From: Streptococcus mitis
Lineage (GTDB): Bacteria > Bacillota > Bacilli > Lactobacillales > Streptococcaceae
Direction of reading: 5' to 3'
Length of the DNA: 64,000 nucleotides
NCBI RefSeq assembly: GCF_001281025.1
Contig: NZ_CP012646.1
Coordinates: forward strand, 463,001-527,000
The notes beneath the pieces are model-generated. The model had not been told where the DNA came from and did no database searches. It saw nothing but the letters and a program-made list of their open reading frames with translations. Every line of letters begins with the position of its first letter. The stretch's first letter is position 1. Made by a program: the position numbers and the translations under genes. Below are positions 1 through 64,000 of the stretch, one piece after another.

Positions 1-2
1 AG

Positions 3-2087
3 CTAGTGACTTGGTAACCAGCTAAGTGTAAAGGTTAGCTGATCAGCTTTCAAGAGGTCTTGGTGTTGAATGCTAGATACAGAGATCTTGTCCAGTCGGC
101 ATTCTTTTACAAAATTAAAATGGCTGTGGTTTTGTTTAGTATGGATATCCAACCATTTATCTTTTTTAGCTAGGTAGATACGGAGGTGATTAAAGAGAGG
201 GATTCCGAGATCATAGTTTGGTTTGCCTGGACAGGTCGGATAAAATCCGAGAGCTGACCAGATGTACCAGGCTGAGAGACTACCATTGTCTTCATCGCCA
301 GGATAGGCTTCCCAACTTGGCTGAAAAGCTTTCTGACGGAGCGTCTTGATGAGAAGGGCAGTGTAGTCAGGGTAATCGCTGTAGCGGAATAGATAAGGAA
401 TGTGGAAGCTAGGTTGGTTGGAAATGGCGAGTTGTCCAAAAGGAGCAGTAGCCATTTCGCTCATTTCGTGAATTTCGTAACCATAGCCTGTTGTCTCAAA
501 GAGGGGAGCATCTTGACAGGTTTTCAAAAGATAGTTGCTGAAGGTTTCTTTTCCACCCATAAGTTGGATTAAGTCTGGGATGTCGTGGAGAACGCCTAAA
601 GTTGCTTGGATGGCTGAACATTCGGCATAATCATGCCCCCAACCATAAGGAGAGAAGTCAGGGCGGAAGTTTCCTTGACCATCACGCGCTCGCATGTAAC
701 CTGTTTCAGCGTCAAATAGATGGCGGTAATTTTGTGATGCAACCTTGTAGGTTTCGGCGATTTCTATTTTCCCTAGTTTTTTGGCACAGCTGGCGATACA
801 AAAGTCACTATAGGCATAGTCTAGGGTGTGGCTGACGCTTTCGTGGTGGTCGGTAGAGAGGTAGCCTAGTTCTTGGTATTGGGCTAGTCCGTGACGACCA
901 TTGATGCCGAGAGGGTCGGCCTTGCTGGCTGTTTCAAGCATGGCTTGGAGGAGTTCTTCTTCTAGGTCAGGGGCCATGTCTTTGCAGACGCTATCTGCGA
1001 TAATACCGTCTAAAAGTGTACCTGGCATCATACCCCGTTCATCTGGAGCTAGCCATTTTGGAAGAAAACCAGTATCGCGGTAGTTATTGAGAAATCCTTC
1101 TAAGAAGCGGTGGTAGTGTTCCGGTATGATAAGAGCAAAGAGGGGGAAGGTGGTACGGAAGGTATCCCAGAAACCATTGTTGCTGAAGAGGACACCAGGC
1201 TTGACAGTTCCAGTAGCCAAATCTATGTGGATGGCTTGCCCTGATTCATCAACCTCATAAAAAGTCTGTGGGAAGAGGAAGAGTCTGTAAAGGCAGTGAT
1301 CAAAGAAGGTTCGGTCAGCTTCTCCTGTCTCTATAATGTCAAAACGATGGAGGAGATTTTCCCAATTCGCTTGGGCATTTGCTTTACAGCTATCAAAATC
1401 TTCTTGAGGTAGATTAAGCAGAGTCTGAGAGTGAGAGATGAAAGAAGTCGCTAGCTGAATTTCAGCATGACTATCTGCCAGGTCGATTCGCCAGTCTCCA
1501 CCTTCTTGGTTGATAGCAAGGATATCCGTATTCATTTGCAGGGCAGTGAACATAGTTAGTGGATTTTTGTTGGTTTCAGTTTTACCTTCTTGTCGCAGGG
1601 CAAGAGTTCGCTTATCTACTTGTTCTACTGTCAGTTCATCTGCTGCGTGAAGGTAGAGGGAGAGGGCTTTGCCTTGTTTTTGCTCTAAAAGAATAGAAGT
1701 ACCGTAGCAAGTCGGTGTGAGCTGGGTTTCAATCTGATAGCGCAGGGAGAAAATTTTCAGATAATGAGGTTGGAAAGAGGCCTTATCCATATCATAGGAA
1801 GACTGACGATAGAAGAGGCTGTCTCCACCTATCTGGCCTGTGACAGGTGTCAGAAGGAGCCAAGAGTAGTCCCCAATCCAAGGACTGGGCTGGTGGGTTA
1901 AACGAATCCCCTGAAAAATAGGCAGATGTGGATCAAAAAACCAAGATCCATCCTGGTCACTGGTCTGGGGCACAAAGTAATTCATACCAAAAGGCACGCC
2001 TGTGTATGGCAGGGTATTTCCCCGAGAAAAGGCATGCTTGCTGGCAGTTCCAAAGCGGGTATCGATGGTTTCAAGTAGTGGTTTCAT
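3..2087 (-). CDS. GH92 alpha-1,2-mannosidase
   Basis: A 694-residue exo-alpha-mannosidase of glycoside hydrolase family 92, a calcium-dependent family that removes terminal alpha-1,2-linked mannose from high-mannose N-glycans. Seen in the sequence: the GFWDTFRTTFPLF segment near residue 307, a central HHESVSHTLDYAYSDF block, and the C-terminal DEDNGSLSAWYIWSALGFYP block typical of the family. There is no signal peptide or LPXTG motif, so it should act in the cytoplasm on imported oligosaccharides. It is transcribed divergently from the GH125 and GH38 mannosidases. The stop codon lies at the window edge but the frame is complete. The family call is firm; the linkage specificity is taken from the characterised pneumococcal homologue (SP_2145). 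Confidence 0.93.
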   Translation of the reverse strand: MKPLLETIDTRFGTASKHAFSRGNTLPYTGVPFGMNYFVPQTSDQDGSWFFDPHLPIFQGIRLTHQPSPWIGDYSWLLLTPVTGQIGGDSLFYRQSSYDMDKASFQPHYLKIFSLRYQIETQLTPTCYGTSILLEQKQGKALSLYLHAADELTVEQVDKRTLALRQEGKTETNKNPLTMFTALQMNTDILAINQEGGDWRIDLADSHAEIQLATSFISHSQTLLNLPQEDFDSCKANAQANWENLLHRFDIIETGEADRTFFDHCLYRLFLFPQTFYEVDESGQAIHIDLATGTVKPGVLFSNNGFWDTFRTTFPLFALIIPEHYHRFLEGFLNNYRDTGFLPKWLAPDERGMMPGTLLDGIIADSVCKDMAPDLEEELLQAMLETASKADPLGINGRHGLAQYQELGYLSTDHHESVSHTLDYAYSDFCIASCAKKLGKIEIAETYKVASQNYRHLFDAETGYMRARDGQGNFRPDFSPYGWGHDYAECSAIQATLGVLHDIPDLIQLMGGKETFSNYLLKTCQDAPLFETTGYGYEIHEMSEMATAPFGQLAISNQPSFHIPYLFRYSDYPDYTALLIKTLRQKAFQPSWEAYPGDEDNGSLSAWYIWSALGFYPTCPGKPNYDLGIPLFNHLRIYLAKKDKWLDIHTKQNHSHFNFVKECRLDKISVSSIQHQDLLKADQLTFTLSWLPSH

Positions 2088-2113
2088 AGTCTTTCCTTTA
2101 GCTGTTTTTCTAC

Positions 2114-2222
2114 ATTATATCAGAAAATTATAACCTATAGAAAAGGAGTTTCAAAGATAACTATTTTGTAGAAAAATGACTATCATTTGTGTATGTATTT
2201 TCTGTCTCAAAAGCTATATACT
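2114..2222. promoter_or_regulatory. Divergent promoter region between the GH92 and GH125 genes
   Basis: The 170-bp AT-rich spacer separates two divergent mannosidase genes. On the reverse strand a TATAAT lies at 2114-2119, with a second at 2127-2132. On the forward strand TATACT lies at 2217-2222, with no good -35 element. A shared activator site would be expected here if the locus is co-regulated, but none was recognised. Confidence 0.4.
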
Positions 2223-2257
2223 GAAAATGAAACTTGTTTGAAAGAGGATACTGCACG

Positions 2258-3538
2258 ATGATTTATTCAAAAGAAATTGTTAGAGAATGGCTAGATGAAG
2301 TGGCAGAGCGGGCTAAGGACCATCCAGAGTGGGTGGATGTTTTCGAGCGTTGCTACACAGACACCTTGGACAATACGGTTGAAATCTTAGAAGACGGTTC
2401 AACTTTTGTCTTGACTGGGGATATTCCTGCAATGTGGCTTCGGGATTCGACAGCCCAACTCAGACCCTACTTGCATGTGGCCAAAAGAGATGACCTCCTG
2501 CGTCAGACCATTGCAGGTTTGGTTAAACGTCAGATGACCTTGATACTTAAGGATCCCTATGCTAACTCCTTCAACATTGAGGAAAACTGGAAGGGTCACC
2601 ATGAGACTGACCACACAGACCTTAACGGCTGGATTTGGGAACGCAAGTATGAGGTGGACTCGCTTTGCTATCCTTTGCAGTTGGCTTATCTCCTCTGGAA
2701 AGAGACTGGCGAGACTAGCCAGTTTGATGAGACTTTTGTCGCAGCGACAAAGGAAATTCTTCATCTGTGGAAGGTAGAACAAGACCACAAGAACTCTCCT
2801 TATCGTTTTGTTCGTGATACCGATCGTAAGGAAGACACCTTGGTAAATGATGGCTTTGGACCTGATTTTGCAGTGACAGGTATGACTTGGTCAGCCTTTC
2901 GTCCGAGTGATGACTGCTGTCAGTATAGTTACTTGATTCCGTCAAATATGTTTGCTGTAGTAGTCTTGGGTTATGTGCAAGAGATCTTTACAGAATTGAA
3001 TCTAGCTGATAGCGAGAGTGTTATCACAGACGCTAAGCGTCTTCAGGATGAGATCCAAGAAGGAATTGAAAACTATGCTTACACCACCAACAGTAAGGGC
3101 GAAAAGATTTATGCCTTTGAAGTGGATGGCCTAGGAAATGCCAGCATTATGGATGATCCAAACGTACCAAGTCTGCTGGCTGCACCTTATCTGGGTTACT
3201 GTTCGGTCGATGATGAAGTTTATCAAGCAACTCGTCGCACCATTCTGAGCCCTGAAAATCCATACTTCTACCAAGGAGAATACGCTAGCGGTCTCGGAAG
3301 TTCTCATACCTTCTATCGCTATATCTGGCCAATTGCCCTTTCTATCCAAGGTTTGACAACGACAGATAAAGCAGAGAAGAAATTCTTGCTGGATCAGCTG
3401 GTTGCTTGCGATGGTGGTACAGGTGTTATGCATGAAAGCTTCCACGTAGATGACCCAACTCTTTATTCTCGTGAATGGTTCTCTTGGGCCAACATGATGT
3501 TTTGTGAATTGGTCTTGGATTACTTGGATATCCGCTAA
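2258..3538 (+). CDS. GH125 exo-alpha-1,6-mannosidase
   Basis: A 426-residue GH125 family enzyme that removes alpha-1,6-linked mannose and works in series with the GH92 and GH38 enzymes on the mannose core of N-glycans. Visible motifs are GDIPAMWLRDSTAQLRPYL near residues 53-71, DFAVTGMTWSAFRPSDD in the middle, and the C-terminal MHESFHVDD and REWFSWANMMF blocks. The chosen start is the ATG after AAAGAGG, which gives the same length as the characterised pneumococcal SP_2144 protein; a longer frame begins at 2234. No export signal is present, so it is a cytoplasmic enzyme. GH38 follows 98 bp downstream on the same strand. Confidence 0.93.
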   Translation: MIYSKEIVREWLDEVAERAKDHPEWVDVFERCYTDTLDNTVEILEDGSTFVLTGDIPAMWLRDSTAQLRPYLHVAKRDDLLRQTIAGLVKRQMTLILKDPYANSFNIEENWKGHHETDHTDLNGWIWERKYEVDSLCYPLQLAYLLWKETGETSQFDETFVAATKEILHLWKVEQDHKNSPYRFVRDTDRKEDTLVNDGFGPDFAVTGMTWSAFRPSDDCCQYSYLIPSNMFAVVVLGYVQEIFTELNLADSESVITDAKRLQDEIQEGIENYAYTTNSKGEKIYAFEVDGLGNASIMDDPNVPSLLAAPYLGYCSVDDEVYQATRRTILSPENPYFYQGEYASGLGSSHTFYRYIWPIALSIQGLTTTDKAEKKFLLDQLVACDGGTGVMHESFHVDDPTLYSREWFSWANMMFCELVLDYLDIR

Positions 3539-3587
3539 GGAACACGCTTTAGCGCAACTGATTCTTGGAAAGAATCACAAATTTACA

Positions 3588-3602
3588 TTTAAAACGTTAA
3601 CA
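3588..3602 (+). promoter_or_regulatory. Candidate cre (CcpA) site upstream of the GH38 gene
   Basis: TTTAAAACGTTAACA matches the cre consensus WTGNAANCGNWNNCW at 14 of 15 positions (T in place of G at position 3). It lies in the spacer between the GH125 and GH38 genes. Catabolite control would fit a sugar-scavenging locus, but one mismatch at a core position keeps this tentative. Confidence 0.4.
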
Positions 3603-3636
3603 ATAAAAATTTAAATTTAGAATGAGGTTTTACTTC

Positions 3637-6282
3637 ATGGAAAATGTTGTCGTACATATTATCTCACATAGTCACTGGGATCGTGAGTGGTACTTGCCCT
3701 TTGAAAGCCACCGTATGCAGTTGGTGGAATTATTTGACAATCTCTTTGATCTCTTTGAAAATGACCCTGAGTTCAAGAGCTTCCATTTGGATGGTCAAAC
3801 CATTGTCCTTGATGACTACTTGCAAATTCGTCCTGAAAATCGCGACAAAGTCCAACGCTACATCGACGAGGGCAAACTTAAAATTGGTCCCTTTTATATC
3901 TTGCAGGATGATTACTTGATTTCAAGTGAAGCCAATGTCCGCAATACCTTGATTGGTCAAGCAGAATGTGCAAAATGGGGCAAATCAACTCAGGTTGGTT
4001 ACTTCCCAGATACCTTTGGAAATATGGGACAAGCGCCTCAAATTCTTCAAAAATCAGGCATTCACGTGGCAGCCTTTGGTCGTGGTGTGAAGCCGATTGG
4101 ATTTGATAACCAAGTCCTCGAAGATGAGCAGTTTACTTCCCAGTTTTCAGAAATGTACTGGCAGGGTGCGGACGGAAGTCGTGTCCTCGGTATCCTCTTT
4201 GCCAACTGGTACAGTAACGGGAATGAAATCCCAGTTGATAAAGAAGAGGCCTTGACCTTCTGGAAACAAAAATTGTCAGATGTGCGTGCCTACGCTTCGA
4301 CTAACCAATGGTTGATGATGAACGGCTGTGACCACCAGCCTGTACAGAAAAATCTGAGTGAAGCCATTCGTGTGGCAAATGAACTCTTCCCAGATGTGAC
4401 CTTTGTTCACAGTTCTTTTGATGAATATGTCCAAGCTGTGGAAAGTGCCCTACCAGAGCAGTTATCAACGGTTACAGGTGAGTTGACCAGTCAGGAAACA
4501 GACGGCTGGTATACACTTGCCAACACTTCTTCATCTCGTATTTATCTCAAACAATCCTTCCAAGAAAATAGCAACCTCCTAGAGCAAGTAGTGGAGCCAC
4601 TAACTATCATCACTGGTGGTCATAACCACAAGGACCAGTTGACCTATGCTTGGAAAACTCTTTTGCAAAATGCGCCGCATGATAGTATCTGTGGCTGTAG
4701 CGTGGACGAAGTTCACCGCGAAATGGAAACTCGTTTTGCCAAGGTTAATCAAGTCGGAAACTTTGTTAAGAGCAACCTGCTCAACGAGTGGAAGGGTAAA
4801 ATCGCTACAGCTAAAGCTCAAAGTGACTATCTCTTTACTGTCATTAATACAGGCTTGCATGATAAGGTCGATACTGTCAGCACAGTGATTGATGTTGCGA
4901 CTTGTGATTTCAAGGAATTGCATCCAACAGAAGGCTACAAGAAGATGGCTGCTCTTACCTTGCCAAGTTACCATGTGGAGGACTTGGATGGGCGTCCTGT
5001 AGAGGCTAAAATTGAAGACCTCGGAGCTAATTTTGAGTACGATTTACCAAAAGACAAGTTCCGCCAAGCTCGTATCGCCCGACAAGTGCGCGTGACCATT
5101 CCAGTTCACCTAGCGCCGCTTTCTTGGACAACCTTCCAATTGCTGGAAGGAGAACAAGAACACCGCGACGGTATTTACCAAAACGGAGTGATTGATACGC
5201 CATTTGTAACGGTTAGTGTGGATGACAATATCACAGTTTATGATAAGACAACTCACGAAGCCTATGAAGATTTTATCCGCTTCGAAGACCGTGGGGATAT
5301 CGGAAACGAGTATATCTATTTCCAACCAAAAGGAACAGAGCCAATCTTTGCAGAGCTGAAAGGCTATGAGGTCTTGGAAAACACAGCTCGCTATGCTAAG
5401 ATTTTGCTCAAACATGAATTGGCCGTGCCTGTCAGCGCGGATGAAAAGCTAGAAGAAGAGCAAAAAGGCATCATCGAGTTTATGAAGCGTGAAGCTGGAC
5501 GTTCAGAAGAATTGACAAGCATTCCTCTTGAAACAGAGCTGACTGTCTTCGTTGATAATCCACAAATCCGTTGCAAGACTCGCTTTACCAACACTGCCAA
5601 AGACCACCGTATCCGCCTCTTGGTCAAGACTCATAACACGCGTCCAAGCAATGATTCTGAAAGCATCTATGAGGTGGTGACACGACCAAACAAACCAGCT
5701 GCTTCATGGGAAAATCCTGAAAATCCTCAACACCAACAAGCCTTTGTCAGTCTGTATGACGATGAAAAAGGGGTGACTGTATCCAACAAGGGATTAAATG
5801 AATACGAAATCCTTGGAGACGACACCATTGCAGTGACTATTTTGCGTGCATCAGGTGAGCTAGGTGACTGGGGTTACTTCCCAACACCAGAAGCTCAATG
5901 CTTGCGTGAGTTTGAAGTTGAGTTTGCGCTTGAATGCCACCAAGCCCAAGAACGCTTCTCAGCTTTCCGTCGTGCTAAGGCCTTGCAGACACCATTTACC
6001 AGCCTTCAGCTTGCTAGACAGGAAGGAAGCGTGGCTGCGACTGGTAGCCTCTTGAGCCATTCTGTTCTCAGCATACCACAAATCTGTCCAACAGCCTTTA
6101 AGGTAGCTGAAAATGAAGAAGGCTATGTTCTTCGTTACTACAATATGTGTAGTGAAAATGTACGTGTACCGGAAAGTCAACATCTCTTCCTTGACCTACT
6201 TGAACGACCATACCCAGTTCATAGAGGACTCATTTCACCACAAGAGATTCGTACAGAATTCCTCAAAAAAGAAGAAATTTAA
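3637..6282 (+). CDS. GH38 alpha-mannosidase
   Basis: An 881-residue family 38 alpha-mannosidase, a zinc enzyme that hydrolyses alpha-mannosides in N-glycan catabolism. The N-terminal HSHWDREWYLPFE (residues 11-23) carries the metal-binding His and Asp. YFPDTFGNMGQAPQIL holds the probable nucleophile Asp, and QNAPHDSICGCSVDEVH is the conserved helical-domain motif. A beta-rich C-terminal half follows. The ATG at 3637 is preferred over an in-frame start 15 bases earlier because it gives the usual length, although its ribosome-binding site (GAGG, about 10 bases upstream) is modest. There is no signal peptide. It is probably co-transcribed with GH125 and precedes the ROK gene. Confidence 0.93.
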   Translation: MENVVVHIISHSHWDREWYLPFESHRMQLVELFDNLFDLFENDPEFKSFHLDGQTIVLDDYLQIRPENRDKVQRYIDEGKLKIGPFYILQDDYLISSEANVRNTLIGQAECAKWGKSTQVGYFPDTFGNMGQAPQILQKSGIHVAAFGRGVKPIGFDNQVLEDEQFTSQFSEMYWQGADGSRVLGILFANWYSNGNEIPVDKEEALTFWKQKLSDVRAYASTNQWLMMNGCDHQPVQKNLSEAIRVANELFPDVTFVHSSFDEYVQAVESALPEQLSTVTGELTSQETDGWYTLANTSSSRIYLKQSFQENSNLLEQVVEPLTIITGGHNHKDQLTYAWKTLLQNAPHDSICGCSVDEVHREMETRFAKVNQVGNFVKSNLLNEWKGKIATAKAQSDYLFTVINTGLHDKVDTVSTVIDVATCDFKELHPTEGYKKMAALTLPSYHVEDLDGRPVEAKIEDLGANFEYDLPKDKFRQARIARQVRVTIPVHLAPLSWTTFQLLEGEQEHRDGIYQNGVIDTPFVTVSVDDNITVYDKTTHEAYEDFIRFEDRGDIGNEYIYFQPKGTEPIFAELKGYEVLENTARYAKILLKHELAVPVSADEKLEEEQKGIIEFMKREAGRSEELTSIPLETELTVFVDNPQIRCKTRFTNTAKDHRIRLLVKTHNTRPSNDSESIYEVVTRPNKPAASWENPENPQHQQAFVSLYDDEKGVTVSNKGLNEYEILGDDTIAVTILRASGELGDWGYFPTPEAQCLREFEVEFALECHQAQERFSAFRRAKALQTPFTSLQLARQEGSVAATGSLLSHSVLSIPQICPTAFKVAENEEGYVLRYYNMCSENVRVPESQHLFLDLLERPYPVHRGLISPQEIRTEFLKKEEI

Positions 6283-6310
6283 TTTCAAAAAGTAAACATA
6301 AAAAGAAAGG

Positions 6311-6353
6311 AGGGGCGAAAAAGTAAGGACTAACTGCTGATTCGCCCCTTTTT
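6311..6353 (+). terminator. Terminator-like hairpin abutting the ROK start codon
   Basis: AGGGGCGAA (6311-6319) pairs perfectly with TTCGCCCCT (6341-6349), followed by a T run that ends at the first ATG of the ROK gene (6354). It looks like an intrinsic terminator or attenuator between GH38 and the ROK/GH20 genes. It leaves no room for a normal ribosome-binding site before 6354. Confidence 0.6.
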
Positions 6354-7235
6354 ATGGTAAAAACAATGACCATTGCAACGATTGATATCGGAGGGACTGG
6401 AATTAAGTTTGCCAGTCTGACTCCTGATGGGAAAATACTGGATAAGACAAGCATTCCAACGCCAGAAAGTTTGGAAGATTTACTAGCTTGGCTAGACCAG
6501 CGATTGTCAGAACAGGATTACAGCGGGATTGCTATGAGCGTTCCAGGTGCGGTCAATCAAGAAACAGGTGTGATTGATGGCTTCAGTGCTGTCCCTTATA
6601 TCCACGGCTTTTCTTGGTATGAAGCCCTTGCCCATCATCATCTGCCTGTACATCTAGAGAATGATGCCAACTGTGTTGGACTTAGTGAACTGCTAGCTCA
6701 TCCAGAGCTTGAAAATGCAGCCTGTGTCGTGATTGGGACAGGGATTGGCGGAGCCATGATTATCAATGGCAGACTTCACCGAGGTCGCCACGGCTTGGGT
6801 GGAGAATTTGGCTACATGACAACCCTTGCCCCTGCTGAAAAACTCAACAACTGGTCGCAACTAGCGTCAACTGGGAATATGGTACGATACGTGATTGAAA
6901 AGTCTGGTCAGACTGATTGGGACGGTCGCAAGATTTACCAAGAGGCCGCAGCTGGCAATGCTCTTTGCCAAGAAGCCATTGAGCGCATGAACCGCAATCT
7001 GGCGCAAGGCTTGCTCAATATTCAGTATCTGATTGATCCAGATGTCATTAGCCTGGGAGGCTCTATCAGTCAAAATCCAGATTTTATCCAAGGTGTCAAG
7101 AAGGCTGTAGATAACTTTGTCGAGACCTACGAAGAATACACGGTCGCACCTGTCATCCAAGCCTGTACCTATCATGCAGATGCTAATCTTTACGGTGCCC
7201 TTGTCAACTGGCTACAGGAGGAAAATCAATGGTAA
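6354..7235 (+). CDS. ROK family protein (probable sugar kinase)
   Basis: A 293-residue ROK-family protein. The N-terminal [13 protein letters not shown] phosphate-binding loop, the [17 protein letters not shown] sugar/ATP motif and [10 protein letters not shown] are visible. There is no N-terminal helix-turn-helix, so it is a kinase-type member rather than a NagC-like repressor. The CxCGxxGC zinc motif of many ROK kinases is absent. In this setting it could phosphorylate mannose or N-acetylhexosamine released by the neighbouring glycosidases; the substrate is inferred. The start is uncertain: ATG 6354 touches the T tract of a hairpin, ATG 6366 is the alternative, and neither has a clear ribosome-binding site. 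Its stop overlaps the GH20 start by 7 bases. Confidence 0.85.
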
Positions 7236-9109
7236 GATTTACAGGACTTAGTTCCAAACAAACTCAGGCAATCGACTTGCTGACAAAGCACATTTCGCTA
7301 CCAGATGTAGAGGTAGCTCTCGCCCAATCTGACCAAGCCTCTATCTCTATCAAGGGTGAGGGTGGACACTATCAATTAACTTACCGCAAACCCCACCAAC
7401 TTTATCGTGCCTTGTCCCTGTTGGCAACATCCCTAGCAGAAGGTGACAAGGTAGAGATTGAGGAGCAAGCAGCTTATGAAGATTTAGCCTATATGGCAGA
7501 CTGTTCTCGAAATGCGGTGCTGAATGTGGCTGCTGCCAAGCAGATGATTGAGGTCTTGGCTCTCATGGGCTACTCAACCTTTGAGCTTTACATGGAAGAC
7601 ACCTACCAGATTGAGGGGCAGCCTTACTTTGGCTATTTCCGTGGAGCCTACTCGGCTGAGGAGTTGCAGGAGATCGAAGCCTATGCCCAGCAGTTTGACA
7701 TGACCTTTGTGCCTTGCATCCAGACCTTGGCCCACTTGTCAGCCTTTGTTAAATGGGGTGTCAAAGAAGTGCAGGAGCTCCGTGATGTGGAGGATATCCT
7801 TCTTATCGGCGAAGAAAAGGTTTATGACCTGATTGATGGTATGTTTGCTACTCTGTCTAAACTACAAACTCGCAAGGTCAATATCGGGATGGACGAAGCC
7901 CACTTGGTTGGTTTGGGACGCTACTTGATATTGAACGGTGTTGTGGATCGTAGTCTCCTCATGTGCCAACACTTGGAGCGCGTGCTGGATATTGCTGACA
8001 AATATGGTTTCCACTGCCAGATGTGGAGCGATATGTTCTTTAAACTTATGTCAGCAGATGGCCAGTACGACCGTGATGTGGAAATTCCAGAAGAAACTCG
8101 TGTCTACCTAGACCGTCTCAAAGACCGTGTAACCTTGGTTTACTGGGACTATTATCAGGATAGCGAGGAAAAATACAACCGCAATTTCCGCAACCATCAC
8201 AAGATTAGCCATGATCTTGCCTTTGCAGGGGGAGCTTGGAAGTGGATCGGTTTCACACCCAACAACCATTTCAGCCGTCTAGTGGCTATCGAGGCCAACA
8301 AAGCCTGTCGTGCTAATGATATCAAAGAAGTCATTGTAACGGGTTGGGGGGATAATGGTGGGGAAACAGCCCAATTCTCTGTCCTACCAAGTTTGCAAAT
8401 CTGGGCAGAACTCAGCTATCGCAATGACCTAGACCGACTGTCTGCTCATTTCCAGACCAATACAGGTCTATCAGTTGAGGATTTCATGCAGATTGACCTT
8501 GCTAACCTCTTGCCAGATCTACCAGGCAACCTCAGCGGCATCAACCCCAACCGCTATGTCTTTTATCAGGATATTCTCTGTCCGATCCTTGACCAGCACA
8601 TGACACCTGAACAGGACAAACCGCACTTCGCTCAGGCTGCTGAGACGCTTGCTAACATTAAAGAAAAAGCTGGCAACTATGCCTACCTCTTTGAAACTCA
8701 GGCTCAGTTGAATGCTATTTTAAGTAGCAAAGTGGACGTGGGACGGCGTATTCGTCAGGCCTACCAAACGGATGATAAAGAAAGTCTGCAAGAAATCGCA
8801 AGACAAGAATTACCAGAACTCAGAAGCCAAATTGAAGACTTCCATGCCCTCTTTAGCCACCAATGGCTGAAAGAAAACAAGGTCTTTGGATTGGATACGG
8901 TCGATATCCGTATGGGCGGACTCTTGCAACGCATCAAACGAGCAGAAAGCCGCATCGAGGCTTATCTAGCTGGTCAGATTGACCGCATCGACGAGTTGGA
9001 AGTAGAAATTCTGCCATTTAACGATTTCTACGCAGACAAGAACTTCGCAGCCACAACAGCCAACCAGTGGCATACCATTGCGACAGCTTCAACCATTTAC
9101 ACGACCTAA
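7229..9109 (+). CDS. GH20 beta-N-acetylhexosaminidase (GH20C type)
   Basis: A 626-residue cytoplasmic beta-hexosaminidase that removes terminal GlcNAc or GalNAc from imported glycan fragments. Family 20 uses substrate-assisted catalysis with an Asp-Glu pair, seen here as NIGMDEAHL with D222-E223. An N-terminal GH20b-like domain precedes the barrel. No signal peptide or cell-wall anchor is present, unlike the surface hexosaminidase StrH. Its start overlaps the ROK stop and has the strong ribosome-binding site CAGGAGG, so the two are translationally coupled. It corresponds to pneumococcal GH20C (about SP_2141). An intrinsic terminator follows. Confidence 0.9.
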
Positions 9110-9171
9110 AAACAAGAACACCGTGCCTTGGGCAGAGTGTTTCTCGTGAAACATCCCTTTCTTAAAAAAGT

Positions 9172-9202
9172 ACTCCACATAAAATAATTTGTGGAGTTTT
9201 TT
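9172..9202 (+). terminator. Intrinsic terminator after the GH20 gene
   Basis: ACTCCACA pairs with TGTGGAGT and is followed by a run of T. It ends the glycosidase transcription unit before the transporter operon. Confidence 0.8.
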
Positions 9203-9249
9203 CTATAATTAGTAGTTTAACCTAACCTTCAAATAGGAGTATACTAATA

Positions 9250-9264
9250 ATGTAATCGTTATCA
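9250..9264 (+). promoter_or_regulatory. cre (CcpA) site in the ngt operon leader
   Basis: ATGTAATCGTTATCA matches WTGNAANCGNWNNCW at every position. It lies 5 bases downstream of a TATACT -10 element (9240-9245) and 55 bases before ngtP1, a position where bound CcpA would block transcription. The site match is direct; control by CcpA is inferred. Confidence 0.7.
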
Positions 9265-9318
9265 AAAGTCTAAAAAGGAATTTTTAGATGGATATCAAAA
9301 TAAAAAAGGGAGGAAATT

Positions 9319-10248
9319 ATGAATAAGTTTTCAAAAACCTTGAGAGACAACTGGATCTTTCTCTTGATGGTTTTACCAGGGGCACTCTGGTTGATTCTAT
9401 TCTTCTACATTCCAGTATTTGGGAACGTGGTTGCCTTTAAAGACTACCACATGACCAGTAATGGTTTTATAGATAGTATCGTGAATAGTAAATGGGTCGG
9501 ACTCGATAATTTCAGATTCTTGTTTAGTTCAAAAGACGCCTTTATTATCACTCGAAATACTGTCCTCTACAATCTAGGCTTTATCTTTATCGGTTTGATT
9601 GTATCTGTAGGGATTGCCATCATCCTTAGTGAACTCCGTTCTAAGAGAATGGTTAAGATTTTCCAAACTTCTATGTTGTTCCCTTACTTCTTGTCTTGGG
9701 TTATCATCAGTTTCTTTACAGATGCCTTCCTAAACATTGATAAAGGGGTGTTCAACCATTTCCTAGAATCTATTGGAATGAAGGAAATCAATTTCTACGC
9801 TGATTTGGGTATCTGGCCATATCTCCTACTTTTCCTAGGTATTTGGAAAGGCTTTGGATATAGCAGTGTCATGTACTATGCAACAATCATGGGAATTGAT
9901 CCAACCTACTACGAAGCAGCAACAGTGGACGGGGCTAGCAAATGGCAACGAATTCGCAATGTAACCATTCCGCAGTTGACACCATTGGTAACTGTATTGA
10001 CCATCCTTGCAGTCGGAAATATCTTCCGTGCAGACTTTGGTCTCTTCTACCAAATCCCCCACAATGCTGGTCAGCTTTATAACGTAACCAATGTCTTGGA
10101 CGTATATGTTTATAACGGTTTGACTCAGACAGCGGATATCGGGATGGCTTCAGCAGCAGGTCTCTACCAATCAGTAGTCGGCTTGATTCTGGTTATCCTA
10201 TCAAACTTACTTGCAAGACGAGTTGATCCAAACTCAGCCTTGTTCTAG
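9319..10248 (+). CDS. ngtP1: N-glycan ABC transporter permease 1
   Basis: A 309-residue inner-membrane permease of the LplB-like carbohydrate importer group, with about six membrane segments. The EAA loop YYEAATVDGASKWQRIRNVT, which docks the ATPase, lies near residues 196-215. It is the first gene of a permease-permease-binding protein operon and starts after GGGAGG. No ATP-binding subunit is encoded nearby; in streptococci such importers commonly share the MsmK ATPase encoded elsewhere (known for the family, not shown here). The identification as the N-glycan transporter rests on operon structure and position beside N-glycan glycosidases, matching pneumococcal SP_0090-0092. Confidence 0.85.
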   Translation: MNKFSKTLRDNWIFLLMVLPGALWLILFFYIPVFGNVVAFKDYHMTSNGFIDSIVNSKWVGLDNFRFLFSSKDAFIITRNTVLYNLGFIFIGLIVSVGIAIILSELRSKRMVKIFQTSMLFPYFLSWVIISFFTDAFLNIDKGVFNHFLESIGMKEINFYADLGIWPYLLLFLGIWKGFGYSSVMYYATIMGIDPTYYEAATVDGASKWQRIRNVTIPQLTPLVTVLTILAVGNIFRADFGLFYQIPHNAGQLYNVTNVLDVYVYNGLTQTADIGMASAAGLYQSVVGLILVILSNLLARRVDPNSALF

Positions 10249-10261
10249 AAAGGAGGAGAAT

Positions 10262-11185
10262 ATGGCAGAAAAGAAAATTAAAAAAGAAAAAATTGATAAT
10301 GTCGGCATTCACTCCTTCAGTAAGAAAGCGGATATCTTCTTTAGTACCATTTCTGGTTTGGTTGCCCTCTCTTGTATCCTACCCTTTGTATTCGTTATCG
10401 TTATTTCAGTGACAGATGAAAAGAGTATCCTCCAAAATGGATATAGCTTCTTCCCATCTCAATTTGGATTAGACGGTTTTGAGTTTTTGGCACAGTTTAA
10501 GGATAAAATTCTCCAAGCCCTCTTCATCTCAGTCTTTGTAACAGTGGTGGGGACTATCACAAACGTTTTTATCACAACAACTTATGCCTACGCTATTTCA
10601 CGGACAACCTTTAAGTATCGCAGATTCTTTACGATTTTTGCCCTTCTTAGTATGTTGTTCAACGCTGGTTTGGTACCGGGCTATATCGTGGTAACTCGTT
10701 TACTTCAACTTGGTGATACAGTTTGGGCCTTGATTATTCCAATGCTTCTCTCGCCATTTAACATCATCTTGATGCGTTCCTTCTTCAAGAAGACCATTCC
10801 AGAAGCCATTCTAGAATCCGCTCGTATCGATGGTGCCAGTGAAGCCCGGATATTCTTCCAAATCTGTTTGCCATTGTCACTACCAGGTATCGCAACCATC
10901 ACGCTCTTGACAGCACTTGGTTTCTGGAATGACTGGTTCAACGCCCTTCTTTACATCAAGAGTGACAACTTGTATCCATTGCAATATTTGCTCATGCAAA
11001 TCCAGCAAAATATGGACTATATCGCCAAAGCAGTCGGCCTATCTGGTCAACTGGGAGTTGCTCTACCGAAAGAAACAGGACGTATGGCCATGGTTGTGGT
11101 CGCAACCCTTCCAATCGCGATTTTGTATCCATTCTTCCAACGCTACTTTGTAAAAGGTTTGACTATCGGTGGTGTGAAAGAATAG
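10262..11185 (+). CDS. ngtP2: N-glycan ABC transporter permease 2
   Basis: A 307-residue carbohydrate-importer permease of the YtcP/AraQ type, partner of the preceding permease. A charged N-terminus (MAEKKIKKEK) precedes about six membrane segments. The EAA motif ILESARIDGASEARIFFQIC is present. The start is placed at the ATG after AAAGGAGGAGAAT, 13 bases past the ngtP1 stop; an upstream in-frame start at 10211 overlaps ngtP1 and is unlikely. It should form the heterodimeric channel for oligosaccharides delivered by NgtS. Confidence 0.85.
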   Translation: MAEKKIKKEKIDNVGIHSFSKKADIFFSTISGLVALSCILPFVFVIVISVTDEKSILQNGYSFFPSQFGLDGFEFLAQFKDKILQALFISVFVTVVGTITNVFITTTYAYAISRTTFKYRRFFTIFALLSMLFNAGLVPGYIVVTRLLQLGDTVWALIIPMLLSPFNIILMRSFFKKTIPEAILESARIDGASEARIFFQICLPLSLPGIATITLLTALGFWNDWFNALLYIKSDNLYPLQYLLMQIQQNMDYIAKAVGLSGQLGVALPKETGRMAMVVVATLPIAILYPFFQRYFVKGLTIGGVKE

Positions 11186-11287
11186 TGCTTATTGAGAAGA
11201 ACATTTCTCATTTCCAAACTTCCCTTGTGTGAAGTTAAGATCATTACATTGTTTATAAGTTTAAAAATAAAAAAAGGAGTTTTTATC

Positions 11288-12769
11288 ATGAAAAACTGGA
11301 AAAAATATGCTTTTGCATCTGCTAGTGTAGTCGCTTTGGCTGCTGGTCTCGCTGCTTGTGGAAACCTTTCAGGTAACAAGAAAGCTGCTGACTCAGCTTC
11401 AGGTGAAAAAACTGTTATCAAAATGTACCAAATCGGTGACAAACCAGATAACTTAGATGAATTGCTAGAAAATGCCAACAAAATCATCGGTGAAAAAGTT
11501 GGTGCTAAATTGGATATCCAATATCTTGGATGGGGTGACTATGATAAGAAAATGTCAGTTATCACATCATCTGGTGAAAACTATGATATCGCCTTTGCAT
11601 CTAACTATGTCGTAAATGCTCAAAAAGGTGCTTATGCAGACCTAACTGACTTGTACAAGAAAGAAGGGGCAGAGCTTTATAAAGCACTTGACCCAGCTTA
11701 CATCAAGGGTAACAGCATTAACGGTAAAATTTACGCAGTTCCAGTTGCAGCCAACGTTGCATCATCTCAAAACTTCGCCTTTAACGGAACTCTTCTTGCT
11801 AAATACGGTATCGATATTTCAGGTGTCACTTCATATGAAACACTTGAACCAGTCTTGAAACAAATCAAAGAAAAAGCTCCAGATGTAGTGCCATTTGCGG
11901 TTACTAAGAACTTCATCCCATCTGATAACTTTGACTACCCAGTTCCAAATGGACTTCCATTCGTTATCGACCTTGAAGGGGACACTACTAAGATCGTAAA
12001 CCGTTACGAAGTGCCTCGCTTTAAAGAACACTTGAAGACTCTTCACAAATTCTATGAAGCTGGATACATTCCAAAAGACGTAGCAACAAGCGACACTTCA
12101 TTTGACCTTCAACAAGATACTTGGTTCGTTCGTGAAGAAACAGTAGGACCAGCTGACTACGGTAACAGTTTGCTTTCACGTGTTGCGAATAAAGATATCC
12201 AAATCAAACCAATCACTAACTTCATCAAGAAAAACCAAACAACACAAGTTGCTAACTTTGTCATCTCAAACAACTCTAAGAACAAAGAAAAATCAATGGA
12301 AGTGTTGAATCTCTTGAACACTAACGCAGAACTCTTGAACGGTCTTGTTTACGGTCCAGAAGGCAAAAACTGGGAGAAAATTGAAGGAAAAGAAAACCGT
12401 GTTAAAGTACTTGATGGCTACAAAGGAAACACTCACATGGGTGGATGGAACACTGGTAACAACTGGATCCTTTACATCAACGAAAACGTTACAGATCAAC
12501 AAATTGCAGATTCTAAGAAACAATTGGCTGAAGCTAAAGAATCTCCAGCACTTGGATTCATCTTTAACACTGACAATGTGAAATCTGAAATCTCAGCAAT
12601 CTCTAACACAATGCAACAATTCGATACAGCTATCAACACTGGTACTGTAGACCCAGATAAAGCTATTCCAGAATTGATGGAAAAATTGAAATCTGAAGGT
12701 GCCTACGAAAAAGTATTGAACGAAATGCAAAAACAATACGATGAATTCTTGAAAAACAAAAAATCATAA
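11288..12769 (+). CDS. ngtS: N-glycan-binding lipoprotein of the ABC transporter
   Basis: A 493-residue extracellular solute-binding protein. Lys-rich N-terminus, hydrophobic stretch and lipobox LAAGLAAC place the lipidated Cys at residue 24. The mature part has the two-lobed sugar-binding fold of this class. It is the third gene of the importer operon and has its own strong ribosome-binding site (AAAGGAG). The 102-base gap from ngtP2 could hold a processing site, but no hairpin was recognised there. Pneumococcal NgtS (SP_0092, similar length) binds biantennary N-glycan fragments; that specificity is transferred by homology. An intrinsic terminator follows the gene. Confidence 0.87.
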   Translation: MKNWKKYAFASASVVALAAGLAACGNLSGNKKAADSASGEKTVIKMYQIGDKPDNLDELLENANKIIGEKVGAKLDIQYLGWGDYDKKMSVITSSGENYDIAFASNYVVNAQKGAYADLTDLYKKEGAELYKALDPAYIKGNSINGKIYAVPVAANVASSQNFAFNGTLLAKYGIDISGVTSYETLEPVLKQIKEKAPDVVPFAVTKNFIPSDNFDYPVPNGLPFVIDLEGDTTKIVNRYEVPRFKEHLKTLHKFYEAGYIPKDVATSDTSFDLQQDTWFVREETVGPADYGNSLLSRVANKDIQIKPITNFIKKNQTTQVANFVISNNSKNKEKSMEVLNLLNTNAELLNGLVYGPEGKNWEKIEGKENRVKVLDGYKGNTHMGGWNTGNNWILYINENVTDQQIADSKKQLAEAKESPALGFIFNTDNVKSEISAISNTMQQFDTAINTGTVDPDKAIPELMEKLKSEGAYEKVLNEMQKQYDEFLKNKKS

Positions 12770-12812
12770 GATCAATTGATTTCGTGTATTCATTCCTAAT
12801 TCCTAAAAACTG

Positions 12813-12858
12813 AATCACTGTTTTCCTCAGGCCTATCTGGGGGAGGCAGTGATTTTTT
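12813..12858 (+). terminator. Intrinsic terminator after ngtS
   Basis: AATCACTG pairs with CAGTGATT, with a second inner pairing CCTC/GGAGG, followed by TTTTTT. It ends the transporter operon. Confidence 0.75.
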
Positions 12859-13001
12859 GAAACGAGAGCATAGATATCCATGTTTTCTTATCACTATTTA
12901 ACCATTCAGGAAATCTCAAGTACCCTTTAGGATTTGGAGTAAGGATTTGGGGGAATATGGCTTATATTAGAGATGTTCCGAGTTTACAAAGGAGGGTTCA
13001 C

Positions 13002-13691
13002 ATGAAAAAGTATCGACTTCTATTCAAAATAAGTGCAGTCTTCTCTTACTTATTTTTCGTATTTGGTCTTTCTCAGCTGACGCTTATCGTCCAAAATTAT
13101 TGGCAATTTTCTTCCCAGATTGGCAATTTCGTCTGGATTCAAAATCTCTTGAGTTTGCTATTTATCGGAGTCATGATTTGGATTCTGGTTAAGACAGGGC
13201 ATGGTTATCTCTTTCGCATTCCAAGAAAAAAATGGCTTTGGTATTCGATTTTGACAGTATTAGTGGTAGTGCTCCAGATCTCTTTTAACGTTCAGACAGC
13301 TAAACATGTTCAGTCAACTGCTGAGGGTTGGGCTGTATTGATCGGTTATAGTGGGACCAACTTTGCTGAGCTAGGTATCTATATAACTTTGTTCTTTCTG
13401 ACTCCACTTATGGAAGAGCTAATCTATAGAGGATTACTGCAACACGCCTTTTTTAAGCATTCGAGATTTGGCCTTGATTTGCTTCTTCCGTCAATTTTAT
13501 TTGCTCTTCCTCATTTTTCAAGTCTGCCTAGTTTGTTAGATATCTTCGTCTTTGCAACATCTGGCATCATCTTTGCTAGTTTGACCCGCTATACCAAGAG
13601 CATTTATCCTTCCTATGCGGTGCATATGATGAATAATATTTTCGCGACATTACCATTTTTGCTGACTTTTTTACACAGGGTATTTGGGTGA
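13002..13691 (+). CDS. CPBP family intramembrane metalloprotease
   Basis: A 229-residue polytopic membrane protein with the CAAX protease / bacteriocin-processing (Abi, CPBP) motifs: MEELIYRGLLQ (EExxxR) near residue 145, then FALPHFSSL and the late HMMNN histidine. In streptococci such proteins often accompany bacteriocin loci as immunity or processing factors. The next gene here is an immunity-family protein, which fits. The start is the ATG after AAAGGAGGG; an in-frame start 45 bases upstream lacks such a site. The substrate is unknown. Confidence 0.85.
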   Translation: MKKYRLLFKISAVFSYLFFVFGLSQLTLIVQNYWQFSSQIGNFVWIQNLLSLLFIGVMIWILVKTGHGYLFRIPRKKWLWYSILTVLVVVLQISFNVQTAKHVQSTAEGWAVLIGYSGTNFAELGIYITLFFLTPLMEELIYRGLLQHAFFKHSRFGLDLLLPSILFALPHFSSLPSLLDIFVFATSGIIFASLTRYTKSIYPSYAVHMMNNIFATLPFLLTFLHRVFG

Positions 13692-13760
13692 AATATTGGC
13701 GCGAGAGTTAGGAATGATAGTTTATCAAATTTATAAGTGAGTTTCAGGAGGAAAATGAGA

Positions 13761-14057
13761 ATGACACCATTAAAATGGTTTGCCGGAGGCAGCGAAAGAC
13801 GTTGTGAAGCCATGACGATCATAGATCATCTATTGGAAGATATAAAGGATACACCTCAACTTGCTCCCTTGAAAAATCTGTTAGTGAGTTATAAAAGACG
13901 ATTAGAGGACGATGGAACCTCTACCCCATTTATATTGAGTCAAATGAATGTTGACATCTCACGTGTGTTGATTGATAATAAGCTGATGTTATCAGAAAAT
14001 CAAGCCGATCAGATCAAAAAATTGAGAGAATTATCTGCTATTCGCTATGGCTACTGA
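13761..14057 (+). CDS. Bacteriocin immunity protein (EntA_Immun-like), orphan
   Basis: A 98-residue soluble helical protein resembling the enterocin A immunity family: KWFAGGSERR near the N-terminus, an ILSQMNVDISRVL central helix and a C-terminal IRYGY end, as in streptococcal blp-type immunity proteins. Such proteins protect the cell from a pediocin-like or two-peptide bacteriocin by acting at the mannose-PTS receptor. No double-glycine peptide gene was found beside it, so it is an orphan immunity gene. ATG 13761 is preferred because AGGAGG lies 9 bases upstream; ATG 13755 is too close to that site. It follows a CPBP protease gene. Confidence 0.75.
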   Translation: MTPLKWFAGGSERRCEAMTIIDHLLEDIKDTPQLAPLKNLLVSYKRRLEDDGTSTPFILSQMNVDISRVLIDNKLMLSENQADQIKKLRELSAIRYGY

Positions 14058-14186
14058 CGAAATGGAGGGATAAATCCCTTTCTACAATTTCCAGTCAAAT
14101 AAATTGCATTCGTTTTCTCAAGCAGGTATACTTATAGTTAGATGAAAAATTCTGAAAATTTAAGAATAGAAAAGAGAACAAATCTT

Positions 14187-15173
14187 ATGGCAAAAGATAT
14201 TCGTGTCTTACTTTACTACCTTTATACTCCAATTGAAAATGCAGAGCAATTCGCTGCAGACCACTTGGCTTTCTGTAAATCAATCGGCCTTAAAGGTCGT
14301 ATCCTAATCGCTGACGAAGGAATTAACGGAACAGTTTCAGGTGATTACGAAACAACTCAAAAATACATGGACTACGTTCACAGCCTCCCAGGTATGGAAG
14401 ACCTCTGGTTCAAGATTGACGAAGAAAATGAACAGGCCTTCAAGAAGATGTTTGTTCGTTACAAAAAAGAAATTGTCCACCTTGGTTTGGAAGACAACGA
14501 CTTTGATAACGACATCAACCCACTTGAAACAACAGGTGCTTACTTGTCTCCAAAAGAGTTCAAAGAAGCCCTTCTTGACGAAGATACCGTTGTCCTTGAT
14601 ACACGTAACGATTACGAGTACGACCTAGGACATTTCCGTGGGGCTATCCGTCCAGATATCCGCAACTTCCGTGAGTTGCCACAATGGGTTCGTGATAACA
14701 AGGAAAAATTCATGGACAAGCGCGTCGTGGTTTACTGTACAGGTGGTGTTCGCTGTGAGAAATTCTCAGGCTGGATGGTCCGTGAAGGCTACAAAGATGT
14801 TGGTCAATTGCACGGAGGAATTGCAACTTACGGTAAAGACCCAGAAGTCCAAGGTGAACTTTGGGATGGAAAAATGTACGTCTTTGACGAGCGTATCGCC
14901 GTAGATGTAAACCATGTCAACCCAACCATCGTAGGGAAAGACTGGTTTGATGGAACACCATGTGAACGTTATGTCAACTGTGGAAATCCATTCTGTAACC
15001 GTCGTATCTTGACATCAGAAGAAAATGAAGACAAGTACCTTCGTGGATGCTCACACGAGTGTCGTGTTCACCCACGTAACCGCTATGTTTCAGAAAATGA
15101 ATTGACACAAGCTGAAGTTGTCGAGCGCCTAGCCGCTATCGGTGAAAGCTTGGATCAAGCAGCTACTGTATAA
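14187..15173 (+). CDS. trhO: tRNA uridine(34) hydroxylase, rhodanese-type
   Basis: A 328-residue UPF0176 protein. The family makes 5-hydroxyuridine at the wobble base of tRNA without prephenate. Order of domains: an N-terminal acylphosphatase-like region, a rhodanese domain with the catalytic-loop motif [15 protein letters not shown], and a C-terminal zinc-like Cys cluster ([10 protein letters not shown] and [14 protein letters not shown]). The start at 14187 gives the usual length; an in-frame ATG at 14142 would add 15 residues of low similarity. It stands alone with its own terminator. Confidence 0.9.
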
Positions 15174-15177
15174 TATT

Positions 15178-15201
15178 AAACAGTCCTCAGGGGCTGTTTT
15201 T
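15178..15201 (+). terminator. Intrinsic terminator after trhO
   Basis: AAACAGTCC pairs with GGCTGTTT (one bulge), followed by T-rich sequence. Confidence 0.7.
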
Positions 15202-15266
15202 CTATGCTTTTTACTCAAAAATCTAAAGTTTGTTTCTGTATCTTTCAGGAAAATAAGGTATACTAT

Positions 15267-15281
15267 ATGTAAACGATTTCA
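15267..15281 (+). promoter_or_regulatory. cre (CcpA) site before the DUF4299 gene
   Basis: ATGTAAACGATTTCA matches the cre consensus at all 15 positions. It begins 2 bases downstream of TATACT (15260-15265) and ends just before the ribosome-binding site AAAGGAG, so it covers the likely transcription start. Confidence 0.7.
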
Positions 15282-15294
15282 AAGGAGTCCAGTT

Positions 15295-16155
15295 ATGACG
15301 AAAACATTTTTTATTCCAAATAAACAGAGCATTTTAGGAGAACAGGAAATTTTGACTGCCAAGTCTATCTTGGCCTTGGTAGATGGTTTGGAGTCTCATA
15401 GTTATGATGCGGTTTATCTCCGTCAGCCACTTAACCGTCTCGAGTATATCGAGTGTGCGATAGTGGGGCAATCACAATTTCTCTTTAAAGTTAGTTATGC
15501 TGATGGTCAAAAGGCTTATCGTGTCGATCTTCCTGACCTACTAACGAAGACAGATTGGGAGATTATCAAAACATTTTTAGAAGCCCTACTTGCTTATACA
15601 GGAACTGAGATTGAAGGACTAGATGGTTTTGATTTTGAAGCTTATTTCCAAGCAAGTATTCAATCCTATCTAGCAGACACTGCAGCTCGTTTTACGATTT
15701 GCCAAGGAATTTTTAATCCTGTTTTCTTTGGTCATGAGGACTTGAAAAGCTTTTTAGAGGAAAATGGCTTGGCTCAGTTTGAAGCGCGTGTACGTGCGGT
15801 TCAAGAGACAGATGCCTATTTTGCAAGAGTTTCCTTCTATCAGGATGGAGAAGGCCAAGTGCACGGTGTTTACCATCTGGCTCAAGGGGTCAAGACCGTT
15901 TTACCGAGAGAACCATTTGTTCCTGCTGCCTATATTGAGCAATTGGTGGATAAGGAAGTTCAGTGGGAGATTGACTTGGTTCAAATCACAGGAGACGGCT
16001 CTAAACCAGAAGACTATGAAGCCATTGTCCGCTTAGACTATGCAAAATTCCTAGAGTCACTACCATCAGCATCTTACCACCAACTAGATGCCAATCAATT
16101 AGAAGTGCAACCCATCTTAGACAAAGATTTTAAAGCATTAGCACAAGAAAAGTAA
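15295..16155 (+). CDS. DUF4299 family protein
   Basis: A 286-residue soluble acidic protein of the DUF4299 family, found in streptococci; its function is not known. No signal peptide, membrane segment or enzymatic motif was recognised. The start is fixed by AAAGGAGTCC just upstream. The same frame is open a further 153 bases upstream but that part runs through the trhO terminator and promoter and is not coding. A perfect cre site over the promoter predicts control by carbon supply, the only functional hint the sequence offers. Its own terminator follows. Confidence 0.75.
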   Translation: MTKTFFIPNKQSILGEQEILTAKSILALVDGLESHSYDAVYLRQPLNRLEYIECAIVGQSQFLFKVSYADGQKAYRVDLPDLLTKTDWEIIKTFLEALLAYTGTEIEGLDGFDFEAYFQASIQSYLADTAARFTICQGIFNPVFFGHEDLKSFLEENGLAQFEARVRAVQETDAYFARVSFYQDGEGQVHGVYHLAQGVKTVLPREPFVPAAYIEQLVDKEVQWEIDLVQITGDGSKPEDYEAIVRLDYAKFLESLPSASYHQLDANQLEVQPILDKDFKALAQEK

Positions 16156-16160
16156 AGCAG

Positions 16161-16186
16161 AAGCAGGTCAATCGACTTGCTTTTTT
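16161..16186 (+). terminator. Intrinsic terminator after the DUF4299 gene
   Basis: AAGCAGGTC pairs with GACTTGCTT (one mismatch), followed by TTTTTT. Confidence 0.75.
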
Positions 16187-16222
16187 GATATAGAAAAATC
16201 CTGCCATGGAAGACAGGATTGC

Positions 16223-16325
16223 TACTCAATGAAAATCAAAGAGCAAACTAGGAAGCTAGCCGCAGGCTGTACTTGAGTACGGTAAGGCGAAGCTGACGTG
16301 GTTTGAATTTGATTTTCGAAGAGTA
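16223..16325 (-). repeat. BOX-type repeat element (boxA-boxC form)
   Basis: A 103-bp element read on the reverse strand. It starts TACTCTTCGAAAATC, contains the CGTCAGCTTCGCCTTACC core that matches the BOXA1R typing primer with few differences, and ends TGATTTTCATTGAGTA. No central boxB unit is present. It lies between convergent genes. The copies at 45956 and 47102 have the same ends. Confidence 0.85.
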
Positions 16326-16331
16326 TGAAGT

Positions 16332-17396
16332 TTAAAGAAAGGCCAAGATACGAAGATAATCCCCAATCAGTGCCACTTCAGCTACAAAGAAGAGGAGGAT
16401 AATAACTCCGTTCACAAGGACAGACAAGAATAACTGATAAAAGGAGTCGGTTTCACTTGCTTGACTAGGTCTCGTAATGATATGGAGGCTAGCAAGCAGA
16501 ATGATTCCAATGCTAATCACACACAAGAGAGCCGTAAATCGCAGGCTGTCAAAGAAGGCAAAGAAACTAGCAATAGTAGTGAGGAAGATTGGAATTGCTA
16601 ATAGTTGACTATATTGTTGGAGAACCTTTTCTAGCGTCCAGTCCTTTTCCTGGTAGATAAATCGTCTCACGACGAAACTACCCAAGAGGAATGAAAAGAA
16701 GAAGAGTGTTGTTGCTACTAGGATAGAGATAATCGAAAAGAGATTTAATGAAGCAAATTGTTCAGGGAAGTGATTATGCATAGTTGCTATATGTCCATAG
16801 TAAGCATGTTTGATGTGGTAGATACTAAAGAAAAAGGAAGATGCAGAAAACAGAATGAGCAAAAGAAAGGCTGTGTAACTGTGTGTGCTACTTGTTTCAA
16901 GACTGCTTGTAGGAGATTTGATTGCTTCCACTAGCCAAGACCAAAAATCAAGCGCTTGCTCTTTCCATCTATCCGTAGATTTTGGAGCTTGGTCGGGGAT
17001 ATAGGGACTTTCTAAGGATTGACTGATAAGAAGGGGCTCTTTCGTGGTTGGTTTTTGCTGAGGAAGTGCTTCTTGACTCTCTTCAGCTATAGTGACTTTT
17101 TCTGTTTCCCCAGAAAGATCTTGCTCTTCTTCAGTAGAATCTAATGCCTTCTTTTCTTCTATTTCTGTTCTCGCTTCACTGTCTTCAGGCGTTTCAATTG
17201 TCTCTTCTTGCTGGCTTTCCAGTTTGACTTCAGCTTGAGAGACTTCCTCCTCTACTTGAGTATTTTTTTCAATTGGTGTATCGAGATTGGCTATCGTTTC
17301 TTCAGCCTTGTCTGCAACCTCTTGAGCTTGCTCTTCAGGTTTGTTCTTGCTTGTTGCTTTTACAAAATCATTACTTTCAAACCATTCTTGTTTCAT
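16332..17396 (-). CDS. Acidic membrane protein of unknown function
   Basis: A 354-residue protein in two parts. Residues 1 to about 150 are hydrophilic and very rich in Glu, Gln and Thr, with low-complexity KAEE/EEE runs. The C-terminal 190 residues hold about five membrane segments, ending in a hydrophobic tail. The layout resembles Yip1/DUF-type membrane proteins with a disordered cytoplasmic head. A good promoter on the reverse strand (17434-17462) and the ribosome-binding site AAAAAGGAGG set the start. No family-specific active site was seen, so no function is assigned. It follows the DUF4097 gene of the PadR cassette but has its own promoter. Confidence 0.7.
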   Translation of the reverse strand: MKQEWFESNDFVKATSKNKPEEQAQEVADKAEETIANLDTPIEKNTQVEEEVSQAEVKLESQQEETIETPEDSEARTEIEEKKALDSTEEEQDLSGETEKVTIAEESQEALPQQKPTTKEPLLISQSLESPYIPDQAPKSTDRWKEQALDFWSWLVEAIKSPTSSLETSSTHSYTAFLLLILFSASSFFFSIYHIKHAYYGHIATMHNHFPEQFASLNLFSIISILVATTLFFFSFLLGSFVVRRFIYQEKDWTLEKVLQQYSQLLAIPIFLTTIASFFAFFDSLRFTALLCVISIGIILLASLHIITRPSQASETDSFYQLFLSVLVNGVIILLFFVAEVALIGDYLRILAFL

Positions 17397-17433
17397 GGTA
17401 GAACCTCCTTTTTAGTTAGATAAATATGCTTCC

Positions 17434-17462
17434 ATAGTAGCAAATGTAAGCGTTTTTGTCAA
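17434..17462 (-). promoter_or_regulatory. Promoter of the acidic membrane protein gene
   Basis: On the reverse strand TTGACA (17457-17462) and TACTAT (17434-17439) are 17 bases apart. The spacer holds AAAACGCTTACA, which is cre-like but has two mismatches. The -35 element overlaps the last codons of the upstream DUF4097 gene. Confidence 0.65.
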
Positions 17463-18373
17463 CGTCTGTTTGGTATGGATATTAGCTCAATATCATTATC
17501 AGCTCTAGCAATGAGTTGATCCTTGGCTTCGGTTTTTTCAGTTTTGTAAGGGTTGCTTAATTCCGTACCTCTTGATTTAGGCTCTTCTCTTGTGAATTGG
17601 AAGATAGAACCATAGTTACTTGAGATGTCCCAGTTAATTCGTTGGTTCTCTTTCTGGTCTAGGATGATTCTGAGATACTTTTTAGCAGTCAGTTCAACCT
17701 TACCATGGACTTGGATATTTTCAGCGTGGAAGTGCTTATCTGTTGACTCTAGCTGACTATCTGTAAGGTCTGTATCAAAGATATTAATGATATTAGGGGT
17801 TGTGAGTTTACTGTTTTTGATACGACTTCCTTCAATTCGGAGGAGATAGCCATTATTGGTATTGATGGTCGCATTTTCAAGACTAGCATTAGTGATACTA
17901 GTTTGTCCACGATTGGCTGACACGTTGATTCCTTTTAGAGTTCTCCCTTTTGGAAGTTGGAGAATAACTTCTTCAAAACGACGAGAGTAGCTACTTGCGA
18001 TATGGAGAATCCCGCCAATTCCAGAAGAGAGAAATGGACTTTCAGACAGTTTCTTATCAGTGAGGCTCAGCGTTTTATCGTTTTGATTTGTGACAAGATC
18101 ATGGTGAGGAGAAACCGTTGGATGATAGGAGATGTGGATTTGATCATCGAAAGAGTCTGTGATGGTCAGCGCGTGTTGGTGGAGAGTAATTTCTAGGTTT
18201 TCGACTTCCTTGCCAAAGGTCAGCTCTTCCATCCGACTATCATAGACAGGCTCCTTGGACATGGCAAGTAGGCTCTTAATCCCGTCAGATTGGATACCTA
18301 CAAAGAGCAGGATAAATCCGATAACGGTAGTCACAACACCAAAGATGAGAAATCCTTTTGTCAATTTACGCAT
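17459..18373 (-). CDS. DUF4097 family membrane-anchored protein
   Basis: A 304-residue protein with one N-terminal membrane segment (about residues 8-28) and a large outside domain of repeated beta strands typical of the DUF4097 adhesin-like beta-helix fold. It is the last gene of a PadR-DUF1700-DUF4097 cassette. Its ATG at 18373 overlaps the end of the DUF1700 gene by 8 bases, so the two are translationally coupled; a longer frame to 18424 lies wholly inside DUF1700. Such cassettes are linked in Firmicutes to envelope stress responses; the exact role is unknown. Confidence 0.8.
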   Translation of the reverse strand: MRKLTKGFLIFGVVTTVIGFILLFVGIQSDGIKSLLAMSKEPVYDSRMEELTFGKEVENLEITLHQHALTITDSFDDQIHISYHPTVSPHHDLVTNQNDKTLSLTDKKLSESPFLSSGIGGILHIASSYSRRFEEVILQLPKGRTLKGINVSANRGQTSITNASLENATINTNNGYLLRIEGSRIKNSKLTTPNIINIFDTDLTDSQLESTDKHFHAENIQVHGKVELTAKKYLRIILDQKENQRINWDISSNYGSIFQFTREEPKSRGTELSNPYKTEKTEAKDQLIARADNDIELISIPNRR

Positions 18374-18959
18374 GCTGGTCACCTCTCTTTCCTTTTTTAA
18401 GAACAAATTGCACCAGGCGAACAATGAGTAGACCGAAGAAGCGAGCTACATAGGAAATACCTAGTAAGACCAGTGAAGAAGCACCGATAGCCAGTAAGCC
18501 AGAACCGAAAATCAAGATAAAGGCTGATTTGGCTTGGGCTAGGACAGTGAAACTTTCAACTAAAAATAGGAATCCGCCGATGATACCAAGTATAGAAACC
18601 GCAAAGAAAGCCAGAATGACAGTCAAAGCTGCCACAAGGATTGCGAACAGGGACACGAGGATGGCGATTCCCAGAGGAATACCGATAGGGGCTGCAAGCA
18701 AAGCTAACAAGGCGATATGCAAAATTTGTCGGTTATTCTTTTGAGCGGGTGCCTCATTGATTTTTTTATCTAGAAGATTTGATAGAACTTCGTGGGCTGC
18801 TTCCTTAGGAGTTCCTAAGCTAGCAATAAGTTCTTCTTCTCCTTCGACTCCAGCATCGTCAAAGAGTTCTCTGAAATAGTCCATGGCTTCGATGCGGTCA
18901 GTTTCAGGTAGTTTCTTGAGATAGAGTTCTAGCTGAGTCAGGTATTCAGTTCTTGTCAT
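18366..18959 (-). CDS. DUF1700 family membrane protein
   Basis: A 197-residue protein. The first 80 residues form a helical cytoplasmic domain (RTEYLTQLELYLKKLPETDR and the SLGTPKEAAHEVL motif typical of DUF1700/HAAS proteins). The rest holds about three to four membrane segments and a basic tail. It sits between PadR and DUF4097 genes, overlapping PadR by 14 bases. In this arrangement the HAAS domain protein and the DUF4097 protein probably act together at the membrane under PadR control; this is inference from gene order. Confidence 0.85.
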   Translation of the reverse strand: MTRTEYLTQLELYLKKLPETDRIEAMDYFRELFDDAGVEGEEELIASLGTPKEAAHEVLSNLLDKKINEAPAQKNNRQILHIALLALLAAPIGIPLGIAILVSLFAILVAALTVILAFFAVSILGIIGGFLFLVESFTVLAQAKSAFILIFGSGLLAIGASSLVLLGISYVARFFGLLIVRLVQFVLKKGKRGDQHA

Positions 18960-19272
18960 GGCGGATACTCCCTTCTATGATGCCATTGATGGTGTCTGTA
19001 TAGAGTGCCCATTCATCTTTTAGGGTCACGAGCTGTTCTATACCACCATTTGTCAAGGAGTAGTATTTGCGCATGCGACCTTGGAACTCTCTAGAATAGG
19101 TTGTCAGAAAGCTATTGCCTTCCAATTTTTTTAGGATAGGATAGAGTGTAGATTCTTTGATATTAGCGATCAGCTTAATGGTTTGGCTAATCTCATAACC
19201 ATAAGAATCATCCTGCTCCAGTACAGCCAAGATGAGAAATTCAATCAAGGCAGAGGATGTTGGAAAGTACAT
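18946..19272 (-). CDS. PadR family transcriptional regulator
   Basis: A 108-residue PadR-type winged-helix repressor. Visible are the N-terminal LIEFLILAVLEQDDSYGYEI segment, ESTLYPILKKLEGNSFLTTY recognition helix and wing, and the C-terminal dimerisation helix. It starts after AAAAGGAGG and heads the DUF1700-DUF4097 genes, so it probably represses its own operon. A 23-bp sequence beginning ATGTGTAA and an inverted TACACAT lie directly upstream, matching the ATGT/ACAT pattern of PadR operators. Confidence 0.9.
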   Translation of the reverse strand: MYFPTSSALIEFLILAVLEQDDSYGYEISQTIKLIANIKESTLYPILKKLEGNSFLTTYSREFQGRMRKYYSLTNGGIEQLVTLKDEWALYTDTINGIIEGSIRHDKN

Positions 19273-19290
19273 GGGGAACCTCCTTTTCTA

Positions 19291-19326
19291 ATGTGTAAGA
19301 TTTTTATATATAATTTTTCTACACAT
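19291..19326. promoter_or_regulatory. Candidate PadR operator, proximal copy
   Basis: A 23-bp AT-rich sequence starting ATGTGTAAGATTTTTATATA (19291-19313) is followed by an inverted TACACAT (19320-19326), giving 7-bp arms ATGTGTA/TACACAT. It lies 18 bases before the padR start codon and covers the likely promoter. Confidence 0.55.
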
Positions 19327-19362
19327 ACATTGTACATCTAAAAGAAAGCCCTGTCAAGAAAT

Positions 19363-19385
19363 ATGTGTAAAATTTTTATATATAA
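19363..19385. promoter_or_regulatory. Candidate PadR operator, distal copy
   Basis: A second copy of the 23-bp sequence, beginning ATGTGTAAAATTTTTATATA, identical to the proximal copy at 22 of 23 positions and 72 bases away in the same orientation. It may be a second binding site. It overlaps the tail of the convergent MFS gene's terminator. Confidence 0.5.
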
Positions 19386-19411
19386 AAAACTTCTAGAAAA
19401 AACTAGAAGTT
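19384..19411 (-). terminator. Terminator of the MFS gene
   Basis: Read on the reverse strand, AAACTTCTAG pairs with CTAGAAGTTT around a T loop and runs into TTTTTTATATA. The MFS stop codon lies at the base of the stem. Confidence 0.7.
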
Positions 19412-20577
19412 TAGAGGATTTTATCAGCCCTATCCACTGTAAAGAGGGCCACAGTCATCAGGATATCAACGAGCAAGAGGGCCGCTACAGCTGGTACCCA
19501 AGAGTGGAAAAGGTCAAAACTGTATCCAAAGAGAGTCGGCCCAAAGGCTGCTAGGATATAGCCTCCTGTTTGAGACAAACCAGACAATTGGGCAGTCTTT
19601 TCAGGGGCGCTTGTCTTGAGTGAAAAGTTGACCATGAGATAAGGGAAGAGGGCGCTGGTTGCGGTTCCGATGAGGAGATGGCTGGCAAGCCAGTAAAAGA
19701 AATTACCGATTGGGAAAAAGAGCATGGAAATGCCGACAACACCAGCTAGTGAAACCAGAGTGAGCATGAGCTGACGGTTGCGAGTTGACAAGCTGGTTGT
19801 CAGGCTTGGGATGGTCATTGAAAAAGGAATGCTAATCAGAGAGAAGATAGAAGTGAGCAAGCCAGCTTCGTGACTGGATAGGCCTGCATGGATAGCCATG
19901 GTAGGTAGCCAGGTCATAGCGGTGTAAAAGAGCAAGGATTGAAAACCAGCAAAGACAATCACTGCCCAGACCTGTTTATTACGCATGACCTTTGCTTTGC
20001 TTTTTTGTTTGGTTTGCGGAGCCAGTTTGTGATTATAGCGGTGATTTGGGAGCCATACTAAAAAAGTTGCTAGACAGAGCAGGGTGAGGAGGATGATAAG
20101 TCCTTTCCAAGAACTGGCTTGTGTAATAGGCACAGCCAGATAGGAGGCCAGAGCCGTTGCAATCCCCATAGAGGTTACATATAAGGTAGTCAGAAAACCA
20201 ATTTTCTTTGGTTGATTGGCTTGGATGAGACTAGGAAGCAGAACATTGATGACTGCGATACTTGCCCCAACCATCAAGGTTCCTAGATAGAGTAGGGGCA
20301 GATTGATTAGTCGAATAAGTGAGCCAATGGTCAAGAAGAAAAGGCTGTAGGTGAAGAGATGCTCCAAGCCGATTTTCTGAGCCAGTCGGGTAGAAAAGAG
20401 TGAGAAGAGGGTAAACATGAGGAGAGGAAGGCTGGTCAAGACACCAAGCGAACTAACTTCTACTCCCAGCCCTTGCGAAATATCACCCAAAATAATGGGT
20501 AAAACAGTAAAAGGAGTCCGCAAGGAAACACCAATTAGGATAATACCTGGAACAAAAAAGAGTGATTGCTTTTTCAT
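19411..20577 (-). CDS. MFS transporter, CynX/NimT-like
   Basis: A 388-residue major facilitator with twelve predicted membrane segments. The N-terminal FVPGIILIGVSLRTPFTVLP stretch and general composition resemble the CynX/NimT (cyanate and nitroimidazole) branch. Such proteins export or import small organic compounds; the substrate cannot be read from the sequence. It stands alone, has a terminator overlapping its stop codon, and is oriented away from the glycosyltransferase gene. Confidence 0.8.
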   Translation of the reverse strand: MKKQSLFFVPGIILIGVSLRTPFTVLPIILGDISQGLGVEVSSLGVLTSLPLLMFTLFSLFSTRLAQKIGLEHLFTYSLFFLTIGSLIRLINLPLLYLGTLMVGASIAVINVLLPSLIQANQPKKIGFLTTLYVTSMGIATALASYLAVPITQASSWKGLIILLTLLCLATFLVWLPNHRYNHKLAPQTKQKSKAKVMRNKQVWAVIVFAGFQSLLFYTAMTWLPTMAIHAGLSSHEAGLLTSIFSLISIPFSMTIPSLTTSLSTRNRQLMLTLVSLAGVVGISMLFFPIGNFFYWLASHLLIGTATSALFPYLMVNFSLKTSAPEKTAQLSGLSQTGGYILAAFGPTLFGYSFDLFHSWVPAVAALLLVDILMTVALFTVDRADKIL

Positions 20578-20731
20578 ATAATACCTCTTCTAGCTGATTT
20601 TAATAACAGCTTATTTTAAGGTTTTTTCCTTATAATGTCAAGTAAGGTTTTGGGCTTTCAAGATAAAAATGGGAAAGTCTTGAAAATTATGATAAAATAG
20701 TGGAAGGAAATCTATACATTGGAGAAAAACT

Positions 20732-21562
20732 GTGTCTGAAAAGCAAAAAATCAGCGTATTGATGTCGGTCTATATCAAGGAAAATCCGACATTTTTAAAG
20801 GATGCTATTGAGAGTGTTCAAAATCAGACCCTGAAACCGAGCGAATTGGTTCTGGTTGAGGATGGACCTTTGACACCTGAGCTCTATCAGGTATTAGACC
20901 AGCTTGAAGCTGGGTCTGATATTCCAGTGAAACGCTATCCTCTTGAGCAGAATCAAGGTTTGGGTCTGGCTCTTCGACAGGGTGTTTTGCAGTGTCAGTA
21001 TGATATTATTGCCCGTATGGATACGGATGATATAGCTGTTCCAGACCGTTTTGAGAAACAGGTTCAGCTAATGGAGAAGAACAACCTCGACCTATTAGGT
21101 GGACATATTGCAGAATTTATTGACAATCCTGATGAGATTGTTTCTTACCGTCGTGTTCCAACCCAACATGCAGATATTGTAGCTTATCAAAGGATGAGAA
21201 GTGCCTTTAACCACATGACTGTCATGTTCAAGAAGGACATGGTTCTCAAGGCAGGCAACTATGAGGATGGCCTTTATATGGAGGATGATCTCCTCTGGCT
21301 CAATATGATTGCTGCAGGAGCTAAGACTGGAAATCTGGATCAAATCTTGTGTAAGGTTCGTGTTGGAGCAGGGATGTTTGAGCGTCGTGGGGGACTGCGT
21401 TACCTTAAACTCTATCGTCAGGCTCGTCAGCGCATGCTGAAGAGAGGGCAAATTTCTTACATGGAGTATGCCAAGAGTGTTGCCATTCAGATGGTGGTTG
21501 CTCTTTGTCCAGGATTTGTCAGACAGTTTATTTTTATGAAACTGTTACGAAAAAGCAAGTAA
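20732..21562 (+). CDS. Family 2 glycosyltransferase
   Basis: A 276-residue GT-A fold glycosyltransferase. The N-terminal KISVLMSVYIKENPTFLKDA nucleotide-binding segment, the IARMDTDDIA metal-binding DxD motif near residue 96, and the GLYMEDDLLWLNMI acceptor/ED motif near 181 are clear. It resembles capsule and teichoic-type glycosyltransferases with N-terminal similarity to GalNAc or Gal transferases; donor and acceptor are unknown. The start codon is GTG at 20732 with TTGGAG upstream. It is followed after 85 bases by a CapD-like dehydratase gene, so the two may act on one surface glycan. Confidence 0.85.
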   Translation: MSEKQKISVLMSVYIKENPTFLKDAIESVQNQTLKPSELVLVEDGPLTPELYQVLDQLEAGSDIPVKRYPLEQNQGLGLALRQGVLQCQYDIIARMDTDDIAVPDRFEKQVQLMEKNNLDLLGGHIAEFIDNPDEIVSYRRVPTQHADIVAYQRMRSAFNHMTVMFKKDMVLKAGNYEDGLYMEDDLLWLNMIAAGAKTGNLDQILCKVRVGAGMFERRGGLRYLKLYRQARQRMLKRGQISYMEYAKSVAIQMVVALCPGFVRQFIFMKLLRKSK

Positions 21563-21647
21563 AAGATTGTAGCAAATCGTAAACTAGAGAAAAAGTGTTA
21601 TAATAACAATATAACTATTCGGCTCTTTTAAGGAGGAGTAAATTTCT

Positions 21648-23498
21648 ATGAATAAAAAACTCACAGATTATGTGATTGATCTGGTGGAAATTTTAAATAA
21701 ACAACAAAAACAGGTTTTCTGGGGAATATTTGATATTTTGAGTATGGTGGTTTCCATCATTGTATCTTATATTTTATTCTACGGCTTGATTAATCCAGCA
21801 CCTGTTGACTACATTATCTATACGAGTTTGGCCTTCCTGTTCTATCAATTGATGATTGGATTTTGGGGGTTGAACGCTAGTATTAGTCGTTACAGCAAGA
21901 TTACGGATTTCATGAAAATCTTTTTTGGTGTGACTGCTAGCAGTATCTTGTCATATAGTATCTGCTATGCCTTCTTGCCCCTCTTCTCCATCCGTTTTAT
22001 CGTGCTCTTTATCTTGTTAAGTACCTTCTTGATTTTATTGCCACGGATTACTTGGCAGTTAATCTACTCCAAACGCAAAAAGGGAAGTGGTGATGGAGAA
22101 CACCGTCGGACTTTCTTGATTGGTGCCGGTGATGGTGGAGCTCTCTTTATGGATAGTTACCAACATCCAACTAGTGAATTAGAACTTGTCGGTATTTTGG
22201 ATAAGGATTCTAAGAAAAAGGGCCAAAAACTTGGTGGGATTCCTGTTTTGGGTTCATATGATGATCTGCCTGAATTAGCCAAACGCCATCAAATCGAGCG
22301 TGTTATCGTTGCGATTCCGTCGCTTGACCCGTCAGAATATGAACGTATCTTGCAGATGTGTAATAAGCTGGGTGTCAAATGTTACAAGATGCCTAAGGTT
22401 GAAACAGTTGTTCAGGGACTTCACCAAGCAGGTGGAGGATTCCAGAAGATTGATATCACAGACCTTTTGGGACGTCAGGAAATTCGTCTTGATGAATCGC
22501 GTCTGGGCGCAGAACTGACAGGTAAGACAATCTTGGTTACAGGTGCTGGTGGCTCAATCGGTTCTGAAATCTGTCGCCAAGTTAGTCGTTTCAATCCTGA
22601 ACGCATCGTTTTGCTCGGTCATGGGGAAAATTCAATCTACCTTGTTTATCATGAATTGATTCGCAAGTTCCAAGGGATTGATTATGTACCAGTTATTGCC
22701 GATATTCAAGACTATGACCGTTTGTTGCAAGTTTTTGAGCAGTATAAACCAGCTATTGTTTACCATGCGGCTGCTCACAAGCACGTTCCGATGATGGAGC
22801 GCAATCCAAAAGAAGCCTTCAAAAACAATATCCGTGGAACCTACAATGTTGCTAAGGCTGTTGATGAAGCCAAAGTACCTAAGATGGTTATGATTTCGAC
22901 AGATAAGGCGGTTAATCCACCAAATGTTATGGGAGCAACCAAGCGCGTGGCGGAGTTGATTGTCACTGGCTTTAACCAACGTAGCCAATCGACCTACTGT
23001 GCGGTTCGTTTTGGGAATGTACTTGGTAGCCGTGGTAGTGTCATTCCAGTCTTTGAACGCCAGATTGCTGAAGGTGGGCCTGTAACGGTGACAGACTTCC
23101 GCATGACCCGTTACTTTATGACCATTCCAGAAGCTAGCCGTCTGGTTATCCATGCTGGTGCTTACGCCAAGGATGGAGAAGTCTTTATCCTTGATATGGG
23201 CAAACCAGTCAAAATTTATGACTTGGCCAAGAAAATGGTCCTTCTAAGTGGACACACCGAAAGCGAAATTCCAATTGTTGAAGTTGGAATCCGCCCAGGC
23301 GAAAAACTTTACGAAGAACTCTTGGTTTCGACCGAATTGGTTGACAATCAGGTTATGGATAAGATTTTCGTTGGTAAGGTTAATGTCATGCCTCTAGAAG
23401 CCATCGATCAAAAGATTGAAGAGTTTCGCACTCTTAGTGGAGATGAGTTGAAGCAAGCCATTATCGCCTTTGCCAATCAAACCACCCACGTTGAATAA
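21648..23498 (+). CDS. CapD-like nucleoside-diphosphate-sugar dehydratase/epimerase
   Basis: A 616-residue membrane protein of the CapD/WbpM/FlaA1-like family. Four membrane segments lie in the first 135 residues. A CoA-binding-like Rossmann domain (FLIGAGDGGALFMDSY) follows, then a short-chain dehydrogenase domain with ILVTGAGGSIGSEICRQ and a TDKAVNPPNVMGATKR active-site region. In this subfamily the usual Tyr of YxxxK is replaced by Met (MGATK), as in UDP-GlcNAc 4,6-dehydratases, so that is the likely reaction. The start follows AAGGAGG. A clear terminator lies downstream. Confidence 0.88.
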   Translation: MNKKLTDYVIDLVEILNKQQKQVFWGIFDILSMVVSIIVSYILFYGLINPAPVDYIIYTSLAFLFYQLMIGFWGLNASISRYSKITDFMKIFFGVTASSILSYSICYAFLPLFSIRFIVLFILLSTFLILLPRITWQLIYSKRKKGSGDGEHRRTFLIGAGDGGALFMDSYQHPTSELELVGILDKDSKKKGQKLGGIPVLGSYDDLPELAKRHQIERVIVAIPSLDPSEYERILQMCNKLGVKCYKMPKVETVVQGLHQAGGGFQKIDITDLLGRQEIRLDESRLGAELTGKTILVTGAGGSIGSEICRQVSRFNPERIVLLGHGENSIYLVYHELIRKFQGIDYVPVIADIQDYDRLLQVFEQYKPAIVYHAAAHKHVPMMERNPKEAFKNNIRGTYNVAKAVDEAKVPKMVMISTDKAVNPPNVMGATKRVAELIVTGFNQRSQSTYCAVRFGNVLGSRGSVIPVFERQIAEGGPVTVTDFRMTRYFMTIPEASRLVIHAGAYAKDGEVFILDMGKPVKIYDLAKKMVLLSGHTESEIPIVEVGIRPGEKLYEELLVSTELVDNQVMDKIFVGKVNVMPLEAIDQKIEEFRTLSGDELKQAIIAFANQTTHVE

Positions 23499-23505
23499 AA
23501 ACAGA

Positions 23506-23551
23506 AAAACGCATATTATCAGTTCTGAAGAATCTTGGTAATATGCGTTTT
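23506..23551 (+). terminator. Intrinsic terminator after the CapD-like gene
   Basis: AAAACGCATATTA pairs with TAATATGCGTTTT in a long, nearly perfect stem that reads as a terminator in either direction. The convergent HAD gene ends 57 bases further on. Confidence 0.75.
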
Positions 23552-23607
23552 GTTATGTAGAAACTTGCTCCATTTTCTTCTGAAATGGGGTTGTCGCCCA
23601 GTCTATG

Positions 23608-24240
23608 TTATTGAAAATAGGCCAAAACTTCTATGGGTTTGTGGGCGATATAATCAGGCTGATAGTTTAGTAGATCTGCTTGCTCTCCAAATCCCCAAGT
23701 GACGGCCAATTTCTGAATACCTGTTTCTTGAGCTCCCAGCATATCAAACTTGGTATCTCCGATGATGATGACTTGTTCAGGTTTTAGTTGATGTGTCTGC
23801 AAGGCTTGGCGAATGACATCTGCCTTATGGGGGGCTTCAGGGCTGGAACCATAAATGCCATCAAAGAAATGATAGATTCCCAAGTTTTTAGTCATGTCTT
23901 GAGCGGTTGGTGTATTCTTTGTAGTGGTGATGTAGAGAGGATAATTGCTTGATAATTCCTCAAGCAACTCTACAATCTGAGGGAAAAGTTGAGCTTCATG
24001 GATGCCTTTTTCCTTGTAGTAAGAACGGTATATCTGCACAGCTTCAGAGATTTGTTCTTTGGGCAGGCAGGTCGCAAAACTACTTTCAAGGGGCGGTCCC
24101 ATAAAACCACGAATCGTTTTGGCATCAGGGCTAGACACCCCGAGCTCCTTAAAGGTATGGGTAAAGGCATTGTGAATCCCGATAGAACTGTCAACGAGGG
24201 TTCCATCCAGATCAAAAAAGATAGCTGAGATAGAGGTCAT
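23608..24240 (-). CDS. HAD-family phosphatase, phosphoglycolate phosphatase-like
   Basis: A 210-residue haloacid dehalogenase-type hydrolase. Motif I FFDLDGTLVDS (nucleophile Asp near residue 10), motif II TTTKNTPTA, the motif III Lys and motif IV IIIGDTKFDMLGA are all present, with a helical cap between I and II. It resembles Gph/PpaX phosphatases that remove phosphate from small metabolites or pyrophosphate; the substrate is not determined. It is 21 bases downstream of the serine dehydratase alpha gene, so it may be the last gene of that operon. Confidence 0.85.
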   Translation of the reverse strand: MTSISAIFFDLDGTLVDSSIGIHNAFTHTFKELGVSSPDAKTIRGFMGPPLESSFATCLPKEQISEAVQIYRSYYKEKGIHEAQLFPQIVELLEELSSNYPLYITTTKNTPTAQDMTKNLGIYHFFDGIYGSSPEAPHKADVIRQALQTHQLKPEQVIIIGDTKFDMLGAQETGIQKLAVTWGFGEQADLLNYQPDYIAHKPIEVLAYFQ

Positions 24241-24261
24241 AGTTTCTCCTATTTGATAAGC

Positions 24262-25134
24262 TTATTCTCCGAAAATTTCTTTTTGGAGGCGACGACCAGT
24301 AGGTGTAGCAGCGAGTCCACCTTCAGCTGTTTCACGAAAGGCAGTTGGCATGCTTGCTCCTACTTGATACATGGCATCGATGACTTCATCCACAGGGATT
24401 TTAGATTCGATACCTGCCAAGGCCATGTCTGCTGCGATGAAGGCAAAGCTAGCTCCCATGGCATTGCGTTTGACACAGGGAACTTCAACCAAGCCGGCAA
24501 CAGGGTCACAGATGAGACCCAGCATATTTTTAATGACAAAGGCAATGGCCTGACTGGCCTGATAAGGTGTTCCACCGGAAGCTAGAGTCAAGGCTGCAGC
24601 ACTCATAGCAGAGGCCGAACCAACCTCGGCCTGACAGCCACCTTCAGCACCTGAGATAGAGGCATTATTTGCGATGACTAGTCCAAAGGCACCAGCAGCA
24701 AAGAGGAAATCCAGCTGTTGCTCGTGGCTGAGGTCTAATTTTTCAATAGCAGCTGTTAGAACGGAAGGCAGACAGCCAGCACTTCCTGCGGTCGGAGTGG
24801 CACAAACCAAGCCCATTTTGGCATTGTGTTCATTGACTGCAATGGCATTTCGGGCAGCAGAGAGAATCGTGTAATCTGACAGAGTTTTTCCGTTTTTGAT
24901 GTAGTGATCCAATTTGGCAGCATCTCCACCTGTCAGACCACTACGAGATTTATTTTCATTGAGGCCGAGTTGGACAGAGGCTTTCATGACTTCCAGATTG
25001 CGTTCCATGAGAAGGAAGACTTCTTCACGTTCGCGACCGGTCAATTCAAACTCTGTTGTAATCATGAGTTCTGCGACATTTCCTTGAAAGTCCAGATCTG
25101 CTTGCTCGACCAATTCTTTGATAGAATAAAACAT
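24262..25134 (-). CDS. sdaAA: L-serine dehydratase, iron-sulfur-dependent, alpha subunit
   Basis: A 290-residue catalytic subunit that converts L-serine to pyruvate and ammonia using a [4Fe-4S] cluster. Cysteines suited to cluster binding appear in CATPTAGSAGCLPS, CDPVAGLVEVPC and nearby. The SGAEGGCQAEVGSASAMSAA block is the family signature. It is the second gene of a two-subunit unit, 8 bases after the beta subunit. Fermentative streptococci use this enzyme to feed serine into pyruvate metabolism. Confidence 0.93.
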   Translation of the reverse strand: MFYSIKELVEQADLDFQGNVAELMITTEFELTGREREEVFLLMERNLEVMKASVQLGLNENKSRSGLTGGDAAKLDHYIKNGKTLSDYTILSAARNAIAVNEHNAKMGLVCATPTAGSAGCLPSVLTAAIEKLDLSHEQQLDFLFAAGAFGLVIANNASISGAEGGCQAEVGSASAMSAAALTLASGGTPYQASQAIAFVIKNMLGLICDPVAGLVEVPCVKRNAMGASFAFIAADMALAGIESKIPVDEVIDAMYQVGASMPTAFRETAEGGLAATPTGRRLQKEIFGE

Positions 25135-25142
25135 GCTTCCTC

Positions 25143-25814
25143 CTATTTAAAGAAATTGACATTGTGGAGATGAGGGATTTTTCGAATTTCTTCTATGGCC
25201 TCATCACAGTTGCGACTGTCGACTTCGATAATCATGATGGCTTTTTCACCAGCTTTTTCACGAGTAACATTCATCTGGGCGATATTGATACCATAGCGTG
25301 AAAGAGCCTCTGTTACGAGGGCAATCATACCTGGAATATCTTGATGAACAATGATGATAGTCGGTGTATTCATATTGAGAGAGACGGCAAAGCCATTGAG
25401 TTCGGTGACCTGAATATTCCCTCCACCGATAGAAATACCAGTCACGCTGATGGTCTTGTGGGCATTTTTGACGGTAATTTTAGTGGTGTTTGGATGCGGA
25501 GCATTGCTGTCTTTCTGAATAGTCCAGACAATCTTGATGCCACGCTTGTGGGCAATTTCCAGACTGTTTGGGATCTCAGGATCATCTGTATCCATGCCCA
25601 AAATACCTGCGACAAGGGCTAGGTCTGTCCCGTGACCACGATAAGTCTTGGCAAATGAGTTAAAAAGTTGGAATTCGACTTCTGTCGGAGTATCGTCAAA
25701 GATGGAAGAGACAATCTTACCAATACGAACAGCACCAGCGGTATGACTACTAGATGGGCCAATCATAACTGGTCCGATGATATCAAAGACAGATTGAAAA
25801 CGAAGTGATTTCAT
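25143..25814 (-). CDS. sdaAB: L-serine dehydratase, iron-sulfur-dependent, beta subunit
   Basis: A 223-residue subunit. The N-terminal part has the family motif DIIGPVMIGPSSSHTAGAVR. A C-terminal ACT domain (about residues 147-223, TIIIVHQDIPGMIALVTEAL) suggests binding of serine as a regulatory ligand. It precedes the alpha subunit gene with a short 8-base gap, so both are made from one mRNA. The start ATG at 25814 is preceded on the reverse strand by AAGGGGAAAC. Confidence 0.92.
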   Translation of the reverse strand: MKSLRFQSVFDIIGPVMIGPSSSHTAGAVRIGKIVSSIFDDTPTEVEFQLFNSFAKTYRGHGTDLALVAGILGMDTDDPEIPNSLEIAHKRGIKIVWTIQKDSNAPHPNTTKITVKNAHKTISVTGISIGGGNIQVTELNGFAVSLNMNTPTIIIVHQDIPGMIALVTEALSRYGINIAQMNVTREKAGEKAIMIIEVDSRNCDEAIEEIRKIPHLHNVNFFK

Positions 25815-26053
25815 CAGTTTCCCCTTATAAAAATTCTTATCTCTATTATATCAAAGAATGAAGGTCTTGGCTTTAATTGTGGATGAAAACCTTTTTACAC
25901 TACAAATAGCATAAAAAAGCATCTTTTGTAACAAAAAATAGCTTATTTAGGGAAATAAAAAATAATTTTGTAATATTTCTACATAAAAGTGTCAAGAAAC
26001 GGTAATATTTAAAGGGTATGATAGAACTATAGAAAGAAGGAGAATTTTCAAAT

Positions 26054-26704
26054 ATGAAATCAACAACTAAAAAGATTAAAACAACTCTTGCAGGAGTAGC
26101 TGCCTTGTTTGCAGTATTTGCTCCATCATTTGTATCTGCTCAAGAATCATCAACTTACACTGTTAAAGAAGGTGATACACTTTCAGAAATCGCTGAAACT
26201 CACAACACAACTGTTGAGAGATTGGCAGAAAACAACCACATTGACAACATCCATCTGATTTATGTTGGTCAAGAGTTGGTTATCGATGGCCCTGTAGCAC
26301 CAGCTACAACACCAGCGCAAACTACTTATGCAGCACCAGCAGCTCAAGATGAAACTGTTTCAGCTCCAGTAGCAGAAACTACAGAAGTAGCAGAAGAAGC
26401 AGCTCCAGTGGCAAGCGCACCTGCAGCAGAAGAAACGGTTACTTCAACAGAAACTTCAGCACCAGCTGCAACTGTAAGTGGCTCTGAAGCAGAAGCTAAA
26501 GAATGGATTGCACAAAAAGAATCAGGTGGTAGCTATACAGCTACAAACGGCCAATACATTGGACGTTACCAATTGACAGATTCATACTTGAACGGTGACT
26601 ACTCAGCTGAAAACCAAGAACGTGTAGCAGATGCCTACGTTGCAGGACGTTACGGTTCATGGTCAGCCGCTAAAAACTTCTGGCTTAACAACGGCTGGTA
26701 TTAA
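26054..26704 (+). CDS. Secreted LysM-domain cell-wall protein
   Basis: A 216-residue exported protein. A signal peptide ends at the SFVSA site near residue 29. One LysM peptidoglycan-binding domain spans about residues 34-78 (TVKEGDTLSEIAETHNTT). A Pro/Ala/Thr/Glu-rich linker covers 80-145. The last 70 residues (AKEWIAQKESGGSYTATNGQ and YIGRYQLTDSYL) form a small domain like that in aggregation-promoting or transglycosylase-like wall proteins, with the Glu of KESGG as possible catalytic residue. It is likely to bind or trim peptidoglycan. TATGAT at 26018-26023 is the likely -10. The pneumococcal equivalent is about SP_0107, thought to be in the WalRK regulon; I could not identify a clear WalR site. 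Confidence 0.88.
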   Translation: MKSTTKKIKTTLAGVAALFAVFAPSFVSAQESSTYTVKEGDTLSEIAETHNTTVERLAENNHIDNIHLIYVGQELVIDGPVAPATTPAQTTYAAPAAQDETVSAPVAETTEVAEEAAPVASAPAAEETVTSTETSAPAATVSGSEAEAKEWIAQKESGGSYTATNGQYIGRYQLTDSYLNGDYSAENQERVADAYVAGRYGSWSAAKNFWLNNGWY

Positions 26705-26714
26705 GAAATAGGGG

Positions 26715-26741
26715 AAAGAGCTTTTAATGGCTCTTTTTTCT
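26715..26741 (+). terminator. Intrinsic terminator after the LysM gene
   Basis: AAGAGC pairs with GCTCTT and is followed by a T run. Confidence 0.7.
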
Positions 26742-26837
26742 TTTTAGAAGCCTGTTCACACTGTGTAGCCAATTTGATATAATCTTCTCAAAAAAGTAGT
26801 ATAATGTTTTTATAGAATATAAATAGTGGTGGATAGC

Positions 26838-27695
26838 ATGCATGCATTATTAGCAACAAGATTAAAAAATAAGCGAAAAGAGCTGGGCTGGTCGCAAAAA
26901 GAGTTGGCAGAAGGAATTTGCCAACAAACTCAGATAAGTCGCATGGAACAAGGCAAATATATGCCAGGAGCAGATTTGTTATATAAATTATCTGAAAAAA
27001 TGGGCTTAAATATGGACTATTTCTTTTCAGGAGAAATTTCGAAAGAGTTTCTAGGCTTATCTGCTTTCAAGAGGTTGTCTGAAACATTGTTGGAAAATCA
27101 AGATTATGCCTCTCTGAAATATGCTTTTGAGGGAGAAAGAAAGCAACAGACTTCCTTATCTTTTGATGAAAAGATTTATCTGGACTGGATAGATGCCATT
27201 CTAACCTATCAATGTGAACATCAATTAAAACTAGCTATTTCAAAAATAGAAGACATCCTCAGTAGGATTAGTATTGAGAAAGTGGACTACTTGTATATTT
27301 TGAATACCCTGCTGATTTTCTTAGGCTATGATGAGGATAAGGAGAAATTTGAGCAACTATATGATCAGGTTTCCGTAGCTCTTTCAAAAATCGATACCAG
27401 TGTGCGTGAACAAATTGAGTTGTATATCAAAATAAAATACAATTATTGTTACCACCTTTGGAAACAGGAGGAGATGGATAAGTCCAGAGCTATATTATTG
27501 GAGATAATTAAATTTTGTAACAAGTATCATAGTAGCTTTAGACTAGCAGATTTATATTGTTTGTTGGGAAATGTAACAGAAAATCTTGATATCTCTGTTG
27601 CTAAGGACTATTATATGAAAGCTAAGGTACTCTATCTAATTGAAAATAATGAAGTTATGACACTCAAGGTAGAACAATATCTGATGGATAAGTAG
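26838..27695 (+). CDS. PlcR-like (RRNPP-type) peptide-sensing regulator
   Basis: A 285-residue regulator. An N-terminal helix-turn-helix (about residues 5-60, RKELGWSQKELAEGICQQTQ and ISRMEQGKYMPGADLL) is followed by a helical TPR-like region that fills the rest. This layout and the motif order match PlcR/TprA-type members of the RRNPP group, which respond to imported signalling peptides. ATG 26838 is chosen because GGTGG lies just upstream; in-frame GTG codons at 26826 and 26829 would add four or three residues. It lies immediately before the peptide/ABC operon at 27.9-31.7 kb and ends in its own terminator, so control of that operon is likely but inferred. The cognate peptide was not identified. 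Confidence 0.82.
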   Translation: MHALLATRLKNKRKELGWSQKELAEGICQQTQISRMEQGKYMPGADLLYKLSEKMGLNMDYFFSGEISKEFLGLSAFKRLSETLLENQDYASLKYAFEGERKQQTSLSFDEKIYLDWIDAILTYQCEHQLKLAISKIEDILSRISIEKVDYLYILNTLLIFLGYDEDKEKFEQLYDQVSVALSKIDTSVREQIELYIKIKYNYCYHLWKQEEMDKSRAILLEIIKFCNKYHSSFRLADLYCLLGNVTENLDISVAKDYYMKAKVLYLIENNEVMTLKVEQYLMDK

Positions 27696-27710
27696 TCAGA
27701 GAATGTATAA

Positions 27711-27733
27711 GGATAGCAGAAGCTATCTTTTTT
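27711..27733 (+). terminator. Intrinsic terminator after the PlcR-like gene
   Basis: GATAGC pairs with GCTATC around AGAA, then TTTTTT. Confidence 0.75.
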
Positions 27734-27794
27734 ATGTGCAAGATATAACTATAATTCTTCTTTTTAAAAATATCTAGTATGTTGCTTTAATTAC

Positions 27795-27823
27795 TTGACA
27801 GGTTATATATGTTGATTTATAAT
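27795..27823 (+). promoter_or_regulatory. Consensus promoter of the small-peptide/ABC operon
   Basis: A perfect TTGACA (27795-27800) and perfect TATAAT (27818-27823) are 17 bases apart. This is the strongest-looking promoter in the window. It reads into the 41-residue peptide gene at 27909 and the four genes beyond it. Confidence 0.85.
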
Positions 27824-27840
27824 ATAAGTGAAACGAGTTG

Positions 27841-27854
27841 TGTAAACGCTACCA
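27841..27854 (+). promoter_or_regulatory. cre (CcpA) site over the operon start
   Basis: TGTAAACGCTACCA matches the core cre pattern TGNAANCGNWNNCW fully; only the outermost W is different. It lies 17 bases past the -10 element, where CcpA binding would block elongation. Overlapping it is TACC-7-GGTA (27850-27864), a short inverted repeat that could be a regulator site. Confidence 0.6.
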
Positions 27855-27908
27855 AAAAACGGTATTCTTAACTTTGTATTTAGTCGAGAATTATGATGTA
27901 GCTAGGAA

Positions 27909-28034
27909 ATGGATGGAAAAATGTTTAGAAATAAGGAGCTTTTTCGAGTAGTCATGATATTTGTGATAGGAATTATCCTCATTTTAATGACACCCGCCTT
28001 ATTTAAAGTTGTTATGGAAATTTTTTCAAAATAA
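27909..28034 (+). CDS. Small single-span membrane peptide, 41 residues
   Basis: A 41-residue frame, first in the operon behind the consensus promoter. A charged start (MDGKMFRNKELFR) precedes one hydrophobic segment of about 20 residues (VVMIFVIGIILILMTPALF) and a short tail ending SK. It has no double-glycine leader and no signal-peptidase site, so it looks like a membrane peptide rather than a classical bacteriocin precursor. It could be a signalling peptide, toxin-like peptide or small subunit of the ABC exporter. The ribosome-binding site is weak (AGGAAA close to the ATG). Position in the operon supports it being real; function is unknown. Confidence 0.6.
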   Translation: MDGKMFRNKELFRVVMIFVIGIILILMTPALFKVVMEIFSK

Positions 28035-28039
28035 ATAGA

Positions 28040-28058
28040 CCTCTGCTCTAGGCAGAGG
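28040..28058 (+). other. Intercistronic hairpin without T tract
   Basis: CCTCTGC pairs with GCAGAGG around a 5-base loop. No T run follows, so it is not a standard terminator. It may set the ratio of the upstream peptide mRNA to the rest of the operon by acting as an RNA stabiliser. Confidence 0.5.
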
Positions 28059-28079
28059 CGTGAATCAGGAGGTTAAGTG

Positions 28080-28667
28080 ATGAACTACAATTTAAAATAT
28101 CTTTTATCAGGAATATTTGTCATAGTCTTTATAGGTTTTCTAGTCTGGATGCGTTATTTTAATCAGAAGAAGGAAGAAGAGCATTCGGATGTGTCTTTTG
28201 AAGCGAGGTTAGATAGTGAGGTCAAGACCTTATATAAACAACTAGCATTGAGTGAGGAACCTCACTATTTCTTAGCGTATCGCTACCTACATCCTTGGTT
28301 TAATTTGGCGATTTTACCACCAACAGTTGAAATTTTCTTAACTAAAATAGCGCTGGTGATGGTGACTCCAGATGAACTACTGATAAGAAATCTTGGGAAT
28401 GGGATGACTTTCACAAGTGAGCATCATCGTGATTTGCGGCAAGGACTTATCCGCATTCCAAAATCAGAGATGAAAGAATTTGAGATTCGTAACTGGAAAA
28501 AATTTTTTGTATTTGGCGATTTTTTGACAATTAAAACAAGCCAACATAGCTATTATTTGCAGGTTAGAGATGATGGACTTCAAAAAGGAAGTCTTTCTAC
28601 CAAACATTTCTCCGACTTGAAACGACAAGATTTTCTAGGATTATTAACAGATAAAAGAACATTCTGA
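28080..28667 (+). CDS. Membrane-anchored protein of unknown function
   Basis: A 195-residue protein with one N-terminal membrane segment (about residues 8-25, LLSGIFVIVFIGFLVWMRYF) followed by a soluble domain of about 165 residues that probably faces the cytoplasm because the segment is followed by NQKKEEE. The later part (VTPDELLIRNLGNG, RIPKSEMKEFEIRNW, FLTIKTSQHSYYLQV) has alternating beta strands like a PH-type membrane-associated fold. I do not recognise the family. ATG 28080 follows AGGAGG by 6 bases. It belongs to the peptide/ABC operon and could be the immunity or accessory factor; this is inference. Confidence 0.7.
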   Translation: MNYNLKYLLSGIFVIVFIGFLVWMRYFNQKKEEEHSDVSFEARLDSEVKTLYKQLALSEEPHYFLAYRYLHPWFNLAILPPTVEIFLTKIALVMVTPDELLIRNLGNGMTFTSEHHRDLRQGLIRIPKSEMKEFEIRNWKKFFVFGDFLTIKTSQHSYYLQVRDDGLQKGSLSTKHFSDLKRQDFLGLLTDKRTF

Positions 28668-28747
28668 TTGACAATTGCCCTAGTTGTTTATTTTAAACTT
28701 TACAAATAAGCTCTAAACACTAGAATCCCTTTAGAAAGGTAATTCCT

Positions 28748-28903
28748 ATGAAAAATAAAATTTTAATCATTGTTTATCTTTCAGCCTCGCTGTTCATCAG
28801 TTTTGTAATCTTTTCACTTTTACATATTGATTTTAAATGGTGGATAACTCTGGCTATAAGTGCAGGATTTATTTACACCTACTTAAAATTTAGTAAAAAA
28901 TAA
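28748..28903 (+). CDS. Small two-span membrane peptide, 51 residues
   Basis: A 51-residue frame preceded by AGAAAGG. It consists of two hydrophobic stretches (ILIIVYLSASLFISFVIF and WWITLAISAGFIYTYL) separated by a short HIDFK turn, with a basic tail KFSKK. It sits third in the operon between the 195-residue protein and the DUF1430 protein, 49 bases before the latter's start. No leader peptide or cleavage site is seen. It could be an immunity peptide or exporter subunit; function is unknown. Confidence 0.6.
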   Translation: MKNKILIIVYLSASLFISFVIFSLLHIDFKWWITLAISAGFIYTYLKFSKK

Positions 28904-28952
28904 AAATTACCTGCACCTATCTTACTTTCGTCTCTTCACGGGAGGTATCTCT

Positions 28953-31061
28953 ATGAAAAAAATCAGTCATCTTTGTATGCTCTTGCTTTTGCTGTGTACT
29001 ACGTTTTTTGTCCTGAATGTAAATGTTACACGTGAAATAGTGCGGATTCAGGAGATGGGCAAGACAACTTATTCATTTGACTTGTACTTGAAAGATGTCA
29101 CTAAACCGACAGAAACTATTCTCCAGTTTTTTGAAGAGGTTGCAAGTCAAGACAAGGTCTCTATTATCAAAGTAGATAATGGCGATGAGGTGGTCAAGGC
29201 TGGTGTTTTTGATAAGGAAACCTTCCCCTATCAGGAGTTCGGTCTGACTTCTCTTGATTTTTCAAAGAATGAGAAGGGGGTCTACAGCAACCAGGATCTT
29301 CCCAATAATCTAGGAACCATTCCCACCTTTTTAAAGGTGAAACTCATTCGACTCCAGACCTTCCAATCCTATATTGAGGATAAATCCCATACTGTAAATG
29401 GACGATACATGATTACCTCCAGCAAAGAGATAGATCGTGATACCATTCTACAAAAGTGGAGTGATTTTTTCCAGATAGATAAAACGATTTTATTAGAACC
29501 CACTTACCGAAGTCAGGTTGGAGTGCTAAATCAAGCTTTGTTACTATCTATCATTATCTTTATTTTGGCAATCTTGCTTGTGATTTTAATGACAGTTTAT
29601 CAGCCGATGATGGAGATGAAACGAGTGGGGGTTCAAAAGTTACTTGGTTTTCAAAGCAGGGCGATTTTAGCTGGTTTTGTAAAGACTAATTTTTATCTTC
29701 TCTTGGGTGGAAGTCTTATCATTGACTTGGGACTATTTTTAGTGCTGGACTACAGACCAAAACTTCTGTTCCCAAGTTTACTCTTATCCCAATTTCTGCT
29801 TTTACAGTTGTATTTGTTCATCAGTTGGCTGACCTACCTGATGATTCAGAAAATGACAGTCAGTTCCATGTTGAAAGGTTTTTCATCTGTCAAACTTGGT
29901 CTTATCTTCAATTATGTGATGAAAATAGGGACAACTATTTTACTGACGGCCTTACTGATTGGGGTGGGCAGAAGTTTAGAACAAGAAAACAAAGAACTTG
30001 CTTATCAGCAACAGTGGGTAAGCCAAGGGAATTACTTGACCTTAGAAACCTTCCAACTCAATGATAACCTGTGGCAAGAAGAGCTAGCAGGGTCAGGGAA
30101 ATCTACAGATTATTTCTACCAATTTTATCAAGATTTGTTAGCAAAAATACAAGTAAATTATGTGCGAAGTGCGAGTCTTCCTATCAAACCAGTCATCAAA
30201 GCAGAACAAGTGCAACAGTACCAACTGCCTGATAAGGTAGATGTTTACTATGCAAACCGTCAATTTTTAGACAGTCAGGGATTCAAGTTACCAGATACCG
30301 GCACTAAAAAAGTTATTTTGTTGCCAGCCAGTGACAAAGGACAAGAAGGCAAGAATCAGTTCTTGGGAAAATCCATCGCCTATCTTTCTCTGAGGTATGA
30401 AGATCAGCAAAAGCAAACAATAGAAGATATGGATGTAGAAATTGCCTACTATGAAGGAGATTGGTCTTTCTTCCCTTATAATAATGAGCGAAAGGAAAAT
30501 CTCCACAATCCAATCATTAGTCTGGTAAATGATCAAGACATGATGTGGGAAGAAAAGACTCACTTGTCAACGACAGGTTTAAACAACCCGATGAAAATTG
30601 AAAATACAGAACAAAATCAAAAAGTGATTACAGAGTTAATCGATAACTTATCTGATGGTAGCTATTTAAAATTTTCATCGATTCAAGCAATTCAAGAGGA
30701 GATGGTCGATACCTATCGGGATTCTGTTCGTAATTTTAACGTTCTTTTTGCCTTATTTGCTCTTCTCAGTATGATTGTCTCCTACTTTTTACTCGTTACC
30801 ACTTTCTTGTTGAAGCGCAGGGATATCATTACCAAGAAGTTTATGGGGTGGAAACTGGTCGATCGCTACCGAGCTCTCTTAGTTCTGCTCTTGCTGGGCT
30901 ATAGTCTCCCCCTTCTAGTCTTGATTTTCTTTGCCCATGCGTTCTTGCCACTTCTGCTGTTTGCAGGCTTTACATGTCTGGATATACTATTTGTGCTAGT
31001 TTTGGCTTCTAGGATGGAGAAAAGAAGTCTAGTAGAGTTATTGAAAGGGGGCATCTTATGA
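28953..31061 (+). CDS. Bacteriocin-associated integral membrane protein (DUF1430-like)
   Basis: A 702-residue membrane protein. One N-terminal membrane segment (residues 5-24) precedes a first extracellular domain, then four central membrane segments (about 190-340), a second extracellular domain (about 340-585), and three C-terminal segments (about 590-695). This MacB/FtsX-like layout is that of the DUF1430 proteins that accompany lactococcin 972-type bacteriocins as immunity or export permease. The downstream ATPase overlaps its stop by 4 bases, so the two form an ABC unit. No lactococcin 972-like precursor is present in the window. The start follows GGGAGG. Confidence 0.82.
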   Translation: MKKISHLCMLLLLLCTTFFVLNVNVTREIVRIQEMGKTTYSFDLYLKDVTKPTETILQFFEEVASQDKVSIIKVDNGDEVVKAGVFDKETFPYQEFGLTSLDFSKNEKGVYSNQDLPNNLGTIPTFLKVKLIRLQTFQSYIEDKSHTVNGRYMITSSKEIDRDTILQKWSDFFQIDKTILLEPTYRSQVGVLNQALLLSIIIFILAILLVILMTVYQPMMEMKRVGVQKLLGFQSRAILAGFVKTNFYLLLGGSLIIDLGLFLVLDYRPKLLFPSLLLSQFLLLQLYLFISWLTYLMIQKMTVSSMLKGFSSVKLGLIFNYVMKIGTTILLTALLIGVGRSLEQENKELAYQQQWVSQGNYLTLETFQLNDNLWQEELAGSGKSTDYFYQFYQDLLAKIQVNYVRSASLPIKPVIKAEQVQQYQLPDKVDVYYANRQFLDSQGFKLPDTGTKKVILLPASDKGQEGKNQFLGKSIAYLSLRYEDQQKQTIEDMDVEIAYYEGDWSFFPYNNERKENLHNPIISLVNDQDMMWEEKTHLSTTGLNNPMKIENTEQNQKVITELIDNLSDGSYLKFSSIQAIQEEMVDTYRDSVRNFNVLFALFALLSMIVSYFLLVTTFLLKRRDIITKKFMGWKLVDRYRALLVLLLLGYSLPLLVLIFFAHAFLPLLLFAGFTCLDILFVLVLASRMEKRSLVELLKGGIL

Positions 31062-31687
31062 TTGAGTTGGAAAATATTACCAAAACCATTGGGGGAAAAG
31101 TGATTTTGGATAACTTGTCTCTCAGGATTGATCAGGGGGATTTGGTAGCCATTGTTGGTAAGAGTGGTAGTGGTAAGTCGACCTTGTTAAATTTATTAGG
31201 TTTGATAGATAGTGATTACAGTGGACGGTATGAGATTTTTGGTCAGACAAATCTAGCGGTCAATTCTGCCAAGTCGCAAATAATAATCCGTGAACACATC
31301 TCTTATCTATTTCAAAATTTTGCCCTGATTGATGATGAAACGGTCGAGTACAATCTCATGCTTGCGCTGAAATATGTGAAATTGTCCAAGAAAGACAAGC
31401 TCAAAAAGGTGGAAGAGATTTTAGATAGAGTAGGTTTGTCAGCTACTTTGCATCAAAAGGTCTCTGAGTTGTCTGGTGGCGAACAACAACGAATTGCAGT
31501 TGCTAGAGCCATCTTAAAACCCAGCCAGCTGATTTTAGCCGATGAACCAACAGGTTCTCTGGATCCTGAAAATAGAGATTTGGTCTTGAAGTTTCTCTTA
31601 GAGATGAATCGCGAGGGGAAAACAGTCATTATCGTGACCCACGATGCCTATGTAGCCCAACAATGCCATCGAATCATTGAATTGTAA
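31058..31687 (+). CDS. Bacteriocin-type export ABC transporter ATPase
   Basis: A 209-residue ABC ATPase of the LolD/MacB group. Walker A is GKSGSGKST at residues 34-42, the signature is LSGGEQQR and Walker B is LILADEPTGSLD. It is the short form usual for the lactococcin 972-group exporters. Its ATG overlaps the DUF1430 stop (ATGA), so it is translationally coupled to that permease, with which it should form the transporter. The operon continues no further; a 592-base gap to mnmA follows. Confidence 0.9.
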   Translation: MIELENITKTIGGKVILDNLSLRIDQGDLVAIVGKSGSGKSTLLNLLGLIDSDYSGRYEIFGQTNLAVNSAKSQIIIREHISYLFQNFALIDDETVEYNLMLALKYVKLSKKDKLKKVEEILDRVGLSATLHQKVSELSGGEQQRIAVARAILKPSQLILADEPTGSLDPENRDLVLKFLLEMNREGKTVIIVTHDAYVAQQCHRIIEL

Positions 31688-32139
31688 AAAATACAGAAAT
31701 CTTATCAAAAATCTTTAAATTTAAGGATACCTTTAAAATTTAATTTTAAAACACTCATTTATCAACATTTTTGATTGATAAAAATAGGAAATCGGTTGTT
31801 TTTGGGAGATTCCCTAAAATTACCTCCTAACCACACGTACTAAAAAGATACTTCCTATGGAAATCGTATGACTTTGAAGCTTCGAATAGTTCAGTTTTCA
31901 TGATTTTTATGCTATTCTAGCTTTAAAATCCTTCAGAACGTAAAATTTTAAGCAGTCAAAGATTTAGAATATCCCTAAAACATTTATTTTATGGCAATTC
32001 TAAACGTAGAATTGCGTGGATATGTATGGATTTAATCTATTCGATAGTTAGGACAGCTCTATTCTGGGAAATCTGAGCGATCAATGGTTTAGAACAGCAT
32101 TTCAACAATGGATTTTGTTGAAGGATTGATTATTTTATA

Positions 32140-33401
<1,262 letters not shown>

Positions 33402-33402
33402 A

Positions 33403-33430
33403 TTGACAAATTTTCTCAATTTGCTACAAT
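33403..33430 (+). promoter_or_regulatory. Promoter of the Nudix gene
   Basis: TTGACA (33403-33408) and TACAAT (33425-33430) are 16 bases apart, beginning directly after the mnmA stop codon. A hairpin TGCAGG/CCTGCA (33473-33492) lies in the leader. Confidence 0.6.
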
Positions 33431-33541
33431 AATAAAAGCAATAGAAATGATGGTCAAAGCTCATGGATGTTGCAGGCTTTTTTGTCCTGCACTTCTTTGG
33501 AGTTTTGACTGTTTTTGTGTCGTTTAAGGGAAAGGATAAGA

Positions 33542-33997
33542 ATGACTCAGCAAGACTTTCGGACAAAAGTAGGAAATACAATTTTTGGAGTTCGGGCGAC
33601 AGCCTTGATTCTCCAAAATCGCAAGCTCCTAGTCACCAAAGACAAGGGAAAGTATTACACTATTGGCGGTGCGATTCAAGTCAATGAAAGCACGGAAGAC
33701 GCGGTAGTCCGTGAAGTGAAGGAAGAACTGGGTGTCAAAGCTCAAGCTGGGCAACTAGCTTTTGTTGTTGAAAATCGTTTTGAACAAGACGGTGTTTCCT
33801 ATCACAACATTGAGTTTCATTATCTGGTGGACTTGCTTGAAGATGCCCCATTGACCATGCAGGAAGATGAGAAAAGGCAGCCCTGTGAATGGATTGACAT
33901 AGACCAGCTTAAGGGTATCAATCTAGTTCCAGCCTTTTTAAAAACAGCCCTGCCAGATTGGGACGGCCAACTAAGACACATCCATCTTGAGGAATAG
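33542..33997 (+). CDS. Nudix hydrolase
   Basis: A 151-residue Nudix enzyme that would hydrolyse a nucleoside diphosphate linked to another moiety. The Nudix box is seen as GGAIQVNESTEDAVVREVKE followed by ELGV, with the metal-binding Glu residues intact. Substrate unknown; house-cleaning of oxidised or alarmone nucleotides is usual. The ATG at 33542 after AAAGGATAAG gives the normal length. It is between mnmA and a second Nudix gene, 11 bases before the latter. Confidence 0.88.
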   Translation: MTQQDFRTKVGNTIFGVRATALILQNRKLLVTKDKGKYYTIGGAIQVNESTEDAVVREVKEELGVKAQAGQLAFVVENRFEQDGVSYHNIEFHYLVDLLEDAPLTMQEDEKRQPCEWIDIDQLKGINLVPAFLKTALPDWDGQLRHIHLEE

Positions 33998-34008
33998 GGG
34001 AGAAAATA

Positions 34009-34437
34009 ATGGTTAAGCTTATTGCCCATGTACTTGTTCATAGTGGTGATGATTATTTACTCATTCAGCGTTCGGAAATTAAAAGAGGACAACCCAATGT
34101 TTATCCAACTTACTGGGATATTCCTGGTGGCGGGGTTGAAAAGGGTGAACTTCCGCGAGATGGAGCTCTTAGAGAATGTATTGAAGAAGCGGGAGTTAGG
34201 CTAGATAGCAGTTCGCTCAAACTTCTTCACGAAGATAGTCAACTGGATACCTCTAAGGATACAGTCTTTACTCGCTTAGTTTATAAAGCAGAGTGGGTTG
34301 GGGAGAAGCCGATTATCCGATTAGATCCTGAAGAGCATACGCACTTTAAGTGGGTTACTATGGCTCAAGCTCTAGAGGAGGAGAAGTTAGTTCCTTATTT
34401 ACGAGAAATTTTTGAAAGGTTAAGAAATGACATATAA
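34009..34437 (+). CDS. Nudix hydrolase, second copy type
   Basis: A 142-residue Nudix protein with the box [20 protein letters not shown] followed by EAGV. It shares only the Nudix motif with the upstream gene, so it is not a recent duplicate. Preceding DIPGG and the following beta strands complete the fold. The ribosome-binding site is GGGGAG. It overlaps the start of mnmG by 11 bases, so its translation may be coupled to that of mnmG. Substrate not predictable. Confidence 0.88.
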
Positions 34438-36340
34438 TTTTACTGAAGAATACGATATTATTGTAATTGGTGCGGGACACGCTGGGGTCGAGGCTTCCTT
34501 GGCCGCTAGCCGTATGGGCTGTAAGGTCTTGCTTGCGACTATCAACATTGAAATGCTGGCTTTCATGCCTTGTAACCCCTCTATCGGTGGTTCTGCCAAG
34601 GGAATTGTTGTGCGTGAAGTTGATGCCCTCGGTGGCGAGATGGCCAAAACCATTGACAAGACTTACATCCAGATGAAGATGCTCAACACAGGGAAGGGGC
34701 CAGCTGTCCGTGCCCTTCGTGCGCAGGCTGACAAGGAACTTTACTCTAAGGAGATGCGCAAGACAGTTGAAAATCAAGACAATCTGACCCTTCGTCAGAC
34801 CATGATTGATGAGATTTTGGTGGAAGACGGCAAAGTTGTCGGCGTTCGTACAGCGACCCATCAAGAGTATGCTGCTAAGGCTGTTATCGTGACGACAGGG
34901 ACGGCCCTCCGTGGGGAAATCATCATCGGAGACCTTAAGTATTCATCAGGTCCTAACCACAGCTTGGCTTCTATTAACCTTGCTGATAATCTCAAGGAAC
35001 TGGGCCTCGAAATCGGTCGTTTCAAGACGGGAACCCCTCCACGTGTCAAGGCTTCTTCTATCAATTATGACGTGACAGAGATTCAGCCAGGAGACGAAGC
35101 GCCAAATCACTTCTCTTATACTTCACGTGATGAGGATTATGTCAAGGATCAGGTGCCATGCTGGTTGACCTATACCAATGGTACCAGTCATGAGATTATC
35201 CAAAATAACCTCCACCGTGCGCCTATGTTTACAGGTGTGGTCAAGGGAGTGGGACCTCGTTACTGTCCGTCGATTGAAGACAAGATTGTGCGCTTTGCGG
35301 ACAAGGAACGTCACCAACTCTTCCTTGAGCCAGAAGGGCGCAATACTGAGGAAGTCTATGTCCAAGGCCTCTCAACCAGTCTACCTGAGGATGTCCAGCG
35401 TGACTTGGTTCATTCTATTAAAGGTTTGGAAAATGCTGAAATGATGCGAACAGGTTATGCCATTGAGTATGATATGGTCTTGCCTCATCAGTTGCGTGCG
35501 ACTTTGGAAACCAAGAAAATCTCAGGTCTTTTCACTGCTGGTCAGACAAATGGAACGTCAGGTTACGAAGAGGCAGCAGGCCAAGGGATTATCGCGGGTA
35601 TCAATGCGGCTCTGAAAATCCAAGATAAGCCTGAGTTGATTTTGAAGCGTAGTGACGGTTATATCGGGGTGATGATTGACGATTTGGTGACCAAGGGAAC
35701 GATTGAGCCTTATCGCCTTTTGACCAGTCGTGCTGAATACCGCCTCATTCTCCGCCATGACAATGCTGATATGCGTTTGACAGAGATGGGACGCGAGATT
35801 GGACTTGTGGACGATGAACGCTGGGCTCGCTTTGAAATCAAGAAAAATCAATTTGACAATGAGATGAAGCGCCTAGACAGCATCAAACTTAAGCCAGTCA
35901 AGGAAACCAATGCCAAGGTTGAGGAGATGGGCTTCAAGCCGTTGACAGATGCAGTGACAGCCAAGGAATTCCTTCGCCGTCCAGAAGTTTCTTATCAAGA
36001 TGTGGTGGCCTTTATCGGGCCAGCTGTAGAGAACTTGGATGACAAGATTATCGAATTGATTGAAACAGAAATCAAGTACGAAGGCTATATTTCAAAAGCC
36101 ATGGATCAGGTTGCCAAGATGAAGCGCATGGAAGAAAAACGCATTCCAGCTAATATCGACTGGGATGACATTGACTCTATCGCAACCGAAGCCCGCCAGA
36201 AGTTCAAACTCATCAATCCAGAAACCATCGGCCAAGCCAGCCGTATTTCGGGAGTAAACCCAGCAGATATTTCTATTTTGATGGTGTATCTTGAAGGTAA
36301 AAATCGTAGTATTTCTAAAAATCAAGAAAAGAAAGCATAG
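34427..36340 (+). CDS. mnmG: tRNA uridine-5-carboxymethylaminomethyl modification enzyme
   Basis: A 637-residue FAD enzyme (GidA) that, with MnmE, builds the carboxymethylaminomethyl group on wobble uridine. The FAD-binding [10 protein letters not shown] lies at residues 16-25, and [11 protein letters not shown] carries a catalytic Cys. A second conserved block is [14 protein letters not shown]. The C-terminal helical MnmE-binding domain is complete. It overlaps the second Nudix gene and probably shares its transcript. A bidirectional terminator separates it from the convergent RNase J gene. Confidence 0.95.
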
Positions 36341-36343
36341 AGA

Positions 36344-36374
36344 AAAACAGCTCCGAAAAATCGGGGCTGTTTTA
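36344..36374. terminator. Bidirectional terminator between mnmG and rnjA
   Basis: AAAACAGCTCCGA pairs with TCGGGGCTGTTTT around AAAA. The A and T flanks serve both converging genes. Confidence 0.85.
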
Positions 36375-36378
36375 TGAT

Positions 36379-38058
36379 TTATTCTTCATCTGGTGTGAGG
36401 ATCATAGGGATGATAATCGGTTCACGTTCTGTATTTTCATAGAGGAAGGGGCGAATAGCGTTGACAATGGCACCATTGACAGATTGCACGCTAGCATCCT
36501 TGTTTTTCAGTGCGATACGAATTGCATTGAAGAGGATGCGCTGGCTTTGGCGAATCAAGTCTCCAGACTCTCTCATATAGACAAAGCCTCGGCTGAGGAT
36601 GTCTGGTCCAGACAGAATCATCTGTGATTTGAAGTCGACAGTTGCGACTGCCAGAACGACACCGTCTTCAGATAGATCACGACGATCTTTAAGAACAGCA
36701 GCACCGATTTCACCGATACGATTTCCATCGACATAGATATCTTGGGCGTTGAAATGACCTGCGATACGAGCTGAATCAGCAGTAAGGGCAAGCACATCAC
36801 CATTGCTCATGATAAAGATATTGTCCTTCTCAACACCAGTATCCACTGCTAGTCCAGCGTGGACCTTTTGCATGCGGTATTCACCGTGGACAGGCATGAA
36901 GTATTTTGGCTTAATCAAGCGGAGCATGAGTTTTTGCTCTTGCTGGCCACCGTGTCCAGATGTATGGATATTGTTAACCTTACCGTGGATAACTTCGACA
37001 CCAGCTTCAGAAATGATGTTAATCAGCTTGTTGACGCTAGTAGTGTTTCCAGGGATTGGACTTGAAGAGAAGATAACCGTATCGCCGGGTTGGAGTTGCA
37101 CCTGACGGTGGGTTCCGTTGGCGATACGAGAGAGGGCAGCCATAGGCTCGCCCTGACTCCCTGTACAAAGGATGAGAACCTCGCCTGCAGGGTAGTCTTT
37201 TATTTCATTTGGCTCGATAAAGGTTCCCTTAGGAGCTTTGATGTAGCCAAGATCGATTCCGTTGACAATGGCCTTTTCCATAGAACGACCAAAGACCGCA
37301 ATCTTACGTCCAGTCTTAACAGCAGCTTCTGTTGCTTGCTGGAGACGGAAGATATTTGAGGCAAAGGATGCAAAGATGATACGTCCTTCGATGCCTTGGA
37401 TAATCTTCATGATGGACTGACCAACGACTTTTTCAGAGTTGGTAAAGGTTGGCACTTCTGCATTTGTCGAGTCAGACAGGAGACAGAGCACGCCTTCTTC
37501 ACCAAGAGCCGCCATACGGTGCAAGTCAGCTGGTTCTCCAACTGGAGTAAAGTCGAACTTGAAGTCACCCGTACAAACGATTTTTCCTTGAGGTGTATGA
37601 ATGACAATCCCCAAAGGCTCTGGAATAGAGTGAGTCGTTCTAAAGAAAGTTGCCTTGAGATTTTTAAAGGTCAACTCAGTATTGTGGTTGATTTCGTAAA
37701 GTTTGGCGTTGCGCAAGAGGCCGTGTTCTTCGAGTTTCCCACGGATCAAAGCCAAGGCAAGTGGTCCAGCATAGATAGGGACATTTGCTTGCTTGAGCAG
37801 GAAAGGAATTCCACCGATGTGGTCCTCGTGTCCGTGTGTAATCAGAACAGCCTTGACGCGGTCGATATTGTCCACGATGTAAGAGTAATCAGGAATGACG
37901 TAGTCGATACCCAGCAAGTCATCTTCTGGGAATTTAATCCCAGCATCGACGATAATAATCTCGTCTTGGTATTCAATTCCGTATGTGTTTTTCCCGATTT
38001 CTCCCAGACCACCGATGGCAAAAACGCCGACTTCTTCAGGTTTAAGAGTATAGGCCAT
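36379..38058 (-). CDS. rnjA: Ribonuclease J1
   Basis: A 559-residue metallo-beta-lactamase nuclease with 5-prime exonuclease and endonuclease activity in mRNA decay and rRNA maturation. The zinc motif [13 protein letters not shown] lies near residue 74, and the beta-CASP motifs ([20 protein letters not shown]) follow. The C-terminal domain is shorter than in some relatives. It starts one base after the rpoY stop, and the rpoY-rnjA order is the conserved Firmicutes arrangement that separates J1 from J2. Confidence 0.93.
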
Positions 38059-38059
38059 A

Positions 38060-38293
38060 TTAGAACTCCGTGATTTCGAAGGCGCCAGTTTCTTTTTCGT
38101 AATCTAGCAATTTGTCAGACAAGCGTTCGATATACTCGATGTTGTACTCTGGGCGATTTTCTTCGACAAGTTGGCGAGCAGCGATGCGACCCTCAAGTTC
38201 TGAGCTGGCATCGATGTCTAGGTAAAGTGCGCGTGTTGTTTCACGGCGTGGGCTACGTTCTTTTGTTTCTTGATAAAAAACTTTGTAAATCAT
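38060..38293 (-). CDS. rpoY: RNA polymerase epsilon subunit
   Basis: A 77-residue protein of the DUF1447 family, the small epsilon subunit of Firmicutes RNA polymerase. Seen are [20 protein letters not shown] at the N-terminus and an acidic C-terminus ending AFEITEF. The start at 38293 is supported by AGAAAGGAAC on the reverse strand; an in-frame start 66 bases upstream is not needed. It is directly followed by rnjA, a pairing kept across Firmicutes. Confidence 0.93.
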
Positions 38294-38573
38294 ATAGTTC
38301 CTTTCTATTTTACAGGTCAGCTTATTCCAAACTTTTAGCAGAGATTTGCTTGATTTCATTCCATTTTGTGTCTAGATTGACCTTGATTCGTTACAATTAT
38401 TTCAATTATACCACAAAATGAAAAATTAGTAAAAGACGGAAACGAGAAAGTCACAGGACGATTTTTTTGGTAATCGTTTGCAAAAATAAAGAAAATATGT
38501 TATTTTGAAAATGGAAATGAGTTTTATTGTTTGTCATAATTCCATATAGATTTTAAGTCAAGGAGGTTGCCCC

Positions 38574-38789
38574 GTGTATAACTTATTTGCTTTTGCTATC
38601 GGAGCTCGTTTGGTAGCTTTTATTGTTTTTGTTGCTTGCGTTTATGCGGGGAATCTTCTATTTGCCAAACTGGAACGACGACAAACCAAGTTCTTGTGGA
38701 AGATTACCTTTGTGACTCTCTACTCGCTTTTTCTCCTCCTCGTAACTTATGTCGTTTGGTTTGTATTTTATTTTGGATTAAATGCTTAG
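38574..38789 (+). CDS. Small two-span membrane protein
   Basis: A 71-residue protein with a GTG start behind the strong site AAGGAGG. Two hydrophobic segments (about residues 8-29 and 43-67) are separated by a basic loop KLERRQTKFLWK. A cre-like sequence with one mismatch lies about 100 bases upstream (38468-38482). Similar small genes occupy this place in pneumococcus (about SP_0123). Function unknown. A terminator follows immediately, before the convergent bacteriocin cassette. Confidence 0.7.
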   Translation: MYNLFAFAIGARLVAFIVFVACVYAGNLLFAKLERRQTKFLWKITFVTLYSLFLLLVTYVVWFVFYFGLNA

Positions 38790-38816
38790 ATGCCCTGCTT
38801 ATGCTGGGGCATTTTT
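38789..38816 (+). terminator. Intrinsic terminator after the small membrane protein gene
   Basis: GATGCCC pairs with GGGGCAT (one G-T pair), followed by TTTTTG. The 3-prime arm overlaps the first copy of a 31-bp direct repeat. Confidence 0.7.
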
Positions 38817-38838
38817 GTTTGGGGGCAAAGAAAATTCC
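38808..38838 (+). repeat. 31-bp direct repeat, left copy
   Basis: Begins GGCATTTTTGTTTGGGG and ends AAAGAAAATTCC. The right copy at 39537-39567 is identical at 29 of 31 positions in the same orientation. Together they bracket the double-glycine peptide cassette. Confidence 0.85.
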
Positions 38839-38862
38839 ACCCCATCTATCAAGATGAGGTGG
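38836..38862 (-). terminator. Hairpin at the end of the bacteriocin cassette
   Basis: Read on the reverse strand, CCACCTCATCT pairs with AGATGGGGTGG (one G-T pair), followed by AATTTTCTTT. It lies 60 bases after the immunity-like gene and could end its transcript. Confidence 0.55.
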
Positions 38863-38921
38863 TCTTTGCATTTTTCTAAAATGACATGACAATGGAATTT
38901 TCAGAGCTTATTAGTTTTATA

Positions 38922-39098
38922 TTAATGATTCTTCTGCTCAAAAATAGAGTTGAAGACTAAAAACAAAACAATACAAACAGATAAATCGATTGGTAAAGGG
39001 ATAGTAGTAATGTTTAAATCATTGAGAATGCTGAGCAAACTATAAGAGATAAAGATAATAAAATTTATCCTTCTAAAAATGTGTTTTTTATCTAGCAT
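38922..39098 (-). CDS. Putative bacteriocin immunity peptide
   Basis: A 58-residue hydrophobic frame on the reverse strand. It has a basic start (MLDKKHIFRRINF), two membrane segments (FIIFISYSLLSIL and LSVCIVLFLVFNSIF) and a charged tail EQKNH. Its ATG lies inside the last codons of the double-glycine peptide gene upstream, overlapping by 7 bases, a coupling typical of bacteriocin-immunity pairs. Small two-span proteins of this kind protect producers of class II bacteriocins. No sequence family was recognised; the role is inferred from size, topology and overlap. Confidence 0.65.
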   Translation of the reverse strand: MLDKKHIFRRINFIIFISYSLLSILNDLNITTIPLPIDLSVCIVLFLVFNSIFEQKNH

Positions 39099-39244
39099 GA
39101 CTTACCAAACTTTTTACGAAGGTCTTTTCCAATGGTATAACCTGCCATAAATAAAGCGATACCAACACCTACACCAAAACCACCCTTTATTTCTTGCAAT
39201 TCCTTATTAGAAATTTCACAATAGTTGTTCAAATCTTTCATCAT
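39092..39244 (-). CDS. Double-glycine bacteriocin-like peptide, second of pair
   Basis: A 50-residue precursor. The leader MMKDLNNYCEISNKELQEIK ends in GG at residues 21-22, matching the consensus LSxxELxxIxGG. The mature 28 residues are FGVGVGIALFMAGYTIGK then DLRKKFGKSC, with GxxxG motifs (GVGVG, GYTIG) and a basic C-terminus as in one chain of two-peptide (class IIb) bacteriocins. It starts after AGGAGGAG. It is 1 base beyond the stop of the other peptide gene. No peptidase-containing ABC exporter is next to it, so export by a BlpAB- or ComAB-type transporter elsewhere is assumed. Confidence 0.82.
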   Translation of the reverse strand: MMKDLNNYCEISNKELQEIKGGFGVGVGIALFMAGYTIGKDLRKKFGKSC

Positions 39245-39245
39245 A

Positions 39246-39431
39246 TTAATCTCCTCCTAAAAAATAACCAGCTGCCAAACCAGAACCTATAAGTGCTGTT
39301 CCACCTGCAATAGCTTTCCAAGATACTGCCACTCCAAAGATAACCAAGGGAGCGAGACCGCCATCAATATCTGATAATTCATTTTCAGATAAGGATAAAA
39401 ATTGATTGTCAAGAACGTCAAAATTTGTCAT
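39246..39431 (-). CDS. Double-glycine bacteriocin-like peptide, first of pair
   Basis: A 61-residue precursor. The leader (FLSLSENELSDIDGG, GG at residues 24-25) fits the double-glycine consensus. The mature part LAPLVIFGVAVSWKAIAGG then TALIGSGLAAGYFLGGD is hydrophobic and glycine-rich with a GLAAG motif, as in class IIb bacteriocin chains. The ribosome-binding site AAGGAGG is strong, and TATAAA on the reverse strand about 45 bases upstream is a likely -10. No ComE- or BlpR-type direct repeat was recognised in the promoter. It heads a three-gene cassette with the second peptide and an immunity-like gene. Confidence 0.85.
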   Translation of the reverse strand: MTNFDVLDNQFLSLSENELSDIDGGLAPLVIFGVAVSWKAIAGGTALIGSGLAAGYFLGGD

Positions 39432-39536
39432 TGAACTTTCCTCCTTTTTTCTTGTTCACTTTTATATTCGGAAAAGAAAAGGAAAAGTGAGCATTTTTTT
39501 GAATTTTATTTGCGAATTATTTTTTAGCTAAGTATA

Positions 39537-39567
39537 GGCATTTTTGTTTGGGGATAAAGAAAATTCC
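39537..39567 (+). repeat. 31-bp direct repeat, right copy
   Basis: Partner of 38808-38838 (29 of 31 identical). It lies 20 bases before the TATAAT of tsaB (39587-39592). Confidence 0.85.
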
Positions 39568-39622
39568 CATGTGCCAGCTTTTGTAGTATAATAGTAAGCA
39601 GACAAAAAGATAGGAATGTGTT

Positions 39623-40306
39623 ATGAAAGTATTAGCTTTTGATACGTCCAGCAAGGCTCTTTCTCTCGCTATTTTAGAGGATAAGCAGGTTCTTGCCGAG
39701 ACGACGATTAATATTAAGAAAAATCACAGTATTACCCTCATGCCTGCCATCGATTTTTTGATGGCAAGTTTGGACTGGACGCCCAAGGATTTGGGCCGAA
39801 TCGTGGTAGCGGAAGGGCCTGGTAGCTACACAGGCTTGCGAATTGCGGTAGCAACTGCCAAGACTTTAGCTCACACTCTGAACATCGAGTTGGTTGGTAT
39901 GTCGAGTCTCTTAGCTCTGGTGCCATACCAGCAAGAAGGTTTGTTCGTTCCTTTGATGGATGCGCGTCGCAACAATGTTTATGCAGGATTTTATGAAAAT
40001 GCCAAACCTGTCATGCCAGAAGCGCACCTGCCTTTTGAGCGAGTCATCGAACTAATCAAGGGTGCTAGTCAGGTAACCTTTGTCGGAGAAGTTGGCCCCT
40101 TTGTTGAGCAGATTCAAGAACATTTGCCAAGGACTGATTACAGAGAAACCTTGCCTAATGCAGCCAATCTTGCTCTTTTGGCATGGGACAAGGAAGCAGA
40201 CTCCTTGCATGATTTTGTGCCGAATTACCTCAAACGAGTCGAGGCAGAGGAAAACTGGCTTAAGAACCACACTGAGTCTGGCGAGTCTTACATTAAACGC
40301 CTATGA
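39623..40306 (+). CDS. tsaB: tRNA threonylcarbamoyladenosine protein TsaB
   Basis: A 227-residue ASKHA-fold protein that supports TsaD in forming threonylcarbamoyladenosine at position 37 of ANN-decoding tRNAs. Seen are the N-terminal VLAFDTSSKALSLAIL, the AEGPGSYTGLRIAVATAKTL motif near residue 58 and the DARRNNVYAGFY segment. It lacks the metal-binding histidines that TsaD has, as expected. It is first in the tsaB-rimI-tsaD operon and overlaps rimI by 4 bases (ATGA). Confidence 0.94.
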   Translation: MKVLAFDTSSKALSLAILEDKQVLAETTINIKKNHSITLMPAIDFLMASLDWTPKDLGRIVVAEGPGSYTGLRIAVATAKTLAHTLNIELVGMSSLLALVPYQQEGLFVPLMDARRNNVYAGFYENAKPVMPEAHLPFERVIELIKGASQVTFVGEVGPFVEQIQEHLPRTDYRETLPNAANLALLAWDKEADSLHDFVPNYLKRVEAEENWLKNHTESGESYIKRL

Positions 40307-40740
40307 TAGAAATCAAACGAATCCAACAGCAGCCTGACTTGTCTCAAGCCATCTACGCTGTCATGGCAGCTGTTTACCCAGTCAGTCCTTGGACGCTGGA
40401 ACAAATCCAAGCAGACCTGTCCCAAGACCAGACTTGGTATGCTCTGGCTTATGATGGGGCAGAAGTGATTGGTTTTCTAGCTGTACAGGAAAATATCTTT
40501 GAGGCAGAAGTCCTGCAAATTGCTGTTAAAGGAGCCTATCAGGGTCAGGGAATTGCCTCGGCCTTGTTTGCGACATTGCCGGCAGATAAGGAGATTTTCC
40601 TCGAAGTCAGAAAGTCAAATCAACGAGCGCAAGCATTTTACAAGAAAGAAAAGATGGCGGTCATCGCTGAGCGAAAGGCCTACTACCATGACCCAGTCGA
40701 GGACGCCATCATCATGAAGAGAGAAATAGATGAAGGATAG
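40303..40740 (+). CDS. rimI: Ribosomal protein alanine N-acetyltransferase
   Basis: A 145-residue GNAT acetyltransferase. The acetyl-CoA motif [20 protein letters not shown] lies near residue 66 and the later [16 protein letters not shown] block is typical of RimI, which acetylates the N-terminus of ribosomal protein S18. It sits between tsaB and tsaD, the usual order in Firmicutes, overlapping tsaB by 4 bases and tsaD by 11. Other protein substrates cannot be excluded. Confidence 0.88.
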
Positions 40741-41740
40741 ATATATTTTAGCATTTGAAACATCCTGTGATGAGACCAGTGTTGCCGTCTTGAAAAACGA
40801 CGACGAGCTCTTGTCCAATGTCATTGCTAGTCAAATTGAGAGTCATAAACGTTTCGGGGGCGTAGTGCCAGAAGTAGCCAGTCGTCACCATGTCGAGATC
40901 ATTACAGCCTGCATCGAGGAGGCGTTGGCAGAAGCAGGGATTACCGAAGACGATGTAACAGCTGTGGCGGTTACCTATGGACCTGGCTTGGTGGGAGCTT
41001 TACTAGTTGGTTTATCAGCTGCTAAGGCCTTTGCTTGGGCACATGGACTTCCGCTGATTCCCGTTAACCACATGGCTGGTCACCTTATGGCAGCTCAGAG
41101 CGTGGAGCCTTTGGAGTTTCCCTTGCTAGCCCTCTTGGTCAGCGGTGGGCACACAGAGTTGGTTTATGTTTCTGAGGCTGGTGACTACAAGATTGTTGGG
41201 GAAACGCGAGATGACGCGGTTGGTGAGGCCTATGACAAGGTCGGTCGCGTCATGGGCTTGACCTATCCAGCAGGTCGCGAGATTGATGAGTTAGCTCATC
41301 AGGGACAGGATATTTATGATTTTCCTCGTGCCATGATTAAGGAAGATAATCTGGAGTTTTCATTCTCTGGTTTGAAATCTGCCTTTATCAATCTTCATCA
41401 CAATGCTGAGCAAAAGGGAGAAAGTCTGTCTACAGAGGATTTGTGTGCTTCCTTCCAAGCAGCTGTACTGGATATTCTTATGGCTAAAACCAAGAAGGCT
41501 TTGGAGAAATATCCTGTTAAGACCCTTGTCGTGGCAGGTGGTGTGGCAGCCAATAAAGGTCTCAGAGAACGCCTAGCAACTGAAATCACAGATGTCAAGG
41601 TTATCATCCCACCTCTGCGCCTCTGTGGAGACAATGCAGGTATGATTGCCTATGCCAGCGTCAGCGAGTGGAACAAAGAAAACTTTGCAAACTTGGGCCT
41701 AAATGCCAAACCAAGTCTCGCTTTTGATACCATAGAATAA
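40730..41740 (+). CDS. tsaD: tRNA threonylcarbamoyltransferase TsaD
   Basis: A 336-residue catalytic subunit that transfers threonylcarbamoyl from the AMP adduct to adenosine 37. The metal-binding [10 protein letters not shown] holds two histidines near residues 111 and 115. The [15 protein letters not shown] and [16 protein letters not shown] motifs are intact. It is the last gene of the operon; a terminator follows directly. Confidence 0.96.
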
Positions 41741-41742
41741 GA

Positions 41743-41766
41743 AGTCAGCTTAAGGCTGGCTTTTTC
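41743..41766 (+). terminator. Intrinsic terminator after tsaD
   Basis: AGTCAGC pairs with GCTGGCT (one G-T pair) around TTAAG, followed by TTTTT. Confidence 0.75.
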
Positions 41767-41789
41767 ACTTGCTAAGGTGTCAGAATATT

Positions 41790-41819
41790 TTGACAAAACT
41801 ATAAAAATAATGATATAAT
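41790..41819 (+). promoter_or_regulatory. Promoter of the Rgg gene
   Basis: TTGACA (41790-41795) and TATAAT (41814-41819) are 18 bases apart; the ribosome-binding site AGGAGGTGG follows at 41831. Confidence 0.75.
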
Positions 41820-41843
41820 ATGCAAAATCTAGGAGGTGGCAAG

Positions 41844-42707
41844 ATGATTGAGAGAATGGAATTGGGAGAATTTTACAAGGAATTGCGCTTGGCGAGAAAG
41901 CTCAAGCAGTCAGATGTGGCTTGTGCTGGACTAACAGCCTCTCAGTTGTCCAAGTTTGAACTAGGACAGTCTATGCTATCTGCGGACAAGCTGATTCTAG
42001 CCATCCAAGGGATTAATGTGACCTTCGATGAGTTTGGTCATAAGCTCAACAATTATCAAGAATCCCTACATATGCAAATTGGTAGAAAGGTTGTGGATCG
42101 CTTTGCCCACCAAGATATAGCTGGTTTAGAGCAACTATTAGAGGAGGTCAAGCAAGAACAGATGGCAGAGACCTATCGTCGTTTGAATGCTATTGTAATC
42201 AAAGATGCCATCCATTCCTTAGATAAAAGCTATCCGCTAGCAGAGGAGGATAGCGAATTTTTGACCACCTACCTCTATGCTATTGAGTCTTGGACCTGGT
42301 TTGAACTCTATCTCTTTTGCAATACCATGCCCTTCTTGAGCAACCAAGATTTGATATTTTTATCAACCTCGTTACTTGAAAAATCCAAGGAATTTAAAGA
42401 GTTGGTACATAATAGACTGTATATGAAAAGTGGATTTCTGAATATTATATCAGAACTCATGGAGCGTAAACTTTTCTCTTATATCCCAATTTTTGAAGCT
42501 GAGCTAGAGAGCATGCTTCGTCCATACGATGTTTTTGAAAAAGTATTGTGGCAGTTTTTAAAGAAAATGAAGATTTTCCTTCAAACCAAAGGAAGCAATC
42601 AAAAAGAGATTGAAAGATTTATCCAATCTCTGCAAGTATTAGAAAATCCACAATTGCTAGCCCTCTTCGAATTGCGTTTGAAGCAATACAAAGAACTTAT
42701 TGAGTAG
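41844..42707 (+). CDS. Rgg/MutR-family transcriptional regulator
   Basis: A 287-residue regulator. The N-terminal helix-turn-helix (about residues 6-62, YKELRLARKLKQSDVACAGL and SQLSKFELGQSML) is followed by the long helical Rgg/MutR domain, the peptide-sensing part of the group. ATG 41844 has AGGAGGTGG 6 bases before it. In pneumococcus a regulator at this locus (Rgg144, about SP_0141) responds to a short hydrophobic peptide and controls a downstream virulence-peptide operon. I saw no short hydrophobic peptide gene in the flanks here. The likely targets are the immunity-like gene and MFS exporter downstream. Confidence 0.88.
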   Translation: MIERMELGEFYKELRLARKLKQSDVACAGLTASQLSKFELGQSMLSADKLILAIQGINVTFDEFGHKLNNYQESLHMQIGRKVVDRFAHQDIAGLEQLLEEVKQEQMAETYRRLNAIVIKDAIHSLDKSYPLAEEDSEFLTTYLYAIESWTWFELYLFCNTMPFLSNQDLIFLSTSLLEKSKEFKELVHNRLYMKSGFLNIISELMERKLFSYIPIFEAELESMLRPYDVFEKVLWQFLKKMKIFLQTKGSNQKEIERFIQSLQVLENPQLLALFELRLKQYKELIE

Positions 42708-42937
42708 TCAACAATTGCAAATCTGAAATTTCTATAAGAAAAAATATCAAATATGCGATTTTCTAAAATAAGCTAATTTTCGTGTTATACTATCCTTGTA
42801 AAGCACTTCAAGCAGATCCTAAGTCGCAGAAGTGGTTTATAGATGGGAATTCGTACAGTATATGTTTAATTATGAGCATACTGTAAATGGCTGGACTAAA
42901 AGTGAAACTTGGCGTCCTAGATAAAATGAGGTAAACG
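42708..42937. other. 230-bp spacer between the Rgg gene and its presumed target
   Basis: An AT-rich first half with TATACT (42786-42791) as a likely -10 element for the downstream gene. The second half has short open frames on the forward strand: one reads WFIDGNSYSI, then, one frame over, YEHTVNGWTKSETWRPR and a stop. Together they look like a decayed small peptide gene, but no family was recognised. Confidence 0.4.
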
Positions 42938-43222
42938 ATGGAAAAACAAAGTCAGTTACAAATGTTAATTCATTCCCTATACAATAATAAAGAAATTAGC
43001 TTGACGGAAGAATTTAGGAAGCAATTGCTGGAAACAGCAAAACAGTTCTCTAGTACTAATGAAGATTTGTTAGCTGTACGTCTTTCTTTTGCCGTCTCTA
43101 AAGAATTGTTGAGCTTTAAAGGTGAACCGCCGACAGAGTTGTTGGATTTAGCAAAATTTGTCCAAAAGAAAGAAGCTAAATACAAGCAGGGAATAGTGTG
43201 GTCTGGTATTTTTAAGATATGA
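42938..43222 (+). CDS. EntA-immunity-like protein
   Basis: A 94-residue helical protein with the pattern of enterocin A-type immunity proteins: an amphipathic start (QMLIHSLYNNKEISLTEEF), a central LLAVRLSFAVSKELLSFKG and a basic tail. It starts after GAGG with a typical spacing. A 37-residue frame overlaps its stop (ATGA) and the MFS gene follows. Its place after an Rgg gene suggests a regulated bacteriocin-defence function; no bacteriocin precursor is seen nearby. Confidence 0.65.
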   Translation: MEKQSQLQMLIHSLYNNKEISLTEEFRKQLLETAKQFSSTNEDLLAVRLSFAVSKELLSFKGEPPTELLDLAKFVQKKEAKYKQGIVWSGIFKI

Positions 43223-43332
43223 TTTATTATAAAATACGGCATGAACATCATATAATGGATGAATCTGAATATGAGCAAGGCTTGGAGTTCAATATTAAAC
43301 CAAGTCTTGTTTTCTATACACTGGAACTTTAA
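43219..43332 (+). CDS. Short frame of 37 residues, possible gene remnant
   Basis: It begins with an ATG overlapping the stop of the immunity-like gene and ends 11 bases before the MFS gene. The product (ending KPSLVFYTLEL) is hydrophilic and has no leader, membrane segment or known motif. The tight overlap suggests a real coupled frame; its size and composition suggest a truncated gene. I cannot choose between these. Confidence 0.35.
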   Translation: MIYYKIRHEHHIMDESEYEQGLEFNIKPSLVFYTLEL

Positions 43333-43343
43333 AAGGAGTTGTG

Positions 43344-44570
43344 ATGAAAGTATTTCTTCAAAATAGAAATTTTAGGCAATTAACCATCAACCAGTGGATT
43401 TCAACGGTTGGGGATACGATTTTTTATCTGGCCTTTTTGAATTATGTGGCAGATGCATCTTTTGCCCCTTTGGCGATTTTACTGATCACGATTTCAGAAA
43501 CCCTTCCTCAAGTTCTGCAAATCTTTCTGGGAGTTTTGGCGGATTTTCAACATCATCGTGTCCTAAAATATACAATGATTAGTTTTGCAAAATTTTTGCT
43601 TTACTCTATCGTTTCTTTATCACTTTCAGGGCAGTCCTTTTCCTTGTTATTAGTAGCATTTATTTGTCTGATTAACCTCTTATCTGACACATTGAGTTAT
43701 TTTTCAGGCGCCATGCTCACTCCGATTTTCATTAGAATTATTGGGCAAGACCATCTGGCAGAAGCTATTGGATTTAAACAGTCAACTGTTAGTTTAGTGA
43801 AAACAATCAGTAATATTCTAGGAGGAGTCTTACTAGGTATTCTATCTATCCAGTCTATTTCCATACTGAATGCTCTGACCTTTTTAATCGCATTTTTAGG
43901 TATTCTTTTCATAAAAACAGACCTCTTGAAAGTAGAAAAAACGATTAGCTATCAAGAAGGACTCTCTGTAAAATCCTTTTGCCAGCATCTGCTCCAATCA
44001 TCAAAATTGATATGGAATATGAATAAGGTGCTCTTGGTTTTGTTTATTATCTCTATTAGTCAAGCAGTGATAAATGTTACAGTTCCTGTTTCTACTCTGT
44101 TTTTGAGGAATCAGCCCTTTTTGAATTTACAAACAGGTCAATCTCTTGCCTTGTTATCCACCCTTGAATTGTCAGCCCTTATTGTCGGAAGCCTTGTGAG
44201 TGGCTATCTGAAGAATACAATCTCCATAAAACTAGCCCTATATGCCTCGCTTATTATCCAATTACTCCTTTTAGTTGGCTTTGTGGCAGTTCGTTTTGAC
44301 TGGATTCTTATCTTTAGTGCCTTGGATGCCTTTTTCGCAGGTATCCTCTCTCCTCGATTACAGGAACTCATTTTTAAACAAATACCTGAGGAGTCAATGG
44401 GAGCAGTTCAATCCTCTATCGGTGCCATTACAGTTGTTTTACCTAGCTTATTTACAATAGCTTTGGTAACCATTGCTACTAGCTTTGGAACTCTGGCAGT
44501 TAGCTTTGTTTTATTGCTATTTCTTCTAGCTGCCTTTATCATACTCTTGAATATCCGTGAAAACATTTAG
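43344..44570 (+). CDS. MFS exporter, macrolide-efflux-like
   Basis: A 408-residue major facilitator with about twelve membrane segments, resembling the Mef/LmrP-like branch: QWISTVGDTIFYLAFLNYV near the N-terminus, the DFQHHRVLKYT loop after segment two and the PVSTLFLRNQPFLNLQTGQ mid-region. Such proteins export drugs or peptides. ATG 43344 suits the AAAAGGAG site; a GTG three bases upstream is also possible. It follows the Rgg and immunity-like genes closely, so it may export or protect against a peptide from the same system; the substrate is unknown. Confidence 0.8.
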   Translation: MKVFLQNRNFRQLTINQWISTVGDTIFYLAFLNYVADASFAPLAILLITISETLPQVLQIFLGVLADFQHHRVLKYTMISFAKFLLYSIVSLSLSGQSFSLLLVAFICLINLLSDTLSYFSGAMLTPIFIRIIGQDHLAEAIGFKQSTVSLVKTISNILGGVLLGILSIQSISILNALTFLIAFLGILFIKTDLLKVEKTISYQEGLSVKSFCQHLLQSSKLIWNMNKVLLVLFIISISQAVINVTVPVSTLFLRNQPFLNLQTGQSLALLSTLELSALIVGSLVSGYLKNTISIKLALYASLIIQLLLLVGFVAVRFDWILIFSALDAFFAGILSPRLQELIFKQIPEESMGAVQSSIGAITVVLPSLFTIALVTIATSFGTLAVSFVLLLFLLAAFIILLNIRENI

Positions 44571-44663
44571 CGAAGAATGTGTATATTATATGTTTGAGAC
44601 TGGATTCCAGTCTGTTTATGATGGCTACAATCAGCAGACTGTTAAATTTTTGAGAAAGTTGCT

Positions 44664-44691
44664 TGACATTTCAGACCAATCGGTTTATAAT
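44664..44691 (+). promoter_or_regulatory. Promoter and possible operator of the TetR gene
   Basis: TTGACA (44664-44669) and TATAAT (44686-44691) are 16 bases apart. Between them GACCAATCGGTT (44674-44685) is a partial palindrome of the kind TetR-family regulators bind, suggesting self-repression. Confidence 0.65.
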
Positions 44692-44713
44692 TAAAAAATG
44701 TAGAGATAAATAC

Positions 44714-45340
44714 ATGAGAAAAGAAGAAAAAACAAGACTACGAAGAGAGAAAATCATTACCGCTGCTTTGTTTGAATTTGCTACAAAAGGCTATCAAGGT
44801 TTTGTCATCAATGAACTTTGTAAAGTGGATGGTATTTCCAAAGGAGTTTTGTATCATAATTTTTCAGGGAAATCAGACCTCTATCTAACTTGTTTTCAGG
44901 AGAGTTTTGAGAAAGCTTTGGCAGTGTTTCTGGGGGTGGAAGGTCAAGTGCCCTCCTTAGCTGATTATATGGAAAGACGTCACCAATTTTATCAGCAATA
45001 CCCAGAACATAGCCACATTTTCTTTGAGGCAATGATTGCGACACCAGAAGAATTGGAAGCAGACATTGCACCACAGAAAGCTATCTTTTTGGACTTGAAT
45101 GAACAAGTTTGTCAAAAACTTATATCAGAATCCAAACTGAAAGAGCATATTGATGAGAAACGAGCTATGGACTATCTGCGATTGATTCAGGATATGTTTC
45201 GTTCCTATTATTTAACTGTTTCGTCAGATAGCAGTTTGCCTGACTTGGTTTCAGGATATGAACATCAATTATCACAGGTTTTGGATATGATGATTTATGG
45301 AATACTAGAGGAAGATTCCTCTAAAAAAGGAGAAAAATAA
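44714..45340 (+). CDS. TetR family transcriptional regulator
   Basis: A 208-residue regulator. The N-terminal TetR helix-turn-helix is clear: REKIITAALFEFATKGYQG and ISKGVLYHNFSGKSDLYLTC. The rest is a helical ligand-binding domain. The ATG at 44714 is the first reasonable start downstream of the promoter. Its stop overlaps the start of the DUF308 gene by one base, so that membrane protein is the likely regulated partner. The ligand is unknown. Confidence 0.88.
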   Translation: MRKEEKTRLRREKIITAALFEFATKGYQGFVINELCKVDGISKGVLYHNFSGKSDLYLTCFQESFEKALAVFLGVEGQVPSLADYMERRHQFYQQYPEHSHIFFEAMIATPEELEADIAPQKAIFLDLNEQVCQKLISESKLKEHIDEKRAMDYLRLIQDMFRSYYLTVSSDSSLPDLVSGYEHQLSQVLDMMIYGILEEDSSKKGEK

Positions 45341-45852
45341 TGTCGAAAATTTGGAAATGGTTGTTACTAATTGCGGGTATTTTTGCAGTTTTTGTAGGTT
45401 TTAATATGTTTGCACATCCTCTTATTAGCTTGGCTTCCATGACTTTCTGGTTTGCACTTGTATTTGCAGTTCAAGGGATTTCTGAGATTGTACAATACTT
45501 CAAATCAGAAGAAAAGCATGGCTGGAATTTATTTGGAGGAATTGTTACCCTCATCCTCGCTCTTACCTTGTTCTCAGGTAGCTTTATTGAAATGGTAACA
45601 TTTGTACCATTTATCATTTCTTTATGGGCCTTGACAAATGGTATTACAAAAACTATCGTTGGTTTCAAGGTTCGTAAGACGGATAAATCGGTAGGTACCC
45701 CTCTAGTTTGGATGGGGATTTTAGGAATCGTAGCAGGTTTAATCATGATGGGACACCCATTGATGACCGGTCTCTATATTAGTTACACCATTGCCTTTGT
45801 CTTTATTTATCAAGGTATTGTGGCAATTGTTCAATTCTTCAAGATTAAATAA
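45340..45852 (+). CDS. DUF308/HdeD-like membrane protein
   Basis: A 170-residue protein with six predicted membrane segments in three pairs, the layout of DUF308 (HdeD-type) proteins. In enterobacteria HdeD is linked to acid resistance; the role in streptococci is not established. It overlaps the TetR gene by one base and has AAAAGGAG upstream, so it is co-expressed with its presumed regulator. A strong terminator follows. Confidence 0.85.
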   Translation: MSKIWKWLLLIAGIFAVFVGFNMFAHPLISLASMTFWFALVFAVQGISEIVQYFKSEEKHGWNLFGGIVTLILALTLFSGSFIEMVTFVPFIISLWALTNGITKTIVGFKVRKTDKSVGTPLVWMGILGIVAGLIMMGHPLMTGLYISYTIAFVFIYQGIVAIVQFFKIK

Positions 45853-45863
45853 GAATAAAATGG

Positions 45864-45896
45864 AGTCTGTCTGATTACAATCAGCAGACTTTTTTC
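45864..45896 (+). terminator. Intrinsic terminator after the DUF308 gene
   Basis: AGTCTG pairs with CAGACT and an inner CTGATT with AATCAG, followed by TTTTT. Confidence 0.85.
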
Positions 45897-45955
45897 TCTT
45901 TCCTGAATGTGTTATAATAGTCCATGCTATGGCTGGAGCCTTTTCAGCCTACTTA

Positions 45956-46067
45956 TACTCTTCGAAAATCTCTTCAAACTGCGTCAGCTTCTATCTGCAA
46001 CCTCAAAACAATGTTTTGAGCAACCTGTGGCCAGCTTTCTAGTTTGCTCTTTGATTTTCATTGAGTA
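45956..46067 (+). repeat. BOX-type repeat element upstream of azlC
   Basis: A 112-bp element with the boxA start TACTCTTCGAAAATCTC, an internal CTCAAAACAATGTTTTGAG palindrome typical of boxB, and a boxC end TGATTTTCATTGAGTA. The boxA part is shorter than in the copies at 16223 and 47102. It lies 25 bases before the azlC start and will be in its leader or promoter. Confidence 0.85.
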
Positions 46068-46092
46068 TTATTAAGACAATATGAGGAGAAAG

Positions 46093-46788
46093 ATGAAAGA
46101 AAAAGGATTTTGGGAGGGGGCGCAGGCGGCCATGCCAACGGCCCTTGGTTATGTCAGTATTGGCTTGGCCTGTGGGATTATTGGTGCGCCCTATGTGACA
46201 CCTGTTGAGATGGGCTTGATGAGCCTCTTTGTTTATGCTGGGAGCGCCCAGTTTGCCATGTTGGCACTGATTGCGGTTCAAGCACCTGTGGCAGCTATTG
46301 CTATGACGGTCTTTTTGATTAATTTGCGTCTCTTTTTGTTGAGTTTGCATGCGTCAACCTATTTCCGTCATACCAGTCTCTGGCAAAATATCGGTATGTC
46401 TAGTCTCTTGACGGATGAGACTTATGGCGTTTTGATGGGCGAGTTAGCCCATACAGACAAGGTCAATCCTATGTGGATGCACGGAAACAATCTCAACAGC
46501 TATGTGGCTTGGTTTGTGGGAACAGTTGTCGGAACGGCTCTGGGTGGTCTGCTGCCAAATCCAGAAATCTTTGGCTTGGATTTTGCCCTGGTTGGGATGT
46601 TCATTGGAATTTTTGCTTCGCAATTCCAGATTATGCAAAGACGGATTCCTGTCCGCAATCTGCTCATTATCCTAGCAGTTGTTGCGGTGTCCTTCTTTTT
46701 ACTCTTAACAGTGGTGTCTCAGTCGCTAGCTGTTCTGTTTGCGACCTTGCTAGGTTGTACAATGGGGGTGGTTTTAGATGGTCAGTAA
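46093..46788 (+). CDS. azlC: Branched-chain amino acid exporter, large subunit
   Basis: A 231-residue AzlC-family membrane protein with about seven to eight segments. Visible are GFWEGAQAAMPTALGYVSIG near the N-terminus and LTDETYGVLMGE in the middle. With AzlD it exports branched-chain amino acids or analogues. The ATG at 46093 after AGGAGAAAG is preferred over 46081. The azlD gene overlaps its end by 11 bases. Confidence 0.9.
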   Translation: MKEKGFWEGAQAAMPTALGYVSIGLACGIIGAPYVTPVEMGLMSLFVYAGSAQFAMLALIAVQAPVAAIAMTVFLINLRLFLLSLHASTYFRHTSLWQNIGMSSLLTDETYGVLMGELAHTDKVNPMWMHGNNLNSYVAWFVGTVVGTALGGLLPNPEIFGLDFALVGMFIGIFASQFQIMQRRIPVRNLLIILAVVAVSFFLLLTVVSQSLAVLFATLLGCTMGVVLDGQ

Positions 46789-47101
46789 GTATCTTTTATT
46801 AGCAGTTATTTTCTCTGGCTTGGTGACTTGGATTCCCCGTATGATTCCCTTCATCTTGGTCAAGTATAAGGGCTTGCCTGCAATCGTTGAGCGTTTTTTG
46901 AAATTCTTGCCTGTTTCTATTATCTTTGCCTTGATTCTTTCAAGCGTAGTGACAGGCAAGGTTGGGAGTCTTCCTCAAATCAAATGGCTGGACTTCTTAG
47001 CAGTCTTTCCAACGGCTTGGGTAGCCTTTCGCTACCGCAATCTAGTTGGAACAGTTCTCTTTGGAGTGGTCTTAACTGCAGTCTTGCGTTTGGTCTTTTA
47101 A
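46778..47101 (+). CDS. azlD: Branched-chain amino acid exporter, small subunit
   Basis: A 107-residue AzlD-family protein with about four membrane segments. The VTWIPRMIPFILVKYKGLPA motif is the family signature. It overlaps azlC by 11 bases and so is translationally coupled to it. A BOX element begins at the very stop codon, so there is no room for a separate terminator. Confidence 0.9.
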   Translation: MVSKYLLLAVIFSGLVTWIPRMIPFILVKYKGLPAIVERFLKFLPVSIIFALILSSVVTGKVGSLPQIKWLDFLAVFPTAWVAFRYRNLVGTVLFGVVLTAVLRLVF

Positions 47102-47204
47102 TACTCTTCGAAAATCAAATTCAAACCACGTCAGCGTCGCCTTACCGTACTCAAGTACAGCTTGTGGCTAGCTTCCTAGTTTGCTCTTTGATTTTCATTG
47201 AGTA
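47102..47204 (+). repeat. BOX-type repeat element after azlD
   Basis: A 103-bp boxA-boxC element without boxB, nearly identical to the one at 16223-16325 but in the opposite orientation. It contains CGTCAGCGTCGCCTTACCGT, matching the BOXA1R core, and ends TGATTTTCATTGAGTA. Confidence 0.88.
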
Positions 47205-47277
47205 TAAATTAGCCATAAAGAAAACCTATCACAGAGATAGATATCATATAATGGCGTAAATGCTCTTTTTCTGTTAA

Positions 47278-48141
<864 letters not shown>

Positions 48142-48147
48142 TTTCTT

Positions 48148-48190
48148 GAAATCATCCATTCTGAATCAGGTGGGTGATTTCTCAATTTTT
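48148..48190 (+). terminator. Intrinsic terminator after the amino-acid binding lipoprotein gene
   Basis: GAAATCATCCA pairs with TGGGTGATTTC, followed by TCAATTTTT. Confidence 0.75.
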
Positions 48191-48195
48191 AAGTA

Positions 48196-48212
48196 TATAG
48201 TTTTAAACTATA
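48196..48212. promoter_or_regulatory. MET-box operator upstream of metQ
   Basis: TATAGTTTTAAACTATA is a perfect 17-bp palindrome around a central base and matches the streptococcal MET-box TATAGTTTNAAACTATA bound by the LysR-type methionine regulator (MtaR/MetR group). The symmetry extends two more bases on each side. It lies 84 bases before metQ, so the methionine-uptake operon is probably activated under methionine shortage. Confidence 0.88.
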
Positions 48213-48294
48213 TATCTGATTATCTAATAACAATTTGTGAAATCAAACAAATTGTGAGATACTAGTACGGTATTATTTTTAAGGAGAAAGAATC

Positions 48295-49149
48295 ATGAAA
48301 ATCAAAAAATGGCTTGGTGTAGCAGCTCTTGCTACAGTCGCAGGTTTGGCTCTTGTCGCTTGCGGAAACTCAGAAAAGAAAGCAGATAATGCAACAACTA
48401 TCAAAATCGCAACTGTTAACCGTAGCGGTTCTGAAGAAGCTCGTTGGGATAAAGTTCAAGAATTAGTTAAAAAAGACGGTATTACTTTGGAATTTACAGA
48501 GTTCACAGACTACTCACAACCAAATAAGGCAACTGCTGATGGAGAAGTAGACTTGAACGCTTTCCAACACTATAACTTCTTGAACAACTGGAACAAAGAA
48601 AACGGGAAAGACCTTGTAGCGATTGCAGATACTTACATCTCTCCAATTCGCCTTTACTCAGGTTTGAATGGAAGTGACAACAAGTACACTAAAGTAGAAG
48701 ACATCCCAGCAAACGGAGAAATCGCTGTACCAAACGATGCTACAAACGAAAGCCGTGCGCTTTACTTGCTTCAATCAGCTGGTTTGATTAAATTGGATGT
48801 TTCAGGAACTGCTCTTGCAACAGTTGCTAACATCAAAGAAAATCCAAAGAACTTGAAAATTACTGAATTGGATGCTAGCCAAACAGCTCGTTCATTGTCA
48901 TCAGTTGACGCTGCCGTTGTAAACAATACCTTCGTTACAGAAGCAAAATTGGACTACAAGAAAGCACTTTTCAAAGAACAAGCTGATGAAAATTCAAAAC
49001 AATGGTACAACATCATCGTTGCGAAAAAAGATTGGGAAACATCACCTAAGGCTGATGCTATCAAGAAAGTGATCGCAGCTTACCACACAGATGACGTGAA
49101 AAAAGTTATCGAAGAAACATCAGACGGTTTGGATCAACCAGTTTGGTAA
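48295..49149 (+). CDS. metQ: Methionine-binding lipoprotein
   Basis: A 284-residue NlpA/MetQ-family lipoprotein. The lipobox LALVAC puts the lipidated Cys at residue 23. The mature part carries FTDYSQPNKATADGEVDLNA and LYSGLNGSDNKYTKVEDIP as in MetQ proteins. It should bind methionine for the MetN-MetI transporter encoded just downstream. A MET-box lies in its upstream region. A hairpin with a weak T tail separates it from the M20 peptidase gene. Confidence 0.93.
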   Translation: MKIKKWLGVAALATVAGLALVACGNSEKKADNATTIKIATVNRSGSEEARWDKVQELVKKDGITLEFTEFTDYSQPNKATADGEVDLNAFQHYNFLNNWNKENGKDLVAIADTYISPIRLYSGLNGSDNKYTKVEDIPANGEIAVPNDATNESRALYLLQSAGLIKLDVSGTALATVANIKENPKNLKITELDASQTARSLSSVDAAVVNNTFVTEAKLDYKKALFKEQADENSKQWYNIIVAKKDWETSPKADAIKKVIAAYHTDDVKKVIEETSDGLDQPVW

Positions 49150-49160
49150 TAAGAAACAGG

Positions 49161-49194
49161 GAGGTGGGAGAGAAAATTCCACCTCTTGCTTTTG
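49161..49194 (+). terminator. Hairpin after metQ
   Basis: GAGGTGG pairs with CCACCTC, followed by TTGCTTTTG. The T tail is poor, so partial read-through into the peptidase and metNI is likely. Confidence 0.55.
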
Positions 49195-49248
49195 TATAGA
49201 GCATGGATTGTAAAGAAGACTATAGGTTCATAGAAAGGTAGAGAGAAT

Positions 49249-50622
49249 ATGGTTTTTCCTAGCGAACAAGAACAGATTGAAAAATTTGAAAAGGATCATG
49301 TGGCCCAGCATTATTTTGAGGTTTTGCGTACCTTGATTTCTAAGAAGTCGGTCTTTGCCCAACAGGTGGGGCTCAAAGAAGTTGCTAACTATCTGGGTGA
49401 GATTTTCAAACGTGTTGGGGCTGAAGTGGAGATTGATGAGACTTATACGGCTCCCTTTGTCATGGCGCATTTCAAGAGTTCGCGTCCAGATGCTAAGACT
49501 CTGATTTTCTATAACCACTATGACACTGTGCCAGCGGATGGGGATCAGATCTGGACAGAGGATCCCTTTACTCTTTCAGTGCGCAATGGCTTCATGTATG
49601 GGCGTGGGGTTGACGATGATAAGGGTCATATCACAGCTCGTTTGAGTGCTTTGAGAAAATACATGCAGCACCATGATGATTTGCCTGTCAATATCAGTTT
49701 TATCATGGAGGGAGCGGAGGAATCCGCTTCGACAGACCTAGATAAGTATCTGGAAAAGCACGCTGATAAACTCCGTGGAGCAGATTTGTTAGTTTGGGAA
49801 CAAGGAACCAAAAATGCTTTGGAACAGCTGGAAATTTCTGGTGGAAATAAGGGGATTGTGACCTTTGATGCCAAGGTAAAAAGTGCGGATGTCGATATCC
49901 ACTCTAGTTATGGTGGGGTTGTGGAATCAGCTCCTTGGTATCTCCTCCAAGCCTTACAGTCTCTTCGCGCTGCAGATGGCCGTATCTTGGTTGAAGGCTT
50001 ATACGAAGAAGTGCAAGAACCAAATGAACGGGAATTGGCCTTGGTGGATACTTACGCCCAACGAAATCCAGGGGAAATCAGCCAGATTTATGGTTTGGAA
50101 TTGCCTCTCTTGCAAGAGGACCGCGCAGCCTTTCTAAAACGTTTCTTTTTTGAACCTGCTCTCAATATCGAAGGGATTCAGTCAGGTTACCAAGGACAAG
50201 GGGTTAAAACGATTTTGCCAGCAGAAGCCAGTGCTAAGCTAGAGGTTCGTTTGGTTCCTGGTCTAGAACCGCATGATGTTCTGGAAAAAATTCGGAAACA
50301 GCTAGACAAAAATGGCTTTGATAAGGTAGAATTATACTATACCTTGGGAGAGATGAGCTATCGAAGTGATATGAGCGCGCCAGCCATTCTCAATGTAATC
50401 GAGTTGGCCAAGAAATTCTATCCACAGGGCGTTTCAGTCTTGCCGACAACAGCAGGGACAGGCCCTATGCATACGGTCTTTGATGCCCTAGAGGTGCCAA
50501 TGGTGGCCTTCGGTCTAGGAAATGCCAATAGCCGAGACCACGGTGGAGATGAGAACGTGCGAATCGCCGATTACTATACCCATATTGAATTAGTAGAGGA
50601 GCTGATTAGAAGCTATGAGTAG
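49249..50622 (+). CDS. M20 family metallopeptidase (dipeptidase-like)
   Basis: A 457-residue zinc-dependent peptidase. Metal-binding motifs are [12 protein letters not shown] (His near residue 88), [11 protein letters not shown] and EGAEESAST; the dimerisation domain lies in the middle. M20 enzymes of this type cleave dipeptides or deacylate amino acids. The gene lies between metQ and metN and overlaps metN by 8 bases, so it is part of the methionine operon and may release methionine from peptides or modified forms; this is inferred. Equivalent to pneumococcal SP_0150. Confidence 0.88.
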
Positions 50623-51676
50623 AGACATTATCAAGTTAGATCAGATCGATGTGACTTTTCACCAAAAGAAGAGAACCATCACAGCGGTCAAGGATGTGAC
50701 CATTCACATCCAAGAAGGGGATATTTACGGAATTGTTGGATATTCTGGAGCAGGGAAATCAACCCTTGTACGGGTGATTAACCTCTTGCAAAAACCATCT
50801 GCAGGGAAAATTACCATTGACGACGATGTGATTTTTGATGGTAAGGTGACCTTGACGGCAGAGCAGTTGCGTCGTAAACGTCAAGATATCGGGATGATTT
50901 TCCAGCATTTTAACCTGATGAGTCAGAAGACTGCAGAGGAGAATGTAGCCTTTGCCCTTAAACACTCTGGACTCAGCAAGGAAGAAAAGAAGGCTAAAGT
51001 AGCTAAGTTGTTGGACTTGGTTGGCTTGGCAGACCGTGCTGAAAACTACCCTTCACAACTATCTGGAGGGCAAAAACAGCGTGTAGCCATTGCGCGTGCC
51101 TTGGCAAATGATCCAAAAATCTTGATTTCAGACGAGTCAACTTCTGCCCTTGACCCTAAGACAACCAAGCAGATTTTGGCCTTGTTGCAAGATTTGAACC
51201 AAAAATTAGGCTTAACTGTTGTCTTGATTACCCATGAAATGCAGATTGTCAAAGATATTGCCAATCGTGTGGCAGTTATGCAGGATGGTCATTTGATTGA
51301 GGAGGGCAGTGTCCTTGAAATCTTCTCAGATCCTAAACAACCTTTGACTCAAGATTTTATCTCAACAGCCACAGGTATTGACGAAGCCATGGTCAAAATC
51401 GAGAAGCAAGAAATCGTGCAACATTTGTCTGAAAACAGTCTTTTGGTGCAACTCAAGTACGCTGGAGCTTCAACAGACGAGCCACTTTTGAATGAATTGT
51501 ACAAGCATTACCAAGTAACGGCTAATATCCTCTATGGAAATATTGAAATCCTCGATGGCACTCCTGTAGGAGAATTGGTTGTGGTCTTGTCAGGTGAAAA
51601 AACAGCGCTAGCAGGTGCCCAAGAAGCCATTCGTCAAGCAGGCGTACAACTAAAAGTATTGAAGGGAGGACAGTAA
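50615..51676 (+). CDS. metN: Methionine ABC transporter ATPase
   Basis: A 353-residue ATPase. Walker A is GYSGAGKST near residue 43, the signature is [12 protein letters not shown] and Walker B is [14 protein letters not shown]-terminal NIL regulatory domain (about residues 270-350) is present, the domain that senses intracellular methionine and inhibits the transporter. It overlaps the peptidase gene by 8 bases and precedes metI by one base. Confidence 0.95.
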
Positions 51677-51677
51677 G

Positions 51678-52370
51678 ATGGAATCATTGATTCAAACCTA
51701 TTTACCAAATGTCTATAAAATGGGCTGGGCTGGTCAAGCAGGCTGGGGGACAGCCATCTACCTAACTCTTTATATGACAGTTCTTTCCTTCATCATCGGA
51801 GGCTTCTTGGGGCTAGTAGCAGGTCTCTTCCTTGTCTTGACAGCGCCAGGTGGTGTTTTAGAGAATAAGGTTGTTTTCTGGATTCTAGACAAGATTACTT
51901 CTATTTTCCGTGCGGTTCCTTTTATCATTCTCTTGGCAATCTTGTCGCCACTGTCTCACTTGATTGTTAAGACTAGTATCGGGCCAAATGCAGCCCTTGT
52001 CCCACTTTCTTTTGCAGTCTTTGCCTTCTTTGCCCGTCAGGTGCAGGTTGTCTTAGCTGAATTGGATGGTGGTGTTATTGAGGCGGCTCAAGCGAGCGGA
52101 GCGACATTCTGGGATATCGTAGGTGTTTACCTATCAGAAGGTCTTCCAGATTTGATCCGTGTGACGACTGTGACCTTAATTTCCCTTGTTGGGGAAACAG
52201 CTATGGCTGGTGCGGTTGGAGCTGGTGGTATCGGTAACGTGGCCATCGCTTATGGATTTAACCGCTACAATCACGATGTAACTATCTTGGCAACCATCAT
52301 TATCATTTTGATTATCTTTGCAATCCAATTCTTGGGAGATTTCCTGACTAAGAAATTGAGCCATAAATAA
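51678..52370 (+). CDS. metI: Methionine ABC transporter permease
   Basis: A 230-residue permease with about five membrane segments. The EAA loop is ELDGGVIEAAQASGATFWDI. The C-terminal TAMAGAVGAGGIGNVAIAYG is typical of MetI. It is the last gene of the metQ-M20-metN-metI operon, starting one base after metN. A terminator follows that also serves the convergent ECF gene. Confidence 0.95.
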   Translation: MESLIQTYLPNVYKMGWAGQAGWGTAIYLTLYMTVLSFIIGGFLGLVAGLFLVLTAPGGVLENKVVFWILDKITSIFRAVPFIILLAILSPLSHLIVKTSIGPNAALVPLSFAVFAFFARQVQVVLAELDGGVIEAAQASGATFWDIVGVYLSEGLPDLIRVTTVTLISLVGETAMAGAVGAGGIGNVAIAYGFNRYNHDVTILATIIIILIIFAIQFLGDFLTKKLSHK

Positions 52371-52394
52371 AAAAGAGCCGTGTGGCTCTTTTTT
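52369..52394. terminator. Bidirectional terminator between metI and the ECF gene
   Basis: AAAAAAGAGCC pairs with GGCTCTTTTTT around four bases; the A and T flanks fit both directions. Confidence 0.85.
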
Positions 52395-52399
52395 ATTGA

Positions 52400-52969
52400 T
52401 TAGATTTTCTGTGCAAATTTTTTACTCAAGGCTTGTCCAATTAAGGCCCCCACTAGGGCTCCGATGACAACACTAGCGATAAATAGAAGGATGGTTCCAG
52501 GATTTGGTGCGACCATGATACGGTCGATATATTCTTGGGATTTTCCTCTTGATAGAAGAGTAGCCATATAGGTTTGGGGGGCAATCCACATAAGTAGGAT
52601 TGGTCCTGATGTGCTAAAGGCAAAGAGAATAAAAGAAAGGAAATTCTTAGTTTGGTCCTTGTATTTTCCGAGGTTAGCTACTGCATCTGCTAGCAGGCCA
52701 CAGATAATTCCAGGAAGGAAGGCACCGGCACCGTGTTTAGTTCCCAAGAAAAAGAGGGCGATGACAAGGCCGATAGTGGTAATGGCTCCAAATCGCGGAA
52801 CTTTTGCGACTAGGATCATATAGACGCTACCGCCGACAAGGGCAGTAAAGGCAGGCGCATAAAACATGTTTCCAGCTTGGTCAAAGAGATTGCCCAAAAG
52901 GACACCAATCCCCATGCAGAGGAAGTAAAGAACTGCAAAAAGAAGTGTAGTTAAGATAGATTTTTTCAT
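52400..52969 (-). CDS. MptD-family ECF transporter S component
   Basis: A 189-residue membrane protein with about five to six segments, of the group of S components named MptD/Trep_Strep. Such proteins give substrate specificity to energy-coupling-factor importers that share the EcfA/EcfT module. The substrate is not known. It is a single gene on the reverse strand between metI and the yesL gene, with AGGAGACA upstream of its start. Confidence 0.78.
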   Translation of the reverse strand: MKKSILTTLLFAVLYFLCMGIGVLLGNLFDQAGNMFYAPAFTALVGGSVYMILVAKVPRFGAITTIGLVIALFFLGTKHGAGAFLPGIICGLLADAVANLGKYKDQTKNFLSFILFAFSTSGPILLMWIAPQTYMATLLSRGKSQEYIDRIMVAPNPGTILLFIASVVIGALVGALIGQALSKKFAQKI

Positions 52970-53047
52970 GAATTGTCTCCTGATAATTTTTTCACAATTC
53001 TCATTGTACCACGGTTTGGTGGGATTGTAAATGGATACTAGAAGTTT

Positions 53048-53074
53048 TTGAAAACGCTTGAAATATGATATAAT
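53048..53074 (+). promoter_or_regulatory. Promoter of the YesL-TCS operon with cre-like overlap
   Basis: TATAAT (53069-53074) is clear. TTGAAA (53048-53053) is a poor -35, 15 bases away. TTGAAAACGCTTGAA (53048-53062) matches cre at 14 of 15 positions, so CcpA could bind over the promoter. Confidence 0.45.
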
Positions 53075-53103
53075 AGTTTCATAGTTATTTTTAGGGGGAT
53101 ATC

Positions 53104-53718
53104 ATGGGGAGATTTTTAGACTTTGTCTTTAATCGTTTCTTTTTAGGGATGATTGCGACAGCCTTCTTTTGGCTATTAACCTTGGTGGGAGGGATTATCC
53201 TTGGTCTAGCACCGGCTAGTGCCACCTTGATGAGCCTATATGCAGAACATGGTTATAGCTTTCGGGAATACAGTTTGAAGGAGGCTTGGTCTCTTTACAA
53301 GCAAAATTTTGTCTCAAGCAACCTGATCTTTTATAGTTTTTTAGGCGTGGATCTAGTTTTAGTCTATGGCTTGTATCTCTTGGTGCAATTGCCTCATCAG
53401 ACTATTGTTCATTTGATTGCTACATTTTTGAATGTTCTAGTAGTTGCCTTGCTATTTTTGGCCTATACAGTGTCCTTGAAACTACAAGTTTATTTTGACT
53501 TATCCTATCGAAATAGTCTCAAACTATCCTTGATTGGCATTTTTATGAGTCTAGCAGCTGTGGCCAAGGTTCTCCTTGGGACAGTGCTACTTGTGGCAAT
53601 TGGCTACTATATGCCTGCTCTTCTCTTCTTTGTAGGAATTGGGATGTGGCATTTCTTTATCAGTGATATATTGGAACCGGTCTATGAAAGTATCCATGAA
53701 AAATTGGCGACAAAATAG
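53104..53718 (+). CDS. YesL family membrane protein
   Basis: A 204-residue protein with about five membrane segments. The N-terminal FFLGMIATAFFWLLTLVGG and LAPASATLMSLY are typical of the YesL (DUF624) family, often encoded beside YesM-YesN type two-component systems and carbohydrate importers. It starts after TAGGGGG, and the histidine kinase gene overlaps its 3-prime end. A role in sensing or transport of glycans is plausible but unproven. Confidence 0.87.
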   Translation: MGRFLDFVFNRFFLGMIATAFFWLLTLVGGIILGLAPASATLMSLYAEHGYSFREYSLKEAWSLYKQNFVSSNLIFYSFLGVDLVLVYGLYLLVQLPHQTIVHLIATFLNVLVVALLFLAYTVSLKLQVYFDLSYRNSLKLSLIGIFMSLAAVAKVLLGTVLLVAIGYYMPALLFFVGIGMWHFFISDILEPVYESIHEKLATK

Positions 53719-55366
53719 AATGAAGCAGTTTTGGCTACATACGCTTCTGAGAACCTACAGTTCAGTTATGATGATTATTATTGCGAGTTTTGCAATCTTA
53801 CTCTCTTACGCTGACTGGGATTCACGGGAAAAGGAAGCTCAAAGAGTAGCCCAGCGTGTAACCACTCGAACAGTCGATGAGGTGGAGTATTATTATCGGG
53901 AATCAGCCCAACTGGCGCAAGATTTAGTAGCCAATCAAGACCGGATACAAGGGGTTTATAAGTACTTTAGCTTGTCAACTTCTGAGTATTTTTATTGGCT
54001 GTTGGAGCATCAAGCAGCTTCGTCAACTTCTATTTCTCTGTATGAAAACATTGATGATCTTTATGTCCAAAATGACTCTATAACGGGTGTTGCAATCGTC
54101 TTACAGGATTTTAAAGAAGTTTATGTTTCAACAAGGGATAAAAGAAGTGGTCATGTCTTGCCTGCTGAGGCCTTTAAACCAGAGGCCAATAGTTTTGGCA
54201 TTCCAGTTCTGGACCCAGCAACGGATCAATCTATAGGAGTGATTTACATCTCCTTGGATCCAGAAGTCTTATATCATGCCATTGACAATACCCGAGGTCA
54301 TATCCCGATGGCTGTGACTGTGACATCACCATTTGATACGGAGATTTTTCATATTGGTGAGAGGGTCAATAGGGAACATGAGAACTGGTTTGTCGGTTTT
54401 ACCTCTCATGGATATCAGGTTCAGGTGGCAGTTCCTAAAAACTTTGTTTTACAAGGAACAGTGGCTAGCTCTGCTTTGATTGTGGGCTTGAGCCTTCTCT
54501 TTATTGTCATTCTCTATCTGACTTTGAGGAAGACTTTTGCTAATTATCAAAAGCAGGTAGTGGACCTGGTGGATTCCATCCAAGCTATTGCCAAAGGACA
54601 AGAAGGTCTTCGCATTGATACGCTTGAAAAGGATCAGGAATTGCTCTTAATCGCAGAGACCACCAATGATATGTTGGATCGATTGGAAAAGAATATCCAT
54701 GATATTTACCAGTTAGAACTCAGTCAAAAAGATGCCAATATGCGAGCCCTGCAGGCGCAAATCAATCCTCACTTCATGTACAATACTCTGGAGTTCTTGC
54801 GTATGTACGCAGTCATGCAGAGTCAAGATGAGTTGGCAGATATCATTTATGAATTCAGTAGTCTCTTGCGTAACAATATTTCCGACGAAAGAGAGACCCT
54901 TCTCAAACAGGAATTAGAATTTTGTCGTAAATACAGCTATCTCTGCATGGTTCGCTATCCCAAGTCCATTGCCTATGGTTTCAAGATAGACCCAGAGCTA
55001 GAGAATATGAAAATTCCTAAGTTTACCTTGCAACCGCTGGTAGAAAACTATTTCGCGCATGGTGTTGACCATAGACGGACAGATAATGTGATTAGTATCA
55101 AGGCTCTTAAACAGGATGGTTTTGTGGAAATTTTAGTGGTCGATAATGGCCGTGGTATGTCGGCTGAAAAACTGGCAAATATCCGAGAAAAATTAAGGCA
55201 GAGACATTTTGAACACCAAGCCAGTTACAGTGATCAAAAGCAGTCTATCGGGATTGTCAATGTACATGAGCGTTTTGTGCTCTATTTTGGGGACCGCTAT
55301 GCCATTACTATAGAGTCTGCGGAGCAAGCAGGTGTTCAGTATCGTATTACAATTCAAGATGAGTAG
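53696..55366 (+). CDS. YesM-type sensor histidine kinase (TCS07 kinase)
   Basis: A 556-residue kinase from this start. An N-terminal membrane segment and a large outside sensor domain (about residues 35-250) lead to a second membrane segment (about 255-278) and a HAMP-like linker. The phosphoacceptor His lies in ALQAQINPHFMYNTLEFLRM, and the ATP-binding VDNGRGMS follows. This layout is the LytS/YesM class often paired with AraC-type regulators. Starts at 53684 or 53720 are possible. The gene overlaps yesL by 23 bases. The pair corresponds to pneumococcal TCS07 (about SP_0155-0156), reported from memory to respond to host glycans. Confidence 0.88.
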   Translation: MKNWRQNRMKQFWLHTLLRTYSSVMMIIIASFAILLSYADWDSREKEAQRVAQRVTTRTVDEVEYYYRESAQLAQDLVANQDRIQGVYKYFSLSTSEYFYWLLEHQAASSTSISLYENIDDLYVQNDSITGVAIVLQDFKEVYVSTRDKRSGHVLPAEAFKPEANSFGIPVLDPATDQSIGVIYISLDPEVLYHAIDNTRGHIPMAVTVTSPFDTEIFHIGERVNREHENWFVGFTSHGYQVQVAVPKNFVLQGTVASSALIVGLSLLFIVILYLTLRKTFANYQKQVVDLVDSIQAIAKGQEGLRIDTLEKDQELLLIAETTNDMLDRLEKNIHDIYQLELSQKDANMRALQAQINPHFMYNTLEFLRMYAVMQSQDELADIIYEFSSLLRNNISDERETLLKQELEFCRKYSYLCMVRYPKSIAYGFKIDPELENMKIPKFTLQPLVENYFAHGVDHRRTDNVISIKALKQDGFVEILVVDNGRGMSAEKLANIREKLRQRHFEHQASYSDQKQSIGIVNVHERFVLYFGDRYAITIESAEQAGVQYRITIQDE

Positions 55367-55377
55367 AAAGGGAGAAA

Positions 55378-56664
55378 ATGTATAAAGTATTATTAGTAGA
55401 TGATGAGTACATGGTGACAGAAGGTCTGAAACGTTTGATTCCCTTTGATAAGTGGGATATGGAGGTCGTCGCAACAGCCAGTCATGCCGATGAAGCCCTA
55501 GAATATGTTCAGGAAAATCCTGTCGATGTGGTCATTTCCGATGTCAATATGCCCGACAAAACAGGGCTTGATATGATTCGGGAGATGAAAGAAATCTTAC
55601 CAGATGCAGCCTATATCCTGCTTTCAGGTTATCAGGAGTTTGATTATGTAAAAAGAGCAATGAACCTTAGTGTGGTGGACTATTTGGTTAAGCCTGTTGA
55701 TAAGGTAGAGTTGGGAAATCTGCTGGAGAAGATTGCAGGTCAGCTCGGCGAGAGAGGGAAGAAAAGTCAGACCCTCAGTCAAGATTTAGACGAGGCTGGG
55801 TTTGTTAGTTATCTAGGAGGTAAGGAGAATTGGTGGATAGGTCTATCCAAGGAAAAACAAGGCTCCTTCACCATTCCCTACTATGTATTGGGTCAAGACT
55901 GGCAGATTTTTATTTCTGATCAACCCCTAGATGGTTTAGTCGTTACTCCCTTTGAAGCTCCCTATCAAGAACACTTTGAACGCTGGAAGCTGAATGCTGA
56001 GAAAGCCCTCTTTTACGGCTCTGTAAATCTACAACAGTCTCAGAGTCTATTTACCTACTACGAACCGATTTATAGGGTTATCATTCAGGGGAATCTCAAT
56101 CAAATCGTAGAAGAGTTGAACCTCTTGGAGAAGGTGGTTCTTGAAAATACGCCGCGTGTTCCGATTACCAAACAGCTTTTTATCCAGTTTGTCATGGATG
56201 TCTTTCATTTGTTTGAACATCTCAAAGCTGATGATATGACGGACATTGTCAAAACCATTCATGCTATTCAATCATTCGATGAACTGGTTCCTTATATCAA
56301 GGAAACTCTGACCCGATTCTTTGGACAATACCGGATGAATGAAAATGTGGTTAGTGTGCTAGAAGTCATTGGGCGTGATTATCAGAAAGAACTTTCCCTC
56401 AAGGATATTAGTAAGGATCTCTTTATCAATCCTGTCTATCTAGGGCAGTTAATCAAGCGTGAAACCAATTCGACCTTCGCAGAATTACTAAACAAACAAC
56501 GCATTAAGGCCGCCCAACAGCTCTTGCTTTCAACCAGTGACAGCATCGAAGACATCTGTTATGCGGTTGGTTACAGTAACGTTGGATATTTCTATAAAGT
56601 TTTCCGAAAATTGTGCGGAAAATCGCCAAAAGCTTATCGAAAACAGGTAGAAACTACACTATAA
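55378..56664 (+). CDS. YesN-type response regulator, AraC family (TCS07 regulator)
   Basis: A 428-residue regulator. The receiver domain (residues 1-118) has the acidic pair VDDE, the phosphoacceptor Asp55 in VVISDVNMPD and the Lys of LVKPVDK. A middle region of unknown fold precedes a C-terminal AraC double helix-turn-helix (about residues 330-425; LSLKDISKDLFINPVYLGQL and ICYAVGYSNVGYFYKVFRK). It starts 11 bases after the kinase. By analogy with TCS07 it is a candidate activator of the N-glycan genes at the other end of this window. Confidence 0.9.
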   Translation: MYKVLLVDDEYMVTEGLKRLIPFDKWDMEVVATASHADEALEYVQENPVDVVISDVNMPDKTGLDMIREMKEILPDAAYILLSGYQEFDYVKRAMNLSVVDYLVKPVDKVELGNLLEKIAGQLGERGKKSQTLSQDLDEAGFVSYLGGKENWWIGLSKEKQGSFTIPYYVLGQDWQIFISDQPLDGLVVTPFEAPYQEHFERWKLNAEKALFYGSVNLQQSQSLFTYYEPIYRVIIQGNLNQIVEELNLLEKVVLENTPRVPITKQLFIQFVMDVFHLFEHLKADDMTDIVKTIHAIQSFDELVPYIKETLTRFFGQYRMNENVVSVLEVIGRDYQKELSLKDISKDLFINPVYLGQLIKRETNSTFAELLNKQRIKAAQQLLLSTSDSIEDICYAVGYSNVGYFYKVFRKLCGKSPKAYRKQVETTL

Positions 56665-56724
56665 TATTTGTATCCCTTTACAAAAAGTGCTATAATATCG
56701 ATAATAATATCAGGAGGTTCTATT

Positions 56725-57258
56725 ATGAAAAAGAAACCGATTTATCTATGGGTCTTGCTAATCTTGTCTGCTCTTATTTCAGCTACGTCTCTGTTTGAAC
56801 TTTTGAAGCCCTTACCTAGCAAAGAAGTCCTTCGTGCTGCTCAAAAACAAGTTGCAGGGGTCAGTGCTCAGCAGGTAGAAGATAGCATTAATTACAGCTA
56901 TAGAGTAGCAGAAGCATCTCATTCTATTTTTAATGTTGCCTTGATTGTGCTGTCTGCTATTTTAGTGGTAGTAGCTATTGTCTTCCTTGTTCGTAAGAAT
57001 TTGCAATATGCAAACTATACTTATGTTGGCTATGTTTTGTTAGCTATTATTGGTTCAATTTATACCTATGTGACTTTGCAAGACGCTGTGCAGTTGCTTC
57101 AAGATGAGACCATGCGTTTGACAATGAGTATTGGTTCAAAAGCTGTTAGCATTTTCTATATCGTCATCAATGTTCTCTTCCTAGCCCTTGTCTTCTACAA
57201 GATATGGCGCCAGCAAAAAGCCTTGGCAGAAGAAGAGGAAACAGAAGAACTTGCCTAA
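56725..57258 (+). CDS. Membrane protein of unknown function
   Basis: A 177-residue protein. An N-terminal membrane segment (about residues 7-24) is followed by an outside stretch of about 55 residues (VLRAAQKQVAGVSAQQVEDS) and three further segments, ending in an acidic EEEETEELA tail. No known motif was recognised. The ATG follows CAGGAGG; the longer frame to 56668 runs through the promoter (TTGTAT at 56668-56673 and TATAAT at 56691-56696, 17 bases apart). It has its own promoter and terminator. Position matches pneumococcal SP_0157. Confidence 0.7.
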   Translation: MKKKPIYLWVLLILSALISATSLFELLKPLPSKEVLRAAQKQVAGVSAQQVEDSINYSYRVAEASHSIFNVALIVLSAILVVVAIVFLVRKNLQYANYTYVGYVLLAIIGSIYTYVTLQDAVQLLQDETMRLTMSIGSKAVSIFYIVINVLFLALVFYKIWRQQKALAEEEETEELA

Positions 57259-57270
57259 GTATTGACAAAA

Positions 57271-57306
57271 AACAACTATCAAGATACAATCTTGGTAGTT
57301 GTTTTT
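57271..57306 (+). terminator. Intrinsic terminator upstream of nrdI
   Basis: AACAACTATCAAGAT pairs with ATCTTGGTAGTTGTT (one G-T pair) followed by TTTTC. Confidence 0.85.
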
Positions 57307-57335
57307 CGATTAAAAATAAAATCATGGAGGTACAT

Positions 57336-57800
57336 ATGAAGACAATTTCTTTAGTTTATATCAGTTTGAGTGGCAATACTGAGAGTTTTGTGACCCGCTT
57401 GAAAGACTATCTCTTGTCCCAGTACGAGGGAATTGAGGTTCAAAAGATTCATATCAAGGATTTGGTTAAGGACGGCCAAGATTTTTATGAAATGGAGCAT
57501 CCCTATGTCGCTTTTTTGCCGACCTACCTGGAAGGTGGGAATGGCGTAGATAATGGAGATGTCGAGATTTTGACAACACCAGTGGGGGATTTTATCGCCT
57601 ATGGAGACAATGCTAGTAAGTGTTTTGGCGTGGTTGGCTCAGGAAATCGTAACTTTAATAATCAATACTGCCTGACAGCCAAGCAATACAGTCAACGTTT
57701 TGGTTTCCCTGTATTGGCTGACTTTGAAATGCGAGGCATGCTGGAAGATATCAAACGTGTCGCAGCTATTATCGCAGATTTGTATGAGTTGGAAAGTTGA
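57336..57800 (+). CDS. nrdI: Flavodoxin-like protein NrdI
   Basis: A 154-residue flavodoxin. VYISLSGNTESFVTRL is the FMN phosphate-binding loop and GVVGSGNRNFNNQYC is the NrdI signature. NrdI supplies the oxidant that loads the manganese-tyrosyl radical cofactor of class Ib ribonucleotide reductase (NrdE-NrdF), whose genes are not in this window. ATG 57336 follows ATGGAGG; the longer frame starts inside the preceding gene. A weak hairpin overlaps its stop. Confidence 0.92.
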   Translation: MKTISLVYISLSGNTESFVTRLKDYLLSQYEGIEVQKIHIKDLVKDGQDFYEMEHPYVAFLPTYLEGGNGVDNGDVEILTTPVGDFIAYGDNASKCFGVVGSGNRNFNNQYCLTAKQYSQRFGFPVLADFEMRGMLEDIKRVAAIIADLYELES

Positions 57801-57846
57801 GCTTAGGCTTGACTTTTTATTATTCCAAGTGGTTTTATCAGCACTC

Positions 57847-58305
57847 TTACTTTTTATGCTTCAAGAGTTGATTGATATGGTTCACTTTTTTAGCTTCTCT
57901 TTTATAGAGAATAGCCCAAATGATGAGGTAGACAATCGCAAACTCGATAATGAGCTGGAGATAGAAGATCCAGTGGAAGGGAAACCAACCTGCTAGGGTT
58001 GCTAGTGGGACAAAGCCAGCCAGCATGAGGAAGAAATGGGTCAGAGTCGCACGGAGCAAGCTCCAGTCACGGCTGAATAATCGCTTCCCAAAGTTGAAGA
58101 GAATACCGATAGCTGCCCAAATAAGTGTGCAGTAGAGCAAGACCAAGGCACCGTGAACCTGATGTTGAGCCATCACTTGGCCGATGAGAGACTCGGGACT
58201 CAGTGGTGCGTAGGTATTTGGGGAATACATAAGTGAAAAGATGATAGAGAGGATGAGGCCGATGAGGACACCAGCAGCTGCGTCGTGGAAAATTTGTTTT
58301 TTCAT
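57847..58305 (-). CDS. DUF3021 family membrane protein
   Basis: A 152-residue protein with four membrane segments, the DUF3021 layout. Such proteins are nearly always encoded beside a LytTR regulator, as here, and are thought to inhibit or tune it from the membrane (LytTR regulatory systems of streptococci). It overlaps the LytTR gene by 4 bases. The last residues (QLLKHKK) are basic. Confidence 0.85.
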   Translation of the reverse strand: MKKQIFHDAAAGVLIGLILSIIFSLMYSPNTYAPLSPESLIGQVMAQHQVHGALVLLYCTLIWAAIGILFNFGKRLFSRDWSLLRATLTHFFLMLAGFVPLATLAGWFPFHWIFYLQLIIEFAIVYLIIWAILYKREAKKVNHINQLLKHKK

Positions 58306-58742
58306 AGTTCTAATTTCTCCTTGATGGTTTTTAGGTAACGGCGTGAAGAGTAGGTGAAGCTTTTGTTTTTCAAGAAAATTTCTACCAGACCGTTGGGCGT
58401 GAGCTTGAGATGAGAGATGGAGTTGATATTGATGATTTCTGATTGGGAAATTTGGATAAAATTGCTTGGCAAAAGTTCAAGAACCTGATAGAGCCGTAAA
58501 TCAATGTTGTAGGTCTGACTCGCCGTTTCTGCTAGGACCTTCCGATTCTCGATATAGAAGCGTTGTATCTTACCAATCTCAACTAGATAGACCTGATCAT
58601 CAATCTTTCCTTTGATTGTTTCTTTTTGGTCCAGATTTTCTGCGAACTCGATGACTTTCTGGACTTTTTCGGTTTCTTGAGGTGCTTGCACAATCAGTCT
58701 TTCCTCTTCGTAAGTTTCACTAATCTGTAGTTCTACTTTCAT
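58302..58742 (-). CDS. LytTR DNA-binding regulator
   Basis: A 146-residue protein with no receiver domain. Residues 1 to about 45 form a short N-terminal domain and residues 50-146 the LytTR DNA-binding domain (VYLVEIGKIQRFYIENRKVL, NFIQISQSEIININ, SHLKLTPNGLVEIFLKN). This stand-alone LytTR plus DUF3021 pair is the LRS type, linked in streptococci to competence or bacteriocin-related control. The start at 58742 has AAGGAGAG on the reverse strand. A perfect 18-bp inverted repeat lies upstream. Confidence 0.87.
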   Translation of the reverse strand: MKVELQISETYEEERLIVQAPQETEKVQKVIEFAENLDQKETIKGKIDDQVYLVEIGKIQRFYIENRKVLAETASQTYNIDLRLYQVLELLPSNFIQISQSEIININSISHLKLTPNGLVEIFLKNKSFTYSSRRYLKTIKEKLEL

Positions 58743-58813
58743 AAATTTCTCTCCTTGTTTTTCATACAAAATTGTGATCACTTCTTGTACACCTTTATTA
58801 AACACTATTTTTC

Positions 58814-58831
58814 AGCCCCTTGCAAGGGGCT
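58814..58831. repeat. 18-bp perfect inverted repeat upstream of the LytTR gene
   Basis: AGCCCCTTGCAAGGGGCT is palindromic with no central loop, GC-rich in an AT-rich setting, and lies between the divergent LytTR and mutL genes. It may be a protein-binding site or a terminator relic (TTTG follows on the forward strand). Confidence 0.6.
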
Positions 58832-58947
58832 TTGTTTATGTGGATGGATTTGGCTCCTATGTGGTGGAGCTTTTCTGTCCTTTCTGAAATATGGTATAAT
58901 AGCACTAATCAATTTCTAGGAAAATAGATACAGAAAGGGGCTGAAAG

Positions 58948-60897
58948 ATGTCTCATATTATTGAATTGCCAGAGGTGCTGGCAAACCAGATCGCGGCAGG
59001 AGAGGTCATTGAACGTCCTGCCAGTGTGGTCAAAGAGTTGGTAGAAAATGCCATTGACGCGGGCTCTAGTCAGATTATCATTGAGATTGAGGAAGCTGGT
59101 CTCAAGAAGATTCAAATCACAGATAATGGTCATGGAATTGCCCACGATGAGGTGGAATTGGCCTTGCGTCGTCATGCGACTAGTAAGATAAAAAATCAAG
59201 CAGACCTCTTTCGAATTCGGACGCTTGGTTTTCGTGGTGAAGCTCTGCCGTCTATCGCATCCGTCAGCGTTTTAACTCTTTTGACAGCAGTTGAGGGTGC
59301 AAGTCACGGAACCAAGCTAGTTGCGCGTGGGGGTGAAGTTGAGGAAGTCATCCCAGCGACTAGTCCTGTGGGAACCAAGGTTTGTGTGGAGGACCTCTTT
59401 TTCAACACGCCTGCCCGCCTCAAGTATATGAAGAGTCAGCAAGCGGAGCTGTCTCATATCATTGATATTGTCAACCGTCTGGGCTTGGCCCATCCTGAGA
59501 TTTCGTTTAGTTTGATCAGTGATGGCAAGGAAATGACGCGGACAGCTGGGACTGGTCAACTGCGCCAAGCTATCGCAGGGATTTACGGTTTGGCGAGTGC
59601 TAAGAAGATGATTGAAATTGAGAACTCTGACTTAGATTTCGAAATTTCTGGTTTTGTGTCCTTGCCTGAGTTAACTAGAGCCAACCGCAACTATATCAGT
59701 CTCTTCATCAATGGCCGTTATATCAAGAATTTCCTACTCAATCGTGCTATTCTTGACGGCTATGGTAGTAAGCTCATGGTAGGCCGTTTTCCACTGGCTG
59801 TCATTCACATCCATATAGACCCTTATCTAGCGGATGTCAATGTTCATCCAACCAAGCAAGAGGTGCGGATTTCCAAGGAAAAAGAACTGATGACGCTGGT
59901 CTCAGAAGCTATTTCCAATAGTCTTAAGGAGCAAACTTTGATACCTGATGCCTTGGAAAATCTTGCCAAATCGACCGTGCGCAATCGTGAGAAGGTGGAG
60001 CAAACTATTCTCCCACTCAAAGAAAATACGCTCTACTATGAGAAAACAGAGCCGACAAGACCTAGTCAAGCTGAAGTAGCTGATTATCAGGTAGAATTGA
60101 CTGATGCAGGACAGGATTTAACCCTGTTTGCCAAAGAAACCTTGGACCAATTGACCAAGCCAGCAAAACTGCATTTTGCAGAGAGAAAGCCAGCTAACTA
60201 CGATCAATTAGACCATCCAGAGTTAGATCTAGCTAGCCTTGATAAGGCCTATGATAAGCTGGAGCGAGAAGAATCATCCAGCTTTCCAGAGTTGGAGTTT
60301 TTCGGGCAAATGCACGGGACTTATCTCTTTGCCCAAGGGCGAGATGGGCTCTATATCATAGACCAGCACGCGGCGCAGGAACGGGTCAAGTACGAGGAGT
60401 ATCGTGAGAGCATTGGCAATGTTGACCAGAGCCAGCAGCAACTCCTAGTGCCCTATATCTTTGAATTTCCTGCGGATGATGCCCTGCGTCTTAAGGAAAG
60501 AATGGCACTTTTGGAGGAAGTTGGGGTCTTTCTAGCAGAGTACGGAGAAAACCAATTTATCTTACGTGAACATCCTATTTGGATGGCAGAAGAAGAGATT
60601 GAGTCAGGTATCTATGAGATGTGCGACATGCTCCTTTTGACCAAGGAAGTTTCTATCAAGAAATACCGAGCAGAGCTGGCTATCATGATGTCTTGCAAGC
60701 GATCTATCAAGGCCAATCATCGTATTGATGATCATTCAGCTAGACAACTCCTCTATCAGCTTTCTCAATGTGACAATCCCTATAACTGTCCTCACGGACG
60801 TCCTGTTTTGGTGCATTTTACAAAGTCGGATATGGAAAAGATGTTCCGACGTATTCAGGAAAATCACACCAGTCTTCGTGAGTTGGGGAAATATTAA
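58948..60897 (+). CDS. mutL: DNA mismatch repair protein MutL (HexB)
   Basis: A 649-residue mismatch-repair ATPase. GHKL motifs are [24 protein letters not shown] and [14 protein letters not shown]. The C-terminal endonuclease motif [12 protein letters not shown] matches DQHA(X)2E(X)4E, and CPHGRPV lies near the end, so this is a nicking MutL rather than the E. coli type. An extended -10 TGGTATAAT (58892-58900) precedes it. The mutS partner is not in this window. A BOX-like element separates it from ruvA. Confidence 0.96.
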
Positions 60898-60902
60898 ACG
60901 AA

Positions 60903-61013
60903 TACGCTTTGAAAATCTTTTCAAACTAGGTCAGCTCTATCTGCAATATCAAAGCTGTGCTTTGAGAAACCTGCTGCTAGCTTTCTAGTTTGCTTTTGAT
61001 TTTCATTGAGCAT
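60903..61013 (+). repeat. Diverged BOX-type repeat before ruvA
   Basis: An approximately 111-bp element with altered ends: TACGCTTTGAAAATC at the left, an internal CAAAGCTGTGCTTTGAG palindrome, and TTTGATTTTCATTGAG at the right. It resembles the boxA-boxB-boxC copy at 45956 but has several changes. It fills almost the whole mutL-ruvA spacer. Confidence 0.7.
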
Positions 61014-61025
61014 AAAAGGAAAACT

Positions 61026-61619
61026 ATGTACGAATATTTAAAAGGAATCATTACCAAAATCACTGCTAAATACATTGTTCTTGAAACCAACGGTATCGGT
61101 TATATCCTGCATGTGGCCAATCCATATGCCTATTCAGGACAGGTCAATCAAGAAGCTCAAATTTATGTGCATCAGGTCGTGCGTGAGGATGCTCAGCTGC
61201 TTTATGGATTTCGTTCAGAGGACGAGAAAAAGCTCTTTCTCAGTCTGATTTCGGTTTCTGGGATTGGTCCTGTGTCAGCTCTTGCTATTATTGCTGCTGA
61301 TGACAATGCTGGCCTGGTTCAAGCCATCGAAACCAATAACATCACCTACTTGACCAAGTTCCCTAAAATTGGCAAGAAAACAGCCCAGCAGATGGTGCTG
61401 GACTTGGAAGGCAAGGTAGTAGTTGCAGGAGATGACCTTCCTGCTAAGGTGGCAGTTCAAGCAAGTGCTGAAAACCAAGAATTGGAAGAAGCTATGGAAG
61501 CCATGCTGGCGCTTGGCTACAAGGCAACTGAGCTCAAGAAAATCAAGAAATTCTTTGAAGGAACGACAGATACAGCTGAGAACTATATCAAGTCAGCCCT
61601 TAAAATGTTGGTCAAATAG
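61026..61619 (+). CDS. ruvA: Holliday junction DNA helicase subunit RuvA
   Basis: A 197-residue junction-binding protein. The N-terminal OB-fold ([20 protein letters not shown]), the two helix-hairpin-helix motifs ([20 protein letters not shown] and [16 protein letters not shown]) and the C-terminal RuvB-binding domain are all present. ATG 61026 after AAAGGAAA gives the usual length; an in-frame start 36 bases upstream lies in the BOX element. RuvB is not in this window. It precedes tag by 9 bases. Confidence 0.95.
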
Positions 61620-61628
61620 GAGCAGAGC

Positions 61629-62192
61629 ATGACAAAACGTTGTTCATGGGTCAAGATGACCAATCCGCTCTATATCGCCTATCATGATGAGGAGTGGGGT
61701 CAGCCCCTCCGTGATGACAAAGCATTGTTTGAGTTATTGTGCATGGAAACCTATCAGGCAGGCCTGTCTTGGGAAACGGTGCTCAACAAACGACAAGCTT
61801 TCCGAGAAGCGTTTTATGGCTATCAAATTCAAGCGGTGGCAGACATGAATGACACCGAATTGGAAGCCTTGTTGGAGAATCCAGCCATCATTCGAAATAG
61901 AGCCAAGATTTTTGCTACACGCGCTAACGCCCAAGCCTTTCTACGACTACAGGAAGAATATGGCTCTTTTGATGCCTATCTTTGGTCTTTTGTTGAGGGA
62001 AAAACGATCGTTAACGATGTTCCCGATTACCGCCAAGCCCCAGCTAAAACCGCTTTGTCTGAAAAATTGGCCAAAGACCTCAAAAAACGAGGTTTCAAGT
62101 TCACAGGCCCAGTCGCTGTTTTGTCTTTTCTACAGGCAGCAGGCCTAGTTGATGACCACGAGAATGATTGTGAATGGAAAAGCGGTCACTAG
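61629..62192 (+). CDS. tag: DNA-3-methyladenine glycosylase I
   Basis: A 187-residue base-excision repair enzyme that removes 3-methyladenine. The N-terminal CSWVKMTNPLYIAYHDEEWG and C-terminal HENDCEWKSGH carry the Cys and His residues of the structural zinc site. ETYQAGLSWETVLNKR and NPAIIRNRAKIFA are family motifs. It follows ruvA by 9 bases and is probably co-transcribed. The IS element downstream has split its terminator. Confidence 0.94.
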   Translation: MTKRCSWVKMTNPLYIAYHDEEWGQPLRDDKALFELLCMETYQAGLSWETVLNKRQAFREAFYGYQIQAVADMNDTELEALLENPAIIRNRAKIFATRANAQAFLRLQEEYGSFDAYLWSFVEGKTIVNDVPDYRQAPAKTALSEKLAKDLKKRGFKFTGPVAVLSFLQAAGLVDDHENDCEWKSGH

Positions 62193-62273
62193 TGTGTACA
62201 GGTAACTAGCATATCTGAGAATATATAAAAAGCTGAGAAATTTGTACTGACCCCAAAAAGTTAGACAATTAAT

Positions 62274-63038
62274 TTATCCGAAGGATTTAGTTCTGTATTG
62301 CACAGGACTGAGTCCTTTTAGTTTTACCTTAATTCGTTTATTGTTGTAGTAATCAATATAGTCTACAATGGCTTGTTCCAATTGGTTGAGCGACTCAAAT
62401 GACTTCTCATAACCATAAAACATCTCCGATTTCATAATGCCAAAGAAAGATTCCATCATGCCGTTGTCTGGGCTGTTACCTTTACGTGACATGGATGCTT
62501 GAATTCCCTTACCCTCTAGAAACTGATGATAAGAATCGTGTTGATATTGCCAGCCTTGGTCACTATGGAGAATCGTATTCTCGTAGCGCTTCTCTGTGAA
62601 TGCTTGTTCCAACATTGTTTTTACTTGTTCTAAGTTGGGTGAAGTTGAAAGATTATAGGCGATAATTTCGCTATTAAAGCCATCTAAAACTGGTGATAAG
62701 TAAAGCTTTTGAGCGCTTGCTGGAATGGCAAATTCTGTCACGTCCGTATAACACTTTTCCATTGGTTTAGCTGCTTCAAATTGGCGTTGAATAAGGTTGT
62801 CTGCTTTCTTGCCAACATCTCCTTTATGAGAAGAATACTTGCGTTTCTTGCGGATTCTAGCTTGTAAATTGAGCACTTTCATAAAGCGTTGAACTCTTTT
62901 ATGATTGACCACATAACCACGATTTCTTAATTCTAAATGGATTCGACGATATCCGTAATTTCCTTTTTGTTCGGTAAAAATAGCTTGAATTTCAGCTTTA
63001 AGCTTTTGATCCTTATCTGGTTTGTCTAGCTGTTTCAA
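62274..63038 (-). CDS. IS3-family transposase, orfB catalytic part
   Basis: A frame of at least 254 residues from the first start-like TTG, with the same frame open back to the frameshift site at 63173. The HTH_21 region (KGNYGYRRIHLELRNRGYVV) is followed by an rve integrase core with the DDE triad: CYTDVTEF, TILHSDQGWQYQ and SPDNGMMESFFG. It is expected to be made as an orfAB fusion by -1 frameshifting rather than from its own start. The frame ends inside the left inverted-repeat side of the element. Confidence 0.92.
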   Translation of the reverse strand: MKQLDKPDKDQKLKAEIQAIFTEQKGNYGYRRIHLELRNRGYVVNHKRVQRFMKVLNLQARIRKKRKYSSHKGDVGKKADNLIQRQFEAAKPMEKCYTDVTEFAIPASAQKLYLSPVLDGFNSEIIAYNLSTSPNLEQVKTMLEQAFTEKRYENTILHSDQGWQYQHDSYHQFLEGKGIQASMSRKGNSPDNGMMESFFGIMKSEMFYGYEKSFESLNQLEQAIVDYIDYYNNKRIKVKLKGLSPVQYRTKSFG

Positions 63039-63106
63039 ATGATAGTAGTAGGTCGAACGAGCGAGTTTAATGGTTTTTAGAAGAATATCTAACGAAAAAT
63101 CAGTGA

Positions 63107-63622
63107 TTAATTCTTGAACAATTTCTGTCTTTCTTCTTTCTCTTTTTCCTCCTTCAAGCGGAGTTCTCTCAACTTTTTTAGGACAGCATTCTCCGCTCTC
63201 AGATACTCGTTTTCTGCTTGAAGTCGTTCTAACTCTGTCATCTCTTCGGGTTTCTTCTTTGGTTTACGTCCCATTTTAGATGGTCTCCCTTTTGTTTTCT
63301 CAACAATAGTATACCCGTTTTTCTTGTATTGTGCCATCCAATTTGGAAGCATACCACGATTTGGGAGAGCATATTCGAGAGAAACTCTATCTTGAGACCA
63401 GTTTTCATGTAGGACTTTATCAATCATTTCTTGTTTTAATTCAGGAGAATAGTAACGATTTTTTTCTTTTTTGACGAACTCTATTCCATAACGATCAATC
63501 AATTTAATCATGTACCTAATATTAGAATTGTTTATCCCAAATTTATTTGAAAGCTTCTCTAAGCTATATCCTTGTTTTCTAAGTTCATAGATCTGAACTT
63601 TATCATCATAAGTTAATTTCAT
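63107..63622 (-). CDS. IS3-family transposase, orfA helix-turn-helix part
   Basis: A 171-residue protein. An N-terminal helix-turn-helix ([20 protein letters not shown] and [20 protein letters not shown]) and a second one follow, then a basic linker ([16 protein letters not shown]) and a leucine-zipper coiled coil ([20 protein letters not shown]). The slippery heptamer AAAAAAG lies at 63173-63179 in the zipper region. Shifting -1 there enters the orfB frame, which stays open; without shifting, orfA ends at 63107. The start at 63622 is the first ATG in the element; the longer frame runs through the inverted repeat. Confidence 0.88.
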
Positions 63623-63714
63623 AATAAAAGCCCCCCAAAAGTTAGATTTTTTCTGTCTAACTTTTGGGGGGCAGTTCAATTTTTCCCAGCTTTTTATATA
63701 TACTATTAGATTGG

Positions 63715-63978
63715 TTAGAGTGAAGTCAAAAAAGTGATTCCACCTAAAATAACACCAGCTGAATTTGGAATGATTAGTATCCAATCCTTCTTAGGTTCCT
63801 TTGTCCATCCATAAATAACCCAGATTAAGCAAGATATAGCAGCTGATAAAGGTTGAAATGGTTGAGCTTTATTTCCCTGTAAATTAGCGATAATTTGAGG
63901 TATGTAGGCAATAAATACTATGATTCCAATAAAGGCACCAATAGAACCTACGATTCGATTAATTTTTTGTTTTGTCAT
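63715..63978 (-). CDS. SemiSWEET-type sugar transporter
   Basis: An 87-residue membrane protein with three segments in one triple-helix unit. The PQ-loop motif [12 protein letters not shown] is near residue 27 and CLIWVIYGW near residue 53; two such units pair to form a bidirectional sugar channel. The ATG at 63978 has AAGGAGGTG on the reverse strand; a start 15 bases further out is poorer. It is separated from tag by the insertion sequence. Substrate unknown. Confidence 0.85.
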
Positions 63979-64000
63979 ATACACCTCCTTCAAAAGGATA

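What the first reader, a model, noticed from the sequence alone, without database searches (positions are those of the whole stretch)
26838..31687. PlcR-like regulator beside a five-gene membrane-peptide/ABC operon without a recognisable bacteriocin
The operon at 27909-31687 has a perfect TTGACA-17-TATAAT promoter, a cre site over the start, a 41-residue membrane peptide, an unknown 195-residue anchored protein, a 51-residue two-span peptide, a DUF1430-like membrane protein and an overlapping ABC ATPase. DUF1430 plus this ATPase usually go with a lactococcin 972-type precursor, yet none is present. The first gene is instead a hydrophobic peptide with no leader. A peptide-sensing type regulator ends just upstream. 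This could be a peptide export, signalling or self-defence system of an undescribed kind; seen directly are order, motifs and promoter, while the function is inferred.
Basis: partly seen in the sequence, partly recalled or inferred. Interest (0 to 1): 0.75.

Follow-up and report, generated by a model that had tools for sequence, protein, structure and literature searches.

The report
Bacteriocin-immunity operon without its bacteriocin
This oral-streptococcus operon looks like a stack of self-protection genes left over from several bacteriocin systems, with no bacteriocin gene beside them and part of the outward-facing protein exchanged; loci that keep only protection genes are known, but the exchanged piece makes it testable what recognises the toxin.

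Summary
The six genes are real and where stated. The pair at 28953-31687 is the B/C pair of a lactococcin 972-type ("streptococcin") cluster (TIGR01654, TIGR03608), in a recombination hotspot between sdaAB/lysM and mnmA. In 11 of 37 distinct loci a lactococcin 972 gene stands directly before B; in the window and 15 others a 51-aa gene (p51) stands there with the same variant of B. Relatives of p51 sit behind secreted bacteriocin-like proteins (f37) in 7 of 13 genomes; this genome has no f37. The 195-aa protein is a membrane-anchored, probably PH-like domain, conserved (dN/dS 0.13), and separable from B/C. B is chimeric: residues 26-225 (outer domain) come in two types that change sharply at the second membrane span; the window type goes with p51 (16 of 17) and never with lactococcin 972 (0 of 11). 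The regulator is TprA-like, but its usual peptide gene is gone and that gene's promoter now stands before p41-p195. Best reading: an orphan, perhaps retargeted, immunity array. Toxin-less streptococcin loci and switching hotspots beside TprA/Rgg are published, so this is a new variant of a known kind. No function was tested; the outer-domain link could be hitch-hiking.

The parts
26838..27695 (+). REG: HTH regulator of TprA/PlcR type (285 aa); the 47-aa Phr-like peptide gene that usually follows it is absent here
   Evidence: HTH_3 51.6 bits; TPR_12 14.9 bits, below cut-off; 38% identical over 284 residues to the TprA of this genome, which stands beside a PhrA ending LDVGKAD; phr47 follows REG in 6 related loci, no intact match in this genome
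27795..27823 (+). perfect sigma-70 promoter, the phr47 promoter of relatives
   Evidence: a 30-nt pattern over it occurs once in the genome at up to 3 mismatches
27834..27885 (+). fusion segment between the phr47-type promoter and the p41 unit, with a cre-like site at 27840-27855
   Evidence: homology to REG-phr47 loci ends at 27824-27833, to p41 loci begins at 27886-27892; L064 matches straight through at 90%; shared with L163 at 94%, seen diverged in L157, L174, L175
27921..28034 (+). p41: 37-aa single-span hydrophobic peptide (start at 27909 unlikely)
   Evidence: dN/dS 0.45 over 8 sequences, weak
28080..28667 (+). p195: one membrane helix (3-34), then a probable PH-like domain
28748..28903 (+). 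p51: 51-aa two-span protein, probable orphan immunity protein of f37-type secreted bacteriocin-like proteins
   Evidence: family lies 8-60 bp downstream of an f37-family match in 7 of 13 genomes with f37; dN/dS 0.23
28953..31061 (+). B protein (702 aa): TIGR01654 'bacteriocin-associated integral membrane protein'
29028..29627 (+). codons 26-225 of B: exchanged outer domain, type I
30660..30767 (+). codons 570-605 of B: second segment that partly follows the outer-domain type
   Evidence: imperfect
31058..31687 (+). C protein (209 aa): ABC ATPase, TIGR03608
26054..26704 (+). left edge of the hotspot: LysM protein (sdaAB beyond it)
32283..33401 (+). right edge of the hotspot: mnmA

Best explanation
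An orphan bacteriocin-immunity array in a known kind of bacteriocin-switching hotspot. The ancestral-looking unit is [peptide-sensing regulator] - lactococcin 972-type toxin - B - C. In this lineage recombination put a tract with p195, p51 and another outer domain of B in place of the toxin gene and the old outer domain. p51 would protect the membrane against an f37-type secreted bacteriocin; p195, a PH-like domain held at the membrane, would be an accessory or immunity protein; B/C would be an ATP-driven machine that removes or expels a bacteriocin recognised by B's outer domain, perhaps no longer the local lactococcin 972. A second event put the operon behind a phr47-type promoter next to its TprA-like regulator while the pheromone gene was lost, so the operon would be derepressed by a peptide made by neighbours, or stay in one state. 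Shown: gene identities, rearrangements, the domain exchange, purifying selection. Inferred: every function, the regulator's action on this promoter, the recognition role and outside position of the outer domain, the order of events.
For: B and C family matches. Gene orders in 35 fetched stretches and 25 named loci. Of 37 distinct loci with intact B (window included; table put together by hand, counted): lactococcin 972 directly before B in 11, all outer-domain type II; p51 before B in 17, 16 of them type I. Nucleotide identity of B to the lactococcin-linked L080 is 65-88% per 60-nt block over nt 1-660 and 95-100% over 661-1260. Outer-domain tree: the 9 p51 rows form one group, 100/100; backbone 225-560: not one group, at least 2 changes forced. 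p51 family beside f37 in 7 of 13 genomes with f37; no f37 match in this genome. dN/dS 0.13 for p195, 0.13 for B, 0.23 for p51, 0.11 for REG. phr47 promoter before p41, the only such promoter in the genome; no intact phr47 in the genome.
Against: The p51/outer-domain link can be plain hitch-hiking: they are about 50 bp apart and travel in one tract. L170 has p51 with type II, L169 type I without p51, and 26 of 233 metagenome B proteins are mosaic in the outer domain. The second segment follows the type in only 57 of 89 type I proteins. f37 is bacteriocin-like by build and gene order only, and matches no family; in 6 of 13 genomes with f37 no p51 match lies beside it. p195's model is of modest confidence, and PH-like domains do many things. 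In L053 and L054 f37, its own p51 and a type I B lie in one locus, so 'no bacteriocin' is not true of the whole type I group. Published scbBC strains without the toxin were still killed by streptococcin B (PMC11796350). The loci are kin, so the Fisher p-values (2e-8, 2e-4) overstate independence.
Confidence: 0.55

Rival explanations
1. Plain 'cheater': B/C still protect against the lactococcin 972-type bacteriocin of neighbours, and the outer-domain exchange is neutral variation carried along with p195/p51.
For: Toxin-less streptococcin loci that keep B and C are common and were read this way (PMC6120550 Results; PMC11796350 Discussion). Toxin-less type II loci exist here too: 8 of the 19 type II loci without p51 have no lactococcin 972 before B (2 of the 8 have f35 there).
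Against: Type I is never beside lactococcin 972 (0 of 11), the exchange stops at the end of the outer domain, and type II is 91-98% identical to L080 even where the backbone is only 79-83% identical, as if matched to something.
Confidence: 0.17
2. Leaderless-peptide system: p41 is an active membrane peptide made without leader, p195 a PH-domain partner as in enterocin DD14, B/C its exporter.
For: PH-domain proteins DdE/DdF are needed to export the leaderless EntDD14 (PMC8657885 abstract); p195 is PH-like and sits between a leaderless peptide and an ABC pair; p41 has net charge +3 (counted from the sequence).
Against: 11 of 23 named p195 loci with enough DNA lack an intact p41 (the 43% relative in L180 counted as lacking); p41 stands with Rgg but without p195 in 6 genomes and alone in 2; p41 is a very hydrophobic span (peak hydropathy 2.9); B/C belongs to the lactococcin 972 group.
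Confidence: 0.08
3. Signalling module: p41 is the pheromone precursor of the divergent Rgg in relatives, and the window keeps it by descent.
For: p41 family starts about 130 bp from a divergent Rgg in L141-L146 although p195 is missing there.
Against: The window has lost that Rgg; two p41 relatives have no Rgg in view (L147, L148); 37 aa is longer than usual SHPs (recalled).
Confidence: 0.1
4. Decaying leftovers of recombination with no present function.
For: Some sister loci have broken B (L066, L082, L083) or broken p41 (L054, L057, L064).
Against: Intact frames here and low dN/dS for p195, p51, B and REG.
Confidence: 0.07

Closest known systems
Streptococcin (lactococcin 972-like) clusters A-E of pneumococcus, partial forms with B and C only
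   Same: Same B/C families, chromosomal hotspot, toxin missing, Rgg/PlcR-type regulators nearby (PMC6120550, PMC11796350)
   Different: p41-p195-p51 stand where the toxin is elsewhere; B has another outer domain; which letter (A-E) this site corresponds to was not established
TprA/PhrA quorum sensing
   Same: Same regulator type, 38% identical; relatives have a Phr-like gene right after it; cre-like site near the promoter, as for phrA (PMC7595303 passages)
   Different: No intact peptide gene in this genome; in relatives regulator and peptide run in the same direction, whereas tprA/phrA are opposed (PMC7595303 passages)
EntV-type secreted bacteriocins
   Same: f43, found in L059 and L065 just upstream of p195, matches EntV_fam at 5e-14; f37 has a similar build
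   Different: 52.5 bits is below that model's cut-off of 130; f37 does not match; none is in the window
PH-domain proteins of leaderless bacteriocin operons (DdE/DdF of enterocin DD14)
   Same: PH-like domain, membrane anchor, ABC transporter in the operon
   Different: p195 has no Pfam bPH match and no demonstrated leaderless bacteriocin beside it

Membership tests
streptococcin / lactococcin 972 cluster | B protein, TIGR01654 | tested here: met
   585 bits, cut-off 189
streptococcin / lactococcin 972 cluster | C protein, TIGR03608 | tested here: met
   293 bits, cut-off 255
streptococcin / lactococcin 972 cluster | toxin gene (PF09683/TIGR01653) before B | tested here: not met
   only one PF09683 match in the genome, at another locus
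TprA/Phr system | HTH regulator of the TprA type | tested here: met
TprA/Phr system | Phr precursor gene beside the regulator | tested here: not met
   absent in the locus; best match in the genome E 0.07 with three stops inside; present after REG in 6 relatives
TprA/Phr system | CRE in the regulated promoter | tested here: inconclusive
   2 mismatches, not above chance alone; 1 mismatch in three relatives, 3 in a fourth
SHP/Rgg system | rgg next to the peptide gene | tested here: not met
   no Rgg in the window locus; present in relatives
EntV-type bacteriocin with immunity gene | EntV-like precursor next to p51 | tested here: not met
   no f37 match in the genome; f37 matches no EntV model
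leaderless bacteriocin operon | PH-domain protein | tested here: inconclusive
leaderless bacteriocin operon | active leaderless peptide | not testable with these tools
   needs purification or synthesis
FtsX/MacB-type ABC permease | FtsX-type membrane domain in B | tested here: inconclusive
   profile comparison with 4 FtsX-domain sequences puts a loop of B on their conserved loop: probability 35% (first half), 4.7% (second half); the B model was too poor to use

The most novel reading that the evidence does not exclude
B proteins of lactococcin 972-type clusters carry an exchangeable outward-facing recognition cassette (residues 26-225). Recombination swaps it together with the upstream cargo, so the same ABC engine is re-aimed from one bacteriocin to another. 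The window is a re-aimed, cargo-free version combined with p195 and p51 into a multi-bacteriocin protection operon, run by a TprA-like regulator whose own pheromone gene is deleted, so that it listens to the pheromone of neighbours.
Probability: 0.28. Interest if true: 0.7.

Novelty: new variant of a known kind. Interest (0 to 1): 0.45.

Why it matters
[quoted passage not shown] Natural B proteins that share a backbone but differ in one bounded outer domain, linked to different upstream genes, give a ready-made swap experiment for which part recognises the toxin. The locus also shows how commensal streptococci may pile up immunity genes without making bacteriocins, and it gives a likely role (p51) or fold (p195) to two families without an annotation in Pfam or NCBIfam.

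Tried and rejected
Rfam scan: only a sub-threshold SpF03 match at 32099-32182. Hairpin between p41 and p195: in the alignment of 19 sequences several rows break the stem (looked at, not counted). p51 as CAAX protease (17.0 bits, cut-off 22.4): rejected for length and context. p195: no family above cut-off even when listing to E 10. FtsX link of B: weak. AlphaFold2 of B: pLDDT 42.3, pTM 0.26, not searched further. Second segment (residues 570-605) as proof of functional coupling: downgraded after the larger sample showed only partial linkage. Locus tags SP_0108 to SP_0111 as an entry to the literature: 0 papers. PhrB/PhrC (named in PMC7595303): not in PMC5436883, so whether phr47 is one of them is open. 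dN/dS for C came out at 0.18 over 29 rows, but that set was picked by label and may hold other ABC proteins, so I do not use it. The ten paper searches were made; p41/p195/p51 have no name to search for, so I do not claim that they are absent from print. In the VIA-align rows no non-PH fold stood out to me (fold names partly recalled).
Full report
WHAT IS THERE. The six frames of the finding are at the stated places. The membrane protein and the ATPase are the B and C proteins of lactococcin 972-type clusters: TIGR01654 at 585 bits (cut-off 189) and TIGR03608 at 293 bits (cut-off 255). The regulator has an HTH_3 domain and a TPR signal below cut-off, and is 38% identical over 284 residues to the genome's own TprA, which stands beside a PhrA precursor ending in LDVGKAD (that this is the PhrA motif is recalled). 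p41, p195 and p51 match no Pfam or NCBIfam family above cut-off. The first peptide most likely starts at 27921 and has 37 residues, because relatives keep only that start. The promoter is perfect. The cre-like site is weak by itself; at the same place L157, L174 and L175 have a site with one mismatch, L163 one with three.

THE TOXIN IS MISSING. The genome has three B-type matches and one lactococcin 972 match, which lies beside another of the three; the locus at 995743 has no toxin match either. Of 197 genus genomes, 101 have a B-type match and 89 one above the cut-off.

THE LOCUS IS A HOTSPOT. I fetched 35 stretches around B or p195 matches (L068, L069, L084 and L085 lie at other sites) and 25 named loci with p195, and laid out their genes. 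Between sdaAB/lysM and mnmA, cassettes are shuffled: a divergent Rgg, p41-p195, p51, a REG-phr47 unit, lactococcin 972, B-C, an amino-acid binding protein with argG and argH, other ABC transporters, and five kinds of secreted 180-206-residue proteins (f37, f43, f35 and two seen once). One of these, f43, matches EntV_fam at 5e-14, below that model's cut-off; one lactococcin 972 copy (from L055) was confirmed against PF09683 and TIGR01653, the others follow from similarity to it. Rezaei Javan et al. (PMC6120550; abstract, Results, passages of the Discussion) describe such bacteriocin cluster hotspots, partial streptococcin clusters that mostly lack the toxin, and switching next to TprA and Rgg regulators that stay. 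Richardson et al. (PMC11796350; abstract, two of three parts of Results, Discussion) show that scbABC is an active lactococcin 972-like system, report that 27.5% (157 of 571) and 24% (150 of 617) of pneumococcal genomes have only scbBC, and say that the functions of B and C have not been verified in any such locus. So a B/C pair without its toxin is known.

THE SMALL GENES ARE SEPARABLE MODULES. p195 is in 17 of 197 genus genomes. The named collection gave 25 loci, all Streptococcus (S. mitis, pneumoniae, pseudopneumoniae, thalassemiae, hohhotensis and unnamed species): 23 full-length at 92-97% identity, one fragment, and one 43% relative in Streptococcus sp. DD10; each of the 25 shows at least one marker of this site (sdaAB/lysM, argG or mnmA). 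It occurs without the pair (L060, L063) and apart from it (L055, L157, L163, L166). In the genus sample 13 of 25 intact B loci of this subtype have p195 in the locus and 12 do not; of 30 B loci of this and the next subtype that I fetched, L066, L082 and L083 are broken and L084 and L085 are a distant subtype (their outer domain 48% identical, with lactococcin 972 before B), so these five were left out, as was a partial second match in G029 that I did not fetch. p41 is in 16 of 197 genomes: 8 with p195 beside it, 6 with a divergent Rgg but no p195, 2 elsewhere. p51-family matches are in 21 of 197 genomes: 10 before B, 7 beside f37 (two genomes in both), 6 elsewhere. f37-family matches are in 13; in 7 of those 13 (G033, G039, G066, G155, G164, G170, G181) the p51 match lies 8-60 bp downstream of the f37 match, in 6 it does not. 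In G170 and G181 only the end of f37 matches. p51 is most simply the immunity partner of f37-type proteins, left here as an orphan: this genome has no f37 match.

SELECTION. Over the sampled copies dN/dS is 0.13 for p195 (16 copies), 0.13 for B (25), 0.23 for p51 (10), 0.11 for REG (7), 0.45 for p41 (8, very short). p195, p51, B and REG look like used genes; p41 is not settled.

B IS A CHIMERA. Aligned in 50-residue blocks, B proteins beside p51 match a set of type II B proteins at only 60-66% over residues 51-200 but 80-100% elsewhere, while two sets of type II B proteins are 97-98% alike in that part and 56-88% elsewhere. Against L080 the window's gene is 65-88% identical in each 60-nt block up to nt 660 and 95-100% in the next ten blocks. 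In a tree of residues 25-200 the 9 p51 rows form one group (100/100; bootstrap not fully settled); in a tree of residues 225-560 they do not (3 changes, at least 2 forced by well-supported branches). In 37 distinct loci with an intact B, window included: p51 directly upstream, 16 type I and 1 type II; lactococcin 972 directly upstream, 0 and 11; p195 directly upstream, 1 and 2; nothing found or f35, 0 and 6 (a table put together by hand). Among 233 metagenome-derived B proteins of 702 residues (of 236 listed by two searches that each show only the best 120, so not population frequencies) 89 are type I, 118 type II and 26 mosaic. Association of single sites with the type is 0.85-1.00 per 25-residue block over residues 26-225 and 0.18-0.50 after that (207 proteins; up to residue 195 the high values follow from how the type was defined). 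A second stretch (570-605) follows the type in part: 57 of 89 and 104 of 118. The edge sits in the second membrane span, so the exchanged piece would be the domain outside the cell; hydropathy places spans at 2-27 and 187-222, and the outside orientation is inferred from the basic loop after span 2.

WHAT THE PROMOTER IS. The DNA from 26600 to 27833 matches the REG-phr47 unit of relatives at about 95%, and from 27886-27892 on it matches the p41-p195 unit. The promoter is the phr47 promoter. phr47, a 47-residue peptide with a hydrophobic start and ending in GIDTGAYYSPS or -SPG, follows REG in 6 of the 7 loci that hold REG (the exception is the window); among the named loci L162 also has REG without it. 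This genome has no intact match (best E 0.07, three stops inside). The promoter motif occurs once in the genome. L163 has the same promoter, segment, p41 and p195 behind a partial REG match, and L157, L174 and L175 have the promoter before p195 without REG, so the arrangement is shared rather than an assembly error. In pneumococcus Tpr proteins mostly repress, the imported Phr peptide relieves repression, and the phrA promoter holds a CRE (PMC7595303, passages). An orphan Tpr on this promoter would answer to peptides from other cells, or not at all.

HOW IT MOST LIKELY WORKS. Outside bacteriocins meet three layers: p51 in the membrane (against f37-like proteins), p195 at the membrane, and the B/C transporter that pulls or pumps off what its outer domain binds. 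Transcription is set by the TprA-like regulator and perhaps by sugar. All of this is inference from anatomy and neighbours.

WHAT SPEAKS AGAINST IT. The domain/cargo match may be hitch-hiking: p51 ends about 50 bp before B. L169, L170 and the mosaics break the rule. L053 and L054 hold f37 and a type I B in one locus, so type I is not always cargo-free. f37's bacteriocin nature is not shown. p195 has no assigned role. The loci are kin, so the statistics are soft. In pneumococcus, scbBC strains were killed by streptococcin B producers, which the authors put down to lack of expression.

VERDICT. Real, selected, and mostly explained: a rearranged, toxin-less streptococcin-type locus with orphan immunity-type genes. 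The part not seen in the few papers I read (six opened, listed above with PMC5436883) is the bounded exchange of B's outer domain together with its upstream genes.

Noticed in passing
window 38922-39431, minus strand: Two peptides with double-glycine leaders (61 aa at 39246-39431, 50 aa at 39092-39244) and a 58-aa hydrophobic frame after them: looks like a two-peptide bacteriocin; no exporter gene was looked for.
   Followed up: no
G000:C1:995743-997761 (L005, L068): A second B/C pair of the genome with no lactococcin 972 match, between a GTPase gene (bipA-like, by recall) and murD (by recall); its B is 19% identical to the window's B.
   Followed up: partly
L155 4328-7583 (G000:C1, about 1808300-1811600): Next to the genome's TprA/PhrA pair (PhrA ending LDVGKAD) lie a 93-residue hydrophobic peptide, small membrane proteins and an ABC transporter, which resembles a circular-bacteriocin cluster (by recall) rather than lantibiotic genes.
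   Followed up: no
L053 6398-6979, L059 7369-7926, L065 9786-10397, L074 7883-8503, L062 8662-9204 (oriented coordinates): Five different secreted proteins of 180-206 residues, mostly with hydrophobic, glycine-rich ends, share this hotspot; three of them (L053, L065, L074) have a 51-61-residue hydrophobic gene beside them and one (L059) matches EntV_fam. They may be a varied family of EntV-like bacteriocins of streptococci.
   Followed up: partly
L147 6183-6287, L148 6450-6554 (oriented): 34-residue relatives of p41 stand in two other Streptococcus genomes with no Rgg or bacteriocin gene in view; the p41 family may have a role of its own.
   Followed up: no
window 32099-32182: Sub-threshold match (32.3 bits, gathering 50) to the Streptococcus sRNA SpF03 just upstream of mnmA.
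   Followed up: no
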